Of a stretch of 64,000 nt of DNA, positions 1-64,000 are shown in pieces. The notes under the pieces are model-generated. The model was not told the origin of the DNA. It saw nothing but the letters and a program-made list of their open reading frames with translations, and did not search any database. Location of the stretch: the NCBI RefSeq assembly GCF_021130785.1, contig NC_060215.1, forward strand, positions 67,770,501 through 67,834,500. The letters run 5' to 3'. The position numbers and the translations under genes are program-made. Each line of letters starts with the position of its first letter. Within the stretch, counting starts at the first letter, position 1. Source of the stretch: Homalodisca vitripennis (lineage: Eukaryota > Arthropoda > Insecta > Hemiptera > Cicadellidae).

Positions 1-3000
1 AGTACCAACTAAAGTCCATTCCCTGGGAATACCAGACGGGCAATTATTTTCGTATTTGTTATGAACAAGCTTACAACTAATCAATGACAACCCAGTTGAT
101 ACCTACCACTACCAACCAAGGTCCATTCCCTGGGATTACCAAACGGACAATTTACTTTCGTATTTATTATTAACAAGCCTACGACTAATCAATGACAACC
201 CAGTTGATACGTACCACTACCAACTAAAGTCCATTCCCTGGGATTACCAGACGGACAATTTACTTTCGTATTTATTATTAACAAGCCTACGACTCATCAA
301 TGACAACCCAGTTGCTACGTATCTCTACCAACCAAAGTCCATTCCCTAGGAATACCAGACGGACAATTACTTTCGTATTTGTTATGAACAAGCCTACAAC
401 TAATCAATGACAACCTAGTTGCTACGTACCATACCAACTAAAGTCCATTCCCTGGGAATACCAGACGGACAATTTACTTTCGTATTTATTATTAACAAGC
501 CTACGACTAATCAATGACAACCCAGTTGATACGTACCACTACCAACTAAAGTCCATTCCCTGGGAATACCAGACGGGCAATTATTTTCGTATTTGTTATG
601 AACAAGCCTACAACTAATCAATGACAACCCAGTTGCTACGTACCACTACCAAACAAGGTCCATTCCCTGGGTTTACCAAACGGACAATTTACTTTCGTAT
701 TTATTATTAACAAGCCTACGACTAATCAATGACAACCCAGTTGATACGTACCACTACCAACCAAAGTCCATTCCCTGGGAATACCAGACGGACAACTATT
801 TTCGTATTTGTTATGAACAAGCCTACAACTAATCAATGACAACCCAGTTGCTACGTACCACTACCAACCAAGGTTCATTCCCTGGGATTACCAGACGGAC
901 AATTTACTTTCGTATTTATTATTAACAAGCCTATGACTAATCAATGACAACCCAGTTGATACCTACCACTACCGACTAAAAAGTCCATTCCCTGGGAATA
1001 CCAGACGGGCAATTGTTTTCGTATTTGTTATGAACAAGCCTATAACTAATCAATGACAACCCAGTTGCTACGTACCACTACCAACTAAAGTCCATTCCCT
1101 GGGATTACCAGACGGACAATTTACTTTCGTATTTATTATTAACAAGCCTACGACTCATCAATGACAACCCAGTTGCTAAGTATCTCTACCAACCAAAGTC
1201 CATTCCTTGGAAATTCCAGACGGACAATTATTTACGTATTTGTTATTAACAAGCTTACAACTAATCAATGACAACCCAGTTGCTACGTACCACTACCAAC
1301 CAAAGTCCATTCCCTGGGATTACCAGACGGACAATTTACTTTCGTATTTATTATTAACAAGCCTATGACTAATCAATGACAACCCAGTTGATACCTACCA
1401 CTACCGACTAAAGTCCATTCCCTGGGAATACCAGAAGGGCAATTGTTTTCGTATTTGTTATGAACAAGCCTATAACTAATCAATGACAACCCAGTTGCTA
1501 CGTACCACTACCAACTAAAGTCCATTCCCTGGGATTACCAGACGGACAATTTACTTTCGTATTTATTATTAACAAGCCTACGACTCATCAATGACAACCC
1601 AGTTGCTAAGTATCTCTACCAACCAAAGTCCATTCCTTGGAAATTCCAGACGGACAATTATTTACGTATTTGTTATGAACAAGCCTACAACTAATCAATG
1701 ACAACCCAGTTGCTACGTACCACTACCAACCAAAGTCTATTCCCTGGGAATACCAGACGGGCAAATACTTTCGTATTTGTTATGAACAAGCCTACAACTA
1801 ATCAATGACAACCCAGTTGCTACGTACCACTACCAACCAAGGTCCATTCCCTGGTATTACCAGGCGGAAATTTTCTTTCGTATTTATTATTATCAAGCCT
1901 ACGACTAATCAATGACAACCCAGTTGATACGTACCACTACCAACTAAAGTCCATTCCCTGGGAATACCAGACGGGCAATTATTTTTGTATTTGTTATGAA
2001 CAACCCTATAACTTATCAATGACAACCCAGTTGCTACGTACCACTACCAACTAAAGTCCATTCCCTGGGATTACCAGACGGACAATTTACTTTCGTATTT
2101 ATTATTAACAAGCCTACGACTCATCAATGACAACCCAGTTGCTAAGTATCTCTAAAAACTAAAGTCCATTCCCTAGGAATACCAGACGGACAATTACTTT
2201 CGTATTTGTTATTAACAAGCTTACAACTAATCAATGACAACCCAGTTGATACCTACCACTACCGACTAAAGTCCATTCCCTGGGAATACCAGACGGGCAA
2301 TTGTTTTCGTATTTGTTATGAACAAGCCTATAACTAATCAATGACAACCCAGTTGCTACGTACCACTACCAACTAAAGTCCATTCCTTGGGAATACCAGA
2401 CGGGCAAGTATTTTTGTATTTGTTATGAACAAGCCTATAACTTATCAATGACAACCCAGTTGCTACGTACCACTACCAACCAAAGTCCATTCCTTGGGAA
2501 TTCCAGACGGACAATTATTTACGTATTTGTTATTAACAAGCTTACAACTAATCAATGACAACCCAGTTGCTACGTACCACTACCAACCAAAGTCCATTCC
2601 TTTGGAATTCCAGACGGACAATTATTTACGTATTTGTTATGAACAAGCCTACAACTAATCAATGACAACCCAGTTGCGTACCACTACCAACCAAAGTCTA
2701 TTCCCTGGGAATACCAGACGGGCAAATATATTCGTATTTGTTATGAACAAGCCTACAACTAATCAATGACAACCCAGTTGCTACGTACCATTACCAACCA
2801 AGGTCCATTCATTGGTATTACCAGAGGGACAATTTACTTTCGTATTTATTATTATCAAGCCTACAACTCATCAATGACAACCCAGTTGCTACGTATCTCT
2901 ACCAACCAAAGTCCATTCCCTAGGAATACCAGACGGACAATTACTTTCGTATTTGTTATTAACAAGCTTACAACTAATCAATGACAACCCAGTTGATACG

Positions 3001-3155
3001 TATCACTACCAACTAAAGTCCATTCCTTGGGAATTCCAGACGGACAATTATTTACGTATTTGTTATGAACAAGCCTACAACTAATCAATGACAACCCAGT
3101 TGCTACGTACCACTACCAACCAAGGTCCATTCCCTGGGAATACCAGAGGGACAGT
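1..3155. repeat. satellite array, ~107-bp monomer
   Basis: About 29 head-to-tail copies of a 106-108 bp monomer. Each is anchored by GTCCATTCCCTGGG and by TCAATGACAACCCAGTTG, and copies start near 14, 121, 229 and 337. Two monomer types largely alternate: one with TTTACTTTCGTATTTATTATTA, given here only as its key difference (TTTATTATTAA versus TTTGTTATGAA in the other). A four-monomer block of about 432 bp is repeated almost exactly (diagnostic CCTATGACT at about 930 and 1362), so the array has higher-order structure. It is open at the left window edge. Short open frames inside it are spurious. Confidence 0.95.
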
Positions 3156-3330
3156 TATTTTCTTGTATGTGTTAAGAGTTGTCGTTCCACCACCCCCAAA
3201 CTAGCTTGTTAACAAATCAATGGCAATACAGTTGCTATGTAACATTTCCGACCACAGTCGATATCCTTGGTACCATAAGGGCAGTTTTTTTTGTTTGTAT
3301 CTGTTATGAGTTATTGTCCCTCAGTTGGTC
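3156..3330. repeat. degenerate satellite edge
   Basis: Diverged satellite monomers at the array boundary. TCAATGGCAATACAGTTGC near 3217 and the following GTCGATATCCTTGG correspond to the monomer anchors, but with many substitutions and indels. Homogeneous centres with decayed edges are usual for satellite arrays shaped by unequal exchange. Confidence 0.7.
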
Positions 3331-3488
3331 AGTCTGCAAAATTTGTTTTTGTACCTAAAACGGTTTGTAGTTTAACTAGTTATTGAAAATGTTTCGCTCT
3401 GATGAATAGAAGGTTTAAACGAGTTTGTATTACGGCAAAGCTAGAAAACATGACGCTGATCCGCAATCAACAGTTTCTTAAGTAGGTA

Positions 3489-3841
3489 TTTCAAAACGTG
3501 ATGTGCATAACATGTTAAGGAAATACAAGTTTCGTCCTTACTATGTACAGCTTCACCAGGAAATGGACGAAGATGGTCCTTATAGAAGATTACAATTTTG
3601 TGAACAGTTGTTGGTGGAAATCAATAATGATAATAACTACATTTCACAAGTCTTTTGTAGTGATGAGGCGCCGTTTTCGTTACATTGAGTGATCAATCGA
3701 TATAAGAGCAATTATTGGTCTGATGTCAATCCACACTGCATAGTAGAAGCACAATCACATCATGAACAGAAAGTAAACGTATGGGCTAAAATTGTAGGAG
3801 ATTGTAGTTATGGAATCGTTTTTCATAGACACGAAATTTAA
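3489..3841 (+). pseudogene. Tc1/mariner-like (IS630-type) transposase relic
   Basis: A decayed transposase fragment. The frame reads ISKRDVHNMLRKYKF, then RRLQFCEQLL, then FCSDEAPFSLH. It meets an in-frame TGA at 3686-3688 and carries on in the same frame with VINRYKSNYWSDVNPH and QKVNVWAKIVGD, stopping at 3839. The order (RRLQFC block, SDEA block, VNR..YW..NPH block, VNVWAGI-like block) is that of the Tc1/mariner-like DDE transposases common in insects. Neither the N-terminal DNA-binding region nor TIRs are recognisable, so this is an internal fragment. Family assignment is from remembered motif patterns. Confidence 0.6.
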
Positions 3842-4032
3842 TGGGAAGTAAAATTTGGAAACGTTAAAATAGAATATTGTTTCACGCTAGATTGTAGTGA
3901 ACAATGTTTTAATGAATCCAACCGGTTATAAAAGATTTTTATTAATAGAATGTTTTTCAAATCCCCTTTGTTCCTTACTTTAAGCATTTTTTAACTGCCT
4001 TGGTTTTAAAAGTCTAATTTAACCTAACGTAA

Positions 4033-4058
4033 GGGGCCGTTCAAGTATTACGTAAGCA
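4033..4058 (+). repeat. left TIR of the 3.8-kb transposon
   Basis: Perfect inverted match, 26 of 26 bases, to 7841-7866. It starts GGGGCCGTTC and is preceded by TAA. Confidence 0.9.
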
Positions 4059-4339
4059 GATTTATTGCAATTATTTACCCCCCCATCCCCCTTGTCAGCA
4101 AAAGTAAGCAAAGCTCTTACCCCCTCCCCCCATGCTTACGTAAACATTTGTCAATTAATGTATTGTTTTTTTAATTTTATAACGTTATAATTATAATTTG
4201 AAAAATAAGAAAATAGATTTAGGATAGAGATTATATTTTACTGAAACGGTATTCAACATAGAGTAAAGGACAAAAATATTATATCTTACTAACATAACAA
4301 ACTTTATTTTAAATTTTTGGTACATATATTAAATTCAAA

Positions 4340-6472
4340 TTAACAGTCTTCATTCCATGAAACCCGAATCCATGATTCTAAGTTTTCGATGACATTGGAT
4401 TGCTTAGATTGCTGCTCAGTGTTGTGAGTCTGCTCGCTTTCATCCGATTTTGGAATGTCCACGTCATTCTCATCGAGCCATTCATGGTGCTCTAAATTTT
4501 GAATAATGCACATCAGTTCATTAGCACGACGAGCAGCGACTCTTACAGGTCTAACTTTCCTATCTGTGTGCGTGTTTACTTTCTTATGTCCCTTTTCGAT
4601 GTGCCGATTTAGTGGCTTGACGGAAGCATGATAAAGACCACACGTTTTGCATGTTCGACTTGATAGCCTCAATTGTACCGTCGGACAAAAATAATCGTAT
4701 GGCATTTGCAGGAAATCTTTGAGTGAAGCACTTAAGCGTAGAGCTAAATTGACTGGAAGATTAAGAAATTGCCCTCCTTCATCTAAAACCAAGTCATCAA
4801 CTGTTTGTTTTACTTTTACAGGTGGTGGAAGAAACCTGTTGTCTAGTAATCTAAATAGGCCACTTCTTGGACGACAGCATTCTGTATTTCTACATTTTAC
4901 AATTTGGAGCAAGTATTGGCTTTCACGCACATGTTCTGAATACCATTTAATGTCTGGAAATCAGGAAGATCTTGTTCACCTGCCCCAACATATTTTGCAT
5001 TAACATTATAGCCATCAATTTCCATTGAACTCTATACTTCAGCTAATACATTTCCTGCAAATTCGAAATTAGATCTTTCTAAATGTTCATCAATTGTAAC
5101 GCCACGTTCATCCAAATGAGACCCAAAATGGTCATGAGGCAATATTAAACCAGCCAGTTTCCGACTAAGAGGAGCCATTCTGCGCTCTACTCTGTTATAC
5201 GCACTTCTTCCGGGAGCATTGGTAGCTGAAAACAATGCATCGAAATCATGTCGCTTAAAGTGTTGTATATCAAACCCTATGACTTTTTGATAACGCGGAT
5301 TTTCATCTGGCCCTCCATCAACCGTCATGATTACCACTGGTTTTACTAGTCCATGGTCAGTTTTAGCTAATGGTCGAAACTCTTCAAGTTCGATAAGCGT
5401 CTCGAAATCCTGATCATGAGTATTAGCAGTAGATGAACTATGCTTTCCACTTCGAATAGCGATGTATGTTGGTCCAGAATATCCAACGGCTTGCGGTTGT
5501 CCTAGCATATTGGAAGTGATTTTGATACCAGCATAAACAGATGGTATTAATTTATGACGCTCAGCGATTACCCAATCGTGATCAGGCAATTTGATTCTAT
5601 ATTCCATGTGCATTAGAAGAGGTGCTTGCTTATTTGCCGCAGTTACGCCAATAGGGACTCGAGCTTTATCATCTTGAGATATGAAAAATACTTGATCTGG
5701 TCCTAGTATGGATGCTATGTTCTCTAAATAATGGATTGATGTTTCAGCGAACTTGCTATCTAAGTGGCTCTTGTGGTGATCAGTTTGAGCCCGAATGAGC
5801 TTAACAGGGACTGTCGATACATGTCTTCGTCCCTCTGCAGAATTAGATTTTCTGGGAATCAAACGAAGATATGTCCCACTGCGACTAATGTCAAATCCCA
5901 TTTTACGTAATTCTTGTGTGAGTTCATCAAGAGTTTTTACGCTGCGAATTGATTCCGTTCGTCTTCTATCATCTGCTGAACTCCCAAATAAAGCTATATC
6001 CGCGATTGTTTTCAATAGTAAAGGTTGATTGCTTTCAAGATTAGGACGTCCCACTGAATCCCTCAGAGATAGTCTTTTTTTCATTTCTGGATTTTCATGA
6101 CAAATATCTTCTAACTTTCTTTTCATACCATCCCTGTGTTTCTTCTGGGCAACTGCGTTTTGAACCTTCCTGTTTAAAGACTGTTTTGCTGTTTTTATTT
6201 CCTCGCGCAACTTAATGATCTGTTTATCAACTTCAGCACGGCTTGGCATAGTATCTCTGACAGAATACAAAGCATTCAGATTTTTTTTCGAGTAGAACAA
6301 TCTTATTTTTCATAGCGTCCTGAGAAGGTTTTGGTCTCTGTTTATCTGTATTTTTATTTATTTCGCATTGCTGTTGTGATTCATTACCGGTTTTTATTTT
6401 ATCTTCTTCCTGTTTTTTAATATTTGAAGCTGGCTGTGTGATTTGTGTTTTTTCTGCAGGTTTACAGGTTGC
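4340..6472 (-). pseudogene. transposase exon 2, probable DDE catalytic region (broken)
   Basis: A 3' splice site (TTTTTAG) precedes 6472. The frame opens ATCKPAEKTQITQ and continues through a Lys/Glu-rich linker to an A8 run at 6281-6288, where the frame shifts. The main block follows (6278-5035). Candidate acidic catalytic positions are in FISQDDKARVPIG and VVIMTVDGGPDENPRY, with a possible Glu in RSAYNRVERRM, then ILPHDHFGSHL. A TAG at 5032-5034 and a second frameshift near 4955-4975 interrupt the protein. The C-terminal block runs to 4340 with WYSEHVRESQYLLQIVKC and a Cys/His cluster (CKTCGLYHASVKPLNRHIEKGH). Such proteins are widespread as uncharacterised transposon ORFs. The three lesions suggest a recently inactivated copy, although the A8 shift could be a sequencing error. 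Confidence 0.6.
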
Positions 6473-6600
6473 CTAAAAATAAAAACTTTCTATGGGTTCT
6501 GCTAAAGATTCTATTATTAAGCTACATAAATACAACGTATGGCAATATATATGGTAAATACAAAACCCTATGGCTTTAAATCTAATATCATTAAACGAGC

Positions 6601-7080
6601 AATTCGTTCCGGTCACAAAATACAAGGTGTTATACTCTATTCAAGTAGGTATTTAAAAGAATGTAAACAATCTTGATATGTCTTTTTATTGAAATATGCA
6701 ATTATAAAATCAGATATTTGTAAAGGTGCGTACAGACATCGCGAGGCTTGCGCCGCGAATGGTTCGTCTCGCATACATCAACCTGAGGCATGCTACGGCA
6801 CATGTATACGTGCGAACCATTCGCGGCGCACGCCTCGCGATGTCTGTACGCACCTTTATGTACTTACAGAAAAGGAATTTTAATATTTGTTGAGTTTTTA
6901 AATGAATTACAACAGATTTTACACAGTTTACAATTTTAAACCACATATTTCAATAAAAAGACATATAAAGATTGTTTACATTCTGTTAAATACCTATTTG
7001 AATAGAGTATAGTTTTCTGTAGGTATATATATGTATAAAACTAACATCCTGTATTTTGTGACCAATTGACGGAATCAATT
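6601..7080. mobile_element. foldback element inside the transposase intron
   Basis: A large imperfect inverted repeat. The left arm (about 6601-6698) contains ACTCTATTCAAGTAGGTATT and TCTTTTTATTGAAATATG. The right arm (about 6944-7080) is its reverse complement with a ~35-bp insertion, ending GTATTTTGTGACC. The loop contains a second palindrome (6722-6857). The whole lies between the predicted donor (7226) and acceptor (6473), so it would be spliced out. Confidence 0.65.
6722..6857. mobile_element. 136-bp palindromic MITE
   Basis: Terminal inverted repeats of about 45 bp, AAAGGTGCGTACAGACATCG on the left and its complement ending GTCTGTACGCACCTTT on the right. Only about 45 bp of unique loop lies between them. 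It is much GC-richer than its surroundings. It has no coding capacity and is probably a foldback MITE. No clear target-site duplication is visible. Confidence 0.75.
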
Positions 7081-7226
7081 ATAAGAAATAAATCTATATA
7101 ATGAATATTACCTCTATACTTTAAGATAGGCCATAATATTTTCTAATTAGCAAAGAGAAACTTTTTGGCGATTTCTAATATTTCTAGTAGGTATTCATAG
7201 GTACCTAAAATGATTTCGTCACTCAC

Positions 7227-7424
7227 CTTAGAAAAAAAATGTAGTAGATTGGATTTATTCTTAGTCGCCGCTTGCAATTCTTCTTCGATTCTTTTAGATA
7301 CAATAATATCTAGTTCCTTTTCGGATTTTGCTTGTAATTTGTAATTTCGCCACACTTCGTTAACTAACTTTTGTACATTTTGTACTTCCGTACTTGTATG
7401 AGATTTTTTAAAACGTTCAAACAC
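7227..7424 (-). CDS. transposase exon 1
   Basis: N-terminal exon of the 3.8-kb element's transposase, 66 codons from the Met at 7424 (MFERFKKSHTSTEV). The frame runs to FFSK, where the minus strand reads CTAAG followed by GTGAGT, a consensus 5' splice site with GT at 7226-7225. Splicing here is in phase 0 and joins the exon at 6472 in an open frame. The sequence is charged and probably helical, with no motif I recognise. Without splicing the frame runs on into the intron and stops at 7143. The start Met is chosen because it is the first in the frame. Exon assignment rests on splice signals, phase and position inside the TIRs. Confidence 0.6.
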
Positions 7425-7597
7425 TTTTTGGTATAACTTGGATTTGTCTATTTGAAACGACGTCTTATTTAAACATTAAACTTTGGCTAATGGAATGAAT
7501 GGTAACACAAATGTTAACTTGCTTTACTATGCTTACAATACGTCTACTCGCTATAGCATCCAAACGAAACAATACACTGATAGAGGAAATTGAGACA

Positions 7598-7657
7598 AGT
7601 GAACAGCGCGCGGTAATTCCCTTACGCGAGTAGGGGAATTACCGCGCACTGTTCACT
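7598..7657. repeat. long hairpin near the right TIR
   Basis: GTGAACAG, GCGCGGTAATTCCC and GGGAATTACCGCGC, CTGTTCAC form a ~24-bp stem with two offset bases, closed by a ~12-nt loop (TTACGCGAGTAG). It lies ~190 bp inside the right end of the 3.8-kb transposon, upstream of the transposase start. It may be a subterminal transposase-binding structure or a small insertion. Confidence 0.7.
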
Positions 7658-7840
7658 AAACGTATGTATTACTTGCGGGAATCCCCGAAAATGCGTTTCG
7701 TTTTCAAGAAAAGACAATGTGTGGGTTGCCATTCGTGTAAAAAAGAAAATAACTACCGATGACGTAATCATCATCTAGACTCCCCTACCCCCCATGTCAT
7801 CCCAAATAAGCAAAGCAAAGACCCCCCCGCCCCCCCATAG

Positions 7841-7866
7841 TGCTTACGTAATACTTGAACGGCCCC
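7841..7866 (-). repeat. right TIR of the 3.8-kb transposon
   Basis: Perfect 26-base inverted partner of 4033-4058. It ends GAACGGCCCC and is followed by TAA. Confidence 0.9.
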
Positions 7867-7869
7867 TAA

Positions 7870-8688
7870 TACGGTAACCTATAATCTGCTAACTAATCGC
7901 GGTATTGTGCTTTGTTTAACTAAAATCTCTCCACACATTTTGGCTACCATTTTTTTATGGCCACCGGAAAAAGATTTTAAGCACTCCATTATTTTTGTCT
8001 TTTAGAGTTCTTTAAAATTAGCGGTCTCGATTAAAATATATCGATAGGGGTTGCAATTAAATATTTTTAAGTCACCCTCTGCAAACTTTACTTCCGGCGA
8101 AGCTGAAACTCTAGTATACGCCAAAACACTGTTCTTTATGCTAGAAAGATGTGCTAAAGTTGCTAAATAATTATTTTCAAAAATAAAATATTGAGTGAGA
8201 CGTGATACATTTTGGACACGCGGTATTATGAAAGGTGCGTAAGTGAATAGTATTAACAGTATAGAAAGAATAGCCATAAGCAAATCAAAATTCAGTTTTT
8301 ACCGTAAAACTATGGTTAACAAATAAAATACGTTATTAGATTTGATTATTAAAATCTGCTACATATATTATAAGCACTTGAGAACTAGGATGTGTGGTCA
8401 ACAGTATGTCAATAATATAGAGTACATACACCTTCCATTTGGAAAAACAGCATGATACAACGAGTGACACAACTGTTGTCGGTTAATCGTTAAAACAGTA
8501 GCCTATGTTTAGCCTAAAAGTTTCTGGTCTGGACAATGACAAATTTAACACACATTTACTTGAGTTGCTTTACAAAGTTTTACGTATGGACTCTGAATCA
8601 TGCACTGTTGTGTTGAATGGTTGGCATCTTGGGTTTTAGATCTTCACAATAAATACAGCTTGAAACAAATGTGCTACTGAGCTACTAT
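7870..8688. other. no recognised gene
   Basis: AT-rich sequence. A minus-strand frame at 8002-8283 (93 codons, hydrophobic N-terminus) is the only open stretch. It has no recognisable motif, promoter or splice support, so it is not called a gene. Confidence 0.5.
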
Positions 8689-9807
8689 ACAGAGTGTCCC
8701 AGAACTCTCTACCATTATTTTCAGGTATTATTCCTGTCTTAAAGACAAACTAAAATTTCATATTAAAACTTCCGAAAACTTAATAGTTACCCAAATAGCC
8801 GCCATTTTGATTTTTCACTTAAGTGTTTTTATTTTGATAACTGCTTGTTGTAATGAGTTATTAGTTAAATTAATAAACATTTTTATTTTATTATTTTTTA
8901 ATATAAAGAAACCTAAATTCTCCAACAGGTAAGGGTATTATGACCACATGTAGTGTTATTATCAGCTGATTAGAGCAGCCAAAATTAAAACAACTGATTG
9001 TTCTGGCTCACAAACATTAAAAGCACACATAAACACTAATAAGTCAGAGTGGTTATGGTTTTGTACTTGGTTTTTTTATCTCCCTAGCACATTAAGCACA
9101 TTATCTCCCTTATTTACAGATTTTTTAAACTTGATATCGTTGGATTTTTAATTAAAATGTCTAACTATAATGTAATGTAGCTATAGTAGGAAGGATTGAC
9201 TCAATTTGAATATTGAATTTTAGCTCCAGTTCACCCTCATTTTATTACAGCATCTGCAATCGTTGTGCACCTGATGAGACAATGAGACTGCCACTTCACC
9301 TATTTATAGGTGTATCTGATGTTAAAATGATGTAAAGGTTCGTTTTGAGCTTCTTACTCACCTACTTTCTTTGGATTTCTTCAGACGAACATGACTCCAG
9401 ATTCCAGGAGTCAAGTCTGAGACAGCGTCAGATTCTAGACGCTACAATAAAAGTAAGGTGAACTGGAGCTAAATTCAACATTCGAATTAAAATGTAATAA
9501 TTGAGACTTTTATAACATAAAATTTTTAAGATATTTAGGCTTTAAGTTTTTAGAAAATCGCTATTTTTTAAAGGAAAGCTTCTAAAAAATTTAATTTTTT
9601 TCTATAATTATGCTTTGAAGTTATAAGGCTATATGCCAAAATTCAATTCATTACAACCAGTCGTTCTCAAATTGAAAATACTTAAGTGAAAAATCAAAAT
9701 GACGGTTGTTCGGGCCATTATTAAGTTTTCGATAGTTTTAATATACAATTTTGGTTTTTCAGGAACAATATCTGAAAATAATGGTAGAGAGTTCTGTTAC
9801 ACTCCGT
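8689..9807. mobile_element. 1.1-kb non-autonomous foldback DNA transposon
   Basis: The ends are ~150-bp imperfect inverted repeats. The left arm begins ACAGAGTGTCCCAGAACTCT and contains CCATTATTTTCAG and TTGATTTTTCACTTAAGT. The right arm is its complement and ends AGAGTTCTGTTACACTCCGT. Identity is roughly 80-85 percent by eye. No transposase is encoded. Short plus-strand frames at 9699-9936 run out of the right arm and are not supported as genes. The target duplication is unclear (TA or AT). Confidence 0.7.
9205..9490. repeat. inner inverted repeat inside the 1.1-kb element
   Basis: TTTAGCTCCAGTTCACC at 9219-9235 is repeated inverted as GGTGAACTGGAGCTAAA at 9458-9474, with further arm similarity on both sides (ATTTTATTACAGC against GCTACAATAAAA). 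It is either a nested MITE or the core of a larger foldback. Confidence 0.65.
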
Positions 9808-9939
9808 ATAAAAGATGTTTCTGTTTTGGTTCAACTCACAAGGTGCGCATACAAAACCAGGAAAACGATGGCCTGGAATTCGCATCTGGATACTGTGGTG
9901 GATATATGGAGTTGTAACCGCAATTTTATAAAATAAAAA

Positions 9940-10335
9940 ATGTATGAAATCTTTTGTTTACGCTTTTTTAACGGTTTCCGGCGTTGCTTACATATACAAT
10001 CCAAGTAATTAAAGGAAAACAATAGGTGTCGCCAAATTCACACCATAGCAGCCAAATGATCAAATTCGATTAAAATAAGAGTAGTGGGTTCTTTTTCGTT
10101 TTTTAGTGGTTTCTGACATTCGTTTACACCTGCAACCAAAGTTATTTTTTTTTTAAGTGAGTGACGCCAACCAACTTTACACCATAACCGCTCGTTGATC
10201 ACGTTCGACAAATATGTACTGGGTTCTTTTTCGTTTGTTTACGATTGTTTAGTGGTTTCAAACGTTTGTTTATACCTAAAACCAAATTTACAAACGTGGG
10301 TGCCACCAATTACACGCCCTAACCACGCACTGAAC
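9940..10335. repeat. degenerate ~130-bp tandem repeat, 3 copies
   Basis: Three diverged head-to-tail copies. Each has a segment like TAGTGGTTTC..CGTTTACACC, then a GTGNCGCCAA segment, then TACACCATAACC. Two junctions share GGGTTCTTTTTCGTTT (about 10086 and 10211). Similarity is low, indicating an old duplication. Confidence 0.6.
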
Positions 10336-11127
10336 AAAACCAATTGTTAAAAAGGGCATATTTAGTCAATATGGAAGACCTACAATTAGTAGGCACAGAA
10401 GACAATTTAGTACCGTACTTATTAATTAAGAATTAATAATATCGGCATATTTTGAATTGACATTCTTGGTTCCTACTGAAATTCAAGACCCAAGGTAGTT
10501 AAATAAATTAAGCGATTTATGCACATTCAAAGGTCAATGTATGAGAAGTGGAATATGTCTTTTCTTGAAATAAGATGACTAACTAACTCAGAAAAAATAG
10601 CCGCCCCACTAGAAAGAACTGTGTTTACCCAAACTGAAAATATTAAAACAATAGAATATCCAGAATGAGATATCCTTGGTTTGTCCATTATCTCTTTACA
10701 CTAAGACAGCGGATATGATCAATTACAGGCGAGATGCACTACGGTAAATTGCTTTTTGGATAGGTTCACGAAAGGGTACACAATTGCCCTTTGATTCAAA
10801 CAAACCTAGGTAGGTATAAAAAAGAAGTCAACGCAACTGTAGCAGTCAGCTGTGGTCGACAGTATTACAGTTTGCAAGTTGAATTTTTCCTATAAGTAAA
10901 CGTAAGTAACATAAAATTAAAACTGCCACAAAACGTTGTGATCCATTTGTAGTAACAAATTAAATATACTCTGCTTATTTAGCACTTACCAAATAAACAA
11001 ATTACCTTACACAATAACTTTGACTTGTTAAATATTCAATAAACATCATTATAATGGTTTGTTTTCTAATTCCCAAAAATTAGATATATTTTAGATTTTA
11101 ATTAATTGTTTGGGATATATAAATATT
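10336..11127. other. intergenic or intronic; see promoter candidate
   Basis: AT-rich and without convincing coding sequence. Apart from the TATA-like candidate at 10815-10901, nothing specific is seen. Confidence 0.5.
10815..10901 (+). promoter_or_regulatory. candidate TATA promoter with short leader exon
   Basis: TATAAAAAA at 10815-10823, an initiator-like TCAGC about 31 bp downstream (10846-10850), and a consensus 5' splice site (C then GTAAGT, GT at 10902) about 54 bp later. The TATA/initiator/short-leader layout is common in insect cuticle-type genes, but no matching coding exon is identified downstream, so the call is weak. Confidence 0.25.
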
Positions 11128-11450
11128 ATATATTATGGACAAGGTGTAAGTAGCAGTCTTTTGCCAGACATATTAATGATGTATGAACCAGATTTTGTTG
11201 AGTACACGAAGTATATGACTCGAGTGTATTATGTGTTATTAGGGGTGGAAGAGGCTATCCTCCTCGTCCTCCACCCCTCTCATGAAGTAGATAACACGAC
11301 TTGTATAGTTTGCTGTGGTGCTACAGAAACTAGTTGCGTCAATGCGAAGGCCACAACACAGAACCAACCCCAATGACGCGATAGAAATTCAGTCCATTCA
11401 CATAGTGGCGCCACGTGTCCCTGACGCATCCATAACGCTGCAGCTTTAAT
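11128..11450 (+). repeat. dispersed repeat copy A
   Basis: Diverged homologue of 19313-19642. Shared segments include GGTGTAAGTAGCAGTCTTT, the TACACGAAGTA segment, and CAATGACGCGATAGAAATTC. The 88-codon frame here (11110-11376) is interrupted in the other copy (an in-frame TGA after AATAA), which argues against it being a protein gene. I do not recognise the family. Confidence 0.6.
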
Positions 11451-12098
11451 CAACACTATAGCGTTCATATCTTGAAAAACATTTGTTGATTCAGCGTACT
11501 ATGCGAGGTACGAATCAATAAATAGACTAGTAATACATCTATATAATAAAACATAATAACAATGGCAAACATGAGCATTGCTGAGCATTTTTATTTAACA
11601 ATGACGAGTGACTTAGAAATCTCATAACAGTAGTCTATTTTACTTATAATGATATGGAAAGGAATATAATTCAATATTCGCTGTATTTTAGCCTAGGAAA
11701 AGAGCTTTAGTCTGTCTTGACAACGCCCATTGTGGTGGACCATTAGGTATTCCGAATCAGAGTTCATTGCAAACGTCTGGTTGTTTGAAAGTTGTCATCA
11801 AGCAGGACATTTTGTGAATAGTGAAACTACATTTTTCATATATATCTTATATGCTATGTATATATATGGATTTTAGATCAAACTTATAAATCATGAATTA
11901 TTTATGAAACATTAAAAGTAGGCTTATCATTTCTGTACGTGCGCGAGCACATGAAAATGTGAAGAAGTATTATAATGTCTCTGGATTAGTAGAAATGAGT
12001 ACATCACCATAATCTTAAGACTTAATAGTACATTAAATATAAATTCCATAATTTCGATTCAAAGGAATAACAATAAATTCATCTTATTTATACGAAAC
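11451..12098. other. no recognised feature
   Basis: AT-rich DNA with no supported gene, RNA or repeat structure. Confidence 0.5.
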
Positions 12099-12660
12099 TG
12101 AATGAATGAATGAATGAAAAATTTCTTTATTGTTGTCAGTTGTACATTTTACATACAGTAGATCTTAAACTAAAATCAACAATAAAGCCCGAGGTAACAA
12201 AATACCTGTTCGGGAATTACACTAGTACACAGAAAGAAACAGCAACTCGAAAAAAAAGGACTGCCCTACCAGATCCTCGTAATGATACACTCTAAAACAA
12301 CTATAACTAGATTAACTTCTAAAAAAAGTAACATAAAACGGAGTATACGTGAAATGTTGATCAGATTTTCAGGTAAATTATAATATAAAGTTACAATTTA
12401 AAAGTGTAATGATCATACTATAGTGTTGTAAAACCTGTATACATCTTCTTCCAATAACAAAACATGCCGAAGCATTTTAACAAACTTATTTTTGATTTTA
12501 CATTTTCTTAAATATTCTGGTAAACAGTTAAAAAACTTTGGTCCTAAAAAAAGATAGAATTTTTTAAACAAGGTTAGATGGGGTCTCGGAACTTGAACGT
12601 TTATTCTTCTCTGACTATAATGTGAATTTGCATTGAACTATTAATAAAACTGTTATAACA
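12099..12660 (-). pseudogene. LINE 3' end (RT C-terminus, 3' UTR, TTCA tail)
   Basis: The minus strand from about 12650 reads through roughly 65 codons with NSHYSQRRINVQVPRPH, then LTLFKKFYLFLGPKFFN and CLPEYLRKCKIKNKFVK. This is the C-terminal pattern of insect non-LTR reverse transcriptase ORFs (Jockey/CR1-type: nHYnTR, vPrp, lgpkfFNsLP). It ends at a stop near 12417, followed by an AT-rich 3' UTR and a (TTCA)4 tail (12099-12118 on the plus strand as TGAA repeats). The fragment is 5'-truncated, as is typical of LINE insertions. Clade assignment is tentative. Confidence 0.6.
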
Positions 12661-13655
12661 ACAAGCTTTCCTTTTCATAAGGCACCAAATAGCGATTTTT
12701 GGTGACTAGAATAAAGAGGTAAAATGTCCTGAAATACAATTTGAATAATTCTTAATAAATCTATTAAAATTATTTAATATTTGTGCATTTTACGTTTTCC
12801 ACAGGCAGTCTCGAATATGTAATTAAGAATCTACGGTTAAACATTTGAATGCAAATGACATATCTGATAAGTTAACATTAATTAAGGAATAAACATAACG
12901 TGAAATAATACGCGATATGTACTCGCACGCATTTGAAAAAGGCGGGTTATTTGTTTTAATAATAACTGACGGGATATTATTTTTTAATACGAGCTCCTAA
13001 TTGTGGTAACAGTTATTTTACTGCAAAATAATAGCGAGGGTGGTGTATTGATATCACATAATATATTTACTTCCAATCAAATTCTATACATGAAATCACA
13101 TCACTGTGAATCCCATATTTTCATGATAATGCTAGCTAGCCACTAGGATCGCTAGCGTCGCTTCCATAGCAATCTTGTCCCTTACAACTGACTATTGAAT
13201 GACGCGTTGAGAATATGTCTAACTAGCACACACATCTTAATAAATTGCATCAGCTTGTGCCTAGCGAGTGATCTGTTAATAAAGAAAGCAGCGCACTGGC
13301 GCGGCAGTGTGTTGAGCTGATAAGATTGTGTCCACACATGTGTCCACTGACGTATCCAGCTGCTTGAGTTATCTTTTTTGGAATTTTAGCTCAACCTTTA
13401 TACTCTATTTCGAGTCTCACTATAAAGTAGTTAGTTATCTCTATTGAAAAATCTATCCTTTTCAATTACTAAATTTCTGAATACAATAAAATATCCTCTT
13501 TGAGATTATCCGTTTACTGTGTTTGTTATATAATGTTATTATTCCAATGTGTATAAGGAAAAACTGAAATATTTCAAAAAGGTTGATGTGTTTCTCTTCT
13601 TTGTAACAATCAATAATTTATAATTAGTAGCTATAAGATTTTTTTTTTATTTAGG
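12661..13655. other. no recognised feature
   Basis: AT-rich, with GCTAGC-rich sequence near 13130-13160. No coding or RNA evidence. Confidence 0.5.
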
Positions 13656-14210
13656 CATGGCCAACTGTGTTAAACTCCTTCCACCCCTCCCCCTGTAGGA
13701 TGTAGCTAGATAGAAAGGGCTGTATTTCCCCTCCTTTTCACCATAATACAGCTCTCTCCTCCGAGCAATCTCCCCTCCACCGAGCTATATCGACTCGCCC
13801 AAGCTGTTTGGCCTATTCTGGTTGCTAGCGAGCAAGTGGAAGTGGAAGTGGAGAAGACCAAAATTTGAACAAAATATAAAATCCTCCTTCAGTACGATTT
13901 TAAGGTCGAGTACAGTGACCAATAATAAGACGTAATTTTATTTTGTGGAAATTATTTTCGTGAAAATTATTGAAATTTTTTCATTTTATTATGTGAACTC
14001 AATAGTTGGCAAATTAAAAAAGAGTGGAACTTTTATCTATCGACGTGTATTTTATATCAATAAATATTAAAATATATCATTGATTAAAATAAATAGTGAT
14101 CAATAAAAGTGTTTCAGTGTGTAACAGAAGTGGTGCAGTGATTGTGCAACATAGTTTAGGAGTGACGGCTGTTTGCGCGTTAAAAAAAATAAAATGTTAC
14201 CCTGCAGAAT
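13656..14210 (+). other. possible host-gene 5' region
   Basis: A GC-richer, pyrimidine-rich stretch (13670-13860) is followed by AT-rich sequence free of long ORFs. It contains an initiator-like TTTCAGTGTGT near 14113. The coding-like exon at 15068 lies ~0.9 kb downstream on the same strand. Together these resemble a promoter plus long 5' UTR of an insect gene, but no core motif fixes a start site. Confidence 0.25.
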
Positions 14211-15067
14211 AAAACAAAACTACGGGTATGGTTTGATACAGATTAGGGCTTAAAACATAATAGGTTGTATTTTCGTTGCTAGTTAATTTAAATTGTATGT
14301 TTTGTTCATTCAACTGTAAAATTTCAAGCACGGTACTAGTGTTATGAACAGAAAAAGTTGGTGCCCAATTAGGTGTCCATGAAGTTAATGGTTTTTGTAT
14401 GCACTTATCTCACGTTTACTAAATTGGAATTTTTTCACTGTATCATACTTTATTAGATGGATCTTTAAACTACCATTCTATCAATCAATACAAATTTTAA
14501 ATAATATTTCAAAAATAAATAAAGGTATATTGCTATATTACGAGATATGAATTTAATATCAACTTTTATATTAACATTTTTATTTGTTCATACATCAAAC
14601 TATTTTGTAATTTTCATTAAAACTTAAAATACTACAATTTTGAAAGTAACGTTTTACTTATTGTTTAGTAATAACAGTTAAGCTAATGTCTTAGTGGACA
14701 TCTAGAGGGCATGCTTAAATTCAAGTGTGACATGATATTTACTTCTTTCATTTACAGATATGCATAGTACATTTCTGCGAAGGCTTTTTCTGTATAACTT
14801 CAGAATTGTCTAATCGTTCTACAATGGAATTAATGAAACAAGATGCACAGGCATGAGTTTTTGCGTTGAAATTCAATATGAAAACATTGCAGTAACAGTG
14901 TGCCTATGGGGCATGAAAACAAGATTTAATTTATTTTCTGAATACGATGTTCGCTAAAAAAATTAAAATTAGTAACTAATAAAATGAGAATTAGTGTGGA
15001 GAGACGGGCCCTGCCCGCGGGTGCTGTGGTAGTAGGCTAGTGCTGTGTTAGTAGACCCTTTGGTTAG
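14211..15067. other. probable intron or leader
   Basis: AT-rich sequence up to the GC-rich patch at 15000-15040 (GGGCCCTGCCCGCGGG). No supported element. Confidence 0.4.
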
Positions 15068-15165
15068 ATGGAGACGGTGCAACCATCTGTCGTTCATTTG
15101 GATCACTCCGGGATGCCGTCTCAAGCCCAAATGGCTTATGCACAACGAACTACAGCTTTGCACAG
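15068..15165 (+). CDS. candidate first coding exon of a host gene
   Basis: ATG at 15068 opens 32 codons plus 2 bases and ends at CACAG followed by GTAGGT, a good 5' splice site (GT at 15166). The peptide begins METVQPSVVHLDHSG and continues MPSQAQMAYAQ, with His-, Gln- and Ser-rich composition and no low-complexity AT bias, unlike surrounding DNA. A TAG lies directly upstream in the same frame. The local GC rise and possible 5' region at 13.7-14.2 kb support it. I do not recognise the protein. Composition resembles N-termini of transcription regulators, but that is only an impression. A competing longer frame (15045-15431) crosses the splice site and becomes AT-rich and hydrophobic, so I prefer the spliced reading. 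The remaining exons are not identified. Confidence 0.35.
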
Positions 15166-15612
15166 GTAGGTATTCATTTTCAGATATGTTTCTCTTAAGA
15201 CTTCAATATCCCATGCTTGAATTCAAACTTGTGGTTAAACCTAACTCTCCACGTATGCCTTATGTGATTTTTATATTCTGCATGATCGGATTCGTCGAAC
15301 TAAGTTTTAAAACACACCAAACCACTACGATATATATACAAGTAAGATGTATTCGATGTAGAGAACTTGTATATTATTTAACTCAATTTAATGCTATTTT
15401 CATTCCAGCTTCATTAAGGTGGGATATATAATAAATAAGATTCAACATTAAACAATGACTATTTTACCAAGTATAAACTAACACAGTAATATAAACCTTA
15501 GCTAATAGATATACCCATTATATTAAAGAGTACTTATCCACACACACACAGACACACGTACATATATACCTAAATATATAAAATGTACACAGTGTGTGTA
15601 TATGTATATATA

Positions 15613-15620
<8 letters not shown>
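15166..15620. other. probable intron sequence
   Basis: AT-rich. The open frame that continues from the candidate exon to 15431 looks like intron read-through. Nothing else is seen. Confidence 0.35.
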
Positions 15621-15661
<41 letters not shown>

Positions 15662-15690
15662 TACATACATACATACATACATACATACAC
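15621..15690. repeat. microsatellites (AC)n and (ATAC)n
   Basis: A perfect AC dinucleotide run (15621-15657) abuts a CATA tetranucleotide run to about 15690. Further short CA and TATA runs lie at 15538-15620. Confidence 0.95.
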
Positions 15691-17915
15691 ATTATAATCT
15701 AAAGGATAACTTATGTGAAACATGTCTTGTTTGATCAAAAGCCTTATTCATTAGTAATTTTAAAAACTATGACTTTCACGATATTAGTTTGCTCTATTAC
15801 CATTGGGTTTTAATAATAGGTGCCATATATTTAGTTAAACATGGAATGGTACCTACAGTTTTATTAGATAAATAAATGTTCTATTTGCTAGTTTTGACAT
15901 GTTAATTGTTTTTTTGCAAGGACAAAATTCAATTACAGTTCATAAATACAAGAAACAAAGTACAACCCCATGTTTAGGAACAGTACTTAAATTACCTATA
16001 AGACTGGAAGGATCCCAACAAATTATGGCTGAAAACAACCACTTGGTAAATAGAAATCTTAAATCCAAGGTTCAAAAATATATATGAATTATAAAAACAA
16101 ACAAAAAACTAAAAATTTAGACTAACTCTTTACAAAAATCACATGTGTGGATATATATTAAAAATCACAATTAACTGGTTCTAGGAGTTTTATTACCTTT
16201 TATCTTTAAAGGTTTGTAAGTCAAATCCAATGGAAATTATTGGTTACTTAAAGTTAGATCTGTGAGCAAAAGTAACTCATTTATCAAAATTCAGTTTACT
16301 AAATCTGCTTAAAATAGTCAAACATTGCCCTGTACATTTATCTAAATATTTACTATTTTATGAACAATACTGAACATACCCACTGCTAACACACCATATA
16401 CCTAACTATTATTTTACATTTTTTAACATTTCCTAAGAGACTTCGAACAAAGTACTTGGTCAATACCTAGAAACACGGTCTCCTGGATTACGTTATAATT
16501 ACAAATAATGTTTTTGAGTTAAAGATGGTGTTACTGATATCCAATCTATAATCCCTTTAGGTCAATAAATAAGTCAACAGTGGTCATTAACATATTGATG
16601 TTAATAAGCTTTCATAAATATCCACAAAAACAAAGAATAAATGCAGTTTTGTGAATCCTAAACCACTCAGAATTTGTATTCACTGTGTGTATGCACTTAA
16701 AATTCTCCTATAACTTTATTGTCATTCTAAAAGGAATAATTTATTTTTGCTCACAACTTCGCATCCATCAGTTGATCAGAATGAATTTATGACACGTATT
16801 AATTAAATCGTGTTTCCATTTTGAATACAGATACCCCCAATAATTGAAAAGGTCTCCTAAATAAACCAACTATTCATATTGGTATCATACAATGTGGTGA
16901 AATAAATTTTTCTTACTTGCCAGGGATAGAAAGAGATCAGTGAGAATAATATACAGAGGGTTAGTTAGTTGTTATGTAACAACTAATAGTAACACAAAGA
17001 TTACTGAAATAGATCATAAAATATTATATAGCTACAAAAATAATTGGATAGCACAATTATAAATATAATTTAAGATACAGGATTTACAACATATTGTGTA
17101 TTCTTGTTCGAATCGGATAAAGAGAACATGTTTTTTTAATCAGGACAGTTTAAATTTTTCATGTTCAGAGTCATTACAAAAACACTCAAAAATTGTATTT
17201 ACACTTTAAAAAATTTCACAGTAATGAAAGAATGCCACATATCCTTTTGGCAACACATAACCTCATGTAAATTTATAATGTTTATGATTTATTAATTTAA
17301 AGAAAGCTCTTTTAAGAAAATTCACGAAGATTATGGACACCAATAGGACACTGAACCATGATGTTTATTTTTATGATTAAAATTAAAAAAAAAAAATGTA
17401 TTCTAGTAAAGCATCACAACTTGCACAGACTCCTATGGTTTTAGATTAATACTAAAGGGAGAAATTATGTTTATAATATGCTATACAAATTGTGAAAAGG
17501 AACCCCAATATTAGGTATTATGATGTAGAATTCAACTAGGTACACTATTTATTACAGCTTTTAGATTCACAACAGAAAATAATCTGTTATAAAAAATCTA
17601 GCGAGTTTGTGGTTTACAAAATTGTTTTTAATCAAGTGTCCTACTGAGCATCTATGGACCAACATGGTTATATTATGTACCAAATATAATTAAAATCATA
17701 ATGAGTGGTATTATTATGGCTAATAATATATTGCAACTTCAAAGAAAGGGGCGATAATATAGATCAGGGTAATTCATTTTAAGTATATGTTTAATTACGA
17801 ACTCTGTAAGTTGGTACCTACTGGAAACTAACTGTTGGAGGAAATTCAGCTATATTAGTTTTATATATTATCTGTATGATGAAATGATAATATAAGAGAA
17901 TCTCAGTTCTCTAAA
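15691..17915. other. no recognised feature
   Basis: Over 2 kb of AT-rich DNA without supported coding, RNA or repeat structure. Confidence 0.5.
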
Positions 17916-18098
17916 TTATATATACTTTATGCACTCATATACAAGTAGGTCAGTTAGTCCATCTAGAGTATGTTCTGTAAAAAGAGGGGACAGATTATAT
18001 ATATACTTTATGCACTCATATACAAGTAGGTCAGTTAGTCCATCTAGAGAATGTTGAATGTTCAGTAAAAAGAGGGGACAGATCATATATATATATAT

Positions 18099-18130
<32 letters not shown>

Positions 18131-18302
18131 ATATATATATACACACTTTATGCACTCATATACAAGTAGGTCAGTTAGTCCATCTAGAGTATGTTCTGTA
18201 AAAAGAGGGGACAGATTATATATATACTTTATGCACTCATATACAAGTAGGTCAGTTAGTCCATCTAGAGAATGTTGAATGTTCAGTAAAAAGAGGGGAC
18301 AG

Positions 18303-18355
<53 letters not shown>

Positions 18356-18427
18356 TTTATGCACTCATATACAAGTAGGTCAGTTAGTCCATCTAGAGTA
18401 TGTTCAGTAAAAAGAGGGGACAGATCT
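17916..18427. repeat. composite tandem repeat with AT microsatellites
   Basis: Five copies of a ~79-bp unit with TTTATGCACTCATATACAAG and GTCAGTTAGTCCATCTAGAG, starting near 17927, 18006, 18147, 18226 and 18356. Spacings of 79 and 141 alternate because every second unit carries an expanded (AT)n tract, giving a ~220-bp higher-order unit. Copies are nearly identical, so the array is recent. Frames across it are spurious. Confidence 0.9.
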
Positions 18428-19312
18428 GAGGGGTTCTCCACTGATGCATGTAATAGATAACGCCTAAACATTATTTTAGATCTCTTGTTCATGAAACATT
18501 TTACTGATAATTATAAAATTGAACAAATATTTTTGTAAATACCTTATTATAAACAAGCAATTTTACATCTTAAATCTTAATTACAATAAATATTTAATTA
18601 TGATTAATTTTAATAAAATTATGCTAACGTAAATAGTACTAAAGTGCTAAGTACTAAGTAGATAGTAAAATCGTCCCATTTAATAAAAGCTATTATGAAC
18701 TGGCTCAAAGACATGTCGATCATCATTTTACATTATATTTGAAAAAAGACGTAAGATTATATTTAAATAAAGATATAGATGGGAGGTCGCTGGGGGTTTG
18801 GTAGTCATAATCTGAAATAATTATTGGTCAAAGACATTCAGTGTAATTATCATATTTAAAGTTATATACGTACAACTAAATACAACTAAAACGTTAAACA
18901 CAACAACGTGCTCCAATGAAACTTGCTTAGCACCCACCAAAGCTCTTTATCTTATTTGCAGCGTAATAATAATGATTATAATAATTCAAAACTAATGTTT
19001 CTAAAAATCCGTCAATACGTCAATATCATATAATTGAAGTTATAATTAGTGATCAAACAGATCTGAAATAAAGCCGACCGTAAAAAATTACGTTTTCTAG
19101 AGGTAAAAATAAGAACAACTCGAAACGGTCCACTTTTGTTTAATTGACTAAAACTATCACACACAAAAATAATTTAACTTACTTATAATTTTATTTTAAC
19201 ATTGAATAGGTTTTGCATTGTCGTACATCCAGCCATTGCATTTCACTTAATAAGATAGGAGGTTATCTAAAATGTCTTTACCTAGAAGAGACAGTTTTGA
19301 GTTGCCTGGCCA
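18428..19312. other. no recognised feature
   Basis: AT-rich DNA with no supported element. Confidence 0.5.
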
Positions 19313-19642
19313 CTTCATTATTATATATGATGAAGGTGTAAGCAGCAGTCTTTGGCCACTAACATTAATAATGTGACAACCAGAAGTAGTAGACTACACG
19401 AAGTACACGTTACATAATATGAAAATATCTCCTCCTGAATACGACTTCTATGATATCCAAGGGTGATTTTGTGTCTGCTGTGTTGTTATATTGTACACGG
19501 ACCTTTGCGGCTTCCAAAAACTAGTTTTGTAGCTCCAGCGTCGTCATTGTAAAGGCCACACACAGCACAAACTCCAATGACGCGATAGAAATTCATTCAC
19601 GGCACCGCGCTGCAGGCATTCCTACCACTACACCGCAGCTGA
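19313..19642 (+). repeat. dispersed repeat copy B
   Basis: Same orientation and order of conserved blocks as 11128-11450: GGTGTAAGCAGCAGTCTTT, CTACACGAAGTACACG, CCAATGACGCGATAGAAATTC. Indels and substitutions throughout. Confidence 0.6.
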
Positions 19643-21345
19643 AAAGCAAGAATACAAAGGTTCTAGAAAAAAGGAAGTTCTTTTACTACAAAAACGAGTT
19701 AATTGTCAAACTTTCTATTATGAAATGGAATAAATCTTTTTCAAAGCTGGTACATTTTATATTCACTTCTCAAATTTGCCTCATATGAGATCGCTCCTCA
19801 CAATGTGCACACGTCAAAATTACAAATACATCTAAAATGTATAGCCTACAACATTTCTGAAATGTTCAAGTCGATTATATTATGAGAACAAAATAATGAA
19901 ATTTCGTCAAAAACATATTTATTGCTCAAGCACCGTTCGTGATCATTCCCAATGAAAGCAGCGATGTGCAGTTACTTCCATTTCCATATTATGCAGTTAT
20001 AGAAAAAGATTATCAGGAGTAAATACGACAATATTTTAGCTTTCACTTAGTACTATAATAATTAATACAAAACTCATTAATTGCATAGAAAAAAGTGTGT
20101 ATTGAAGTTAAGTAGCATATCTAGGAAATTGTATGTTTTATAAAACTGGGAGGAGACTCGAATCTTCATTACACTCTTTCCCTCTTACTTAAACACTTAC
20201 CCTACATAGGCCTACTCATAAAATTTAAATTGTTTAAAAGTAGTTATATCATATTTGCTTTTCACAGTGAAACAAAAACAATGAATTACAATCACCTATT
20301 AATTACAATAATCGCGTTGTTAAGCGACGATAGCGACGAATAAGACTTATTACACTTTTGAATTAACTCAATGTATAAAACTAGCATTATTATTCCAGAA
20401 TCCGGTTATCATAACATAGGTTACACATATTGTGCTAATTTGGTGTACACATGCGGATATGCCATTGAAAATAGATTGATTTAGCAATAAGTTAAATATT
20501 TTATTTGCAACAGCCAATGTCTCCCACTGCTAAAATTAAGCACCCATAACGTGTCCAGGCGTGTGCATGTTTGCCTTCGAGGCGGTTCCCTAGTTCCGTT
20601 TAGGCGGTCCTAACATAACTTTATTTCAAATATTGTGTAAAATGAAAATACCCACGCGTTGTTGGCAAACAGAATGTGCACAACAAGTTGTACTCAGTTT
20701 TACCCACTGGCCGAAGTTGCCGATTATTTCGGTTATTGAGCAAGTAGATGTAAATTGCTCACAACGCCGTGGATTTTGGTCACTGTCCGAAAAAATGCCC
20801 ATGGCGTGTTGCGGGTGGTTAGAGTGAATAAATATGTTGGCCATTGGTTGAATTCCTTAATTTTAAATGTGACATTAGGCAGCTATTCAATCAGCCTGTT
20901 CCAGACATTATTGTTGTATCTAATAAAGAAAATTTAAATAAGGCGAATTTATGGACATTAATGCCAACAAAGATAGTTTTTATATTAACAATATTTTTAT
21001 CACGCCCAATCATAAAACCGGTACGATGTAACAAAAGAAGATAACACAGTACAATGAAGAACAACACTTTGGATAGAACAAAAAAAAAAAAAACGTAAAT
21101 AATTTGTACCTGTACAAGTTTATACAGATTGCACTTGAACTTTAAATAGCTTTATACTATCTATACCTGTGATAGACAGAACTAATGATATGGCTCAAGA
21201 TCATGTAAGAGAACAAAGACTCTTGATTTCTTACAGGCTGTTGGTTTTGTCTAGTGACGACTGGCATACAAGAGAGTTGCATTCGAAGCTGTAAGTCGAT
21301 CCTGCAGCTGGAGAGACAAATTCGAAGCAGTATGCTATAAGAATA
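19643..21345. other. no recognised gene
   Basis: AT-rich DNA. The GC-richer patch at 20520-20830 has short frames on both strands, but none has a recognisable motif or splice support. Confidence 0.45.
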
Positions 21346-21786
21346 GCATTGTCGTCTAACGACACCATTATATGAGATGACTCGCCCGCCTGGATCTTGC
21401 CTTAAAACTCGCCAGTGGTCGTATGGCTTCCCCACTGTATTACTACTTACTATGAAATTGTAAAGCTAAATTAATTCTTAAAAATTACAAATAATAATAA
21501 ACGCCATAACAACTAACGCAACAAACTATAGTTATATGATGTTCTGGCTAACCTATAAAGTAGCTAACAGAAACTCCTAGAATTTCCGTTCAATAATGAC
21601 CGTGTTAATTATAGTGTGATGATTATATTCAGTATTAACTTTCAATAAACTATAAATTTATTTTAGTTAATTTGAAAATTTTACGTGACAATTAGAAGGG
21701 TTGGTTGTCTCAGCTAAAAGCCTAAGGCAAGGACCATGTAACCGACCCGTGCCGGGCCTTGTGATGGTGTCGTTTGATGACAAACC
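21346..21786. repeat. diverged inverted repeat pair
   Basis: TGTCGTCTAACGACACCAT (about 21350) is matched inverted by ATGGTGTCGTTTGATGACA (about 21764), and flanks share AAGGCAAG segments in inverse order. Two old, oppositely oriented copies of some repeat are likely. The family is not recognised. Confidence 0.35.
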
Positions 21787-21859
21787 GTTTATGGCAGGCA
21801 GTTTCGACTTGTGTGCTGATGAGTCGTTTATATCGTTGGTCAGTCCCATCCCTGTCAGA

Positions 21860-24800
21860 CTATAACGAATTGTTTACTTTTAGCATTGTGTTGGTGAAGG
21901 CGAGTTGTAAAAAAAAGAAAAGCAATATTAGGCTATCAGCGCAACCGTAAAATATCCACAGTTCCAATTTTGACATCAACATTTCTTCAAGCATCCCTTG
22001 ATATGAACCAATCTGTTCCTTAATATTATACTCAACATGCCATCCAAAATGAATAAACTTACCCAATATCAATAAAACTGGCTTTATAAAAAAATAAACA
22101 TTTTTTGAGACTTATCACCTTTTATAACACTTTAAATGTATAATGTTAACTCATAGAGCTTGTAACAATAAACACAGCAATGAAGGCAACTTGCTAAATA
22201 GTATAGATTTTGTAAACCACGGATGACAGTAATAAAGAAAACCTTTTATTCTATGTAAATGTTCTATGACTGCTTTTGATCATATAATTGGAGCTTGGCG
22301 TATTTGAATTGATCGTTTTCTGCGTATTTTTTCATGTGTATCAAAATAACATATAGGAAATAGAAATGATTGATTGAGAAAGTTGAAGAAGAAATGTCAT
22401 GGAACACGAAATATTGTCTCCTTTTGCCCGACTTTTACTCGTGCAATAATTTAGTGAAAAACAGTGCTCTTGCAGCTTTCTTGTGGTTGTCTTGTTTCAC
22501 CTAATTGGCCATCCCACAGAACACAATCTGCAGTAATGTTAAGCATGTAAAATGTTCAATAGGTCCTAATAATCTATTAGATACACCAGTCTTGAGACGA
22601 CCAGAGTTCACGATCGAAGATGCTGTTATTAACCTTAACACTAGTTATGGGACATATCCAATCTCAATGACCGGTTTATTTCAGTATGTGGCCGTTTTGT
22701 TGCATGCAAGTCATATAATGCAGGCATTCAACTCTATCTTGAGTGTAAATTGTAGAGCCACTTTGCATCTTTGTCTCTCAGGAGGCTTGCTTTGTCTCTC
22801 ACCAGGAAAAGTCCTACTGATAATTGTGCCACATCAATCATCATGATATACAAGTCAATCATCGTATCATGATTGTCAATGCGACCAACTTAGATTCTAT
22901 AACAATGAAATATATTCATGCGAGTGTAGTCTCCGGATGCCCAATGATCAATGGATCATTGGGTAGTTCAATGATCATCTGAACACCACCTGTCGGTTTC
23001 TGACATCAGAACAGCAGTTAATTCAAACATGACTGAATTCCAACCCTGGATTATATAGGATAAAGCATCCACGTCGTTGAGATAGTGAAATTAAAGAGCT
23101 CATTTCAATTTAAGAACTATTAATCAAATCACCAAGGAGATTAACCTGCACATTGCAGTATTAACCAGCCAAATAAAGTAAGTTCCGGGATAAAGAAAGC
23201 TTTAAAAGGATAGTCTGGTATTCAATTGTGTACGGTAGAGGGAAACCTTTAGGGTTATTCACGGGCAGTTGCAGGCATTTTCGAACCGAAGTTTGAAAAA
23301 ATGATCGAGTGGTCTCAGCCTTCCCAACTATAAACACAACCAAACATATAGACTGATAAGGAGCAGATATTTTTAAGCGATGTTATGGGATATGAAGAGC
23401 CGTTAACGATACAAGTGGACGTCTTCACCGGTTTGTATAAATATGTCTCATGTTTGATGCTTTTTTTCTATGCCACGCAATTCCTGTGCTTACTAAATAT
23501 CTTAGGTGTAAATATACATTAAGCATGAAGGTGAGAACTGAAACTGCCCTTGGCGATCCTATTTTATCGGTTAAGGCAGAACAAAACAATAGGCGTAGCC
23601 TGATTAAAACTAGTCCCGTAGTAAATCTCAAGCACTGCCTGATTCATAATTGTATGCCACTCCAACTAAGCAAACATAACGGCCATCAAAAAAAAGGAAA
23701 AAGTAGCATGCATTCTACTCACACATTACGTTTCGTGGTGGACTACCCTCGACATACCATCTTTGAGAAGGCGATACAAAATCGACAAAGGACTTCATAC
23801 CTAGCACCACAGCTTACACGATATACCGGGACCCCCACACCAAACTCTTTTTACAATTAAATTATGTTGGTAGATGTTTGTAATGTAATCTTCGAATTAA
23901 TTTACTTGTTCTAAAAGAGCCAAATAATTTTTTCTGGTCGACGCGATCAAAAGTCGACTACTGAATTGAACTCAGTGGAAATATACTCAGTAAACAAAAA
24001 TATTTAAGAGAAACTATCACATCTAAAAACAAATTGCTAAAGAGCTACAAAATGTTGCAGAAACAGGATGTCACTCCCAAGGTGTAACCATCGTTAAATC
24101 CAGGTGCAGATTACATAAAAATATTAGGTCACCAATTCTCAGAAGAAAAACGTATCCTCTGTGGCGTAAGTTAACCTGTTGGGAGAAGTTATAACTGTCT
24201 AATGCTCGATGAATCGATAGGAGGTGATCGGGTTGGGAGAGGTAATGACCTGTGGTAATTACTGCATAGAAAAGTTTTCTAAAACGACGCATTAAAGAGA
24301 TCGTTCCTGCCCGTGCTCTTGATGCAATCAGAACTGTTCGATGTACGTATAGAGTCCTCGTCAGGGCAACAGCGACCTAAAGAGGACATATAAATCTCCT
24401 CTTCCTCGTTGTACCAAACTTGCCGGAGTTCTCTTTTACGTTCTTCCATACACGTCATCTCCAGTTTATGTCATCTCCACCAACTTCACATGAGGAGAGT
24501 GCCAAGTACGAGCAGAAATCGTCATAGTATACAGATTTATTGTGTCAATGGTAGATGGAGGTTCACCAAATTCTTCTTTTTATCCAGACTGATTCATAAC
24601 GGCTTAGAGTACGAATTTCTCGCGAACGCCTGGAATAAGATGCAAGGCACCGGTTCTATGGTTGTATAGTGTAGATATTAGCAGATCTGCGGAAAGTACT
24701 TGGTGTTGTGACCAGAGACAGAGGAATTCCTTTTTTAAAAGTGAACGTTGAGGTCCATTTGTTGGTCAACCATCATGCCTTGTTTCAGCAGGTGTACCAG

Positions 24801-25172
24801 TGACTCGAAGACGTGGTTTGTCTTTCCTCCGGCATTCTGTGACCTGTCAGAAGTTTCTCGCTGTTAAGACCCTTCTCTTGGCTGCACCTGGGCTTTGTGG
24901 CATTTCTCCTTGATACTGGAATGCAGTTACGGATATAACCGTCTTATTAGATTTCGTTCATAGCTCTGGTGAAGACCGTGGCACTGTTGTTGTTCAGTAA
25001 GACTAGATTTATTACTAAAAGCGTATTTCAACTCAGCCAGCCAACTTTCGACCTATCACCATGACTTCAAGTGGACCATCTCCAAATCATGGCCCAACGT
25101 CTTCCAGAAGCGAACACGATGGATTTGCGCCAACATTCTTGGTTTTGATGATTGCCAGGGTGCAAAGTTTGC
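21860..25172. other. unassigned mixed-composition region
   Basis: Higher GC than its surroundings in places (22900-25170), with several 60-136 codon frames on both strands (for example 22505-22846 and 23450-23860). None shows a recognisable domain and most overlap on opposite strands. This may be the ruin of an old mobile element. No family call is made. Confidence 0.4.
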
Positions 25173-25417
25173 TTAAGGGGGCCATTTACCCAAAACCAAA
25201 AGTTTTTTAATTATAATTTTTTTTTAATTTGACTATTTTATTATAACCTGGTTAGTTTTGTAAAAAAAATTTCAATGAAAAAACTTTCTTTCCCCCCCAC
25301 CCATTGCCTTAGGGGGGGGAGAGCAGTTTTTTTTTGTTTTCACGGGAAACACTCTAGTTTTATTAGTATTATAGATAATTAAGTATTTCTTTTTTTAATT
25401 GTAGGGTAAGCAAATAC

Positions 25418-25577
25418 CTACACACTGTAGCATGGGTTTTTAATAAATTCAGTTATTTATTACCATAAAAAATTTTTTTTCCTCAAAAAGTCAGGTTTTT
25501 AAAAAAAAATTTTCAAAAAGATTTTTTTTGTGGGGTTATTTGTAGTATTTTTGTAATTTCCATGCTACAGTGTGTAG
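25418..25577. repeat. 18-bp-arm inverted repeat inside the Kolobok element
   Basis: CTACACACTGTAGCATGG (25418-25435) is exactly complementary to 25560-25577. Outside it, GGGAAACACTCTA (about 25344) pairs with TAGAGTGTTTCC (about 25640), so the ~320-bp left subterminal region can fold on itself. It may be a nested MITE or part of the transposon end. Confidence 0.75.
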
Positions 25578-25729
25578 ATAAAGTATCTAGGAGAGTACAT
25601 AAAAAATTTTCAAGTTGATATATTAACAAATAAAAAAGTTAGAGTGTTTCCTGCGACGCAAAACACAGAAATTTAAAACTTTCGGAAAAGTCCAAAAAAC
25701 AAAAGCTTGACACAATTCTTACATTTTAT

Positions 25730-27723
25730 TTAGTGTTTAAAACACTTACTTATAAGGATATAAGTTCCTAGAAGTTCCCTGCTCCATAAGTAGGTAGGCC
25801 CTTCTTTCTTCTTCTTCTTGTCTTCTAGTCTCTGCTTCTTCAGCTTCAAATTCCTTCGATATCTCTTGTAATGCAGATTGTTCTTGCGCACAGTGCTAGT
25901 AACTCTCTTTTTGTCTCTGATATTTATTATTCTACCACTGAACCTTCCAGGAGAGACTCCAGCAGCACTCATGCTCAATGAAAATACAGAGTTTCCAAAA
26001 TTAAACTGTGAAACAGCCTCAGCTACTGCGCCCTCAAGAGTCTTTTTCGAAACGTTTCTTGTTTTAGGACACTTTTTTCCATATGGTTACCATGCAAACT
26101 CTCATTTGCATTTTGGTCCTTCCTTTTACACATCTTTTCCAACAAATCCTTTGCCACTAACCTTTGGTAAACAGGAAAGATGTGTCTGAGAACCTGTGGC
26201 GTGATGGCAGTACCCAAGTTGTCCTTATGCGGACCAGGTGTAACGTTTGTAGCTTGCGCCCTTTTGTAAAAACACCAGCTCTTTTCTCCATCAGGACATT
26301 TTGAGTGGCGAGGCGCTTCATCTGTGGATGTACAATGATGTAAAGTGGCAAGTATGTCACTTTTCATTTTAGAAATGTCATCTTTTATTCCTAAGGATGC
26401 TATTCTTGTATATTTTTGTCAGTTTTATAATTGTTGTTTCCTTGAGCATTCCGTAGCCTTTTGCCACCAAGGGTTATACCTTTAGCACGACATGTCTTAA
26501 TAATATTGCGAAGCCCAGTCCCAAGGCGTTTGGCAACGTGGTTAAAACACATTCTTCTTTTGTTAGGACTAACTCCATTTCCATAAATATGAAGGCTCTG
26601 GAGGTGACCCAAATACAGAAGAATCACCGTCCGACAAAATAGTGACATAACGAAAGTTATAGGTCAAAGATCTCTGCCAAAGGATTTCCGCAGCTTTTGT
26701 TTCCATTTGCTGGGGATGACCCATCATAGTTTTTGTAGCACAAGTCTTTATGTCCACTAAACCAAATATTATATTCTGGAGAATCTTCACCTAACTCTGT
26801 CTTAGTAATTTCACACACCTGACAATACTTTGACAGTACGCAATAGTCTACGACTAGGCCATTTTGTAGCTCTATCACACATCCAATGCCATAATTGGAT
26901 GTATGGCCTCTCTTGTGCCACGATCCATCGTAGCTTACACCGAGATCAATGACAGAATCGTCAGTTACAGTACAATCCATTTCTTTGTATACTTCACGCA
27001 CTCTCTTTTTCGAGCCATTTCAAGATTACTTTGACTGACCATCAATGGCAGTATTTGCTACAACTGAAGCATGCTTGTGAAATGTTTTTGCTACTCAAAA
27101 TAAGGCATGTTCATAATCATACAAAACTGCTCTACAGCAGCATAACCTTTTCCTAATGCTGTAAAACTTTTCACAACTCTAACGGTTTACATCAAAGTTG
27201 TTTTAGATTCATCAATTGTATCAGAAGTAAAAGAAGAAGCTTTTTAATTCTTCGCAAGTACTACATGAAATCGTAAGTTTTATTGCAAACCCACGTTGGT
27301 CTGATGTCTTCAAAACTAAATTTTGTTGAAAGCATAGAGGGCAAGCTAGGCTAGTAACAAGAGGCTTCAAACACCTAATGTCCAACCACTGCGTACTCCG
27401 GTGGTGTTTATGCGTACTGCCGTGAAGGCTTGTGTTATCCTCGCAGCTAACTTCCGAGTTACGCCTAGTAAAAGCTGTGTTTATATCATTTACTCTAATA
27501 GTAGGTAGGCCTAATGATTTTGTAGACCTAATTTAAATCACTCTTATTCTCAGGATGTTTTAGAAGTACTGGGAACAGGGTTAGAATCATCACAGGATGT
27601 GGTAGGCCTATAAGTTTTTTCCACTTGCCCCCATCTTTTACTGGCTGCTAAAGCAGCTTTTAGTTTTTTGTTACTCTTAGTTCTAGCACTTTTCTGAATA
27701 GTAGAATGTTTTATCGGTGCCAT
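25730..27723 (-). pseudogene. Kolobok/Mutator-like-domain transposase (broken)
   Basis: It starts MAPIKHSTIQKSARTKSNKK at 27723, a basic N-terminus, and stops after ~50 codons. An open stretch (27530-27240) follows with a Cys pair block (LACPLCFQQNLVL, then CSTCEELKS). Next is GYAAVEQFCMIMNMPYFE near 27130. The catalytic-region hallmark is at 27000-26660: DLGVSYDGSWHKRGHTSNYG, then GLVVDYCVLSKYC. Then come FRYVTILSDGDSSVFG, CFNHVAKRLGTGLRN and a C-terminal basic tail (KKQRLEDKKKKKEG). At least four stops or frame changes separate the blocks, so it cannot make a full transposase. The DGSW, DGDS and HVAKRLG motifs are diagnostic of the family. Confidence 0.85.
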
Positions 27724-28361
27724 TTTTCACTAACAATACAAAAATTCATAAGCTCACCACCAAAATTCTTCAAAACAAATCTGTCTACCTTCAAAACAAA
27801 TCAAAGAAGACAGCACCGTCCTTCAAACACTTCCACTAACATATAAAACAAATATCAATTTACTATTTATAGTTTGTGCTTTTCTACTGAAAATAAAAGC
27901 AAACTTCAAAAATTAACACACTGTGTTTACTGACCACAACAAAACAAGGCTAGAGAAGTAAACAAAACACAAACAGCTGGCTTTCTGCTTGCCAGTACAA
28001 AAAAATCAGATTGTTTCTGGCTGGTATTGCCCAACCTAACAAATCAAAAACTCTGAGAAACAAACCACTGTTATATTGTATAATTATATTAATAATTATA
28101 TAAATAATTGTATAATAATAATAATTTTGTTGGATAGTTGTATTTGGGTGTAGCATAATGAAGGTTTCTGCATGCAGGCGAAAAAATGGGAGTCAGGGCA
28201 GTGGTATGCATGTACAAAACCACACAAAAAAACCATGATTTAGTCAATAAAAAACTTATTTAAATGTCAAAACATGTCTTCCAGAATGTTTAAGAAAATA
28301 AAAACAGAAAAAAAATTTTTGAAAAAAAAAATCATTTTTATGGGTAAAATGGCCCCCTTAA

Positions 28362-29589
28362 GTCATTATCCCAGTCGTTACAGCCGCCATCCCGTTCTGA
28401 ATGGGCAAAGAAGCGAATAGCTTGAGCTTAGAACACCCTTTCTCTCAGCTGTGAAAAACAGCTGCGAGTACTTACCTACTGTTTGCGTGAGAAGTGTAGT
28501 GCTAGAGCGCTTTAACAATAAAGCCAGAGCAGCCAAAGTAATTAAATTTATTCTACGTATTTATGCGTATTTAAGATTTCTCAACATTTGCTCTGTTGGT
28601 ACAACGTATAGTCCCTATAAGATGGTATATAATACGTACTATCATTGTATACAAATTTTCCTACAAAATTTCTAACCTGAATAGGATAGGTTTTAAATCA
28701 TTTTTAAGCCAATACAATTATTTTCAACACACACGAGTATTAAACGAATTGTATGTTGTACGTTTATAACTTTATGATAGAACTACTTTTTACATATACT
28801 ACAATAAAGCTCCACAAGAATTCGAAAATAGCTAGTATTTTAACCCATAGTTTGCCGTTTCATTATGACTGATGAAATGTATCGTCAGCATTCGGTAAAA
28901 ACGCTATTTGATCCCAAGAGAGAAGTTGTTGTCGCAGTAACATCGACAGGGTGGATTGTACACATTTCATAGGCATTTATTGCTTCTATAAACGTTTTCT
29001 CTTTACTGAAATAGCTCGACATCGTACTATAATAAAGACAAAACAAAAATATAAACTTCACCTGCATGATGGACGCGCGTTCCATATGATAGATAGAGAG
29101 TATGGAGGAGGAAGTGGTGGAAGTAATAGAAATAAAAATACATGATCGGTTAGTCCATGTAACTGAGTTTACTTTGACTCAGTTAAGTATTTGTTACTCA
29201 TTATTTATCAGACTCCTGTATAATTCACTCGTCGATAGATATTTATTCGTAACTTACTTTGTCATAATAATTTTTATCTGCTATCTTCACTCAGTTAAAT
29301 TTGGCCGTCACTCAAATATTGAGTAGGTGGATGATTCACTTGTTGTTGTCGGTTATTCATTCATTATTTGCCATGCTTCAATTACGAGTACAATTAAACA
29401 ATATATAAAAAACAATACAATTAGCGAAGCGTACTGATACTCTTTTGTTGTTACATTTATTACAAACTCATTGTTGTATTAATAGATAGTTTACTGATCA
29501 GTTGAATAGTAAAGAGATGTAAGGATGTCTTCAATTTTTTAAATGAATAATTTTAGTTAATCGTTAATTGATCTCCACACACCCGTAGA
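28362..29589. other. no recognised feature
   Basis: AT-rich sequence with no supported gene or repeat. Frames at 28451, 28885 and 29102 lack motifs. Confidence 0.45.
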
Positions 29590-29599
29590 CCTCACGGAC

Positions 29600-30480
29600 C
29601 CACACTCCTCACCCTCCCTGTAAATGAATGAGACCCAACCTGTAGATTTTTACATGTAAGTAAAAACAACATCGAGAAACCAGAATGCAAAACTTGAAAA
29701 AAGTGGAACGTCAAGGGACATTGGGGCCAAAGTTTTAGTCGAAAAATCGAAACTATTTGCGATGAAAGTACACCTAGTTGTTGGATAACGGTAACCATAC
29801 CACAGAGAAATGAAACAAAGTCTGTCACTGCACGACGAGCTGAAAGATCAGAAAGTCCGAAGCTTCTTTCCCACATATAATAAAACCAACTCAGGAAACT
29901 TCCATACCATCCACGGAAAGGAATTGCCCCCGCACTACATCGATTGCTACATCTGTGTAGCATCGGTCCCTATTCCAGACAACAATGGCGTGTAGTTGAT
30001 GTTTCGAACCAAGGATCTGTAAAGCATCATACGAGGGTCTTTGTTGTTCAACAACCAGGAGATCCTCACAACAAAACCAATTCACCCAGCATTGTAAACA
30101 ACACTTTTTGCGTGTTGAGAGGTCAATTAGTTTGAATATTTAGCGGTGTAGCTACTTTCTCTTAATACCCTGACCCAAAAAGAACGAGTAGTTTTGCTAA
30201 GATTGAAAGGTATGTGGTTGGCTTTAGCTCATCCTACAGCAGAATGTAAGGTTGATTGCAGAGCTAATCCACTAGTCCGGCAATTGATAGAAAAATTGTC
30301 TTACTCGTGTCATCAGCATAAAGGTGGATGTCATAGTTCAGGATGGTTAATATCATTAATACACGCTTTTTGAAAGTCAAGGCAGATATTATCAACTACT
30401 TTGCTTCACTCAACCACAGAGCCATCAACTTCTAAAAACGATGATAAGTTTGTGGCATTCGAACTACCTCTAATGAAGCT
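29600..30480 (-). pseudogene. decayed LINE reverse transcriptase
   Basis: On the minus strand near 30340-30310 the sequence reads NYDIHLYADDTSK, the YADD catalytic box of non-LTR reverse transcriptases. Just upstream in a shifted frame is ACINDIN, resembling the L.YINDI block that normally precedes it. Downstream, after several stops and shifts, MMLYRSLVRNINYTPLLSG resembles the yrSLvrp.l.Y block of LINE C-termini. No continuous frame survives and the ends are undefined. This is an old, strongly eroded copy, and the clade cannot be set. Confidence 0.4.
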
Positions 30481-30489
30481 ATGCTGCTA

Positions 30490-31553
30490 TGGAGAGATGA
30501 TATGGAAAATTCTGTTATAAAGAGACCTGTATTAAAACTTACGAGTATTTTACGATACAACGCCAACAACAGAAATCGATCTCAGAGCGTTCGGGCACAC
30601 GTTTTTGTAATAGGTGTGACTGTGCAGTTTTCTAAATGGAAGGAAAGTTTACCGTTAATACATTCCATCTGAACAATTTTACTACTTTAGAAGCAACTAT
30701 ATCAGATATAATTTTTATTGTGAACTTACTACTACCGTCATTCTTCAACCTGATGATTTTTCGGTCCACGATCGCAGACTGAACGCGCTAACCGATACGC
30801 GGGAGGAATGTCAACATTTGAAACGCTTGAAAAATTCGATGTTTAGTTATGTTAACTTCCCAAATTCTTGTCACAACTGATTTTCATTAAAAGATTAATT
30901 CACAGGAGCAAAATATTTAAATACAACAAAATACAAAAACCTGTAAGCACAGTACATTGGCGTCGGTGACAATCCTCTTCATGTATATTATTACTAGCTG
31001 GGACCAAAGAAGGATTTTCGAACTGGTATATATTTCCAGAAATTGGTGGTTTTTAACTTCAATCACGTTTTTTGTATGGTGCCTCTGCCGCAATCCAGTT
31101 CTAATTTTAAATCTCATCTCAGGCCAGAATACATGTGATAGTCAGTCTTTCATAAATCCAGAAATCAAGAGGAAGCGTCCTCTTGAGGAAAATGATAAAG
31201 TTGAAGTTAAAGTATGCATTTGGAAAATTTCCTTCTTATCGTGGATATAACGCCACAGCACTATGTTATCCCTTTACTCGACCTGGTAAAACACATATCT
31301 GAAAGACCGGTCATATCTCGTATTGCACTCCGTACCCTAAAAGGGTACACCAATTTAGTAAGTAATAATTTATTAAGCCTCAATTTGCGAAAGTCGAGAA
31401 AAGTAAAAACAAATACAATTTACACTTTATTAATTTCGTTAAAATGCACATAAGGAAAGTATCCACTAAACTGGGGTTACAGAAATAGTTCAATATGCTG
31501 AAGGCCACTGAACGAAGACCCGATAAATTAGTCCCCGTTCAGCGGGCTGTGCT
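30490..31553. other. no recognised feature
   Basis: Short frames on both strands (for example 30957-31250) without recognisable domains. Possibly further LINE debris. Confidence 0.4.
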
Positions 31554-31933
31554 GGTGGATATTAATGGTATTCGATGAGTTTGGTGGATACAATGACCCG
31601 AGAGATTGGCAATGGACGTCCATATTCTGGGTGGATATTAATGGTATTCGATGAGTTTGGTGGATACAATGACCCGAGAGATTGGCAATGGACGTCCATA
31701 TTATGGGTGGATATTAATGGTATTCGATGGGTTTGGTGGATACAATGACCCGAGAGATTGGCAATGGACGTCCATATTCTGGGTGGATATTAATGGTATT
31801 CCATGGGTTTTGTGGATACAATGACCCGAGAGATTGGCAATGCACGTCCATATTCTGGGTGGATATTAATGGTATTCGATGGGTTTGGTGGATACAATGA
31901 CCCGAGAGATTGGCAATGGACGTCCATATTCTG
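31554..31933. repeat. 76-bp tandem repeat, 5 copies
   Basis: Five near-identical 76-bp units start at 31554, 31630, 31706, 31782 and 31858, each with GGTGGATATTAATGGTATTC and ending in CAATGGACGTCCATATTCTG. GGACGTCC is a perfect palindrome in each unit. Only a few substitutions distinguish the copies. The array ends abruptly at both sides. Confidence 0.95.
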
Positions 31934-32622
31934 AACCTAATATGTATGTGTGTTTGTGTGAACGCTCTATACATACATACTTCAGCGATAGTTTTCCGCC
32001 TTCAGAAGTATGAAAAAGCATAACATTTACGATCCAGTTAAAGCAGTAATATTGCTGTGGACGAGATCATCTCAATGATTCTCATTCTGAAGTATGATCC
32101 CTCTCCCTTCTAGACTTGTGTGATATTTTTCAGAACATCTTTATGTGGCGGTCTTCAGTTATTCAGCCTTATTTTTGCTGTTGATAAGACTAAAAGGGTG
32201 TTCTCTACGAATGTGTGTAAAGTAAATCGGTTTTATGTACTACGTTGGTATTCAACATTTTACCATTTGGAAACCATCCTATACGCGGTGAGGAGTATTT
32301 AGTTGCCTATTGGTAAATATTATGTTTCGACTAACAGTGGGCATTAGCTGATAAAAAACCAATTCCAACTGTTTGAAACTCATTAAAATATTTAAAAAGT
32401 CTGTTTGTGTTTCACTATCTCTCGATATAAGTACAGTAAGCTGGGATCCATTGTGGACAGTTTTAATGCCACGTACAATTTTAAGCATTTTTAACTATGT
32501 AATAAAAATTACATGGTATTAAATTATTAAATTTGTGATTAAATGAAATCTATTGCTTTCCTTATAGTAACCAAGAACAGTATCCACAAAAGTAACATAA
32601 CTCTGTTACCGACAATTTTTTG

Positions 32623-32623
<1 letters not shown>
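31934..32623. other. no recognised feature
   Basis: Short frames at 32120-32302 and 32279-32488 have no motifs. Confidence 0.45.

Positions 32624-32666
<43 letters not shown>
32624..32666. repeat. (TA)n microsatellite
   Basis: About 21 uninterrupted TA units directly beside the palindrome at 32684. Confidence 0.95.
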
Positions 32667-32672
<6 letters not shown>

Positions 32673-32683
32673 GTATATATAAA

Positions 32684-32722
32684 ACCCCTGTGATTCAGTT
32701 CCCGGAACTGAATCACAGGGGT
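32684..32722. repeat. 39-bp palindrome
   Basis: Two 19-base arms (left ACCCCTGTGATTCAGTTCC) are exactly complementary around a single central C. The dyad stands 17 bp from the (TA)n run. No U-tract follows and no transposon ends are visible around it. Confidence 0.9.
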
Positions 32723-33029
32723 ACGTAACAGAAATAAATAATGTTGGCGTAGAAAATCCGATTGGTTAGTAGAAAATGTTGATACGGGTATAAATTGTAC
32801 ATTATTAAGAAAAAGCTTGCAAACAATTTATTTGATAGTTAGATACCAATAAGATTCATTACGAATTATACGTGTTTAGGTCTTGTACAGTTTACCACAA
32901 TTTAAAAAAGTATACCCTTGTATTATAGTAACAAGCTTACATTTTTTCCAATTACATTCTGAGGAAAGGAGTTCTTGGCCTTTAAACATGATTAGCTGTG
33001 GTATGACATCAGAAACTAACAATGCACAG

Positions 33030-33290
33030 TGACAGTTCTCTGTTCTAATAATAACGAACGCAAGAATACACAGCAAGCCCTCGGTTAACTGTGCACACTG
33101 ACTTGGCACATCCAATTCATTGCCTTGGATCAAATTTGTTGTAGCACTGCGTTAGAAACGGATAATACAGAGTGACTTTTCTGTTCAAATAATAAGAATA
33201 CACAGTTGGTCTCTCCGTGACGCTATGCATGCTGCCCTAGCACATCCATTTCATTGCCTTGGAACAGAGGTCGTTGCCTTATTGATTTTC
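33030..33290. repeat. diverged tandem duplication, ~142-bp period
   Basis: TTCTCTGTTCTAATAATAACG with AATACACAG, then GGCACATCCAATTCATTGCC (33039-33125) recurs as TCTGTTCAAATAATAAG with AATACACAG, then AGCACATCCATTTCATTGCC (33181-33262). It carries substitutions and a deletion. Confidence 0.7.
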
Positions 33291-33299
33291 TGAGCGCCC

Positions 33300-36200
33300 G
33301 ACGCGTCCTGTCCTTTCTTCCATTTTCTGTCTCATAACCTCTTCATTAATAAACCATTAAAATATTTTGAATTTAGATATATATTTGAAATTATATTATG
33401 ATTTTATTTTCATTATTAAGCTCTTAAAAGTTTTCTCTTAACAGCATTATTCTTCTTGTGTTTGTATTCAGTACAATCATTTTTGTAATCATGCATTTAT
33501 TTAATGTAATATAGCATAATTCTTTATATATATATATATATTACTATTTTTAATCAGTGGTTTCTAAATAATATGCACAGTAGACCTAAAATATGCTTGG
33601 TATCGTGGATAGTTTAATTTTTATTCAATGTATTAATCAAATTTAACGAAACAAAACAAATAATTTATACGAACAAATTATTAGTGGGAATACATTTTGC
33701 ATGTGAAAGAAAGTCTAACCACCTTTTCTGTTTCAAGCCTTACGGATTTCAACGTGTAAACGATTTAGATTCAACGAGCCTTTCAATAAATTTAAATATT
33801 CTAAAACTTATAGGGAAATAATGTGCATTTTCGAGTTGTAGTATCCAGAACCTTTTACATTTACAAGAGATGAAAACATAATTCAGGAAATTTACAAAAT
33901 CCGTAGTTTAATTATGGGATATTGTGAATTTTGGTCTGTGGTGCCCACAAAATAATCAAACCATGGAAAACTAATCCATATTCGGATTCAGGTGGGAAAT
34001 TCCCTTTGTTTTAGTACCCCATTATGGCAAGTTTGTAAAACACTTAAACTCTGTGATCTTTCAATTTTTAATAGGTATATATTTAATATTAACACTGTTC
34101 CACAAGTTCCGGATTCGGGCCATGATGCATCGAACTCAAACATTGAGAATCTCAATATTATTTGTTTGGTACCCATTTATAATGGATATAGAATGCCAAC
34201 CTTAGTAAGGTTATTTTAATGATTTTTCAAGTACGGTTGATAAAGCTAATTATAAAATATTTTCTTTCTGAAAAATGCTCTTTGAATTTTTCCTTCATTC
34301 TTTAACGTCTTACTTCCAAATTTCATGTTTCTAAATCAATCGGAGTTTCCCCAATACTTTGTAAATAAGCGAATCAGCCTCTTCAGGTTTAGTATAAAGG
34401 TACATCCTGACCGACTCGATCGAGATCTCGTCTATTTTACCAGTAGCGGTGAAAGTGTTCTAAAGCGAAAGCCCTAAAACTAAATGTGAAACTAGATGTG
34501 ATTTTTAGCAGTTTTACTATTACCAGCTGTGTAGTAAGTATTGCATTGAATGTTACAGCGAATACACGTGTTATAAGACAGTAGTTAATGATGACTTTCT
34601 TCAAAATATCATTCAGATACTCAAAATAGTTTTGCCGTTTAATAGAAAAGACTTTGAACTTTTTTTGTTTGCATGTAAACGAGAAGAGATACCGGTACTC
34701 GAAAAGTTGAATTCCAGGTTTTATAGCATACGACAGCGGCACATGTCTTGATTAAATTATTACATTATAACCCTTCACCAATTATGAAATTGAACAAAGA
34801 ATATAATTTGGCTTCGGAACCAATAAAAACAGTCACAACTCACATTTTTTACACTTGTGTCTATATAGAATGTATCATTATTAAAGTATTCAACTTAAGT
34901 GATCCCACTGTTAAAATGTTTTTGTAGCTATTACTTCAAGTAATGCAGTGTTGTACCGTTTAAGCATACAACACAAAATGGTACAAATAAAATTTTGTTC
35001 ACGTGAAAGAAAAAAAATGTAAATTAACATCGAGTTTACTGCGTTTTTTTATCTATATTTTTGTGTCATTGCCTTAATAATCGATCGCAGTCTCTGGTAA
35101 AAGGTTCCGTCGAACGTGCTTGAAAATGCATATTAATCGTCTTCTCCAGGCTTGCGTAGTATAAATACAGCACATAAAGCTATACAAGTGTACAAACTTG
35201 TCGCTAAAACAGGTGAGTTGAGCTTTGTGCTTTCAGGCGAATCTCTTGAATTTATTCCAGCGACAGCCAATCCCTGCATAATATGCTCAGAAAAATAATG
35301 GGGCTTCAGAATACATCAAACTTGTTGTTCCTCCATCAGACCATCAATCGTATCCACCACAACGCTAAACTCGTCGGCACGTTGTCCTATAGATATTTTC
35401 ATTATAACATCATATTTTACATTTTCCCATTGACCACCATCAATCGTTACTAATAATAATAATAAGAGTGAATCGATGATAATTAATTATTAAGCACACT
35501 TGGTATGATCATGATATCTGATCGGTGCTGTGATTTGTGTTCTATACTATTATTCAGATGACAATAATAATCTCATTATTTGTAATATTGATGGCCGGAA
35601 GTAAACAGTGTTCTTTTCACACTAATATCAAAAATTTGTCAATTTTGGGGTCAATTGTACCCAGTTTAAAATCTTCATCGGGCACCAAACAATATTAATA
35701 CCAAAATGTTAAAATTAAAATATCGTTAGTGTATTCTCTCGATAATTCCTATAACCCTACTCTGAACGATTTTGCTACACAGAGACTTCACGATAAAACA
35801 GAATAATATAGAAATTTTCTAAATCAACATTTGTAGAAAATTTGTCTGAAGCAGGATAAATTTCGAATTTTTGATATGCTCCTCCATAATATACAAGAGA
35901 AATAATAATTATGGGTTTGATAGATCTTAAGTTATGTTCACAATACAATGGTGTCAAATCTCCATGATATTCCTCTCAAATTTCCGCATCATCAATTATA
36001 AACTGTAAGGGTGATGGTGAACCTTTTGAGTTTGGTGTATTTCTTTTTAAACACAACCCAATTTACACTTTGCTCTAGGTGCCTAGCTAAGTACCGAGAC
36101 TACATCACTCTTGGTGCACTCATAGCTTGTAAGGGGGCTGATAGTGCTTCAGAATCCACACTTCTTATTCAAACTTTAATATTATTTAAATAACACCTTA

Positions 36201-39200
36201 AATTTTTACATAAAATAATGGTGTTAAGTGTGTCAGCATTTTATAACTTTTGATTACAAGACTTATGAAACAATGTTTGGTCGTCTCCATAAAATGATCC
36301 TGAATTACTTTTCATGGTATCTTGAATTTTAGGAGGTCACAAACAAAGATATTTTCATAAAAAGAGAAATAAGACATTTGATGATTTCACAAAAACGAAA
36401 CGAAAAAAGGAATATACTATTACAGTCATTCAGAATCAACCTTTTAAAAACTGGTTTTGTTAAAATACTCGTCAGTATGCAAGATTTCGTATGTTACTCT
36501 TTTTGTCGAGAATCTATGGGAAACGTTCATAAGCTGGTGATTATTGTTTAAATGCGATTTTGAGGAGCAAAGCATCAGACATGTGACGACTTGCGGCGTC
36601 ATAGTATCAGCTTTCTGGCCTATAGTCAGACCTTGATTAGAACTTGAACTTGTGTGTATGATTAGAAACGAGGCTATAGGGGCAAACTGCACCGGATTAT
36701 CTAAAAGATGGTGCTCAAAGTGCTTTTCAAACTCAAATAATCCCCGGATTGAAAGTGGTAACATTCAATGTAAATAAAATTACTCAATCAACAGACAGTA
36801 TGGATGCAGATATCAAGAAGGATGATGCATCCAAATAATACAAGAAGCTTAAAAGCTGACTTATGCTAGCCATTGAATAAAACTACATCCAAGGGCAAAT
36901 CAGCGCCTCCTTCGCTAATAATAATATTCATAATATTATATTTCATGAAGTTAATTTTCTCCAACAGCATTTAACATATGCCGAAGACACTAGGATGAAA
37001 TGGAAGAGAGAAGTAGTTGCAAGACTTGGTTGTCTGATGGAACGCGAACCTCATCACAGTAACTAAAGGAATATTCTTGAAATAATAGATTTTCCTGACA
37101 TCGAGCATGGCCCTCTTAATATGCATTAGCATCGCGTATACGACGTAATCTATAAACATAGCATTCACTAGGGATGAAGGATACAGATACATGATCAGTT
37201 TATTCATGATTGGATCATAGGAAAAATTCTAGACCTGATACCTGTTAAAGTAAATGTATTACATGTATCCCATTTGTTCCTAGCCCTGGCCAATCATACG
37301 TTTGTAGACTTACGATTTACCTAAAAACCCATATAAATCGTATTATAGAGTTAAAACCTGAAAATTCGTTGAAAAAACATATAACCGAACTCCGGATAGA
37401 ACCAAACATCCTTAGTCCTGGTAGTACGTTCAACGTTCAACCCTAATCTCTGTTGTGCTCTAAACGTGGCTAAACCTCATTGGTTCCTGAAGGATTCAGG
37501 CAACGGTTCGCTATCGTGCAGTGACTTTTCTGTGACAGCTGTGAATGCATCTGAAGACATGAAACATATAAAAAGCTGGAGGAATAAGACAGACGGCTAT
37601 AGATCAGTAACAGTAAACTTCAGGTTTGTAGTCTTTTAAACTCATCACAGATGGAATCGAAAATTCTTTTTGTGCAATTGAATCCGAGGCTTTCAAAATG
37701 TGCGTGATCGTCATAAGAATTCCCCCATTCAAGGAGCTTGGACTATCATAGATCTTGCCCTTTACTCAGCACAGGGCTTGGGCTATGAATGCGCCATGTT
37801 TTAACTTTTAAATCAAATTACAAGTTACAGACAACATAAAATCTGCTAAGTTAACCGCGATAATAAGATTGAAAGATTGTTATCACAAGTCACATCAAAA
37901 ATGAAATTACAGGCCTGCTCACCTTTGGTCGGGGCAAGAAGGAGGTATCGCTTCTTCGTCCTGTACAGTATCGAGGTATGACCACTTGAACAAGGGAGAG
38001 GCACAAAAACCCTACATCTGCTGCCTGTGCAGCTTAAAATAACGACACGATCTAACATCTAAGTGTTTCGGATATCCTAAGAACTGTCGACGCGATAGTT
38101 TCACTGATCGATCCACGAGAAGGTTGAGCGTGTCCTACTCTGATATTGAATCAGGTCAAAGATTTCAAACATCCTGAGCTACGAAATCAAAGAAGATTGT
38201 CGGGTCAAAGCCGGAAAAATATATGCATTTGCCGGTTGCAACGTTTTCATACACCGAGGAGTGGCACGTCACACATTTAGCTTTTCTATTGATTAGAATA
38301 TTTCAGATAGAGATATGGAACGACCGATAAAATCATTCTTAATTTCATATAAATGGGAGGTGCCCTGGGTCCCAAGCCAAAATGTGGGGGTTTCCCCTCA
38401 CATTTTTTTCTAATTACTAAGGACACATTTAAGGCTGTACCAGACGTTATGTCGCTGTTTACGTTCCACCATGCTACGGATATGGCGGGAAATGAGGCAG
38501 AATAGTCTGAACTGTGTGGTGGGTTTTACAACTGATGTTGGCAGTATACACATAAAACAAAGTTAGTTGTTTTTGTAGGCGATCTCGATTTGAACGAGCC
38601 GCCGACATTTTGCGCATTGAATTTATTTGGTACAGAAAAAGTAAGTACGAAACATAGAACGTAGATAGATAAGTGCCACATAGATCTGTGGTTTTTGAGA
38701 TGTCTGTTCCTTTATTAACCTTGTTACTGTTATTATTACAAATTATTAATTTATAAAGCCGTTTATTTACAAGTTAAAAATACAAACAGCTTTTTACGTA
38801 AAGCGCGGGCGCGGGTGATTCAATCATTTTTTGTGAAATGTACAGTATAAACACTGAGGTAGCAAAGCTCAGATTGTCGATCTGTTACATAAAACCGACA
38901 TGAGCTGGTGGTGCTAGGTGAATGCGCTCGCGTCAGACAGTGTAGGGCCCCTCTTATGTAAAGAACGTGTTGGCCAATGTTCTCTCCATCGTACATGTGT
39001 GCTGGTGGCGTGCCGCTCCACGTGTCGCGTCTTCAGAGCCCGGTTACCCTCTAGTAGTCTAGTACGTTGCTTATCTCCATATCATTTGAAAGGAAAAATT
39101 CGATGACGCCCTTAGGACCCGAATGTGCCTACATTTTGTATATTTTAGTATCCAATTAGTATTTATCTCATTTACATACGACACCTGTGTCTATCCTTCT

Positions 39201-39716
39201 ACGTAAAATTTGAATTTGAGAACTATCTACAAGTCCAAATTCCTTTTCATTTGTGTTTGTGTGTCTTAATAATGTTATGAAATTTTCTCTCAATTACCCC
39301 TAAGCTAGAGAATAAAGGAAATCTGTTTTGTAATGTGGTACGGAAATTTTAAATTTCAGTGTGACTTATATAAATGATGTATCGAATCACTTATACTATC
39401 TGGGTGAAAGTAAAAATTTTAATATTTTGAACAAATAAAACTTTTCACTCTTATTCAATTATACACTTTAACCTAAAAAAATGTATTAGTTAGTGAATTT
39501 GAAATAAGAGAGGTAACCATTATATTCACAGAATGCTTTGTTTTATTCCTACATTTTTTGGGTCCATTTGTTCTCTTGATGTCAATTGTTCGATGTTTAC
39601 TTATTAATAAGTATTAATGTTTTAATGTCACCGGAATTTACCATTGTTAAAGATTTAGTACAACTTTACTGTGCAGTCCATGTATTTCGTATATTATTGT
39701 AAACTTATTTCCCAAA
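33300..39716. other. no supported gene
   Basis: Over 6 kb of mostly AT-rich DNA with only short, motif-less frames on both strands. A TATAAATA at 35160 followed by CAG/GTGAGT at 35213, and TATAAAAAG at 37567 followed by an ATCAGT initiator-like site at 37603, could be weak promoters. The second TATA-to-initiator distance (39 bp) is longer than usual. A GC-richer patch lies at 38800-39080. Confidence 0.4.
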
Positions 39717-39720
39717 CCTA

Positions 39721-40802
39721 TGATGTATTTCAGATTTGAAGTGATGTCAATTTGATGAGAGTGGCAGATTATAACGCCAATTTGCTATGTGTCACCCCCA
39801 CGTTGGTTGCGATAATTTGCTGAAAGTCAGTTCTTTAGAGTTATTGACTCACCATGTAGTTGTACGCCCCTTGTCACCAGTGGCACGTTGTTGTACCATG
39901 TTGCTCATCATGGTATCGGTCGCCATCTTGCCCAATGCTAGCTGTATTCCCTCGGTATTACTCAAAAATTATTAGATTTGAACGTCTCTGGTGTTATCAC
40001 CAGAGACAAGTCTGTGTGTATGTCAGGGTTCCAAAATATGTTAAGTAATGATTACATAATTTAACATCACTCCACACTTGTTATAAAAGGGATATTTAAA
40101 GAAAGTCAAACCAAGTGACCACGAGATTAATTTATTAAATGTCACACTCTCAACACATATTATAATTTCACTCACCTTGCAGTGCTTTGATAATTTTAAA
40201 AGTCTAAACAATATCCCATCCTTGATTAAATTTCAATATACTATACAACAGATAATTACTATCCCAGGAGAACTAACACAACCTCCTTGCTTCGAGTCTG
40301 GTGAAAGAAGAGCGAATCTCCGTATAAAACGACGGATACCGACTCAAAACAATATTCATCCCCTCTCTCGTTCAAATCAGCGTCTTCACGAATAAATTTA
40401 ATTTAATTCTTTTTTTATAATTGTCGAAATTTATTACGTTTACTATAATTAATCAATTTAAGTATTTCTATTTTCTTTTTATTATTTTTTCAAAGCTTTT
40501 TATTTAAATTTTTAGCAACATGTGCTTTATGACGTCATCAATATACAAGTCATTCATACCACAATTGGCTTTTCTGCGTAATTCTATTTAATGTTTTTGT
40601 AAAACACGAATTTTGGTTATGTTTACTTCATTTTAATTAATAAAATCTTTTCCCGAATAAAGTTCAATAAATTTCTTCGTTATTAAATAAATCTCAATTC
40701 CGACAACATGTGATTCACTGACGTCACAGTCTGCCGATTCATTGACGTCACAGTCTGCCAATTCCCCGCGAATATTCAAATGTCGTAATTTGACCTGTTA
40801 CA
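39721..40802 (-). repeat. 3' LTR
   Basis: 1082 bp, nearly identical to 47087-48112. The extra length is mainly a ~33-bp segment containing GTCTCTGGTG-TTAT-CACCAGAGAC, a perfect 10-bp hairpin, and a tandem copy of the TGACGTCACAGTCTGCC segment. Short plus-strand frames in both LTRs are spurious. Confidence 0.95.
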
Positions 40803-40813
40803 CAACCCCCAAA
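40803..40813 (-). promoter_or_regulatory. polypurine tract
   Basis: On the sense strand ATTTGGGGGTTG lies directly before the 3' LTR start (TGTAACAGG). It is short and G-rich, at the position expected for the plus-strand primer. It is interrupted by T residues, so it is a weak match. Confidence 0.4.
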
Positions 40814-41687
40814 TATAAATTGATCACATATTTGTTATCAATTTATATTTCTCCTCCAATTAAATCTTTTAAATTTTTGTCCAATTAAGCTATTATTTAA
40901 ATTTCTTGATAATTTTGTTTAAAAGTATTCATTTAAAAGAAAGTAAAATATCAAAGCAAAGCTTACAATCATATTACGCAAATTACAATGTATTAAATGT
41001 TTACACAAATTACAGTGTACATATAAATCAATTACACAAATTACAATTAATACAAATATCAATGAATATATAAATCAGCTACACAAATTACAATTAATAT
41101 TAAATGATTACACAAATTACAGTGTACATATAAATCAATTACACAAATTACAATTAATACAAATATCAATGAATATATAAATCAGCTACACCAATTACAA
41201 TTAATATTAAATGATTACACAAATTACAATATACATATAAATCAATACAATTAATACAAATATCAATGAATATATAAATCAGCTACACAAATTACAATTA
41301 ATATTAAATGATTACACAAATTACATATAAATCAATTACACAAATTACAATTAATACAAATATCAATGAATATATATAGATAAGAACAGTACTAAAGTTT
41401 TAAATACTTTTAAATTAAATACTTGTAACCTCTATATGTTTTGAATATAATGTTTAACGTGTCCATTTCACATAACATAATGTTCAATACAAGTTAACTC
41501 TATCAGATTATACACTCACAAGTTATAATAATACACAAATACCTTGTAAGAATCCTAAACATATTCTTACTGATAAACAATATTGTAATATCCTTATATT
41601 GTCATCTCCTACTGGAAACATATTACATATATTATCTACTATATTACATTATCCTTGTCACATCTTATTCTAAATATTTATACAACC
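40814..41687 (-). other. non-coding 3' region in place of the integrase core
   Basis: Stops occur in every sense frame directly after pol, and no integrase DDE or env-like sequence is recognisable. The region is AT-rich and its distal part is the 108-bp tandem repeat. Confidence 0.7.
40985..41370. repeat. ~108-bp tandem repeat inside the LTR element
   Basis: About three and a half copies of a unit with TACACAAATTACAATTAAT, CAAATATCAATGAATATATA and ACATATAAATCAATTACAC. Equivalent points lie near 41014, 41122 and 41230, with a shortened fourth copy near 41323. The unit itself contains repeated ACACAAATTACA motifs. It lies between the pol stop and the 3' LTR. Confidence 0.85.
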
Positions 41688-44600
41688 CTATACTAATCTA
41701 TTTACATCAAGTCTAGCACATTCTACATTCCCATGTTTACTCTTTTGGCACAATATACACTTTTTTAACTGTTCCTTTACACTTCTTTCCATATTCTTAA
41801 AAATACAATACTCTTTAAGTATATTAAATATTTTATGACCTCCTAAATGTCCATATTTTAAATGAGTAAAATTAACTAAATCCTTTTTAATACCTTCTGG
41901 AATACATACTTTCCATACATCACTATTTTCATCCTTTCTCTTAAAAATTATCCCTCTATACTCCATAAATATTTTATTTATTTTTCCATAATGAACTCCT
42001 TCGCTGTCATTTAAGATATTTTTTATATTTCTCAAATACTCATCCTGTTCTTGTTTTTTATCTAGATTCTTTAATATTTCCTTTATCTCACTATCTTTAA
42101 AACCTAAATCAATTTTGTTGTACAAAACCTTGATACTGTATTTTTCTACTGAATTTTGACTATCCTTCTGTGTAATCCTTGACAGTATGTCTGCTGGAAT
42201 GTTCTCTTTCCCTTTAACAAATTCTATTTCAAGATTAAACTCTTTTAATGCTAAAGCCCAGCTCAACAATCTACCATTTGTTAATTTACAACTTTTTAAG
42301 AATGTCAATGCTTTATGATCTGTTCTCACTATCACTCTGGGATGTCCTATTAAATATGATCTAAATTTTTTACAAGTTAATACTACAGCTAACAGTTCCT
42401 TTTCTGTGATCGTGTAAAATTTTTGCGCTTGTGTTAAAGCCTTGCTATAAAATGATATCACCTGTTCCTCATTGATTTCATCTAACTGATATAATATTCC
42501 ACTAATGTTAAGGTCACTTGCATCTGTATTTAAATAAAATGGTTTGTTAAAATCTGGATGTTTTAAAATGACTGCATTTAAAAATTCTGTTTTAATTTGT
42601 CCAAATGCCTTTTCTTCTTTTTCTGTCCACTTCCATTCTATTTTATTACTCAATAAATGATTTAACCGTCCTATTAAATTGCCATAATGTCTTTGAAACT
42701 TTGCATAATACAAACATAATCCATTAAACATTTGTAGTTCTTTTATGTTTGTAGGTCGTTTAAAATTCACTATCTGTTCAATTTTATTTTTATCCATTTT
42801 AATTCCTTCAGCTGAAATAATGTATCCTAAATAATTTATCTCTTTTCTTAAAAATTGTGATTTTTTTAATTTGACTGTTATTCCTCCTTCTTTTAATCTA
42901 CTTAAGACCTGTTCTACATGTTTGAAATGTTCTTCATATGTGTTTGAAGTGATTAATATATCATCCACATATGTAGTTACAAAGTCTGTCAAGTCATGAC
43001 CTAATACTTTGTTTAACCCTTTAATGAACAACGCAGTACTAACATTCAAACCATATGGTAGTCTTTTATATTGTAAATTCCTCCCTTCGAAGACAAACGC
43101 TACATATTTTCTGGACTCTTTACTTAATTGTGTTTGTAGAAATCCCTGTGATAAATCTAATGATGTCATGTATTTGACTCCTATAAACTTTTTCAATACA
43201 TCATCTATGTTTATTGGTGATTCCCTATCTGGTATTATGTGTTGATTCAAATTCCTGCTATCTAGACATATTCTTAATGACAGATCCTTTTTAACTACAC
43301 ACACCAATGGGTTAGAATATGGACTATCAGACTCCTCTATTGTGTCTCCTTTTAACATATTTTCTATTTCCTTTCTTACACCTTCCCTCTTTGAATAAGG
43401 TATTGGATAGGATCTTCCTACAAATGGCTTTTCATTTGTTATATTTAATTTGGCCTCATAATTCTTTATACAGCCTGGTTCATCTGAAAAAATATCTTTA
43501 TTTTTCATCAGTATACTTTTTAATTTATTTAAATCTTCATTTTCCTTTACTTCACAATGTTCTAATATTTCTAAAACCTGTTTATCCTTCTCATCATTAA
43601 CTTTGTCCTTCATATTTTCTGTATGTGTTTTACATATAAATTCTATGTTGTTCCAAGAATTTTTCAGCTCATCTTCACTTACTAATGTATTTATGTAATT
43701 GCATCTAATTAACTTTATACCATTGACTATATCCTCTGATTCACAGTTTGATTCAGTAAATTCAACATTTAATACTTCTTTATCTACCTCCAACTTTATC
43801 TTACCATGTTCAAAGTCAATTTTTGCATTGTGTTCTCTAAAGAAGTCACATCCTAGTATTATTCCCAAGTTCACTGCTTTGACTACTAGAAAATTTATTT
43901 GAAATAATTTATTCTCTATCATGACCTGTTTATCAATCTTTTTACTTCTAATACCTGTTACTCCTATTATACTTAAATTTGTTACCGGCAGCTCTAAAAT
44001 TTCAAGTACACTTCTTTCTTTTATCTCATTATAATACTTTTCTGACATTATTGTCGCCTGGCTTCCTGAATCTATTATCATGTGATACTCCTCTTTATTT
44101 ATTTTTCCAAGTATCTCAGGTAGTGCTTCTGCTACTGGTTTTATGGGAATTTTATTATAATTATCTTCATTGGTCAATTCATCAAAGATGTCATTTTCTG
44201 GTATAAAAGCTGTATTCACCCCTAGTCTTAGTCCAGATTTTTTCTTATCTGATCTTATCAGATTTCCAAGCTCATTTGCTAGAATTGTTAGACCCTCTTT
44301 ATTCAGATGTATTAAATCTTCACACCATTTTCCTTTATAAAATATTTCCTTTTCATATAATTTCACATTACAGTCTGTACTATCATAGTTATCATAATAC
44401 TTCTCTGCCACTTCTAAAACTGTAACTTTTTCATTATTTTCTTTACTTTTTATATGTTCATTTATTCTTTCAAGTTTATTTAAATGATATCTGTCATTCT
44501 CACCTAACTTTGGTATGGGTGGAATGGTTACCAAGATTATTTTATCAGCTTTCTCCAGTAAAACCTCTACTAGTTTGTCATAATCATTACAAATATTTTT

Positions 44601-44888
44601 TACTTCTTTATCCCTTAATAAATCATTTGTACCTATCATTACTATTAGCTGTTTTTCTAAATTATTTGCATGTTTTAGCTCTCTGGTCAACTGTTCAATT
44701 GTCTGACCTCCTATGCATGAGTTAATTCTCTTTCCTCCTTTCTCTCTATATTCACCTCTTAAATTCATTATTTTCTCCCCAAATCTCCTAAGTTGAGAAT
44801 CTCCTATCATTTGGTATCCCTCAAAATTAGGTTCCTTTTTCTCAATCGTTTCTTTCATTCTAGCCTGTCCTACCCATTTGTTTTCCAT
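41688..44888 (-). CDS. Pol: SGNH hydrolase - protease - RT - RNase H - integrase zinc finger
   Basis: 1066 codons from Met 44888, or a continuation of Gag by UGA readthrough. Residues 25-215 form an SGNH/GDSL hydrolase: GDS 29-31, Gly 60-61 (SCIGGQT), GTND 86-89 and DLIH 191-194 supply Ser31, Gly, Asn88 and Asp191/His194. The aspartic protease has DSG at 273-275 and IILGCDFF at 343-350. RT has LDLSQGF (577-583), LPYG (610-613) and YVDD (640-643). RNase H has NTDAS (788), TEKELLAVV (828), TDHKAL (856) and ADILSR (899). The integrase N-terminal HHCC motif is at ~1009-1047 (THLKYGH, CILCQ). The frame ends at 1066, 19 residues after the last Cys, so the DDE core and C-terminal domain are missing. 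All other motifs look intact. Confidence 0.9.
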   Translation of the reverse strand: MENKWVGQARMKETIEKKEPNFEGYQMIGDSQLRRFGEKIMNLRGEYREKGGKRINSCIGGQTIEQLTRELKHANNLEKQLIVMIGTNDLLRDKEVKNICNDYDKLVEVLLEKADKIILVTIPPIPKLGENDRYHLNKLERINEHIKSKENNEKVTVLEVAEKYYDNYDSTDCNVKLYEKEIFYKGKWCEDLIHLNKEGLTILANELGNLIRSDKKKSGLRLGVNTAFIPENDIFDELTNEDNYNKIPIKPVAEALPEILGKINKEEYHMIIDSGSQATIMSEKYYNEIKERSVLEILELPVTNLSIIGVTGIRSKKIDKQVMIENKLFQINFLVVKAVNLGIILGCDFFREHNAKIDFEHGKIKLEVDKEVLNVEFTESNCESEDIVNGIKLIRCNYINTLVSEDELKNSWNNIEFICKTHTENMKDKVNDEKDKQVLEILEHCEVKENEDLNKLKSILMKNKDIFSDEPGCIKNYEAKLNITNEKPFVGRSYPIPYSKREGVRKEIENMLKGDTIEESDSPYSNPLVCVVKKDLSLRICLDSRNLNQHIIPDRESPINIDDVLKKFIGVKYMTSLDLSQGFLQTQLSKESRKYVAFVFEGRNLQYKRLPYGLNVSTALFIKGLNKVLGHDLTDFVTTYVDDILITSNTYEEHFKHVEQVLSRLKEGGITVKLKKSQFLRKEINYLGYIISAEGIKMDKNKIEQIVNFKRPTNIKELQMFNGLCLYYAKFQRHYGNLIGRLNHLLSNKIEWKWTEKEEKAFGQIKTEFLNAVILKHPDFNKPFYLNTDASDLNISGILYQLDEINEEQVISFYSKALTQAQKFYTITEKELLAVVLTCKKFRSYLIGHPRVIVRTDHKALTFLKSCKLTNGRLLSWALALKEFNLEIEFVKGKENIPADILSRITQKDSQNSVEKYSIKVLYNKIDLGFKDSEIKEILKNLDKKQEQDEYLRNIKNILNDSEGVHYGKINKIFMEYRGIIFKRKDENSDVWKVCIPEGIKKDLVNFTHLKYGHLGGHKIFNILKEYCIFKNMERSVKEQLKKCILCQKSKHGNVECARLDVNRLV

Positions 44889-44897
44889 CCTGTTTTC

Positions 44898-44906
44898 CTC
44901 TAGTCA
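44898..44906 (-). promoter_or_regulatory. predicted readthrough stop between gag and pol
   Basis: The sense strand reads TGA CTA GAG. The gag stop and the pol frame are in the same register: 15 nt, five codons with no stop, lie between TGA and the pol Met. UGA followed by CUA(G) is a well-established leaky context in animal genes and RNA viruses. This would yield Gag plus a minority Gag-Pol without frameshifting. Confidence 0.7.
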
Positions 44907-46679
44907 TCTATTACCTCTCATACTTCCTCTTCCCCTTGTATATTCATATTGATCTCTCTGATGCCTCGTTTCGTTGTTTTCATACCTTTCTTTCTCCTTT
45001 CCATAATCATTTGTATCTCTACCCCTATTATTACTTTGTCTTCTCCTATCATTCTCAAACTCTAGTCTCTCCCTATTATATGTGTTCCTATTGTAGTATG
45101 AGCCTACTCTAGTCAAATTATTTCCTCTAATATTCCCTCTAACTTGTGTCCCTCTATATGGTGTATCTCTATGTCCTAAATTCTTGTATTGATTTACATT
45201 TTTATTGAGTGTTGTCTCATTTCTCATATCAAATGATCTGTCATAACTTCTATTCAGTATATTAAGTTGATTCAACAGGTTTTCTAGATCTTCTGATCTT
45301 TCAACATTTTGGGCTGCAGCAATTGCACTACTTATGGTTCTAGGAACGTGTTTGCTTATATATGCTAGGAATGTTCCCATGTCAATTCTAGTTTCCAAAT
45401 ACTGGCTTTTATTATAAAATTCCAATACATATGTTACTAGATTGTCAAATCCAACCCTGTATGTACCGTTACCCATTAGTTCTTTTTCAAATTTTTTCTG
45501 TTCCCCTATGGACCAATATTTCCCTTTAAAACTCCTATAAAATTGTTCAAAGTTTTTCCAATTATTTATATGCTGTCGCCCCCACTTTCCTGCTTCATTT
45601 TTCATATATTTTAAAATTATCAATACCTGGAAGTCCCATCCTTCTCCATTTTTCTCTATATATTTTTTACAAGCTTCCAAAAATTCCATAGGATGTACAT
45701 TATTTTTTATTGGATCAAATTCCAATAAGAATATTTCTGTGTTTGCTGGTTGGCTTATTCTCATGCCCACCATGCTTTGATTTCTCATCATATTTTCTAG
45801 TTGTGTTTGTTTGTTTTCTAATTTCCCTAGAGTTTCATCCAATCTCTTATTCAGGGATTTTTCTACCCTATTTCCCATGTCCTCTATTTCCTGTAAACTA
45901 CTGCCCGTTACTGACTTGTATTCTACATCCCTCCTAGCCTTACCATTTTCTGTATCCTGGTCAAGTTCTAAGTTAGCTCTGTCCCTATCTACCTTACCAT
46001 TTAATTCATCTAATCTTGTTTTAAATCTCTTATTTATCTTTTCTAATCTTTGATCTATTTTCTTTTTATCATCCTCAATGTGTACAAACCTTTTCTCAAT
46101 TTCCCTCATATCTTCTTCTCTTTTATCTTTTAATTTCTTTATCTCCGTTGTAACCTCTCCTCTAACCTGACTTTTAAGTTTATTCCTCTCACCTTTGTTT
46201 TTCTCAGCTTGTTCGTTTATTTCAAGTCTGACCCCCTCCTCCAAGTTCTTTAAGTCTTTGTTTATCTCTACTCTCATAACCTCCTTTGTCTCTACTATTT
46301 TATTGTTTAACTCACCTCTCATCTGTTCCATGTCTGGTTTTAACTGCTCATTACTTCTTTGAATTTCCTTTTTTAGTTCCTCATTATTCTGATCTATTTT
46401 ATAATTCAGATCCCTTAATCCCTCATTATTTTTCTTTAACTCCTCATTATTTTTATTCAACTCCTCATTATTTTTATCCATCTTTTCATTCAAGTCCTTC
46501 CTTAATTCCTCATTATTTTTCTTTAACTCCTCATTATTTTTATCCATCTTTTCATTCAGACTATTCATCATAGTCCTCATGAATGTAATAAGACCTTCAT
46601 CCCTATTAACTCCTACTGGACTACTGACTCTGCTAACCTCATTCTCTAATGAATTTCTGTCATCTGTTGTCGACACCAT
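44904..46679 (-). CDS. Gag polyprotein of the LTR element
   Basis: 591 codons from Met 46679 to UGA at 44906-44904. Residues ~35-300 form a long charged coiled coil, starting with repeated NNEELKK/NNEELRK heptads (residues ~40-90) that are visibly duplicated. A capsid-like helical region follows (~305-470), with FLLEFDPIKNNVHPMEFLEA and WGRQHINNWKNFEQFYRSFK, resembling the Ty3/gypsy retrotransposon-gag domain. The C-terminus (~500-591) is Arg/Asn/Tyr-rich and ends in RG repeats (RGRGSMRGNR). No CCHC zinc knuckle is present, so RNA binding probably relies on the basic RG tail. The sense strand is strongly A-rich, as in many retroelements. It is in frame with pol through the UGA. Confidence 0.85.
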   Translation of the reverse strand: MVSTTDDRNSLENEVSRVSSPVGVNRDEGLITFMRTMMNSLNEKMDKNNEELKKNNEELRKDLNEKMDKNNEELNKNNEELKKNNEGLRDLNYKIDQNNEELKKEIQRSNEQLKPDMEQMRGELNNKIVETKEVMRVEINKDLKNLEEGVRLEINEQAEKNKGERNKLKSQVRGEVTTEIKKLKDKREEDMREIEKRFVHIEDDKKKIDQRLEKINKRFKTRLDELNGKVDRDRANLELDQDTENGKARRDVEYKSVTGSSLQEIEDMGNRVEKSLNKRLDETLGKLENKQTQLENMMRNQSMVGMRISQPANTEIFLLEFDPIKNNVHPMEFLEACKKYIEKNGEGWDFQVLIILKYMKNEAGKWGRQHINNWKNFEQFYRSFKGKYWSIGEQKKFEKELMGNGTYRVGFDNLVTYVLEFYNKSQYLETRIDMGTFLAYISKHVPRTISSAIAAAQNVERSEDLENLLNQLNILNRSYDRSFDMRNETTLNKNVNQYKNLGHRDTPYRGTQVRGNIRGNNLTRVGSYYNRNTYNRERLEFENDRRRQSNNRGRDTNDYGKEKERYENNETRHQRDQYEYTRGRGSMRGNR

Positions 46680-46800
46680 CCTGTTCTACTGTATTAGGGG
46701 ATGACCAACCTAAAAACCCTGTATCTCCTGAGCTATGAAGATCTATTTCTATTGGTCTAAATATTGGTGCGGGCCCTTCATTATTTTGTTCGCCTTTCAT
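46660..46800 (-). CDS. 46-codon leader ORF overlapping gag
   Basis: On the sense strand an ATG at 46800 opens MKGEQNNEGPAPIFRPIEID and ends with TGA at 46662-46660, overlapping the first 20 nt of gag in another frame. Composition is protein-like rather than random AT. It could be an upstream regulatory ORF, or the original Gag N-terminus displaced by a one-base shift near 46680, because its frame runs directly into the gag start region. No homology is recognised. Confidence 0.35.
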   Translation of the reverse strand: MKGEQNNEGPAPIFRPIEIDLHSSGDTGFLGWSSPNTVEQDGVDNR

Positions 46801-47053
46801 TTTGTAGCCTATGTTTAATTTGAAAATTTATATTATTAATTTAGGCCTTATTTTTGTTTTATTAGCCTACCAGGAAAATTTTACCAATTTATATTATAAC
46901 TAGGTTGTTCAAAGTTATCAAACTTATAGACTAACAATAATTTGTTATACTTCTTCTAGACACACACCTGAAAATACAATTTACAATTATATAAAGACAG
47001 TGATTTTCACTTAGTCTAAAATATGCTACCACTAACCTACTTAAATTAGTTGT

Positions 47054-47083
47054 GGAAGTTCGAGCCCTCCAGTTGGTGCGCCA
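47054..47083 (-). promoter_or_regulatory. primer-binding site, tRNA-like beyond 18 nt
   Basis: Three bases after the 5' LTR the sense strand reads TGGCGCACCAACTGGAGGGC and continues TCGAACTTCC. The complement ends in GCGCCA and contains GTTCGAGCC, the conserved T-loop sequence of tRNAs. Complementarity therefore appears to span the acceptor and T arm, about 30 nt, resembling a tRNA-Lys-type 3' end. The exact tRNA needs alignment. Confidence 0.6.
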
Positions 47084-47410
47084 TTTTGATGTATTTCAGA
47101 TTTGAAGTGATGTCAATTTGATGAGAGTGGCAGATTATAACGCCAATTTGCTATGTGTCACCCCCACGTTGGTTGCGATAATTTGCTGAAAGTCAGTTCT
47201 TTAGAGTTATTGACTCACCATGTAGTTGTACGCCCCTTGTCACCAGTGGCACGTTGTTGTACCATGTTGCTCATCATGGTATCGGTTGCCATCTTGCCCA
47301 ATGCTAGCTGTATTCCCTCGGTAATACTCAAAAATTATTAGATCTGTGTGTATGTCAGGGTTCCAAAATATGTTAAGTAATGATTAACATAATTTAACAT
47401 CATTCCACAC

Positions 47411-47424
47411 TTTTTATAAAAGGG
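47411..47424 (-). promoter_or_regulatory. TATA box of the 5' LTR
   Basis: The sense strand reads CCCTTTTATAAAAA, downstream of both CRE octamers and ~330 bp before the LTR end. Transcription would start ~30 bp further on, near 47385, giving an R-U5 of about 300 nt. The 3' LTR equivalent has one substitution (TTATAACAAG). Confidence 0.5.
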
Positions 47425-47863
47425 ATATTTAGAAAGTCAAACCAAGTGACCACGAGATTAATTTATTAAATGTCACACACTCTCAACACATATTATAATT
47501 TCACTCACCTTGCAGTGCTTTGATAATTTTAAAAGTCTAAACAATATCCCATCCTTGATTAAATTTCAATATACTATACAACAGATCATTACTATCCCAG
47601 GAGAACTAACACAACCTCCTTGCTTCGAGTCTGGTGAAAGAAGAGCGAATCTCCGTATAAAACGACGGATACCGACTCAAAACAATATTCATCCCCTCTC
47701 TCGTTCAAATCAGCGTCTTCACGAATAAATTTAATTTAATTCTTTTTTTTATAATTGTCGAAATTTATTACGTTTACTATAATTAATCAATTTAAGTATT
47801 TCTATTTTCTTTTTATTATTTTTTCAAAGCTTTTTATTTAAATTTTTAGCAACATGTGCTTTA

Positions 47864-47871
47864 TGACGTCA
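47864..47871. promoter_or_regulatory. CRE/ATF-type octamer in the 5' LTR U3 (distal)
   Basis: A second perfect TGACGTCA, conserved in the 3' LTR at 40530-40537. It lies upstream of the LTR TATA box on the sense strand. Confidence 0.5.
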
Positions 47872-48052
47872 TTAATATACAAGTCATTCATACCACAATT
47901 GGCTTTTCTGCGTAATTCTATTTAATGTTTTTGTAAAACACGAATTTTGGTTATGTTTACTTCATTTTAATTAATCAAATCTTTTCCCGAATAAAGTTCA
48001 ATAAATTTCTTCGTTATTAAATAAATCTCAATTCCGACAACATGTGATTCAC

Positions 48053-48060
48053 TGACGTCA
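48053..48060. promoter_or_regulatory. CRE/ATF-type octamer in the 5' LTR U3 (proximal)
   Basis: A perfect palindromic TGACGTCA about 55 bp from the sense start of the LTR. The 3' LTR has two tandem copies here (40719-40726 and 40743-40750). TGACGTCA is the canonical CREB/ATF recognition sequence. Function here is inferred. Confidence 0.5.
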
Positions 48061-48116
48061 CAGTCTGCCAATTCCCCGCGAATATTCAAATGTCGTAATT
48101 TGACCTGTTACACCTA

Positions 48117-50275
48117 TCTCATTATTTATTTTGATCAGTATCTGACAAAGCTGATTGGTGATCAATTGGTGTTGCGGGAAGGACATTCTGATAACGGAGT
48201 CGTCTATTTGTAGATTTTACTATCATAATAAAGTCCCGATGATGTTGATGTTGTCGGCATGAAACAATACAACAGACTTAAATAGTGACTATGAATTATA
48301 TTCCAAGATTAAATTATATTTATAATTAGTATTAATTACAACTATATCAGAACGTCTCGATCGACGTTCATGAAGGGGGAAGGTACGTGTTATAAATATT
48401 TTGAAAGAAACGTGAAATTTTCAAACGTTCATGACATATGGGAATGTAGTAAAATACTCTTGACTTTGTCAGAGGTCATTCATCAGGCTTTGATTGTAGG
48501 ACTGTAATGATTGTAGGATTGTAAGATTGTCCGCGCCTAATTTTTACGAGGGTTTTGACGTAACTTTTCCATGACATGGTGGGACAGCTTCTTAGTAGGG
48601 TTGTGAGAAAGATATTACGCAGTATATCTGTGTTTACTATATAATATAAAAATAATATACGTCTCTAGTGATAACAAGATAGGATACTAAGGTGAATCTC
48701 ACAAGTAACCTATAAAACTTCTCGGTGGACAAAATATAGTCTTTTAAAGTTGGGAGAGTGATAAGAAAACAGAAAAAAACAAAATAAACAACTGAACAGT
48801 TTTTTACATATCTCGACATTCCTTAACATCAAATTTAATAATGCTATTTAAGAATATTTCATATTTCAGTGCACTGCATGTGCACGACTCAGCTATTATT
48901 TAAACTTTCTATGTTTACGAGTTGAAATGATATTAACCATGTAGTAACTATAACAAGCCATCCAATATGTTTTAGGGATCGATAACAATTTGACAATATT
49001 TAAATTCAATAACACCGATTAGTTATTTTTAATTCTTATTACTTACTTTAGATTAATTAAGCGGGCAGGTTAGAGGCCTAAACCACTTATCCTTATCTAA
49101 TATTAACCATATACAGTTTATTCCTTCGTTCATAAAAAAAACTATTAAAAATTACCTTATTTGGAAGTCCTTGATTTTTATAAATCTTAATTGCAAAAAA
49201 ACGTTATACGAAATCAAAGTAATAAATATATAGTAACCGAAACAAATTTCATACAAAATTATTCAGTTCTTTCTAGTACAAGTACATCCTGAATCTTGGA
49301 ATTATTGTTCTTTATATGTGTAAACGGTGGTTGATTGTTAAAGAGGCAGAATCGATTTCTCAAAGAAACAAATTACTATAAACATGTAATTTACTTAATT
49401 ATATTTAATAAATACAAGTCGTGAATCAACAAAAACAGTGTTACTCCCTGAAGCTATAGGTCACATGTAAATAAATAATGTGAAAAAACTTCACATTTTT
49501 ATCTTCAACCTTTTTTGGTTTGGCCTACAAAATTGCTTAAATTTCCAATTGTGTAATTCCTTGTAAAGTGATAACGATATTTCTCCAATTTTTTTCAGTC
49601 TACAGGAAAGTTATTTTAAAGAGCTACGATTTTTAAAATGAAACATTTTCCCATGCAAAATTCGATTGCAACATTTTAAAACACCACAAATAATATAGAA
49701 ACCATGTAATATCTCCACTCGGTTAAAACTGAACGAAGGGGATAATCGCTCAGTTGCAGCATGAGCACGACATGGCTGAAATATATAGAAACACTCGGAA
49801 ATTACGTTTATTTTAAATAGTGCTTATCTCTTGTTGTTGCTTTTAAAGGTCAAGTCTTAATCGACTCTATCTTATCTTGTTTAACATTAACAAACGTATC
49901 TGTGTTTTTAGAAGTGTTTTCTGAGAACCTAAATAATATTGTAACGATCTATATAGGTAGTAGTTATTTGTAGGCTATTCAAGCTCTTCGTACCAGTGAG
50001 GTCGGCCTAACCCAGTAAACCCAGTGTACGGCTGTGTGCAAGACACAAGCTCGAGTTAGGTCGGAGGAGGTCGTTGTTTTGTCGAGCTAGAGGCTAGAGC
50101 TGTTCCGTCTGCGGTTTTGGCGAAGCGTTGATGCCGCATGGTGCAAGCAAGGCCAACAGGCCACGATCCGGCAACGTCGCGTTCCCGCTGCACAAACACC
50201 CGTTTTCAGCACCACTCTGTATGAACCTCTTTTAGTTGCCTGTTGACGTATCTTCGGATTCCAAATTGGCTTGTT
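48117..50275. other. mostly unassigned; partial GGAC-palindrome repeat at 48505-48600
   Basis: AT-rich DNA. 48505-48600 (TTGTAGGACTGTAATG, ACGAGGGTTTTGACGT, GGTGGGACAGCTTCTTAGTA) is a degenerate fragment of the repeat family at 60.6-61.3 kb. 50030-50215 is GC- and CpG-richer (CCGGCAACGTCGCG), possibly a promoter or exon, but without a supported frame. Confidence 0.4.
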
Positions 50276-50375
50276 TGTGTGTGTGTGCACATACACGTAC
50301 ATACATACATACATACATACATATATAAATATATAAATATATATATATATATATTATACACACACACAAATATAC

Positions 50376-50426
<51 letters not shown>

Positions 50427-50460
50427 CACACACATAAATATACGTGTGTGTGTGCATATT
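50276..50460. repeat. compound microsatellite
   Basis: Adjacent (GT)n, (ACAT)n, (AT)n and (AC)n runs. The longest is a TA tract of about 40 bp at 50381-50421. Frames through it are spurious. Confidence 0.95.
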
Positions 50461-52607
50461 ATATATAGCTACTTCATTTCATTATATTTTGGTACACTGT
50501 GAATATTTTTTATTGAGCTACTTGTATTTGCAAAAGATCAAATTTTTCATCAGAAGGGAAACATATTGAATAACTTAGCTAATGTAGAATTGTAGTATAG
50601 GAATACAAACACAAGTTTATTTATCAAAGAAAAAGTTAATGCGAAATAATATAAACCTAGTTTTAATGCCGTAGAAGAAAGCAATATTTCCAAACTGAAA
50701 TAAGATCCAAATTTGATTAAAAATTTTTGGCGTCTTACGGGAGGGTTAAAATAAATGTTGGAAAGCGAATCTAGAGAAATCCGTTTTTCACCAGTTCAGA
50801 CGTATTTTATGACTCGACTAGTCAGGCTTATACCCTACTTCTGGAGTTTACTATTAAATATACTAATCTCAATTTAAAGTTAACGTAAGCGATGGAAACG
50901 TTTCTAAAATTAAATTACGAATTCATGATTTGCATAGGCTGATAGGTCAGGTTAGTTTCAGGCCTCATTTCAGCATTCTCCGTGGCTTAATTGTCTAAAA
51001 ATTATACAACCTACACAATTGGTTTAAGTGCACACTTTAACAACACTTTAGTCTTTTTGGTGATAAAAATAGCGCTATACCATGTTTGTATTTGTATACT
51101 AAATTTAAAGTATTACTGCTTTAAGGCTAACATTTTGTGGGTTTTCTATAAACTCAAACGTCAAAAATTCTCAAATTGTTCTACATTTCTCGATGTAGAC
51201 TCGCAGCTCTAATATTGGAGATATTCCATTCTGCTAGAAATATTTCCCCAGTACCCAGCACATTTGAATGCTGAATGCACATCCAAAACATGAACTGATA
51301 CGTGTTACCAAGTTATTCTGATTTCCCTAACAGGAATTCGGATACAGTTTGTAGTTTGCCTTTAGTTCAGACTATCTGGAATATCTGGAAAATTTTCTAA
51401 GCCAACAGTACACAGTGAGTCAAGTCATGTATTGTAGAACACATCTTCAAAGCTGGTTAACATAAACAATTACTGGAAACACTCACGGTTGGTTACTATA
51501 TTATTGAAATGTTGGGGATATTCAGGATTTGGAATCACACATTGAACCTAGTATAGCATTGCTTGGCATTATGATTTCAATAAATGCATAACATAACCAA
51601 GGAATTTATTTAATTTAATTACTTAATTTTCATTTATTTCGATCCCTAGTTAACCTAAGCTAACAATGTTTGATGAAGCTATGGACACATAGTCCACGTA
51701 AAAAAAAAAAAAAAATACTTAAACAATTTTATTATAACATTTCATTTATAAGCATTTCAGTTTCATTTATAGCTGAATTTTATAATGGTCAGGACTGAAC
51801 TACCTATCTCCATGGGTTAGAATTAGAGAATTTAAATTTACAAGTTTAAAACAAATACTTATAAAATGACATGAAATACTTCAAATAATATAAAATTATA
51901 CTAAATACTTGGTTGTAATTTTAAAAATAGTCGTATGCACAAGCCAGTACCTGTGATGAACGCTGATAAATCAATATCAAAAATATAAAGCTGGTTTATC
52001 GTAGTTCGGTTGTACTTCACTTATCTACACGAGTTAGTTTTGCTTCGAAATTGATAATTCCTGCTCAAAATAGCAGATCTGAATATCTAATATTCCTAGA
52101 GGAACGTTTAGAAATGATTACGGGTAGATACAACCTCTATTGCATAAGCCATATCGGACCAGGCTGTCGGCGAAGAGCAGTGCGGGTCGATATATACGTT
52201 AGGGTTTGCAACCTCCCCCCTCATCCCCCACCATACCACATTTACCTTCCACAGCCATGTGTTTATAATAAATACGCAAGTAATACACTAGAATTCTATC
52301 ATTATCTACCAATACAGTTAGTTATCGATTCGATAAATGTCGCTATCTAAGCATTTGACTTGAAGACCTTTGCCCCTCACAATAATTAGAAGCCAAAAGA
52401 TCCGAATTCAATATTGATCGATCAGGGCGAACAAATACATACATTGACCACAGGTTGCGTCATTTTAAATCTGTCGTCGTTTAGGAGATTGCATGTACCT
52501 TATACGTGCTGCCTCCTTTGCCCTGTCCTGCCACTGAAATGGTCAAAACTCAACAAAAATTGGCTTCAGTGGGATTGCAAGTTTTTGGCAAATGCACATT
52601 AAATTAA
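50461..52607. other. no recognised feature
   Basis: AT-rich DNA with an A14 run near 51700. Frames at 50991-51212 and 52051-52350 have no motifs. Confidence 0.45.
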
Positions 52608-53263
52608 TCTTATATATATATAAAAATCTTGAGTCACGATGTATGTTGCCAATAAACTCCAAAACGACTGAACCAATTTCAATCAAATTTCACATGTATC
52701 CGTAATTTAGTCTAACTTAGAAGATAGGATAGTTATTATCTGAATTATTCGCTTATGTCGTGAATATAAACGAATAAAAAAATCTTGAGTCACGATGTAT
52801 GTTGCCAATAAACTCCAAAACGACTGAACCAATTTCAATCAAATTTCACATGTATCCGTAATTTAGTCTAACTTAGAAGATAGGATAGTTATTATCTGAA
52901 TTATTCGCTTATGTCGTGAATATAAACGAATAAAATGAAGAAAAGTTTTCAAAGCGCCTGCACATTATAACCTGCAATTACGAGATAGATACGTATATTA
53001 AACAGTGAAACACTATTTGAAGGCGCTAAGTTATGATGTATAATTGTCTAAACTAAATTTTTGGTTGAACTTAAAGGTTGAGTGGTAGACCACTTTGTAA
53101 TAAAATACATTATGCATGTACAATACATTTTTGACATATTTTCTTGATCGTGACATCAAGGTAAAATCTACATCGGGGTTGGAAATATAATTTACTTCAA
53201 CCAGAAATGCTCATACGCGGGCAAAACTTACGAAAAGCGTGCGAAGCCGCGGGAAACAGCTAG
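52608..53263 (+). mobile_element. non-autonomous Helitron, copy 1 (with 5' duplication)
   Basis: Begins TCTTATATATATAAAAATC after an A and ends GCCGCGGGAAACAGCTAG before a T, matching the Helitron rule (5'-TC, CTRR-3', insertion between A and T). No replicase/helicase is encoded. The first ~156 bp (from AATCTTGAGTCACGATG at 52625) is repeated in tandem at 52781. The rest matches copy 2 nearly base for base. Confidence 0.8.
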
Positions 53264-56200
53264 TATATCTATATAACTTGTTTACACAACAAGTCGGATG
53301 ACTCGTTTTAATAACAAATTTCTAGACATTGTGAAATACAACCAGAACGGCCTTGGCTTTGGTATAAGTGCCTTTTTAATACGTAAAAAACATCGAAATC
53401 CATAATGTCTTCCAAAATATTTCCCCTGAACATTGTATTGCTCAGAGAAAGTTTGTACATAAGTTATAATGTATTCATATTATTCTCAATTTATTCATTT
53501 ACCAGTGCAAATGCAAATGTACCAGGAATCAGTGCAAATGTAATTTGCCTGAAACCCTCGTGTTAACATTGAATTATTATCAGAACATTTCAAAGAAAGA
53601 AGTGTTTACAAAATTGTGTAATTCAATACACCAAGAAATATCAAAGATGTATACGTATCTCAAAACCACTAGCGTTGAATACCTCAGTTAACCGTACGTA
53701 TACGCAAAATGGCGCGATTGGAATTGTTTATATGTACGATTGACTTATGACAACTTTGTAAATAATAGACGATGCGATTTAAACACAAATTCGTAAACGA
53801 GATACGTGTGTAGAATGTGTAAAGTATCGTGTGGAGGATGTAAAAGTTGTATAAATAACACTGAAGTTTACTATAGACATCCAACCAAAAACAGGTTTAA
53901 ACTTACGTCTTAGTTTTCATTTGTCAAATGTACTTACAGTCTATTCCATTGACAGATATTCATACCCATAGGAATGGAGTGAGCTACCCCCCTTGAATAT
54001 CTCTCTGGAGTTGCCGATAACGATTAAAATTTGTTAACAAAGTTCCATATTTATTTCAAATGACATGGGTCCTAAGTAGGTGGGTTTAATTTGGGTTTAA
54101 TTCAGAAATACTTGTTCGTAATAAACATGGCTTTGCCCTCTTCACACAGCTAATGAAAGAACTGAATAGACGACACATTTTGTATTTTATCTATAGTTGA
54201 AATGCAAGTGAATCCGGTTTTCCGTGTAACACGAGAATCAATACCTCATCTAACTCGAGGTTCAGCCCAACCAACTCCTCCCGCCCCTTTCCAGATATCT
54301 AACGGTTTTTCCCCAAGTGTTGCCGTATGCGATGTTTGTATTAGCACTGTATATTGAAAAGTTTATGACGTACTCTGCACGTCGATTCCGTGAAAGTAGG
54401 GTGTGCGTTCACATGACGTCATTTGACCTCTCCTGAATCACTGGCATCCCGCAACTTCTAGGAAACGGTCCTCAGTAAAGGATTTAGTTATATATTTTAT
54501 CCCATTAGCTACTGTTAAACAATGTCGGAGTATATGCGCCTGTATTTATCATATGGGATCGGTGGCATTCTAAAATATTTCTAAACAAATCGTTGAATTA
54601 ATTGAAAAATCTGAATATTTCAAGGGCTTCTTCCTCAGTGTATGAGATTTTGTTTTAAGTTACTCAAAATAATTTGAAACAAAATCCTAAAATGTTGTGT
54701 TTAAGAAAAGTGACAGTGTGGGTTTACCGAAAGTTCAGTTTAGTCTTCTAATGCAATGATAATAAATTATATATTAATGTCATGTAATTTATGTCTTTAA
54801 AGTGTTTAAAACCTTCCGTAATGCATATTCTTTCATAGTAAAACATTAAAAATGATATTGTAGAAACTTTATACAATTGGTTTTCATGGACCTGAGTTTT
54901 TAAAAGACCAATTGCCATAAAATGACTAATTTAACATGTGCGAGGTAGCTCTCACCTCACCCTCCGATGACGCCGACAGTGAAATATAAACGAACAAGCA
55001 ATTTTTATTAGAGGTTAGTTGCCTTTTCTGTTAGAAAATGGTTACCAAGGAAAACACGTGTCAATGAGATTACATATAAGAAAGGTTTTCTGTAATCTCA
55101 TTGAGGCGTGTTACCAATCACAAGCCACAAAAATTCATAATTAATATATTATATGAGTTATAGCGTTATAACTTTGCATGGCTGTTTGTCTTAACCTTTC
55201 TTAAGGGCTGGTAGTATCGGTGGCCATTTTCATTTTAGCCTTATAACAACAATGTTAAACCTGAAACAGAGTTTATAATTGTATTTATGTTCATAGATTT
55301 ATGTAAGATGTCTCATTTAAAAGATATGAGTAATACACATAAAGCAATATTTAATATTTTCTCATATGAATGTTTAAAATGTTAACAGTCATCTAGGATA
55401 ATGTTACATGAGAAAGAAGGTGTAAATGCTTATAGTGTAACACTGTTCTTATTTAGTTTAATTCAAAGTAATTTTACTAAAGCCGTTTAAGTAGTGTTGA
55501 ATGCTATAAACTAAGGAGGTAATACGGTTGTATTTCATGTAAATTTCATGAAAACTGACCCAATAACAAATAATAACGATATTACCATCTCTTGTCATAT
55601 TGAAATAATAAGATGTAGAGTGCATTTAATCTAAACAAAAATTAATCACATTGTATAATAAATTATTTATCATTTACTTTACATTTATACAACACCAACC
55701 AACAACGATAACCAAACTTGTGTTCCTATCGAGTTCTTCAATTGTTACGTACACATGTTAAAACGGCTATTTGGGGTTTAATATGACAAACAAGTATTCT
55801 GTGCAAAAACATATGGCAGTTACATAAATATTCATACGTTATGCATTTGAAAGTAAATAAATTATAATAAATGAAACATTATGTACTAAGGGAGCTCGAG
55901 TTTAGAACGTAGTATAAACTTGGTTTGTGAAAACGGTAATAGTTCTATCGTATTTTCAACTCATGTAATCAGTTATTACAAGTGTGTTAATGGAAAAAGT
56001 ATGTATATAACAAGTAATTCAGTGTAAAACCAACTTTAGTCCATCACTGTCTAAGAGCACAAAGTACATTGGAGAAATGTGACACACCCGACAATTGTAA
56101 TACAGCACAGAATAATTATGTAGACATTAACTTTTACTCTTAATTTCGCAACATCAAGACCAAACCGGGGATGTTGTGTGTGGGCATCACTGTAGTGGTG

Positions 56201-56372
56201 TCCTTTAAAGTTTCCGCGAAATCCGAGAGTGACATACAGTCTCACACACTCTTAAAATATTATAATTTGAAGAAGGACAAATTGTAACATCAAAATCAAA
56301 GAAGTGACTCAAAAACATTATTTAATTAGCAACTAATCAGCGTTGGAGATATTGTTACTTTTTTAAGGCTTA
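53264..56372. other. no supported gene; one hairpin
   Basis: AT-rich with short motif-less frames. The only distinct structure is the inverted repeat at 55053-55112. Confidence 0.45.
55053..55112. repeat. ~21-bp imperfect hairpin
   Basis: AACACGTGTCAATGAGATTACA at 55053-55074 (written as its first bases AACACGTGTCAATGAG) pairs with TGTAATCTCATTGAGGCGTGTT at 55091-55112 (core TGTAATCTCATTGA), with a couple of mismatches and a ~16-nt loop. Probably a small foldback. Confidence 0.6.
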
Positions 56373-56871
56373 TCTTATATATATAAAAATCTTGAGTCAC
56401 GATGTATGTTGCCAATAAACTCCAAAACGACTGAACCAATTTCAATCAAATTTCACATGTATCCGTAATTTAGTCTAACTTAGAAGATAGGATAGTTATT
56501 ATCTGAATTATTCGCTTATGTCGTGAATATAAACGAATAAAATGAAGAAAAGTTTTCAAAGCGCCTGCACATTATAACCTGCAATTACGAGATAGATACG
56601 TATATTAAACAGTGAAACACTATTTGAAGGCGCTAAGTTATGATGTATAATTGTCTAAACTAAATTTTTGGTTGAACTTAAAGGTTGAGTGGTAGACCAC
56701 TTTGTAATAAAATACATTATGCATGTACAATACATTTTTGACATATTTTCTTGATCGTGACATCAAGGTAAAATCTACATCGGGGTTGGAAATATAATTT
56801 TACTTCAACCAGAAATGCTCATACGCGGGCAAAACTTACGAAAAGCGTGCGAAGCCGCGGGAAACAGCTAG
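56373..56871 (+). mobile_element. non-autonomous Helitron, copy 2
   Basis: 499 bp with the same ends as copy 1 and a single copy of the 5' segment. I see only about one single-base indel relative to copy 1 in the shared part (TAATTTTAC against TAATTTAC), so the two insertions are very recent or come from one source. Confidence 0.85.
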
Positions 56872-59800
56872 TTAAAATATATTTAGCTGAACACTACACA
56901 CAAATTGAAAGTTGTTCAAGCTAATGATTATTAAAAAAATGTAGTATAGATTCTAATTCTTGAAGGCTCATCGTACATGTTACTCACTTCACAATTAAAC
57001 TCGATAATTTACATTACTACGGTATTAATACTTTTTTAGCTAACCCATAACGTGTCGTCCCCATTAACACTTGGAGATTCAATAGCAGTACAAAATTTTA
57101 ACCGCTATGTCAGTGAATAATGCAAAAAAAAACTGTAACTGTTGTTTAATATAAGATGTCACAAATTGATAAGCCAAACAGGCCATATATAAAGATGAAA
57201 TAACCTTATCACACACCCTCCCATAAATAATAATTGAGGGAACATTACAAATAATTAACTATCATAAACACTGTTAGGAAGTATAACAGGTTCGAATCTC
57301 GAAGTTTTCATTTCTAAAGCTAAGTCGTGATATTGTTAATTTAAAATAAAAATAAAATATATAACTTATTTCTAGAGAATCGGGAATAACTATTATATGG
57401 AAATTAACCTTTTAATAATTGTATGCTACAGATCAGACTATCAACCTCTATCGTAATCCACATTAATGTTTTAGTAAATTTAAATTGTTAAACTATAAAA
57501 AAATTCAAATAGAAAGTACATTGTGTTGAACGTTATTTAACATTAACTAATAATATCAAACAAATTTTACCTTTTATCTGTTTTTATTTCCATTTGGTTA
57601 CAATTAGTAAGAAAATTAAGCATTTAATGACATGTTCTCATGTATTTATTTATGTATGTCCATTAAAAGAAAATAAAACTTGTTTGACTTACAAATTAAC
57701 ATGCTTAAAATGTCCTATAACACATATGTATTTATAGTTGAAAGGATTTTAGAGATAAATACAGCTTAAATGTAAATAATTTTACGCATTTTTGGATTGT
57801 ATTATGTAATTATTTTGCATTATTATAACCAGTAATCTTTTTTCTTGGCCATTACAAAAATGTGAGTGTTTGGTAGATATTCATTCTGACGTTAAATGTT
57901 CGTGACTATTTTAAAACGGTTTGTTATTTTTAAACATAAAAAAATGGTGATAAGTATAATCTAGCATTCCTTTAAGATTCCACAATTTCGAGATTAGAAC
58001 CTATAGCCCAGAGTTTCGAGCGCACCTAGTATTTTAAGACCTTAAGAGATTTTTACTGCCTGTCTCATGTATTATTTGAGTGGGTTAGATAGTTTTTTAA
58101 GCCAAAAACACCCAGTAAAGCAATAATTATTCTTTTCTATGTGAATGAAACACAACTATAAGTTCTGAAGTATGAGTTAAATAATAAAACAAGATTTTGT
58201 ATCTTAATCCGAAGTTACGACATATGTTGTAAAAACGATATTATTCCAACTGTGGTTGCAGTATAGCATTTAATGCGGTATGTAATGAATAAGAAAATAA
58301 ATTCACACACAATATGGTGTTAAAAAACATTTTAATGAATCTAAAATGACATATGACTCCCAAAACATATAAATTATTACCGAACCGTTTGTTACATGTA
58401 AGTAGAAAATACATTGCTTTAATTGACCATTTACTGAATATGTTATTTTTGTGTAAATTGTCTGAAATTCAAACAGCTTTATTGGTAGGTGATATCTGTT
58501 GATTTTCATTTGTGAACATAAATATATCTGTTTACCAATTACCAATAATCTGTAAGGTATTAAGATTAATGCTATTTCCGACTACTGAATCATAAGATAA
58601 ATGTAAAATCATTACAATCGATTTTACGCCATATAATAAATAGGAAGTTGATGTTATGAAAGGTTTGGACGTGGGAGACCTGGGGAAGGATTTATATTCT
58701 GTAGCTCGCCGAGCGGAACCCGAGCAGGTAGAGTTCACCAGCTGGTGTCCGGGCCCGGCCCTAGCTGTACATTTTCCTGTCTACCTGGATATCCTTCATC
58801 GGTCCACTCACTTCATGCCTCTTTTATATGAAGATAATGGACCGGTAACGAGACAACAAATAGCTATCAAAGTCTATATTCAACAGTTTAAACAGAACGT
58901 GGATTAAATTCAAATTAAAAAGGTTTATACCAAACAATATTGATTATCTGATCCATTTTAATGCTCCACTCCCGCGTTGAATTCATTACAGGACAAGGAT
59001 ACGTTGATGTAAAATTTACTTTATGTTTGAACAAGGAGTTTTACAGAAAGTTTTAATCTTGTTCAACGAGCGATTCGAGGTAGGCGGGATATGGATTTCA
59101 CGTTTCCCACATACACATTTTCACAATCCTCTGTCATTTTTTCCATAAATGTGCAACAGGTTCGTACATATCTAAAATCGTGGAAATAATCATATTCTGA
59201 CTAGCCCCCTCCCGCGGTCATACTCAGTCTACCTGTACAGTCGGTGATGGGAAGGGATGTTTCCAGACGATTTACTCCCCCCCCCCACATGTTTTTAAAC
59301 CTATGTAATTCTTTGCATTCATAATTAGGTATTATGCAACTTTAAAACTTCTAAAAGTGTTGTATAGTAGATGGTTGAAAAAAATATTTCACGACATCAA
59401 AAAGGCAAGTGTGAAATTAAAACCTGCTATTTGTGTAATGAACTGTGATGTGTTCAAAATGTATTGAACTCGGTAAGGATATCATATTTACATATATCTT
59501 ATAAGATATTAATTCCTTATGCGTCTTGTATAGGCCTAATAGAAATAGGCTATAACTGCCTGACGAATGTCTACTTCGTCTTTTGAGTCGTAAAACGCAA
59601 TATAGTATATTTAAAGTGTGTTTCTAGATTTGTATAAAAACGTTATCATGCAAAATGTTAACGGAAAATCTAAGTGAAAGGCCGATATCGCGGGTTCGAG
59701 CATGAGGTCACCTGTGGGTCTCTGGACCCGGAAGTTGCCTGTGTGAGTCGATGCGATAGGCACTGTGTGTAGTTCGCCTCACCCCATAGATATTCCTGTG

Positions 59801-60640
59801 TATTAATGAAAGGGAATTTCTCGCTAAGTGAAATATTACGAAGGACTGAATTTGGTTGCAAGTAAAAGTGTGAAAAAGTATGCGTGAAAAAGAAAAACAA
59901 TTTTTTTATTGACTTAAACTTTAAATCGTTGTGAGGATAACTGAAGCGATAAAATATATTGCTGTTTTAACACTCATATCCATCTCTGAGGCAATACTGT
60001 GATAATCCTTATCGCGGCTTATTTATATCAAAACGTGCTATGGAACTTTAAATAGTTTTAAGTCTTTTAATAATAAATATCTTTTAGTTAAATGTTTTTT
60101 GACTGCGGACTCGTTCACATCGAATTCCTTACTACCATATACAACCCGAGTGCATTGTGGGTTTCAAATAGAGTATTAGCAAAAACTCCTAACACCTACA
60201 TGTTGAAAATCATGTTGTATACGGGCAGGGCTATGATATATGTAATTTGTATATACATACGATGGCATTGCGAAAGGCCAAAATGTGCCACCGTCGCTTA
60301 TTTAAATGGTGAAATAATTTGTCAGGCCGCTTAGTAGAGCGCTTATACCATCAGGGTGATCTGTTATCAATCTAGAGGGTACCTTTAAGATAAAATCATT
60401 TTAAATCTGTAACAAATACCTATACGTTCGTCGAACTGTGCGCAGTTCTCCAAGGTATATAACAGTTGATTAAATAAAAAATAGTTTAGTGTACTAGTAG
60501 CGGTTTCGTTATTGTTGAATGAAATGAACTGTTCTTCTAAGTTCGCTATTGATGGATGATCTTAAAGAAATTAAAACATCCGCCAACTCTAAATAGTACT
60601 ATAACAGAGCACAAGGTTTCAAAACTACTAACTGATTGAA
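56872..60640. other. no confirmed gene; coding-like patch at 58656-58800
   Basis: Mostly AT-rich. 58656-58800 is GC-rich, with an open plus-strand frame (KGLDVGDLGKDLYSVARR, later EQVEFTSWCPGPALAV) and an equally open minus-strand frame. Neither has clear splice sites or a recognised domain, so neither is called. A homopolymer C run (10 C) is at 59277-59286. Confidence 0.4.
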
Positions 60641-60643
60641 AAT

Positions 60644-60870
60644 GTTGTAGGATGTTGTTTTAATTTTGACGAGGGTGGCTGACGTCACGTTTCCAAAGGG
60701 TAGGACAGTGAGTCCACGTCGACGCCCGTGGACTACCAATCCTACTTTCCAAGACTGACCTGGCTGTACATTAGTGTTTCTACTTGAAAACTCTTCTCCC
60801 TAGTGATGCTTCCATTACGCTTGTATATCGTATTGCTAATGTAGCAAATATTAACAACAGTGTACTAAAA
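60644..60870 (+). repeat. GGAC-palindrome repeat unit R1
   Basis: Shares with R2 the blocks ACGAGGGTGGCTGACGTCAC, TAGGACAGTGAGTCCACG, GTGATGCTTCCA-like and GCAAATATTAACAA. GGAC-N5-GTCC-type sites are at 60703 and 60730 (27 bp apart), and a degraded third is near 60650. Confidence 0.75.
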
Positions 60871-61023
60871 CAAAATTAGGGCAAATTCAAGACACCAATT
60901 TTCGTCTGTGTGAACGATTTTAGATAGGAACTATTAGAGCAGCAAAATGATACCAGAATATGTTTTACAGCCAACTCGCGCCATGACTATTAAAAATTTA
61001 GTGAAGTAGAAATAAAATCAATG

Positions 61024-61262
61024 ATTGTAGGACTGTAGGTCCACGCCTAGTTTGACGAGGGTGGCTGACGTCACTTTTCTGCAGGGTAGGACAGTTAGTC
61101 CACGCCGACACCTGTGGACTAACTGTCCTACTTTTCAAAACTGATCTGGCTGTGCATTAGTTTTTCTACCTGTACTTATTCTTTACTCTGGTCAGTGATG
61201 CTTCCACTACATTCGCACAGCGTACTGCTAAAGCAGCAAATATTAACAATAGTTTTACTCAA
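61024..61262 (+). repeat. GGAC-palindrome repeat unit R2
   Basis: Direct repeat of R1, ~390 bp downstream. GGAC-N5-GTCC sites at 61030, 61089 and 61116 have spacings of 59 and 27 bp. It contains GCTGACGTCAC, with another TGACGTCA octamer. No coding frame. Confidence 0.75.
61086..61131. repeat. perfect 18-bp hairpin in R2
   Basis: GTAGGACAGTTAGTCCAC (61086-61103) is exactly complementary to 61114-61131 around a 10-nt loop. Each arm also contains a GGAC-N5-GTCC dyad, so this is a palindrome made of palindromes. Confidence 0.9.
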
Positions 61263-61329
61263 GCTATCACATATGAAGTGGATTACTAATAGGGAATATA
61301 TCTTAACGAATTCCATATAGCATTATATT

Positions 61330-61765
61330 ACTATCTGATTAATTTGGCATTGTCCTAATGAATCATAAACATCTACAGTAAGTTTGTATTAGTTATTCCT
61401 TATATTGGACCATCGTTTGTATAATACTGTCTATACCAGTAGACACTATAATGGTTAGACATTCTTAAGTTAGAAATGGCGTAACTAACCTGACTTTATT
61501 TTATGTATATAATTTCGTTTCATTCTTTTTGCAGCTGTCTTATGTAGTGTACTGAAAATTATTTAGCAGATATAGAGTTTAGATTTCGAAACATCCATTC
61601 AAGTGCAGCAGTGTGAGTACGACGATCCCTTATCAACCCCTCGTCAAAAGAAACCCGTGAGTCGGACAGTGAGTCCCAGGCCGGTACCGTGGACCTACTG
61701 TCCACCCCTTAAGAAGTAGGTATGAAATGCTTCCGGCAGTGTTATGACGTGGACCTACAGTCCGT
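61330..61765 (-). repeat. GGAC-palindrome repeat unit R3
   Basis: Palindromic sites at 61664, 61691 and 61751 (spacings 27 and 60) are the mirror order of R2, and CCCCTCGTCAAAAG is the complement of the R1/R2 block. Its flank (ATATTACTATCTGATTAA, CCATCGTTTGTATAATACTG, GATTTCGAAAC) is shared with R4. Confidence 0.7.
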
Positions 61766-62399
61766 TTACCAAAATCAATTGCTTTGTTTTAACATTAGTA
61801 TTTCTGTAAACAACAACTCGCATTGTATTGAAACTGATGATATTAAAACAAATATTTGCACGATAACTCGTAAAATGTAACATGACATTTTTTAATTAAC
61901 GCAGTTTTACTCACTTGAAACAATTTTTATTGCTTAATATGTTTGTTGATAAATTATTATACTTGTATTGTGTGCACATAAAAGAGTCAAGCGTAGTTTA
62001 GTAAAAATAATCTCCATTTCGGTGAAATCAAGAGCGAGAAATATTATATTACAGCAGATATTGGACCAGCAGCAGTTCGGATTTAACTAACACAAATAAT
62101 AGGAATACAATAAGCATTATGTAAATACAAGTTACACCAAATAAAGTTATGTTTCTTTATTATGATTAACAAAATTGTTTTTTAATTATGTTGAAATTCC
62201 AATCAGTGAATTTTATTGTTCAAAAATGAATATATCTAATTCTATTGCGTCACAACCTGTAGATAGATACCCAGGTTCACGTTCAAGTGTCAAGATTTGT
62301 CCGTTTCAAAGATCTCAGGAACGGTAAACGCAAACGTTTCCCGATTTTTGTAATATTAATTAATTATGATTAAGTTTTGTAACAAACTGCAAACAACAG

Positions 62400-63165
62400 T
62401 ATATTACTATCTGAGTAAACTACTAATGAATAAGTTCGTATGCGTCTACAATAAAACTGTTTTTACTGGTTTTAACGCGGTTCACTAGTGTAATTATCAA
62501 TACTTGCTGTTTGAGAAGAGTATTAATTGTTCCTAATAACGTATAAATTGTTAATGAATATTTTTAGAAACGTAGAAGTAAAATTCTGTTTCAGTTTTGC
62601 TCCACCGTTTGTATAATACTGGTAATATACCAAAACTCATACACGTCAATTGTCAATAATTCAACAAATTGCTGATTCATGTTCAATATATTTCACATTT
62701 ATAACTATAACAAATTACTGTTATACTGTGTAACAAATTACAGGAGATGGTTAATTATACAGGCAAAGATATTTTCTTATCTTAAAATATTCATGGTCTA
62801 AAAGTCCAAAGTAAAACAGTTTGTCAACAATTATTAAAACCTAATAATAATATCATATTACAAACTACTATTTTTGAATTGTACTTTTAGGTATTTTACT
62901 AATATTTACGAATGATATACATTTACAGTAATGTACTGAAAGAAAGGAGATTGTTTTATTACGCAGCTCTTTTTGGATTTCGAAACTTCACCTGTGTACT
63001 TTAGTTAGTACTGCAGTGTAAGATCCTTTGTCAACCCCTCGTCAAATGAAATCCGGGAGTCGGACAGTAGGTCCCAGGCCGTGACCACGGAACTAGTGTC
63101 CAACCCTTAAGAAGTAGGTAAGAAATAGTCCCGACAGCTTTATGGTGTGGACCTTTAGTCCGTTT
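62400..63165 (-). repeat. GGAC-palindrome repeat unit R4
   Basis: Longer, diverged duplicate of R3: ATATTACTATCTGAGTAA, CCACCGTTTGTATAATACTG, GATTTCGAAAC, CAACCCCTCGTCAAATGAAA, AACCCTTAAGAAGTAGGTA. Sites at 63062, 63089 and 63149 keep the 27 and 60 bp spacings, although the second is mutated to GGAACTAGTGTCC. Confidence 0.7.
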
Positions 63166-63169
63166 ACCG

Positions 63170-64000
63170 AATGAAAAAACTGAATAAACCTGTTGGGAAA
63201 ACATTGTTACATACGGACAACTCTACTCGTGTGACAAGGATGGTTATCAATCGATCTGGAGGAGGCCTTACAAATTCTTCAATCAGGTTATTTAGGAATA
63301 GGAAGCAAATTGGAATCAAAGTTCTCAATGAGTGCTGAAGGGAAGTGACTAAAATCAGATTGAACAATCAATGAGGCTAAACAACAACTTGCTATATAGT
63401 GTTTAGGGCCTACTGATGAAACATTCCAGGTGAGCCGTTTATTATCAGTTGAACCCACCACGATTTAGGACCAGAACGACGCCGCGTAGTCAGCTCAGTT
63501 AAATTGTAAGTACTGTCTTACTGGGAGTGTGAGTGGGAAAGGAACGGAACACAACCTGAACCTACGGGCTACGGCCGCGGCTCGGCGTTGTTGGGACGGT
63601 GGGAGGGGGACCAAGGCCACTGAGTTCGATTAGTTTTTTGTGAGCGCGCTGTTGCCGCGTGGCTCGAAGCCTGAGATACGAACTGGCAACGCCGCACCCC
63701 CTCGCCACTCCGAAGCAAAAACTCGGTTAGAGCGACGTTGCCAAGTTGGACGCAATCCAGCTTTTAATAAATTACTGTCTGCAGTCGTTCGCGTTCTGTT
63801 ATGGCTAATACGTATTTTTTATAAATAAATCCAATTTTATACGTAATTACAAATTAAAGCTTTTCTTGGAATACAATTTTGTTCCACAATTTTATGATCA
63901 TATATATGCGTTATAGGCTACACGCATTCGTTTACACTTCACGACATAAAACTCAATACAGTATTGTGAACTAAGTCAATACTTATGTAGAATATTCATC
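63170..64000. other. CpG-rich patch, possible promoter or exon
   Basis: 63530-63770 is the most GC- and CpG-rich part of the window outside transposons (CTACGGCCGCGGCTCGGCG). It has several GTTGCC/GGCAAC motifs in both orientations, similar to 50100-50200. A short plus-strand frame is open (63640-63828) but unrecognised. It could be a host promoter running off the window edge. Confidence 0.3.

Follow-up and report, generated by a model that had tools for sequence, protein, structure and literature searches.

An LTR retrotransposon of the Ty3/gypsy type in the Homalodisca vitripennis genome carries, at the head of its Pol protein, an SGNH hydrolase domain that almost certainly belongs to the OSK branch of these enzymes, i.e., to the same family and fold as the OSK domain of Oskar (PF17182; PDB 5a4a/5cd9). 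Oskar consists of LOTUS and OSK, the latter lacking the catalytic triad in fly, whereas the element domain has no LOTUS partner, keeps the triad, and lies within Pol. By sequence and predicted structure, the family and fold of the domain are established, as is the retention of five catalytic residues in two element families.

The element lies in a 64,000-nucleotide stretch of DNA, referred to here as the window (Table 1). It shows the LTRs, Gag, and PR-RT-RH-IN domains of a Ty3/gypsy element, the complete Pol order being seen in family 2. Gag and Pol occupy the same frame with one UGA between them, and the Pfam order in Pol is OSK-type SGNH, protease, RT, RNase H, and integrase zinc domain. 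An aspartic protease follows the SGNH domain, in agreement with the placement between Gag and protease proposed by the sequence-only reading. No zinc-knuckle family appeared in the Pfam listing for Gag. The two LTRs are 98.4-100% identical in three aligned blocks and the insertion is flanked by a 4-bp target duplication, which suggests that the element was inserted fairly recently.

Table 1. Features of the OSK-carrying element in the window, with identifiers of related hemipteran proteins and of a family 3 copy.
Feature	Position or identifier	Strand	Basis or remark
Ty3/gypsy LTR element, whole insertion	39721..48112	(-)	LTR ends and flanks read, paired LTRs
Target duplication CCTA, 4 bp	39717-39720 and 48113-48116		Flanks read directly
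5' LTR	47087..48112	(-)	Identity to 3' LTR; TG...CA ends
3' LTR	39721..40802	(-)	Paired with 5' LTR, ends read
G-rich polypurine tract	about 40803-40816		Adjoins 3' LTR, just before it
Putative primer binding site	47066..47083	(-)	Just inside 5' LTR; assigned by position only
Gag open frame	44907..46685	(-)	Coiled-coil-like repeats, RG-rich C-terminus
In-frame UGA, then CUAG	44904..44906	(-)	Probable readthrough stop, Gag/Pol boundary
Pol open frame, 1071 aa	41691..44903	(-)	Stop-to-stop ORF and Pfam domains
OSK-type SGNH hydrolase domain, Pol residues 25-218	44250..44831	(-)	
Catalytic Ser36 codon (block I, GDS)	44796..44798	(-)	Sequence read
Gly66 codon (block II, SCIGG)	44706..44708	(-)	Sequence read
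Asn93 codon (block III, GTND)	44625..44627	(-)	Sequence read
Asp196 to His199 codons (block V, DLIH)	44307..44318	(-)	Sequence read
LOTUS-less hemipteran OSK proteins	P0006, P0009, P0011, P0012; P0010		P0010 from JGI source
Family 3 copy L065	G000:C4:8596500-8606400, 3467-8927	(-)	

Several further features were recorded in the window. The integrase core was not found in the window copy and is carried by two other copies of family 1, the window copy being the only one of the three compared that lacks it. Tandem repeats of 107 bp occupy the interval between Pol and the 3' LTR (window 40991-41401 and 41688) and occur in two other copies too. In Gag, 21-bp repeats (window 46371-46569) encode heptads of the NNEELKK type, forming a repeat-expanded, coiled-coil-like stretch. 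Outside the element, two adjacent open frames of 425 and 206 aa (window 4340-6309, minus strand) possibly represent a DNA transposon or repeat gene, and no Pfam family scored above its cut-off in either of them.

Counted from the Met at 44888, the motifs GDS (29-31), SCIGG (57-61), GTND (86-89), and DLIH (191-194) lie exactly where they had been reported from the sequence, and they constitute SGNH blocks I, II, III, and V in that order, with S, G, N, and D/H all present. The residues held by the four blocks are S36, G66, N93, D196, and H199 (P0001 numbering); all are kept, so the catalytic residues are intact, as had been claimed. For both the whole Pol and the isolated domain, the suggested comparison with Lipase_GDSL_2 yielded E-values of 1e-10 to 6e-12, Lipase_GDSL yielded 4e-8 to 2e-9, and the top Pfam family was OSK (2e-22 to 4e-22). 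Structure prediction, the other suggested check, returned an SGNH fold (AlphaFold2, pLDDT 82). The best structure match of the domain was Oskar OSK in PDB, with a shared fold across 180-198 residues, a likeness to be read in view of the AlphaFold2 training set, which is the PDB, Oskar included.

Membership in PF17182 was assigned at scores exceeding both the curated cut-off (27 bits) and those of related families, and the OSK profile scored 79 and 80 bits for families 1 and 2, respectively. Conversely, a profile of ten sequences without Oskar (three element rows, five named hemipteran proteins, P0003, and P0010) matched Oskar at 57.3 bits, the next SGNH protein scoring 39.5. Scores of single sequences point otherwise, the window domain matching the Ilyobacter enzyme at 52 bits vs. 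35 bits for fly OSK; the OSK identity is therefore based on the profiles, folds, and reciprocal pattern. Pfam listed no OST-HTH (LOTUS) match for either Gag or Pol up to an E-value of 1. Thus, the SGNH part of the sequence-only reading stands, whereas its family assignment does not: the domain is of the OSK/Oskar family rather than a generic GDSL lipase or LINE esterase, and its spread through gypsy lineages had been missed. An origin from a LINE esterase is disfavored by the weaker match of the latter to the ten-sequence profile (28.7 bits vs. 57.3 for Oskar).

The fusion is not unique to the window copy, since further copies and a second family (family 2) in the 2.3-Gb genome carry OSK-Pol. 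When fly OSK was compared with the genome, family-2 and family-1 gypsy copies ranked first (best E 1.8e-4, 138 candidates scored), followed by frames about 206 aa long (E of roughly 0.05 and weaker), which are stand-alone ORFs of a third gypsy family at the two loci read (L064, L065). At L065 the OSK-like SGNH ORF (206 aa) lies directly upstream of gag; L064 is a family 3 copy with an internal deletion. The Pol of family 3 is 26-28% identical to those of families 1 and 2. Its domain scores slightly higher with GDSL_2 than with OSK (38 vs. 34, Pfam), still passing the OSK cut-off, and Oskar is its sole PDB match with E below 0.01 (6.5e-4; next 0.17). In each of three Pol lineages, the domain has been inherited together with the remainder of Pol. 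None of 14 control genomes gave a match to the OSK family. A protein named ATP-dependent RNA helicase ddx25 (P0004) appears to be a merged gene model that joins an unrelated start to gypsy Gag, OSK, and protease.

Of the folded domains in Pol, OSK changes fastest (34% identity, compared with 46% for PR and 60% for RT). The main test of selection used eight hand-chosen, disjoint pairs of open copies and gave pN/pS of 0.33 for the family-1 domain (five pairs, Fisher p 1.4e-4) and 0.34 for the family-2 domain (three pairs, p 0.023). Across 12 within-family pairs the ratio ranges from 0.12 to 0.66, and a family 1 vs. family 2 pair gives 0.31, a saturated value. These codon comparisons establish purifying selection on the domain, bearing out what had been proposed from its intact residues. 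A role as a mere passenger is unlikely, given the pN/pS values and the retention of the domain in families that are 34% identical.

The OSK domain starts shortly after the in-frame UGA that separates Pol from Gag, and this UGA is conserved. UGA CUAG is found in 28 of the 30 fetched family-1 copies, decayed ones included (CGA in the other two), and the family 2 junction reads UGA CAA CCA in all six copies read. Both UGA-CUA and stop-CARYYA are known readthrough contexts. Judging by the sequence, ribosomes very probably read through the UGA, and readthrough at a low rate would yield Gag-OSK-PR-RT-RH-IN. A new start of Pol at a Met right after the UGA would dispense with readthrough and suits the window family, where a Met is the sixth codon past the stop, but it is hard to credit for family 2, in which no Met precedes residue 41, past the catalytic Ser at 29, in any of the six copies.

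Readthrough would place OSK in the particle in Pol amounts: Gag-OSK-Pol would be packaged, the protease would cut OSK free within the particle, and the freed domain could serve as an esterase with lipids or acylated proteins as substrates, aiding particle formation or movement on the germ-line membranes where the element must act. The element OSK is predicted, with somewhat more confidence than doubt, to be an active hydrolase, and its role in membranes or the germ line is putative and rather doubtful. The proposal as a whole, in which a catalytically competent OSK hydrolase is made by readthrough, borne in the particle, and has a germ-line membrane role, is one that we cautiously favor. An esterase in membrane-linked assembly or germ-line transport is our best guess, the main alternative being an RNA-binding or germ-granule tether that, like OSK in Oskar, is not a working enzyme. 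RNA binding by fly OSK, despite its missing triad, has been reported (PMC8662646), and basic residues prevail (K+R/D+E) in P0007 (25/17), the leafhopper and planthopper genes (24-26/17-21), and fly OSK (22/14). However, neither the two full-length element families nor the host genes have lost any of the five catalytic residues, the window domain is slightly acidic (32 K+R, 36 D+E), and that of family 2 is neutral (24, 23), so a tether seems unlikely.

Proteins with a C-terminal OSK domain occur in the leafhoppers Graphocephala, Cuerna, and Macrosteles, in the planthopper Laodelphax, and in one JGI source (P0010), and UniRef already names some hemipteran proteins OSK domain-containing. The five proteins have a low-complexity N-terminus and no listed retroelement domain; no LOTUS match was found in them (four scanned at E up to 10, Graphocephala up to 0.1). 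All five keep GDS, Gly, GTND, and D-x-x-H. Against the window domain, they show 35-40% identity and scores of 129-142 bits, the other element families scoring somewhat below (117 and 109 bits). In the H. vitripennis genome, the OSK part of the host gene (L060, G000:C4291:8000-17999) extends over at least four exons on one contig, and none of the nine OST-HTH matches found genome-wide lies on C3 or C4291, which hold the best exons. These LOTUS-less genes thus have the same domain as the elements with an intact triad, and differ from them by their introns and the lack of a listed retroelement domain. Hemiptera were reported as having lost oskar, with near-total absence of the gene (Blondel and others, 2021, PMC8662646). 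Two further observations concern hemipteran loci. Diverged repeats of one host OSK exon (about 56-71% identity) at G000:C8:64.16-64.68 Mb and on G000:C1800 form an apparent clustered expansion. A Diaphorina citri protein (P0008, 756 aa) has an N-terminal OSK domain with the DLIHLN of block V about 500 residues further on, at the C-terminus, a layout that reflects either an error in the gene model or the insertion of a long segment.

The bacterial searches matched one locus in viral contigs, five in genome contigs, one in plasmids for the window domain (Ilyobacter), and, weakly, one in phages, and the plasmids also gave three weak matches for fly OSK and one for family 2. Eight of these 12 bacterial-search matches were scanned with Pfam (an IMG/VR contig, Argonema, Acidimicrobiales, Clostridia, Ilyobacter, Rhodobacter, Vibrio, and Falsirhodobacter), the omitted ones being two loci that nearly duplicate L051 (L053 and L054) together with the phage and Bosea matches. 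GDSL_2 scores of the eight are 63-101, and OSK scores range from none to 30.5, with only Ilyobacter passing the OSK cut-off. Bacterial GDSL lipases such as Ilyobacter WP_013388739.1 share the superfamily and blocks of the element domain but prefer the GDSL_2 profile. Oskar was absent from the PDB listings of two bacterial-type queries, Ilyobacter among them (55 and 50 sequences, E up to 10). The scores of fly OSK are 44 bits with family 2 and 37 bits (E 0.4) with an enzyme encoded on a Rhodobacter plasmid, under different search settings. The reciprocal comparisons with profiles and the PDB make a generic GDSL lipase or direct bacterial capture less likely.

Two unrooted trees were built with one copy per element family and with the Diaphorina row cut before block V. 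Tree 1 used a shorter piece of fly OSK and nine bacterial-type rows, family 3 being absent; tree 2 used a longer piece, added family 3, and kept eight bacterial-type rows, with Falsirhodobacter omitted. The bacterial rows are few and were partly picked by likeness to the elements, eukaryotic SGNH proteins such as PAF-acetylhydrolase are absent, and the single true Oskar sequence, from fly, has a very long branch. The insect and element rows split from the bacterial-type rows in tree 1 with support 85/86, and 12 insect, element, or unknown rows split from eight bacterial-type rows in tree 2 with support 98/97. If the root is on the bacterial side, the element OSK, the LOTUS-less hemipteran OSK, and Oskar share an ancestor later than that shared with the sampled bacteria. 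Inside the insect set, only the leafhopper and planthopper genes group with resolution. None of five arrangements tested on tree 2 was rejected (p 0.19 to 0.392), including fly OSK with the hosts (p 0.265), with the elements (p 0.19), and with the bacteria against other insect rows (p 0.303); the last also fits fly OSK as the first branch of the insect set.

Three routes could account for this relationship. A gypsy ancestor plausibly, if short of probably, took up the spliced mRNA of a host OSK gene, either the LOTUS-less hemipteran gene or its forerunner. Triad-intact host genes are present in leafhoppers and a planthopper, their division among exons is typical of long-established host genes, and they somewhat outscore the other element families against the window domain, although a single element clade was neither found nor rejected in tree 1 (AU p 0.353). 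If this transfer took place, the element would have stolen its domain from the host, and Oskar would be related to the donor as a cousin.

The opposite direction, in which OSK spread within retroelements and domesticated copies, by later fusion or recruitment, gave rise to Oskar and the hemipteran genes, can be advanced tentatively. OSK-like domains occur in two distant gypsy lineages at two different positions, and gypsy copies come first in the genome search with fly OSK, although the scores of host genes in that search are also lowered by their split exons. The triad missing from fly Oskar is kept in element copies (PMC8662646 for Oskar), which are therefore not easily derived from triad-less Oskar; still, the host genes are intron-rich and keep the triad too. 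In the best tree, fly OSK lies next to family 3, but with support of just 66/53 and with other placements not rejected.

Separate captures, in which elements and Oskar obtained their GDSL domains independently from related bacteria and owe their likeness to the donors, would fit the placement of OSK within bacterial GDSL lipases by Blondel (2020, PMC7250577, a study that searched TrEMBL of June 2016) and the 53-bit match of the window domain to an Ilyobacter plasmid, but are quite improbable given the 98/97 split and the single bacterial relative of eight above the OSK cut-off.

SGNH domains are known from other retroelements. The ORF1 esterase of the LINE ZfL2-1 (PDB 4c1b), the most thoroughly studied SGNH of a retroelement, is likewise an SGNH domain in a retroelement protein, and its reported acetylesterase activity and lipid binding (PMC3905857) serve as a guide to function; LINE esterases accompany a coiled coil in ORF1, upstream of a non-LTR RT, whereas the window element is an LTR element with the domain in Pol, in frame with protease and integrase zinc domain. 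A 2015 review set LINE SGNH-like domains and their RNP-assembly role beside Oskar (PMC4754038). The Vesta LTR elements of bdelloid rotifers have a GDSL ORF3 with catalytic residues kept, and the available text of that paper does not contain the word oskar (PMC5408684); compared by description only, Vesta ORF3 is a separate third ORF, whereas the window domain is fused before PR.

In earlier work, as far as the available text of these papers goes, Osk gave no significant match to insect SGNH proteins and weak bacterial matches (Lynch and others, 2011, PMC3084197), fungal CAZ3 provided the sole non-Oskar eukaryotic matches in TrEMBL of June 2016 (PMC7250577), the catalytic triad was described as not conserved in OSK of Oskar (PMC8662646), and a 2026 PNAS paper repeated the bacterial origin, with metazoan transposable elements removed as confounders (PMC13389597). 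In the literature searched, as far as its text was available, we found no report of an OSK domain in a retrotransposon. The label OSK exists in databases for hemipteran proteins; the connection was not found in that literature.

Oskar has become a textbook example of a newly arisen essential gene, its OSK domain being explained as acquired from bacteria, and triad-intact OSK domains in insect retrotransposons and LOTUS-less hemipteran genes are candidates for its missing relatives. Such intact relatives make the origin of Oskar testable and suggest ancestral activity, and an OSK domain heading a readthrough Pol is an addition to the stock of retroelement domains. Tentatively, OSK of Oskar may itself be an ancient, domesticated gypsy-borne hydrolase that was joined to LOTUS and turned from an enzyme with a triad into an RNA binder without one. 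If so, the insect germ-plasm organizer would be partly a retroelement protein, and any transfer from bacteria would have been that of the element, not of the insect.

What the first reader, a model, noticed from the sequence alone, without database searches (positions are those of the whole stretch)
44247..44888. SGNH/GDSL hydrolase domain at the N-terminus of a Ty3/gypsy Pol
Seen: Pol residues 25-215 carry GDS (29-31), SCIGG (57-61), GTND (86-89) and DLIH (191-194), in the order and spacing of SGNH hydrolase blocks I, II, III and V, followed by the protease. Known: SGNH hydrolases are esterases/lipases, and an esterase-like domain occurs in ORF1 of some CR1 LINEs. I do not know of one described between Gag and protease in a gypsy element. 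Inference: a captured enzyme, possibly acting on membranes or acylated substrates during particle assembly or entry into the nucleus. All catalytic residues appear intact, implying selection.
Basis: partly seen in the sequence, partly recalled or inferred. Interest (0 to 1): 0.9.

Follow-up and report, generated by a model that had tools for sequence, protein, structure and literature searches.

The report
Oskar-like esterase inside gypsy Pol
A family of jumping genes in a leafhopper genome carries, at the start of its replication polyprotein, an enzyme domain that was likely copied from an insect gene, is predicted to still cut ester bonds, and has as its closest solved structure the insect germ-line protein Oskar.

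The parts
39721..48112 (-). whole Ty3/gypsy insertion, LTR to LTR
   Evidence: LTR pair, TG...CA ends, TAGG duplication at 48113-48116 and 39717-39720
47087..48112 (-). 5' LTR (about 1.03 kb)
   Evidence: blocks of 734, 257 and 61 bp at 98.4, 99.2 and 100% identity to the other LTR; ends read
39721..40802 (-). 3' LTR (about 1.08 kb)
44904..46679 (-). Gag ORF, 591 aa: long charged coiled-coil-like N-terminus, RG-rich C-terminus, no CCHC knuckle
   Evidence: family B Gag matches Ty3_capsid weakly, E 5.5e-4, below the curated cut-off
44904..44906 (-). TGA that parts Gag from Pol in one frame, followed by CTAG; inferred leaky stop
   Evidence: sequence; single in-frame TGA plus CTAG in 8 of 14 family A rows (7 of 13 distinct places), TGA CAA in 13 of 14 family B rows; UGA CUA(G) is the published readthrough consensus in PMC4973966
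41688..44903 (-). Pol frame from the codon after the TGA to its stop codon, 1071 codons
44238..44816 (-). SGNH-hydrolase (OSK-type) domain, Pol residues 25-217 counted from the ATG at 44888
   Evidence: Pfam, AlphaFold2 pLDDT 86.4 pTM 0.84, Foldseek and VIA-align
44796..44798 (-). codon of predicted nucleophile Ser31 (GDS)
   Evidence: alignments A2 and A3
44307..44318 (-). codons of Asp191 to His194 (DLIH), predicted catalytic Asp and His
43815..44105 (-). aspartic protease, Pol residues 262-358; about 4 residues shorter than in the other family A copies aligned
42816..43292 (-). reverse transcriptase core, residues 533-691; best solved relative is Ty3 RT
42237..42629 (-). RNase H region, residues 754-884
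41733..41903 (-). integrase H2C2 zinc-binding part; integrase core not found downstream in this copy

Best explanation
The first ~215 residues of this Ty3/gypsy Pol are an SGNH-hydrolase domain of the OSK type that was likely retro-captured from a hemipteran cellular gene and is predicted to be an active esterase, delivered into the particle as part of a Gag-Pol that would be made by readthrough of one leaky TGA. Shown: the domain, its intact catalytic residues, its place between Gag stop and protease in two families, its fixed linkage to this RT lineage, the single in-frame TGA, and cellular relatives in insects whose matches are split into exons. Inferred: (1) the ancestor of families A and B picked up a spliced mRNA of such a gene; (2) ribosomes pass the TGA at a few percent, so the enzyme is made at the low dose of PR, RT and IN rather than at Gag dose; (3) the protease, or tethering in Pol, leaves the hydrolase inside or on the particle; (4) it removes an acyl or acetyl ester from a lipid, protein or small molecule and so helps assembly, membrane passage or evasion of the host. 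The substrate is not known.
For: Pfam and fold. Linkage: 91 of 99 RT matches at 49% identity or more, 4 of 7 at 40-48% and 0 of 44 at 33-39% have an SGNH match within 6 kb upstream. Catalytic five (S, G, N, D, H): 5 of 6 element sequences, the sixth being cut short. Selection over the A/B split: omega 0.33, 2dlnL 31.4. Source: the window domain is 42% identical to a Macrosteles gene product and 37% to H. vitripennis LOC124358274, but 34% to family B; in the 83-sequence tree {A, P0019, B} is a clade (91/98) and joins four hemipteran cellular genes (98.2/99); LOC124358274 matches the genome as separate pieces for residues 40-89, 89-133 and 123-195 (C3:88257455-88256228) whereas the element copies are continuous. 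Readthrough layout.
Against: No enzyme assay. AU tests do not reject trees in which the element sequences stand outside the insect genes (p 0.157); a smaller tree gave only 77.6/64 for A+B+Hemiptera. Selection within family B is not separable from neutral. No RNA structure downstream of the TGA (z 0.07 and -0.11). Family A has an ATG five codons after the TGA, so initiation there is possible; family B has none before the GDS block. Eight of 99 close RTs lack a found SGNH. This copy itself is defective in integrase.
Confidence: 0.62

Rival explanations
1. The domain works as a non-catalytic binding module, as OSK does in Oskar: it would bind RNA or a partner to help packaging or germ-line placement, and the catalytic residues are kept for fold or by descent.
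Against: S, G, N, D, H kept in elements and cellular relatives; family A is acidic (pI 6.2) and B near neutral (8.3), so a basic RNA-binding face is not a shared feature.
Confidence: 0.2
2. The domain is a passenger: captured once, carried along, and of no use to the element.
For: Omega within family B 0.65, not different from 1; higher omega than PR, RT, RNase H everywhere tested.
Against: Open frame kept through the A/B split with omega 0.33 and the catalytic blocks intact at about 34% identity; an in-frame passenger upstream of PR must at least stay open, which explains frame but not catalytic residues.
Confidence: 0.12
3. The domain came straight from a bacterium or from another retroelement (CR1-like ORF1 esterase), not from an insect gene.
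For: AU tests do not reject it (A/B with bacteria p 0.157; A/B with CR1 p 0.056); bacterial SGNHs share the fold.
Against: Among solved structures Oskar beats bacterial SGNHs and the CR1 esterase 4c1b (E 1.9e-11 against 2.7e-4 and 5e-4); OSK model scores of the element copies listed down to E 1e-17 are 73-83 bits against at most 31.4 bits in 398 genomes of one bacterial phylum; ML tree.
Confidence: 0.06

Closest known systems
OSK domain of insect Oskar (PF17182; PDB 5a4a, 5cd9)
   Different: Oskar has a LOTUS domain, is a host germ-line gene, and its OSK lacks the catalytic triad (PMC8662646); here the triad is intact, no LOTUS, and it sits in a gypsy Pol
Insect cellular OSK-like SGNH genes (H. 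vitripennis LOC124358274, Macrosteles LOC128997898, Laodelphax, Planococcus, beetles, thrips)
   Same: 35-42% identity for the hemipteran ones, intact catalytic residues
   Different: Cellular, N-terminal low-complexity stretch, intron-split in H. vitripennis; no RT, PR or IN
Esterase of CR1/L2/RTEX LINE ORF1p (ZfL2-1, PDB 4c1b; PMC3905857)
   Same: SGNH esterase in a retroelement, upstream of the RT
   Different: Non-LTR element, separate ORF1 at structural dose; domain is a more distant relative (E 5e-4)
GDSL ORF3 of bdelloid rotifer LTR elements (Vesta; PMC5408684)
   Same: SGNH/GDSL gene in LTR retrotransposons with intact residues
   Different: Separate ORF3 downstream of pol; of non-OSK type in that paper; here fused in Pol before the protease
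Ngaro-type YR retrotransposons with SGNH ORF (PMC9210276)
   Same: SGNH hydrolase ORF in a retroelement
   Different: Tyrosine-recombinase element, separate ORF
Orchid Ty3/gypsy elements with an m6A demethylase domain (PMC9289625, listing and start of abstract only)
   Same: Ty3/gypsy that gained an enzyme domain
   Different: Other enzyme, other host kingdom
MLV-type Gag-Pol readthrough and Tca2 (PMC4973966 passages; PMC2194720 listing)
   Same: Gag and Pol in one frame parted by one stop codon
   Different: There the protease follows the stop; here an SGNH domain does. UGA CUA(G) context in family A, UGA CAA in B

Membership tests
Ty3/gypsy (Metaviridae) | LTRs with TG...CA and 4-6 bp duplication | tested here: met
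   TAGG duplication, LTRs 39721-40802 and 47087-48112
Ty3/gypsy (Metaviridae) | order PR, RT, RNase H, IN | tested here: met
   Met up to H2C2 in the window; with integrase core in L020 (family A) and L014 (family B)
Ty3/gypsy (Metaviridae) | RT closest to Ty3 | tested here: met
   Best solved relative Ty3 RT 4ol8, E 3.5e-31; no RT tree was made
SGNH hydrolase superfamily | blocks I, II, III, V with S, G, N, D..H | tested here: met
SGNH hydrolase superfamily | SGNH fold | tested here: met
   Prediction only:
SGNH hydrolase superfamily | esterase activity | not testable with these tools
   needs protein
Pfam OSK (PF17182) | score above the curated cut-off of 27 bits | tested here: met
   79.7 bits; make-up of the Pfam seed not seen
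Oskar | LOTUS plus OSK in one protein | tested here: not met
   No LOTUS in Pol or Gag, nor in 10 of 10 insect relatives scanned
Oskar | catalytic triad lost | tested here: not met
   triad present
CR1-type ORF1 esterase | ORF1 of a non-LTR element | tested here: not met
   LTR element, domain in Pol
Bdelloid Vesta GDSL ORF3 | separate ORF downstream of pol | tested here: not met
   domain upstream of PR
Readthrough Gag-Pol | single in-frame stop between Gag and Pol, kept among copies | tested here: met
   8 of 14 A rows and 13 of 14 B rows; the other A rows are frame-shifted or altered near the site
Readthrough Gag-Pol | measured readthrough | not testable with these tools
   no translation data

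The most novel reading that the evidence does not exclude
Insects hold a family of catalytically intact OSK-type SGNH hydrolases, some cellular and some riding in gypsy Pol; Oskar's OSK domain, the part that made a new germ-line gene, came from this insect and retroelement pool and lost its active site, rather than straight from a bacterium.
Probability: 0.27. Interest if true: 0.92.

Novelty: new variant of a known kind. Interest (0 to 1): 0.7.

Why it matters
An enzyme placed between Gag and protease is made at enzyme dose and packed with RT, so it would act inside or on the particle: that is a different use from the LINE ORF1 esterase or a downstream ORF3. The host family is the second point. 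Oskar is reported as nearly absent from Hemiptera (PMC8662646, passages) and its OSK domain is held to be a bacterial gift (PMC7250577, passages); those passages name no catalytic insect relatives. Active-site-bearing OSK-like genes in Hemiptera, beetles and thrips, and their copies in retrotransposons, give sequences with which the origin of OSK can be re-tested.

Tried and rejected
RNA structure after the TGA as a readthrough signal: none. Bacterial origin of the element domain: less likely by similarity, not rejected by AU. A first AU run in fast mode gave p 0.030 against grouping with bacteria; that run handicapped the constrained trees, the full search gives p 0.157, and I use the latter. 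Origin of Oskar: a first tree of 23 sequences put Oskar with the element domains (91.1/90) but with the insect genes added its place is unresolved, and Oskar with bacteria is only 1.0 log unit worse. First structure model on 4 sequences was poor (pLDDT 64) and ranked OSK 35th; the 17-sequence model ranks it first. Protein search with whole Pol timed out twice. PF14999, which I recalled as reflectin, is Shadoo and told nothing. Dropped before counts: L004 (same place as L009); in the omega runs, copies with gaps, stops, under 93% cover or under 75% identity (8 of 14 A rows and 12 of 14 B rows kept for SGNH; only the window kept for PR in A); L046, L047 and, in the later trees, L034; one search used 150 of 154 RT matches and a hand-typed SGNH list with some weak rows left out, and did not check the SGNH strand.

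Searches behind 'not found in print' (PubMed Central open-licence library only). Papers: only passages seen of PMC5408684, PMC9210276, PMC3905857, PMC7250577, PMC9025612, PMC4973966, PMC13389597, PMC6431247, PMC5718144, PMC8662646; listing only of PMC9289625, PMC4021074, PMC2194720.

Full report
What is there. On the minus strand of the window a complete LTR insertion spans 39721-48112 with TG...CA ends and a TAGG duplication. It holds Gag (46679-44904) and, after a single TGA in the same frame, Pol (44903-41688). Pol starts with an SGNH-hydrolase domain, then protease, RT, RNase H and the H2C2 part of integrase. This copy lacks a found integrase core and its protease is about four residues shorter than in its relatives, so it is a recent but defective copy.

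The host. The genome is 2.30 Gb in 14,901 contigs, with 139 matches to cuticle proteins. A protein search returned H. vitripennis proteins, one 95% identical over 60% of the domain, and LOC124358274 of Homalodisca vitripennis on a contig of 211,258,354 bases, exactly the length of contig C3 here. So the host is the glassy-winged sharpshooter, a leafhopper.

Not one copy. The OSK model gives 135 matches in the genome (150 of 275 candidates scored), the window domain 153 (150 of 457 scored). Loci fetched show two families: A (window; RT mostly 96-98% identical) and B (RT about 61%, Gag about 41%, SGNH about 34%), both with SGNH between the Gag stop and PR. Of 150 listed RT matches, an SGNH match lies within 6 kb upstream for 91 of 99 at 49% identity or more, 4 of 7 at 40-48%, and 0 of 44 at 33-39%. 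Absence in the last band rests on searches that scored only the best candidates. A third gypsy family, C (L025), has LTRs of 509 bp with one mismatch, a separate SGNH ORF, then a Gag with a weak Arc C-lobe match (below the curated cut-off), then Pol with integrase core; a second C copy (L032) shows the SGNH ORF and a Gag-like ORF.

Where it came from. A search with the A/B/C alignment gave 129 proteins, 120 listed. Those with insect names are 177-393 residues long; 10 scanned had no LOTUS domain, and 9 of the 10 scored 74-89 bits with OSK (the thrips one 34.5). The window domain is 42% identical to the Macrosteles protein, 38% to the Laodelphax one, 37% to H. vitripennis LOC124358274, 34% to family B. 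LOC124358274 matches its own genome in separate pieces (residues 40-89, 89-133, 123-195) within 1.2 kb of C3, and in further clusters, while element copies run through: cellular, apparently intron-split genes and an intronless element copy. In a tree of 83 sequences A, B and one environmental protein form a clade (91/98) that joins four hemipteran genes (98.2/99); family C sits elsewhere with an environmental protein (94/100). AU tests with full searches do not reject the element domains outside the insect genes (p 0.157) nor Oskar with bacteria (p 0.564). So single capture from a hemipteran gene before the A/B split is the best reading for A and B; C looks like a separate event.

Selection. 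Over A plus B (20 sequences, 208 codons) omega is 0.328, better than 1 by 2dlnL 31.4; PR 0.135, RT 0.095, RNase H 0.062. Within A 0.50 (2dlnL 5.9), within B 0.65 (2dlnL 1.2). Saturation makes the joint value rough.

How it would work. In family A the stop context is TGA CTAG in 8 of 14 rows (7 of 13 places), in family B TGA CAA in 13 of 14. UGA CUA(G) is the consensus that alone gives readthrough of about 4% in mammalian cells (passages of PMC4973966). No structure stands out downstream. If read through, SGNH is made only as Gag-SGNH-PR-RT-IN and goes into particles at enzyme dose. The likely chemistry is ester hydrolysis by Ser31 with Asp191 and His194; the substrate is open. A lead: a Thrips palmi relative (P0046) has an N-terminal stretch that matches the Macro domain weakly (E 0.002, below the cut-off), which by recall would point to ADP-ribose chemistry; this is a hint only.

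Oskar. Fly OSK (137 residues) used as query found 26 places in this genome at E 1e-3 or better, all listed at 31-34% identity to the window domain (family B type), best 33.1 bits; in 398 genomes of one bacterial phylum its best was 19.4 bits. The OSK model reached at most 31.4 bits in those genomes, with 5 of 398 over the cut-off. Only one bacterial phylum was sampled and the Pfam seed was not seen. By trees the question stays open.

Known or new. SGNH genes in retroelements are known: LINE ORF1 (PMC3905857), bdelloid LTR ORF3 (PMC5408684), Ngaro (PMC9210276). I found no report of one between Gag and protease of a Ty3/gypsy element, nor of OSK-type ones in retroelements (open-licence library only). 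Hence: new variant of a known kind, with an unexpected tie to the origin of Oskar.

Noticed in passing
G000 C3:88256228-88278858, C3:166.67-166.76 Mb, C8:64.16-64.68 Mb, C1800, C137: Cellular OSK-like SGNH exons of H. vitripennis occur in tandem clusters; many copies carry a stop in the last matched exon.
   Followed up: partly
L025 6350-6967 (-), 4689-6242 (-), 1507-4713 (-); L032 1362-1859: A third gypsy family with a stand-alone SGNH ORF ahead of an Arc-like Gag.
   Followed up: partly
P0046 (Thrips palmi), P0025 (environmental): OSK-like SGNH behind an N-terminal stretch that matches the Macro domain weakly in P0046; P0025 looks alike by eye but had no Macro match.
   Followed up: partly
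window 40991-41401: Four copies of a 107-nt repeat (67-100% identity) between Pol and the 3' LTR; family B loci L014 and L016 also have tandem repeats after Pol.
   Followed up: no
window 46371-46569: Gag N-terminus made of 21-nt units (KNNEELK-like heptads), coiled-coil-like; Gag has no CCHC knuckle.
   Followed up: partly
L010 5755-6597, L020 2972-5899: Family A Pol C-termini match KAP_NTPase weakly (E 8.8e-5 and 0.003); likely chance, not examined.
   Followed up: no
window 4340-4960 and 5032-6309 (-): Two long open frames without any Pfam match at E 0.01.
   Followed up: partly
window 50272-50474: Long TA/CA simple repeat that forms an imperfect palindrome.
   Followed up: no
P0019 (environmental, 1.2-kb contig): Sister of the family A domain in the 83-sequence tree (65.2/92), with GTNN in place of GTND; possibly the same element lineage in another species.
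   Followed up: no
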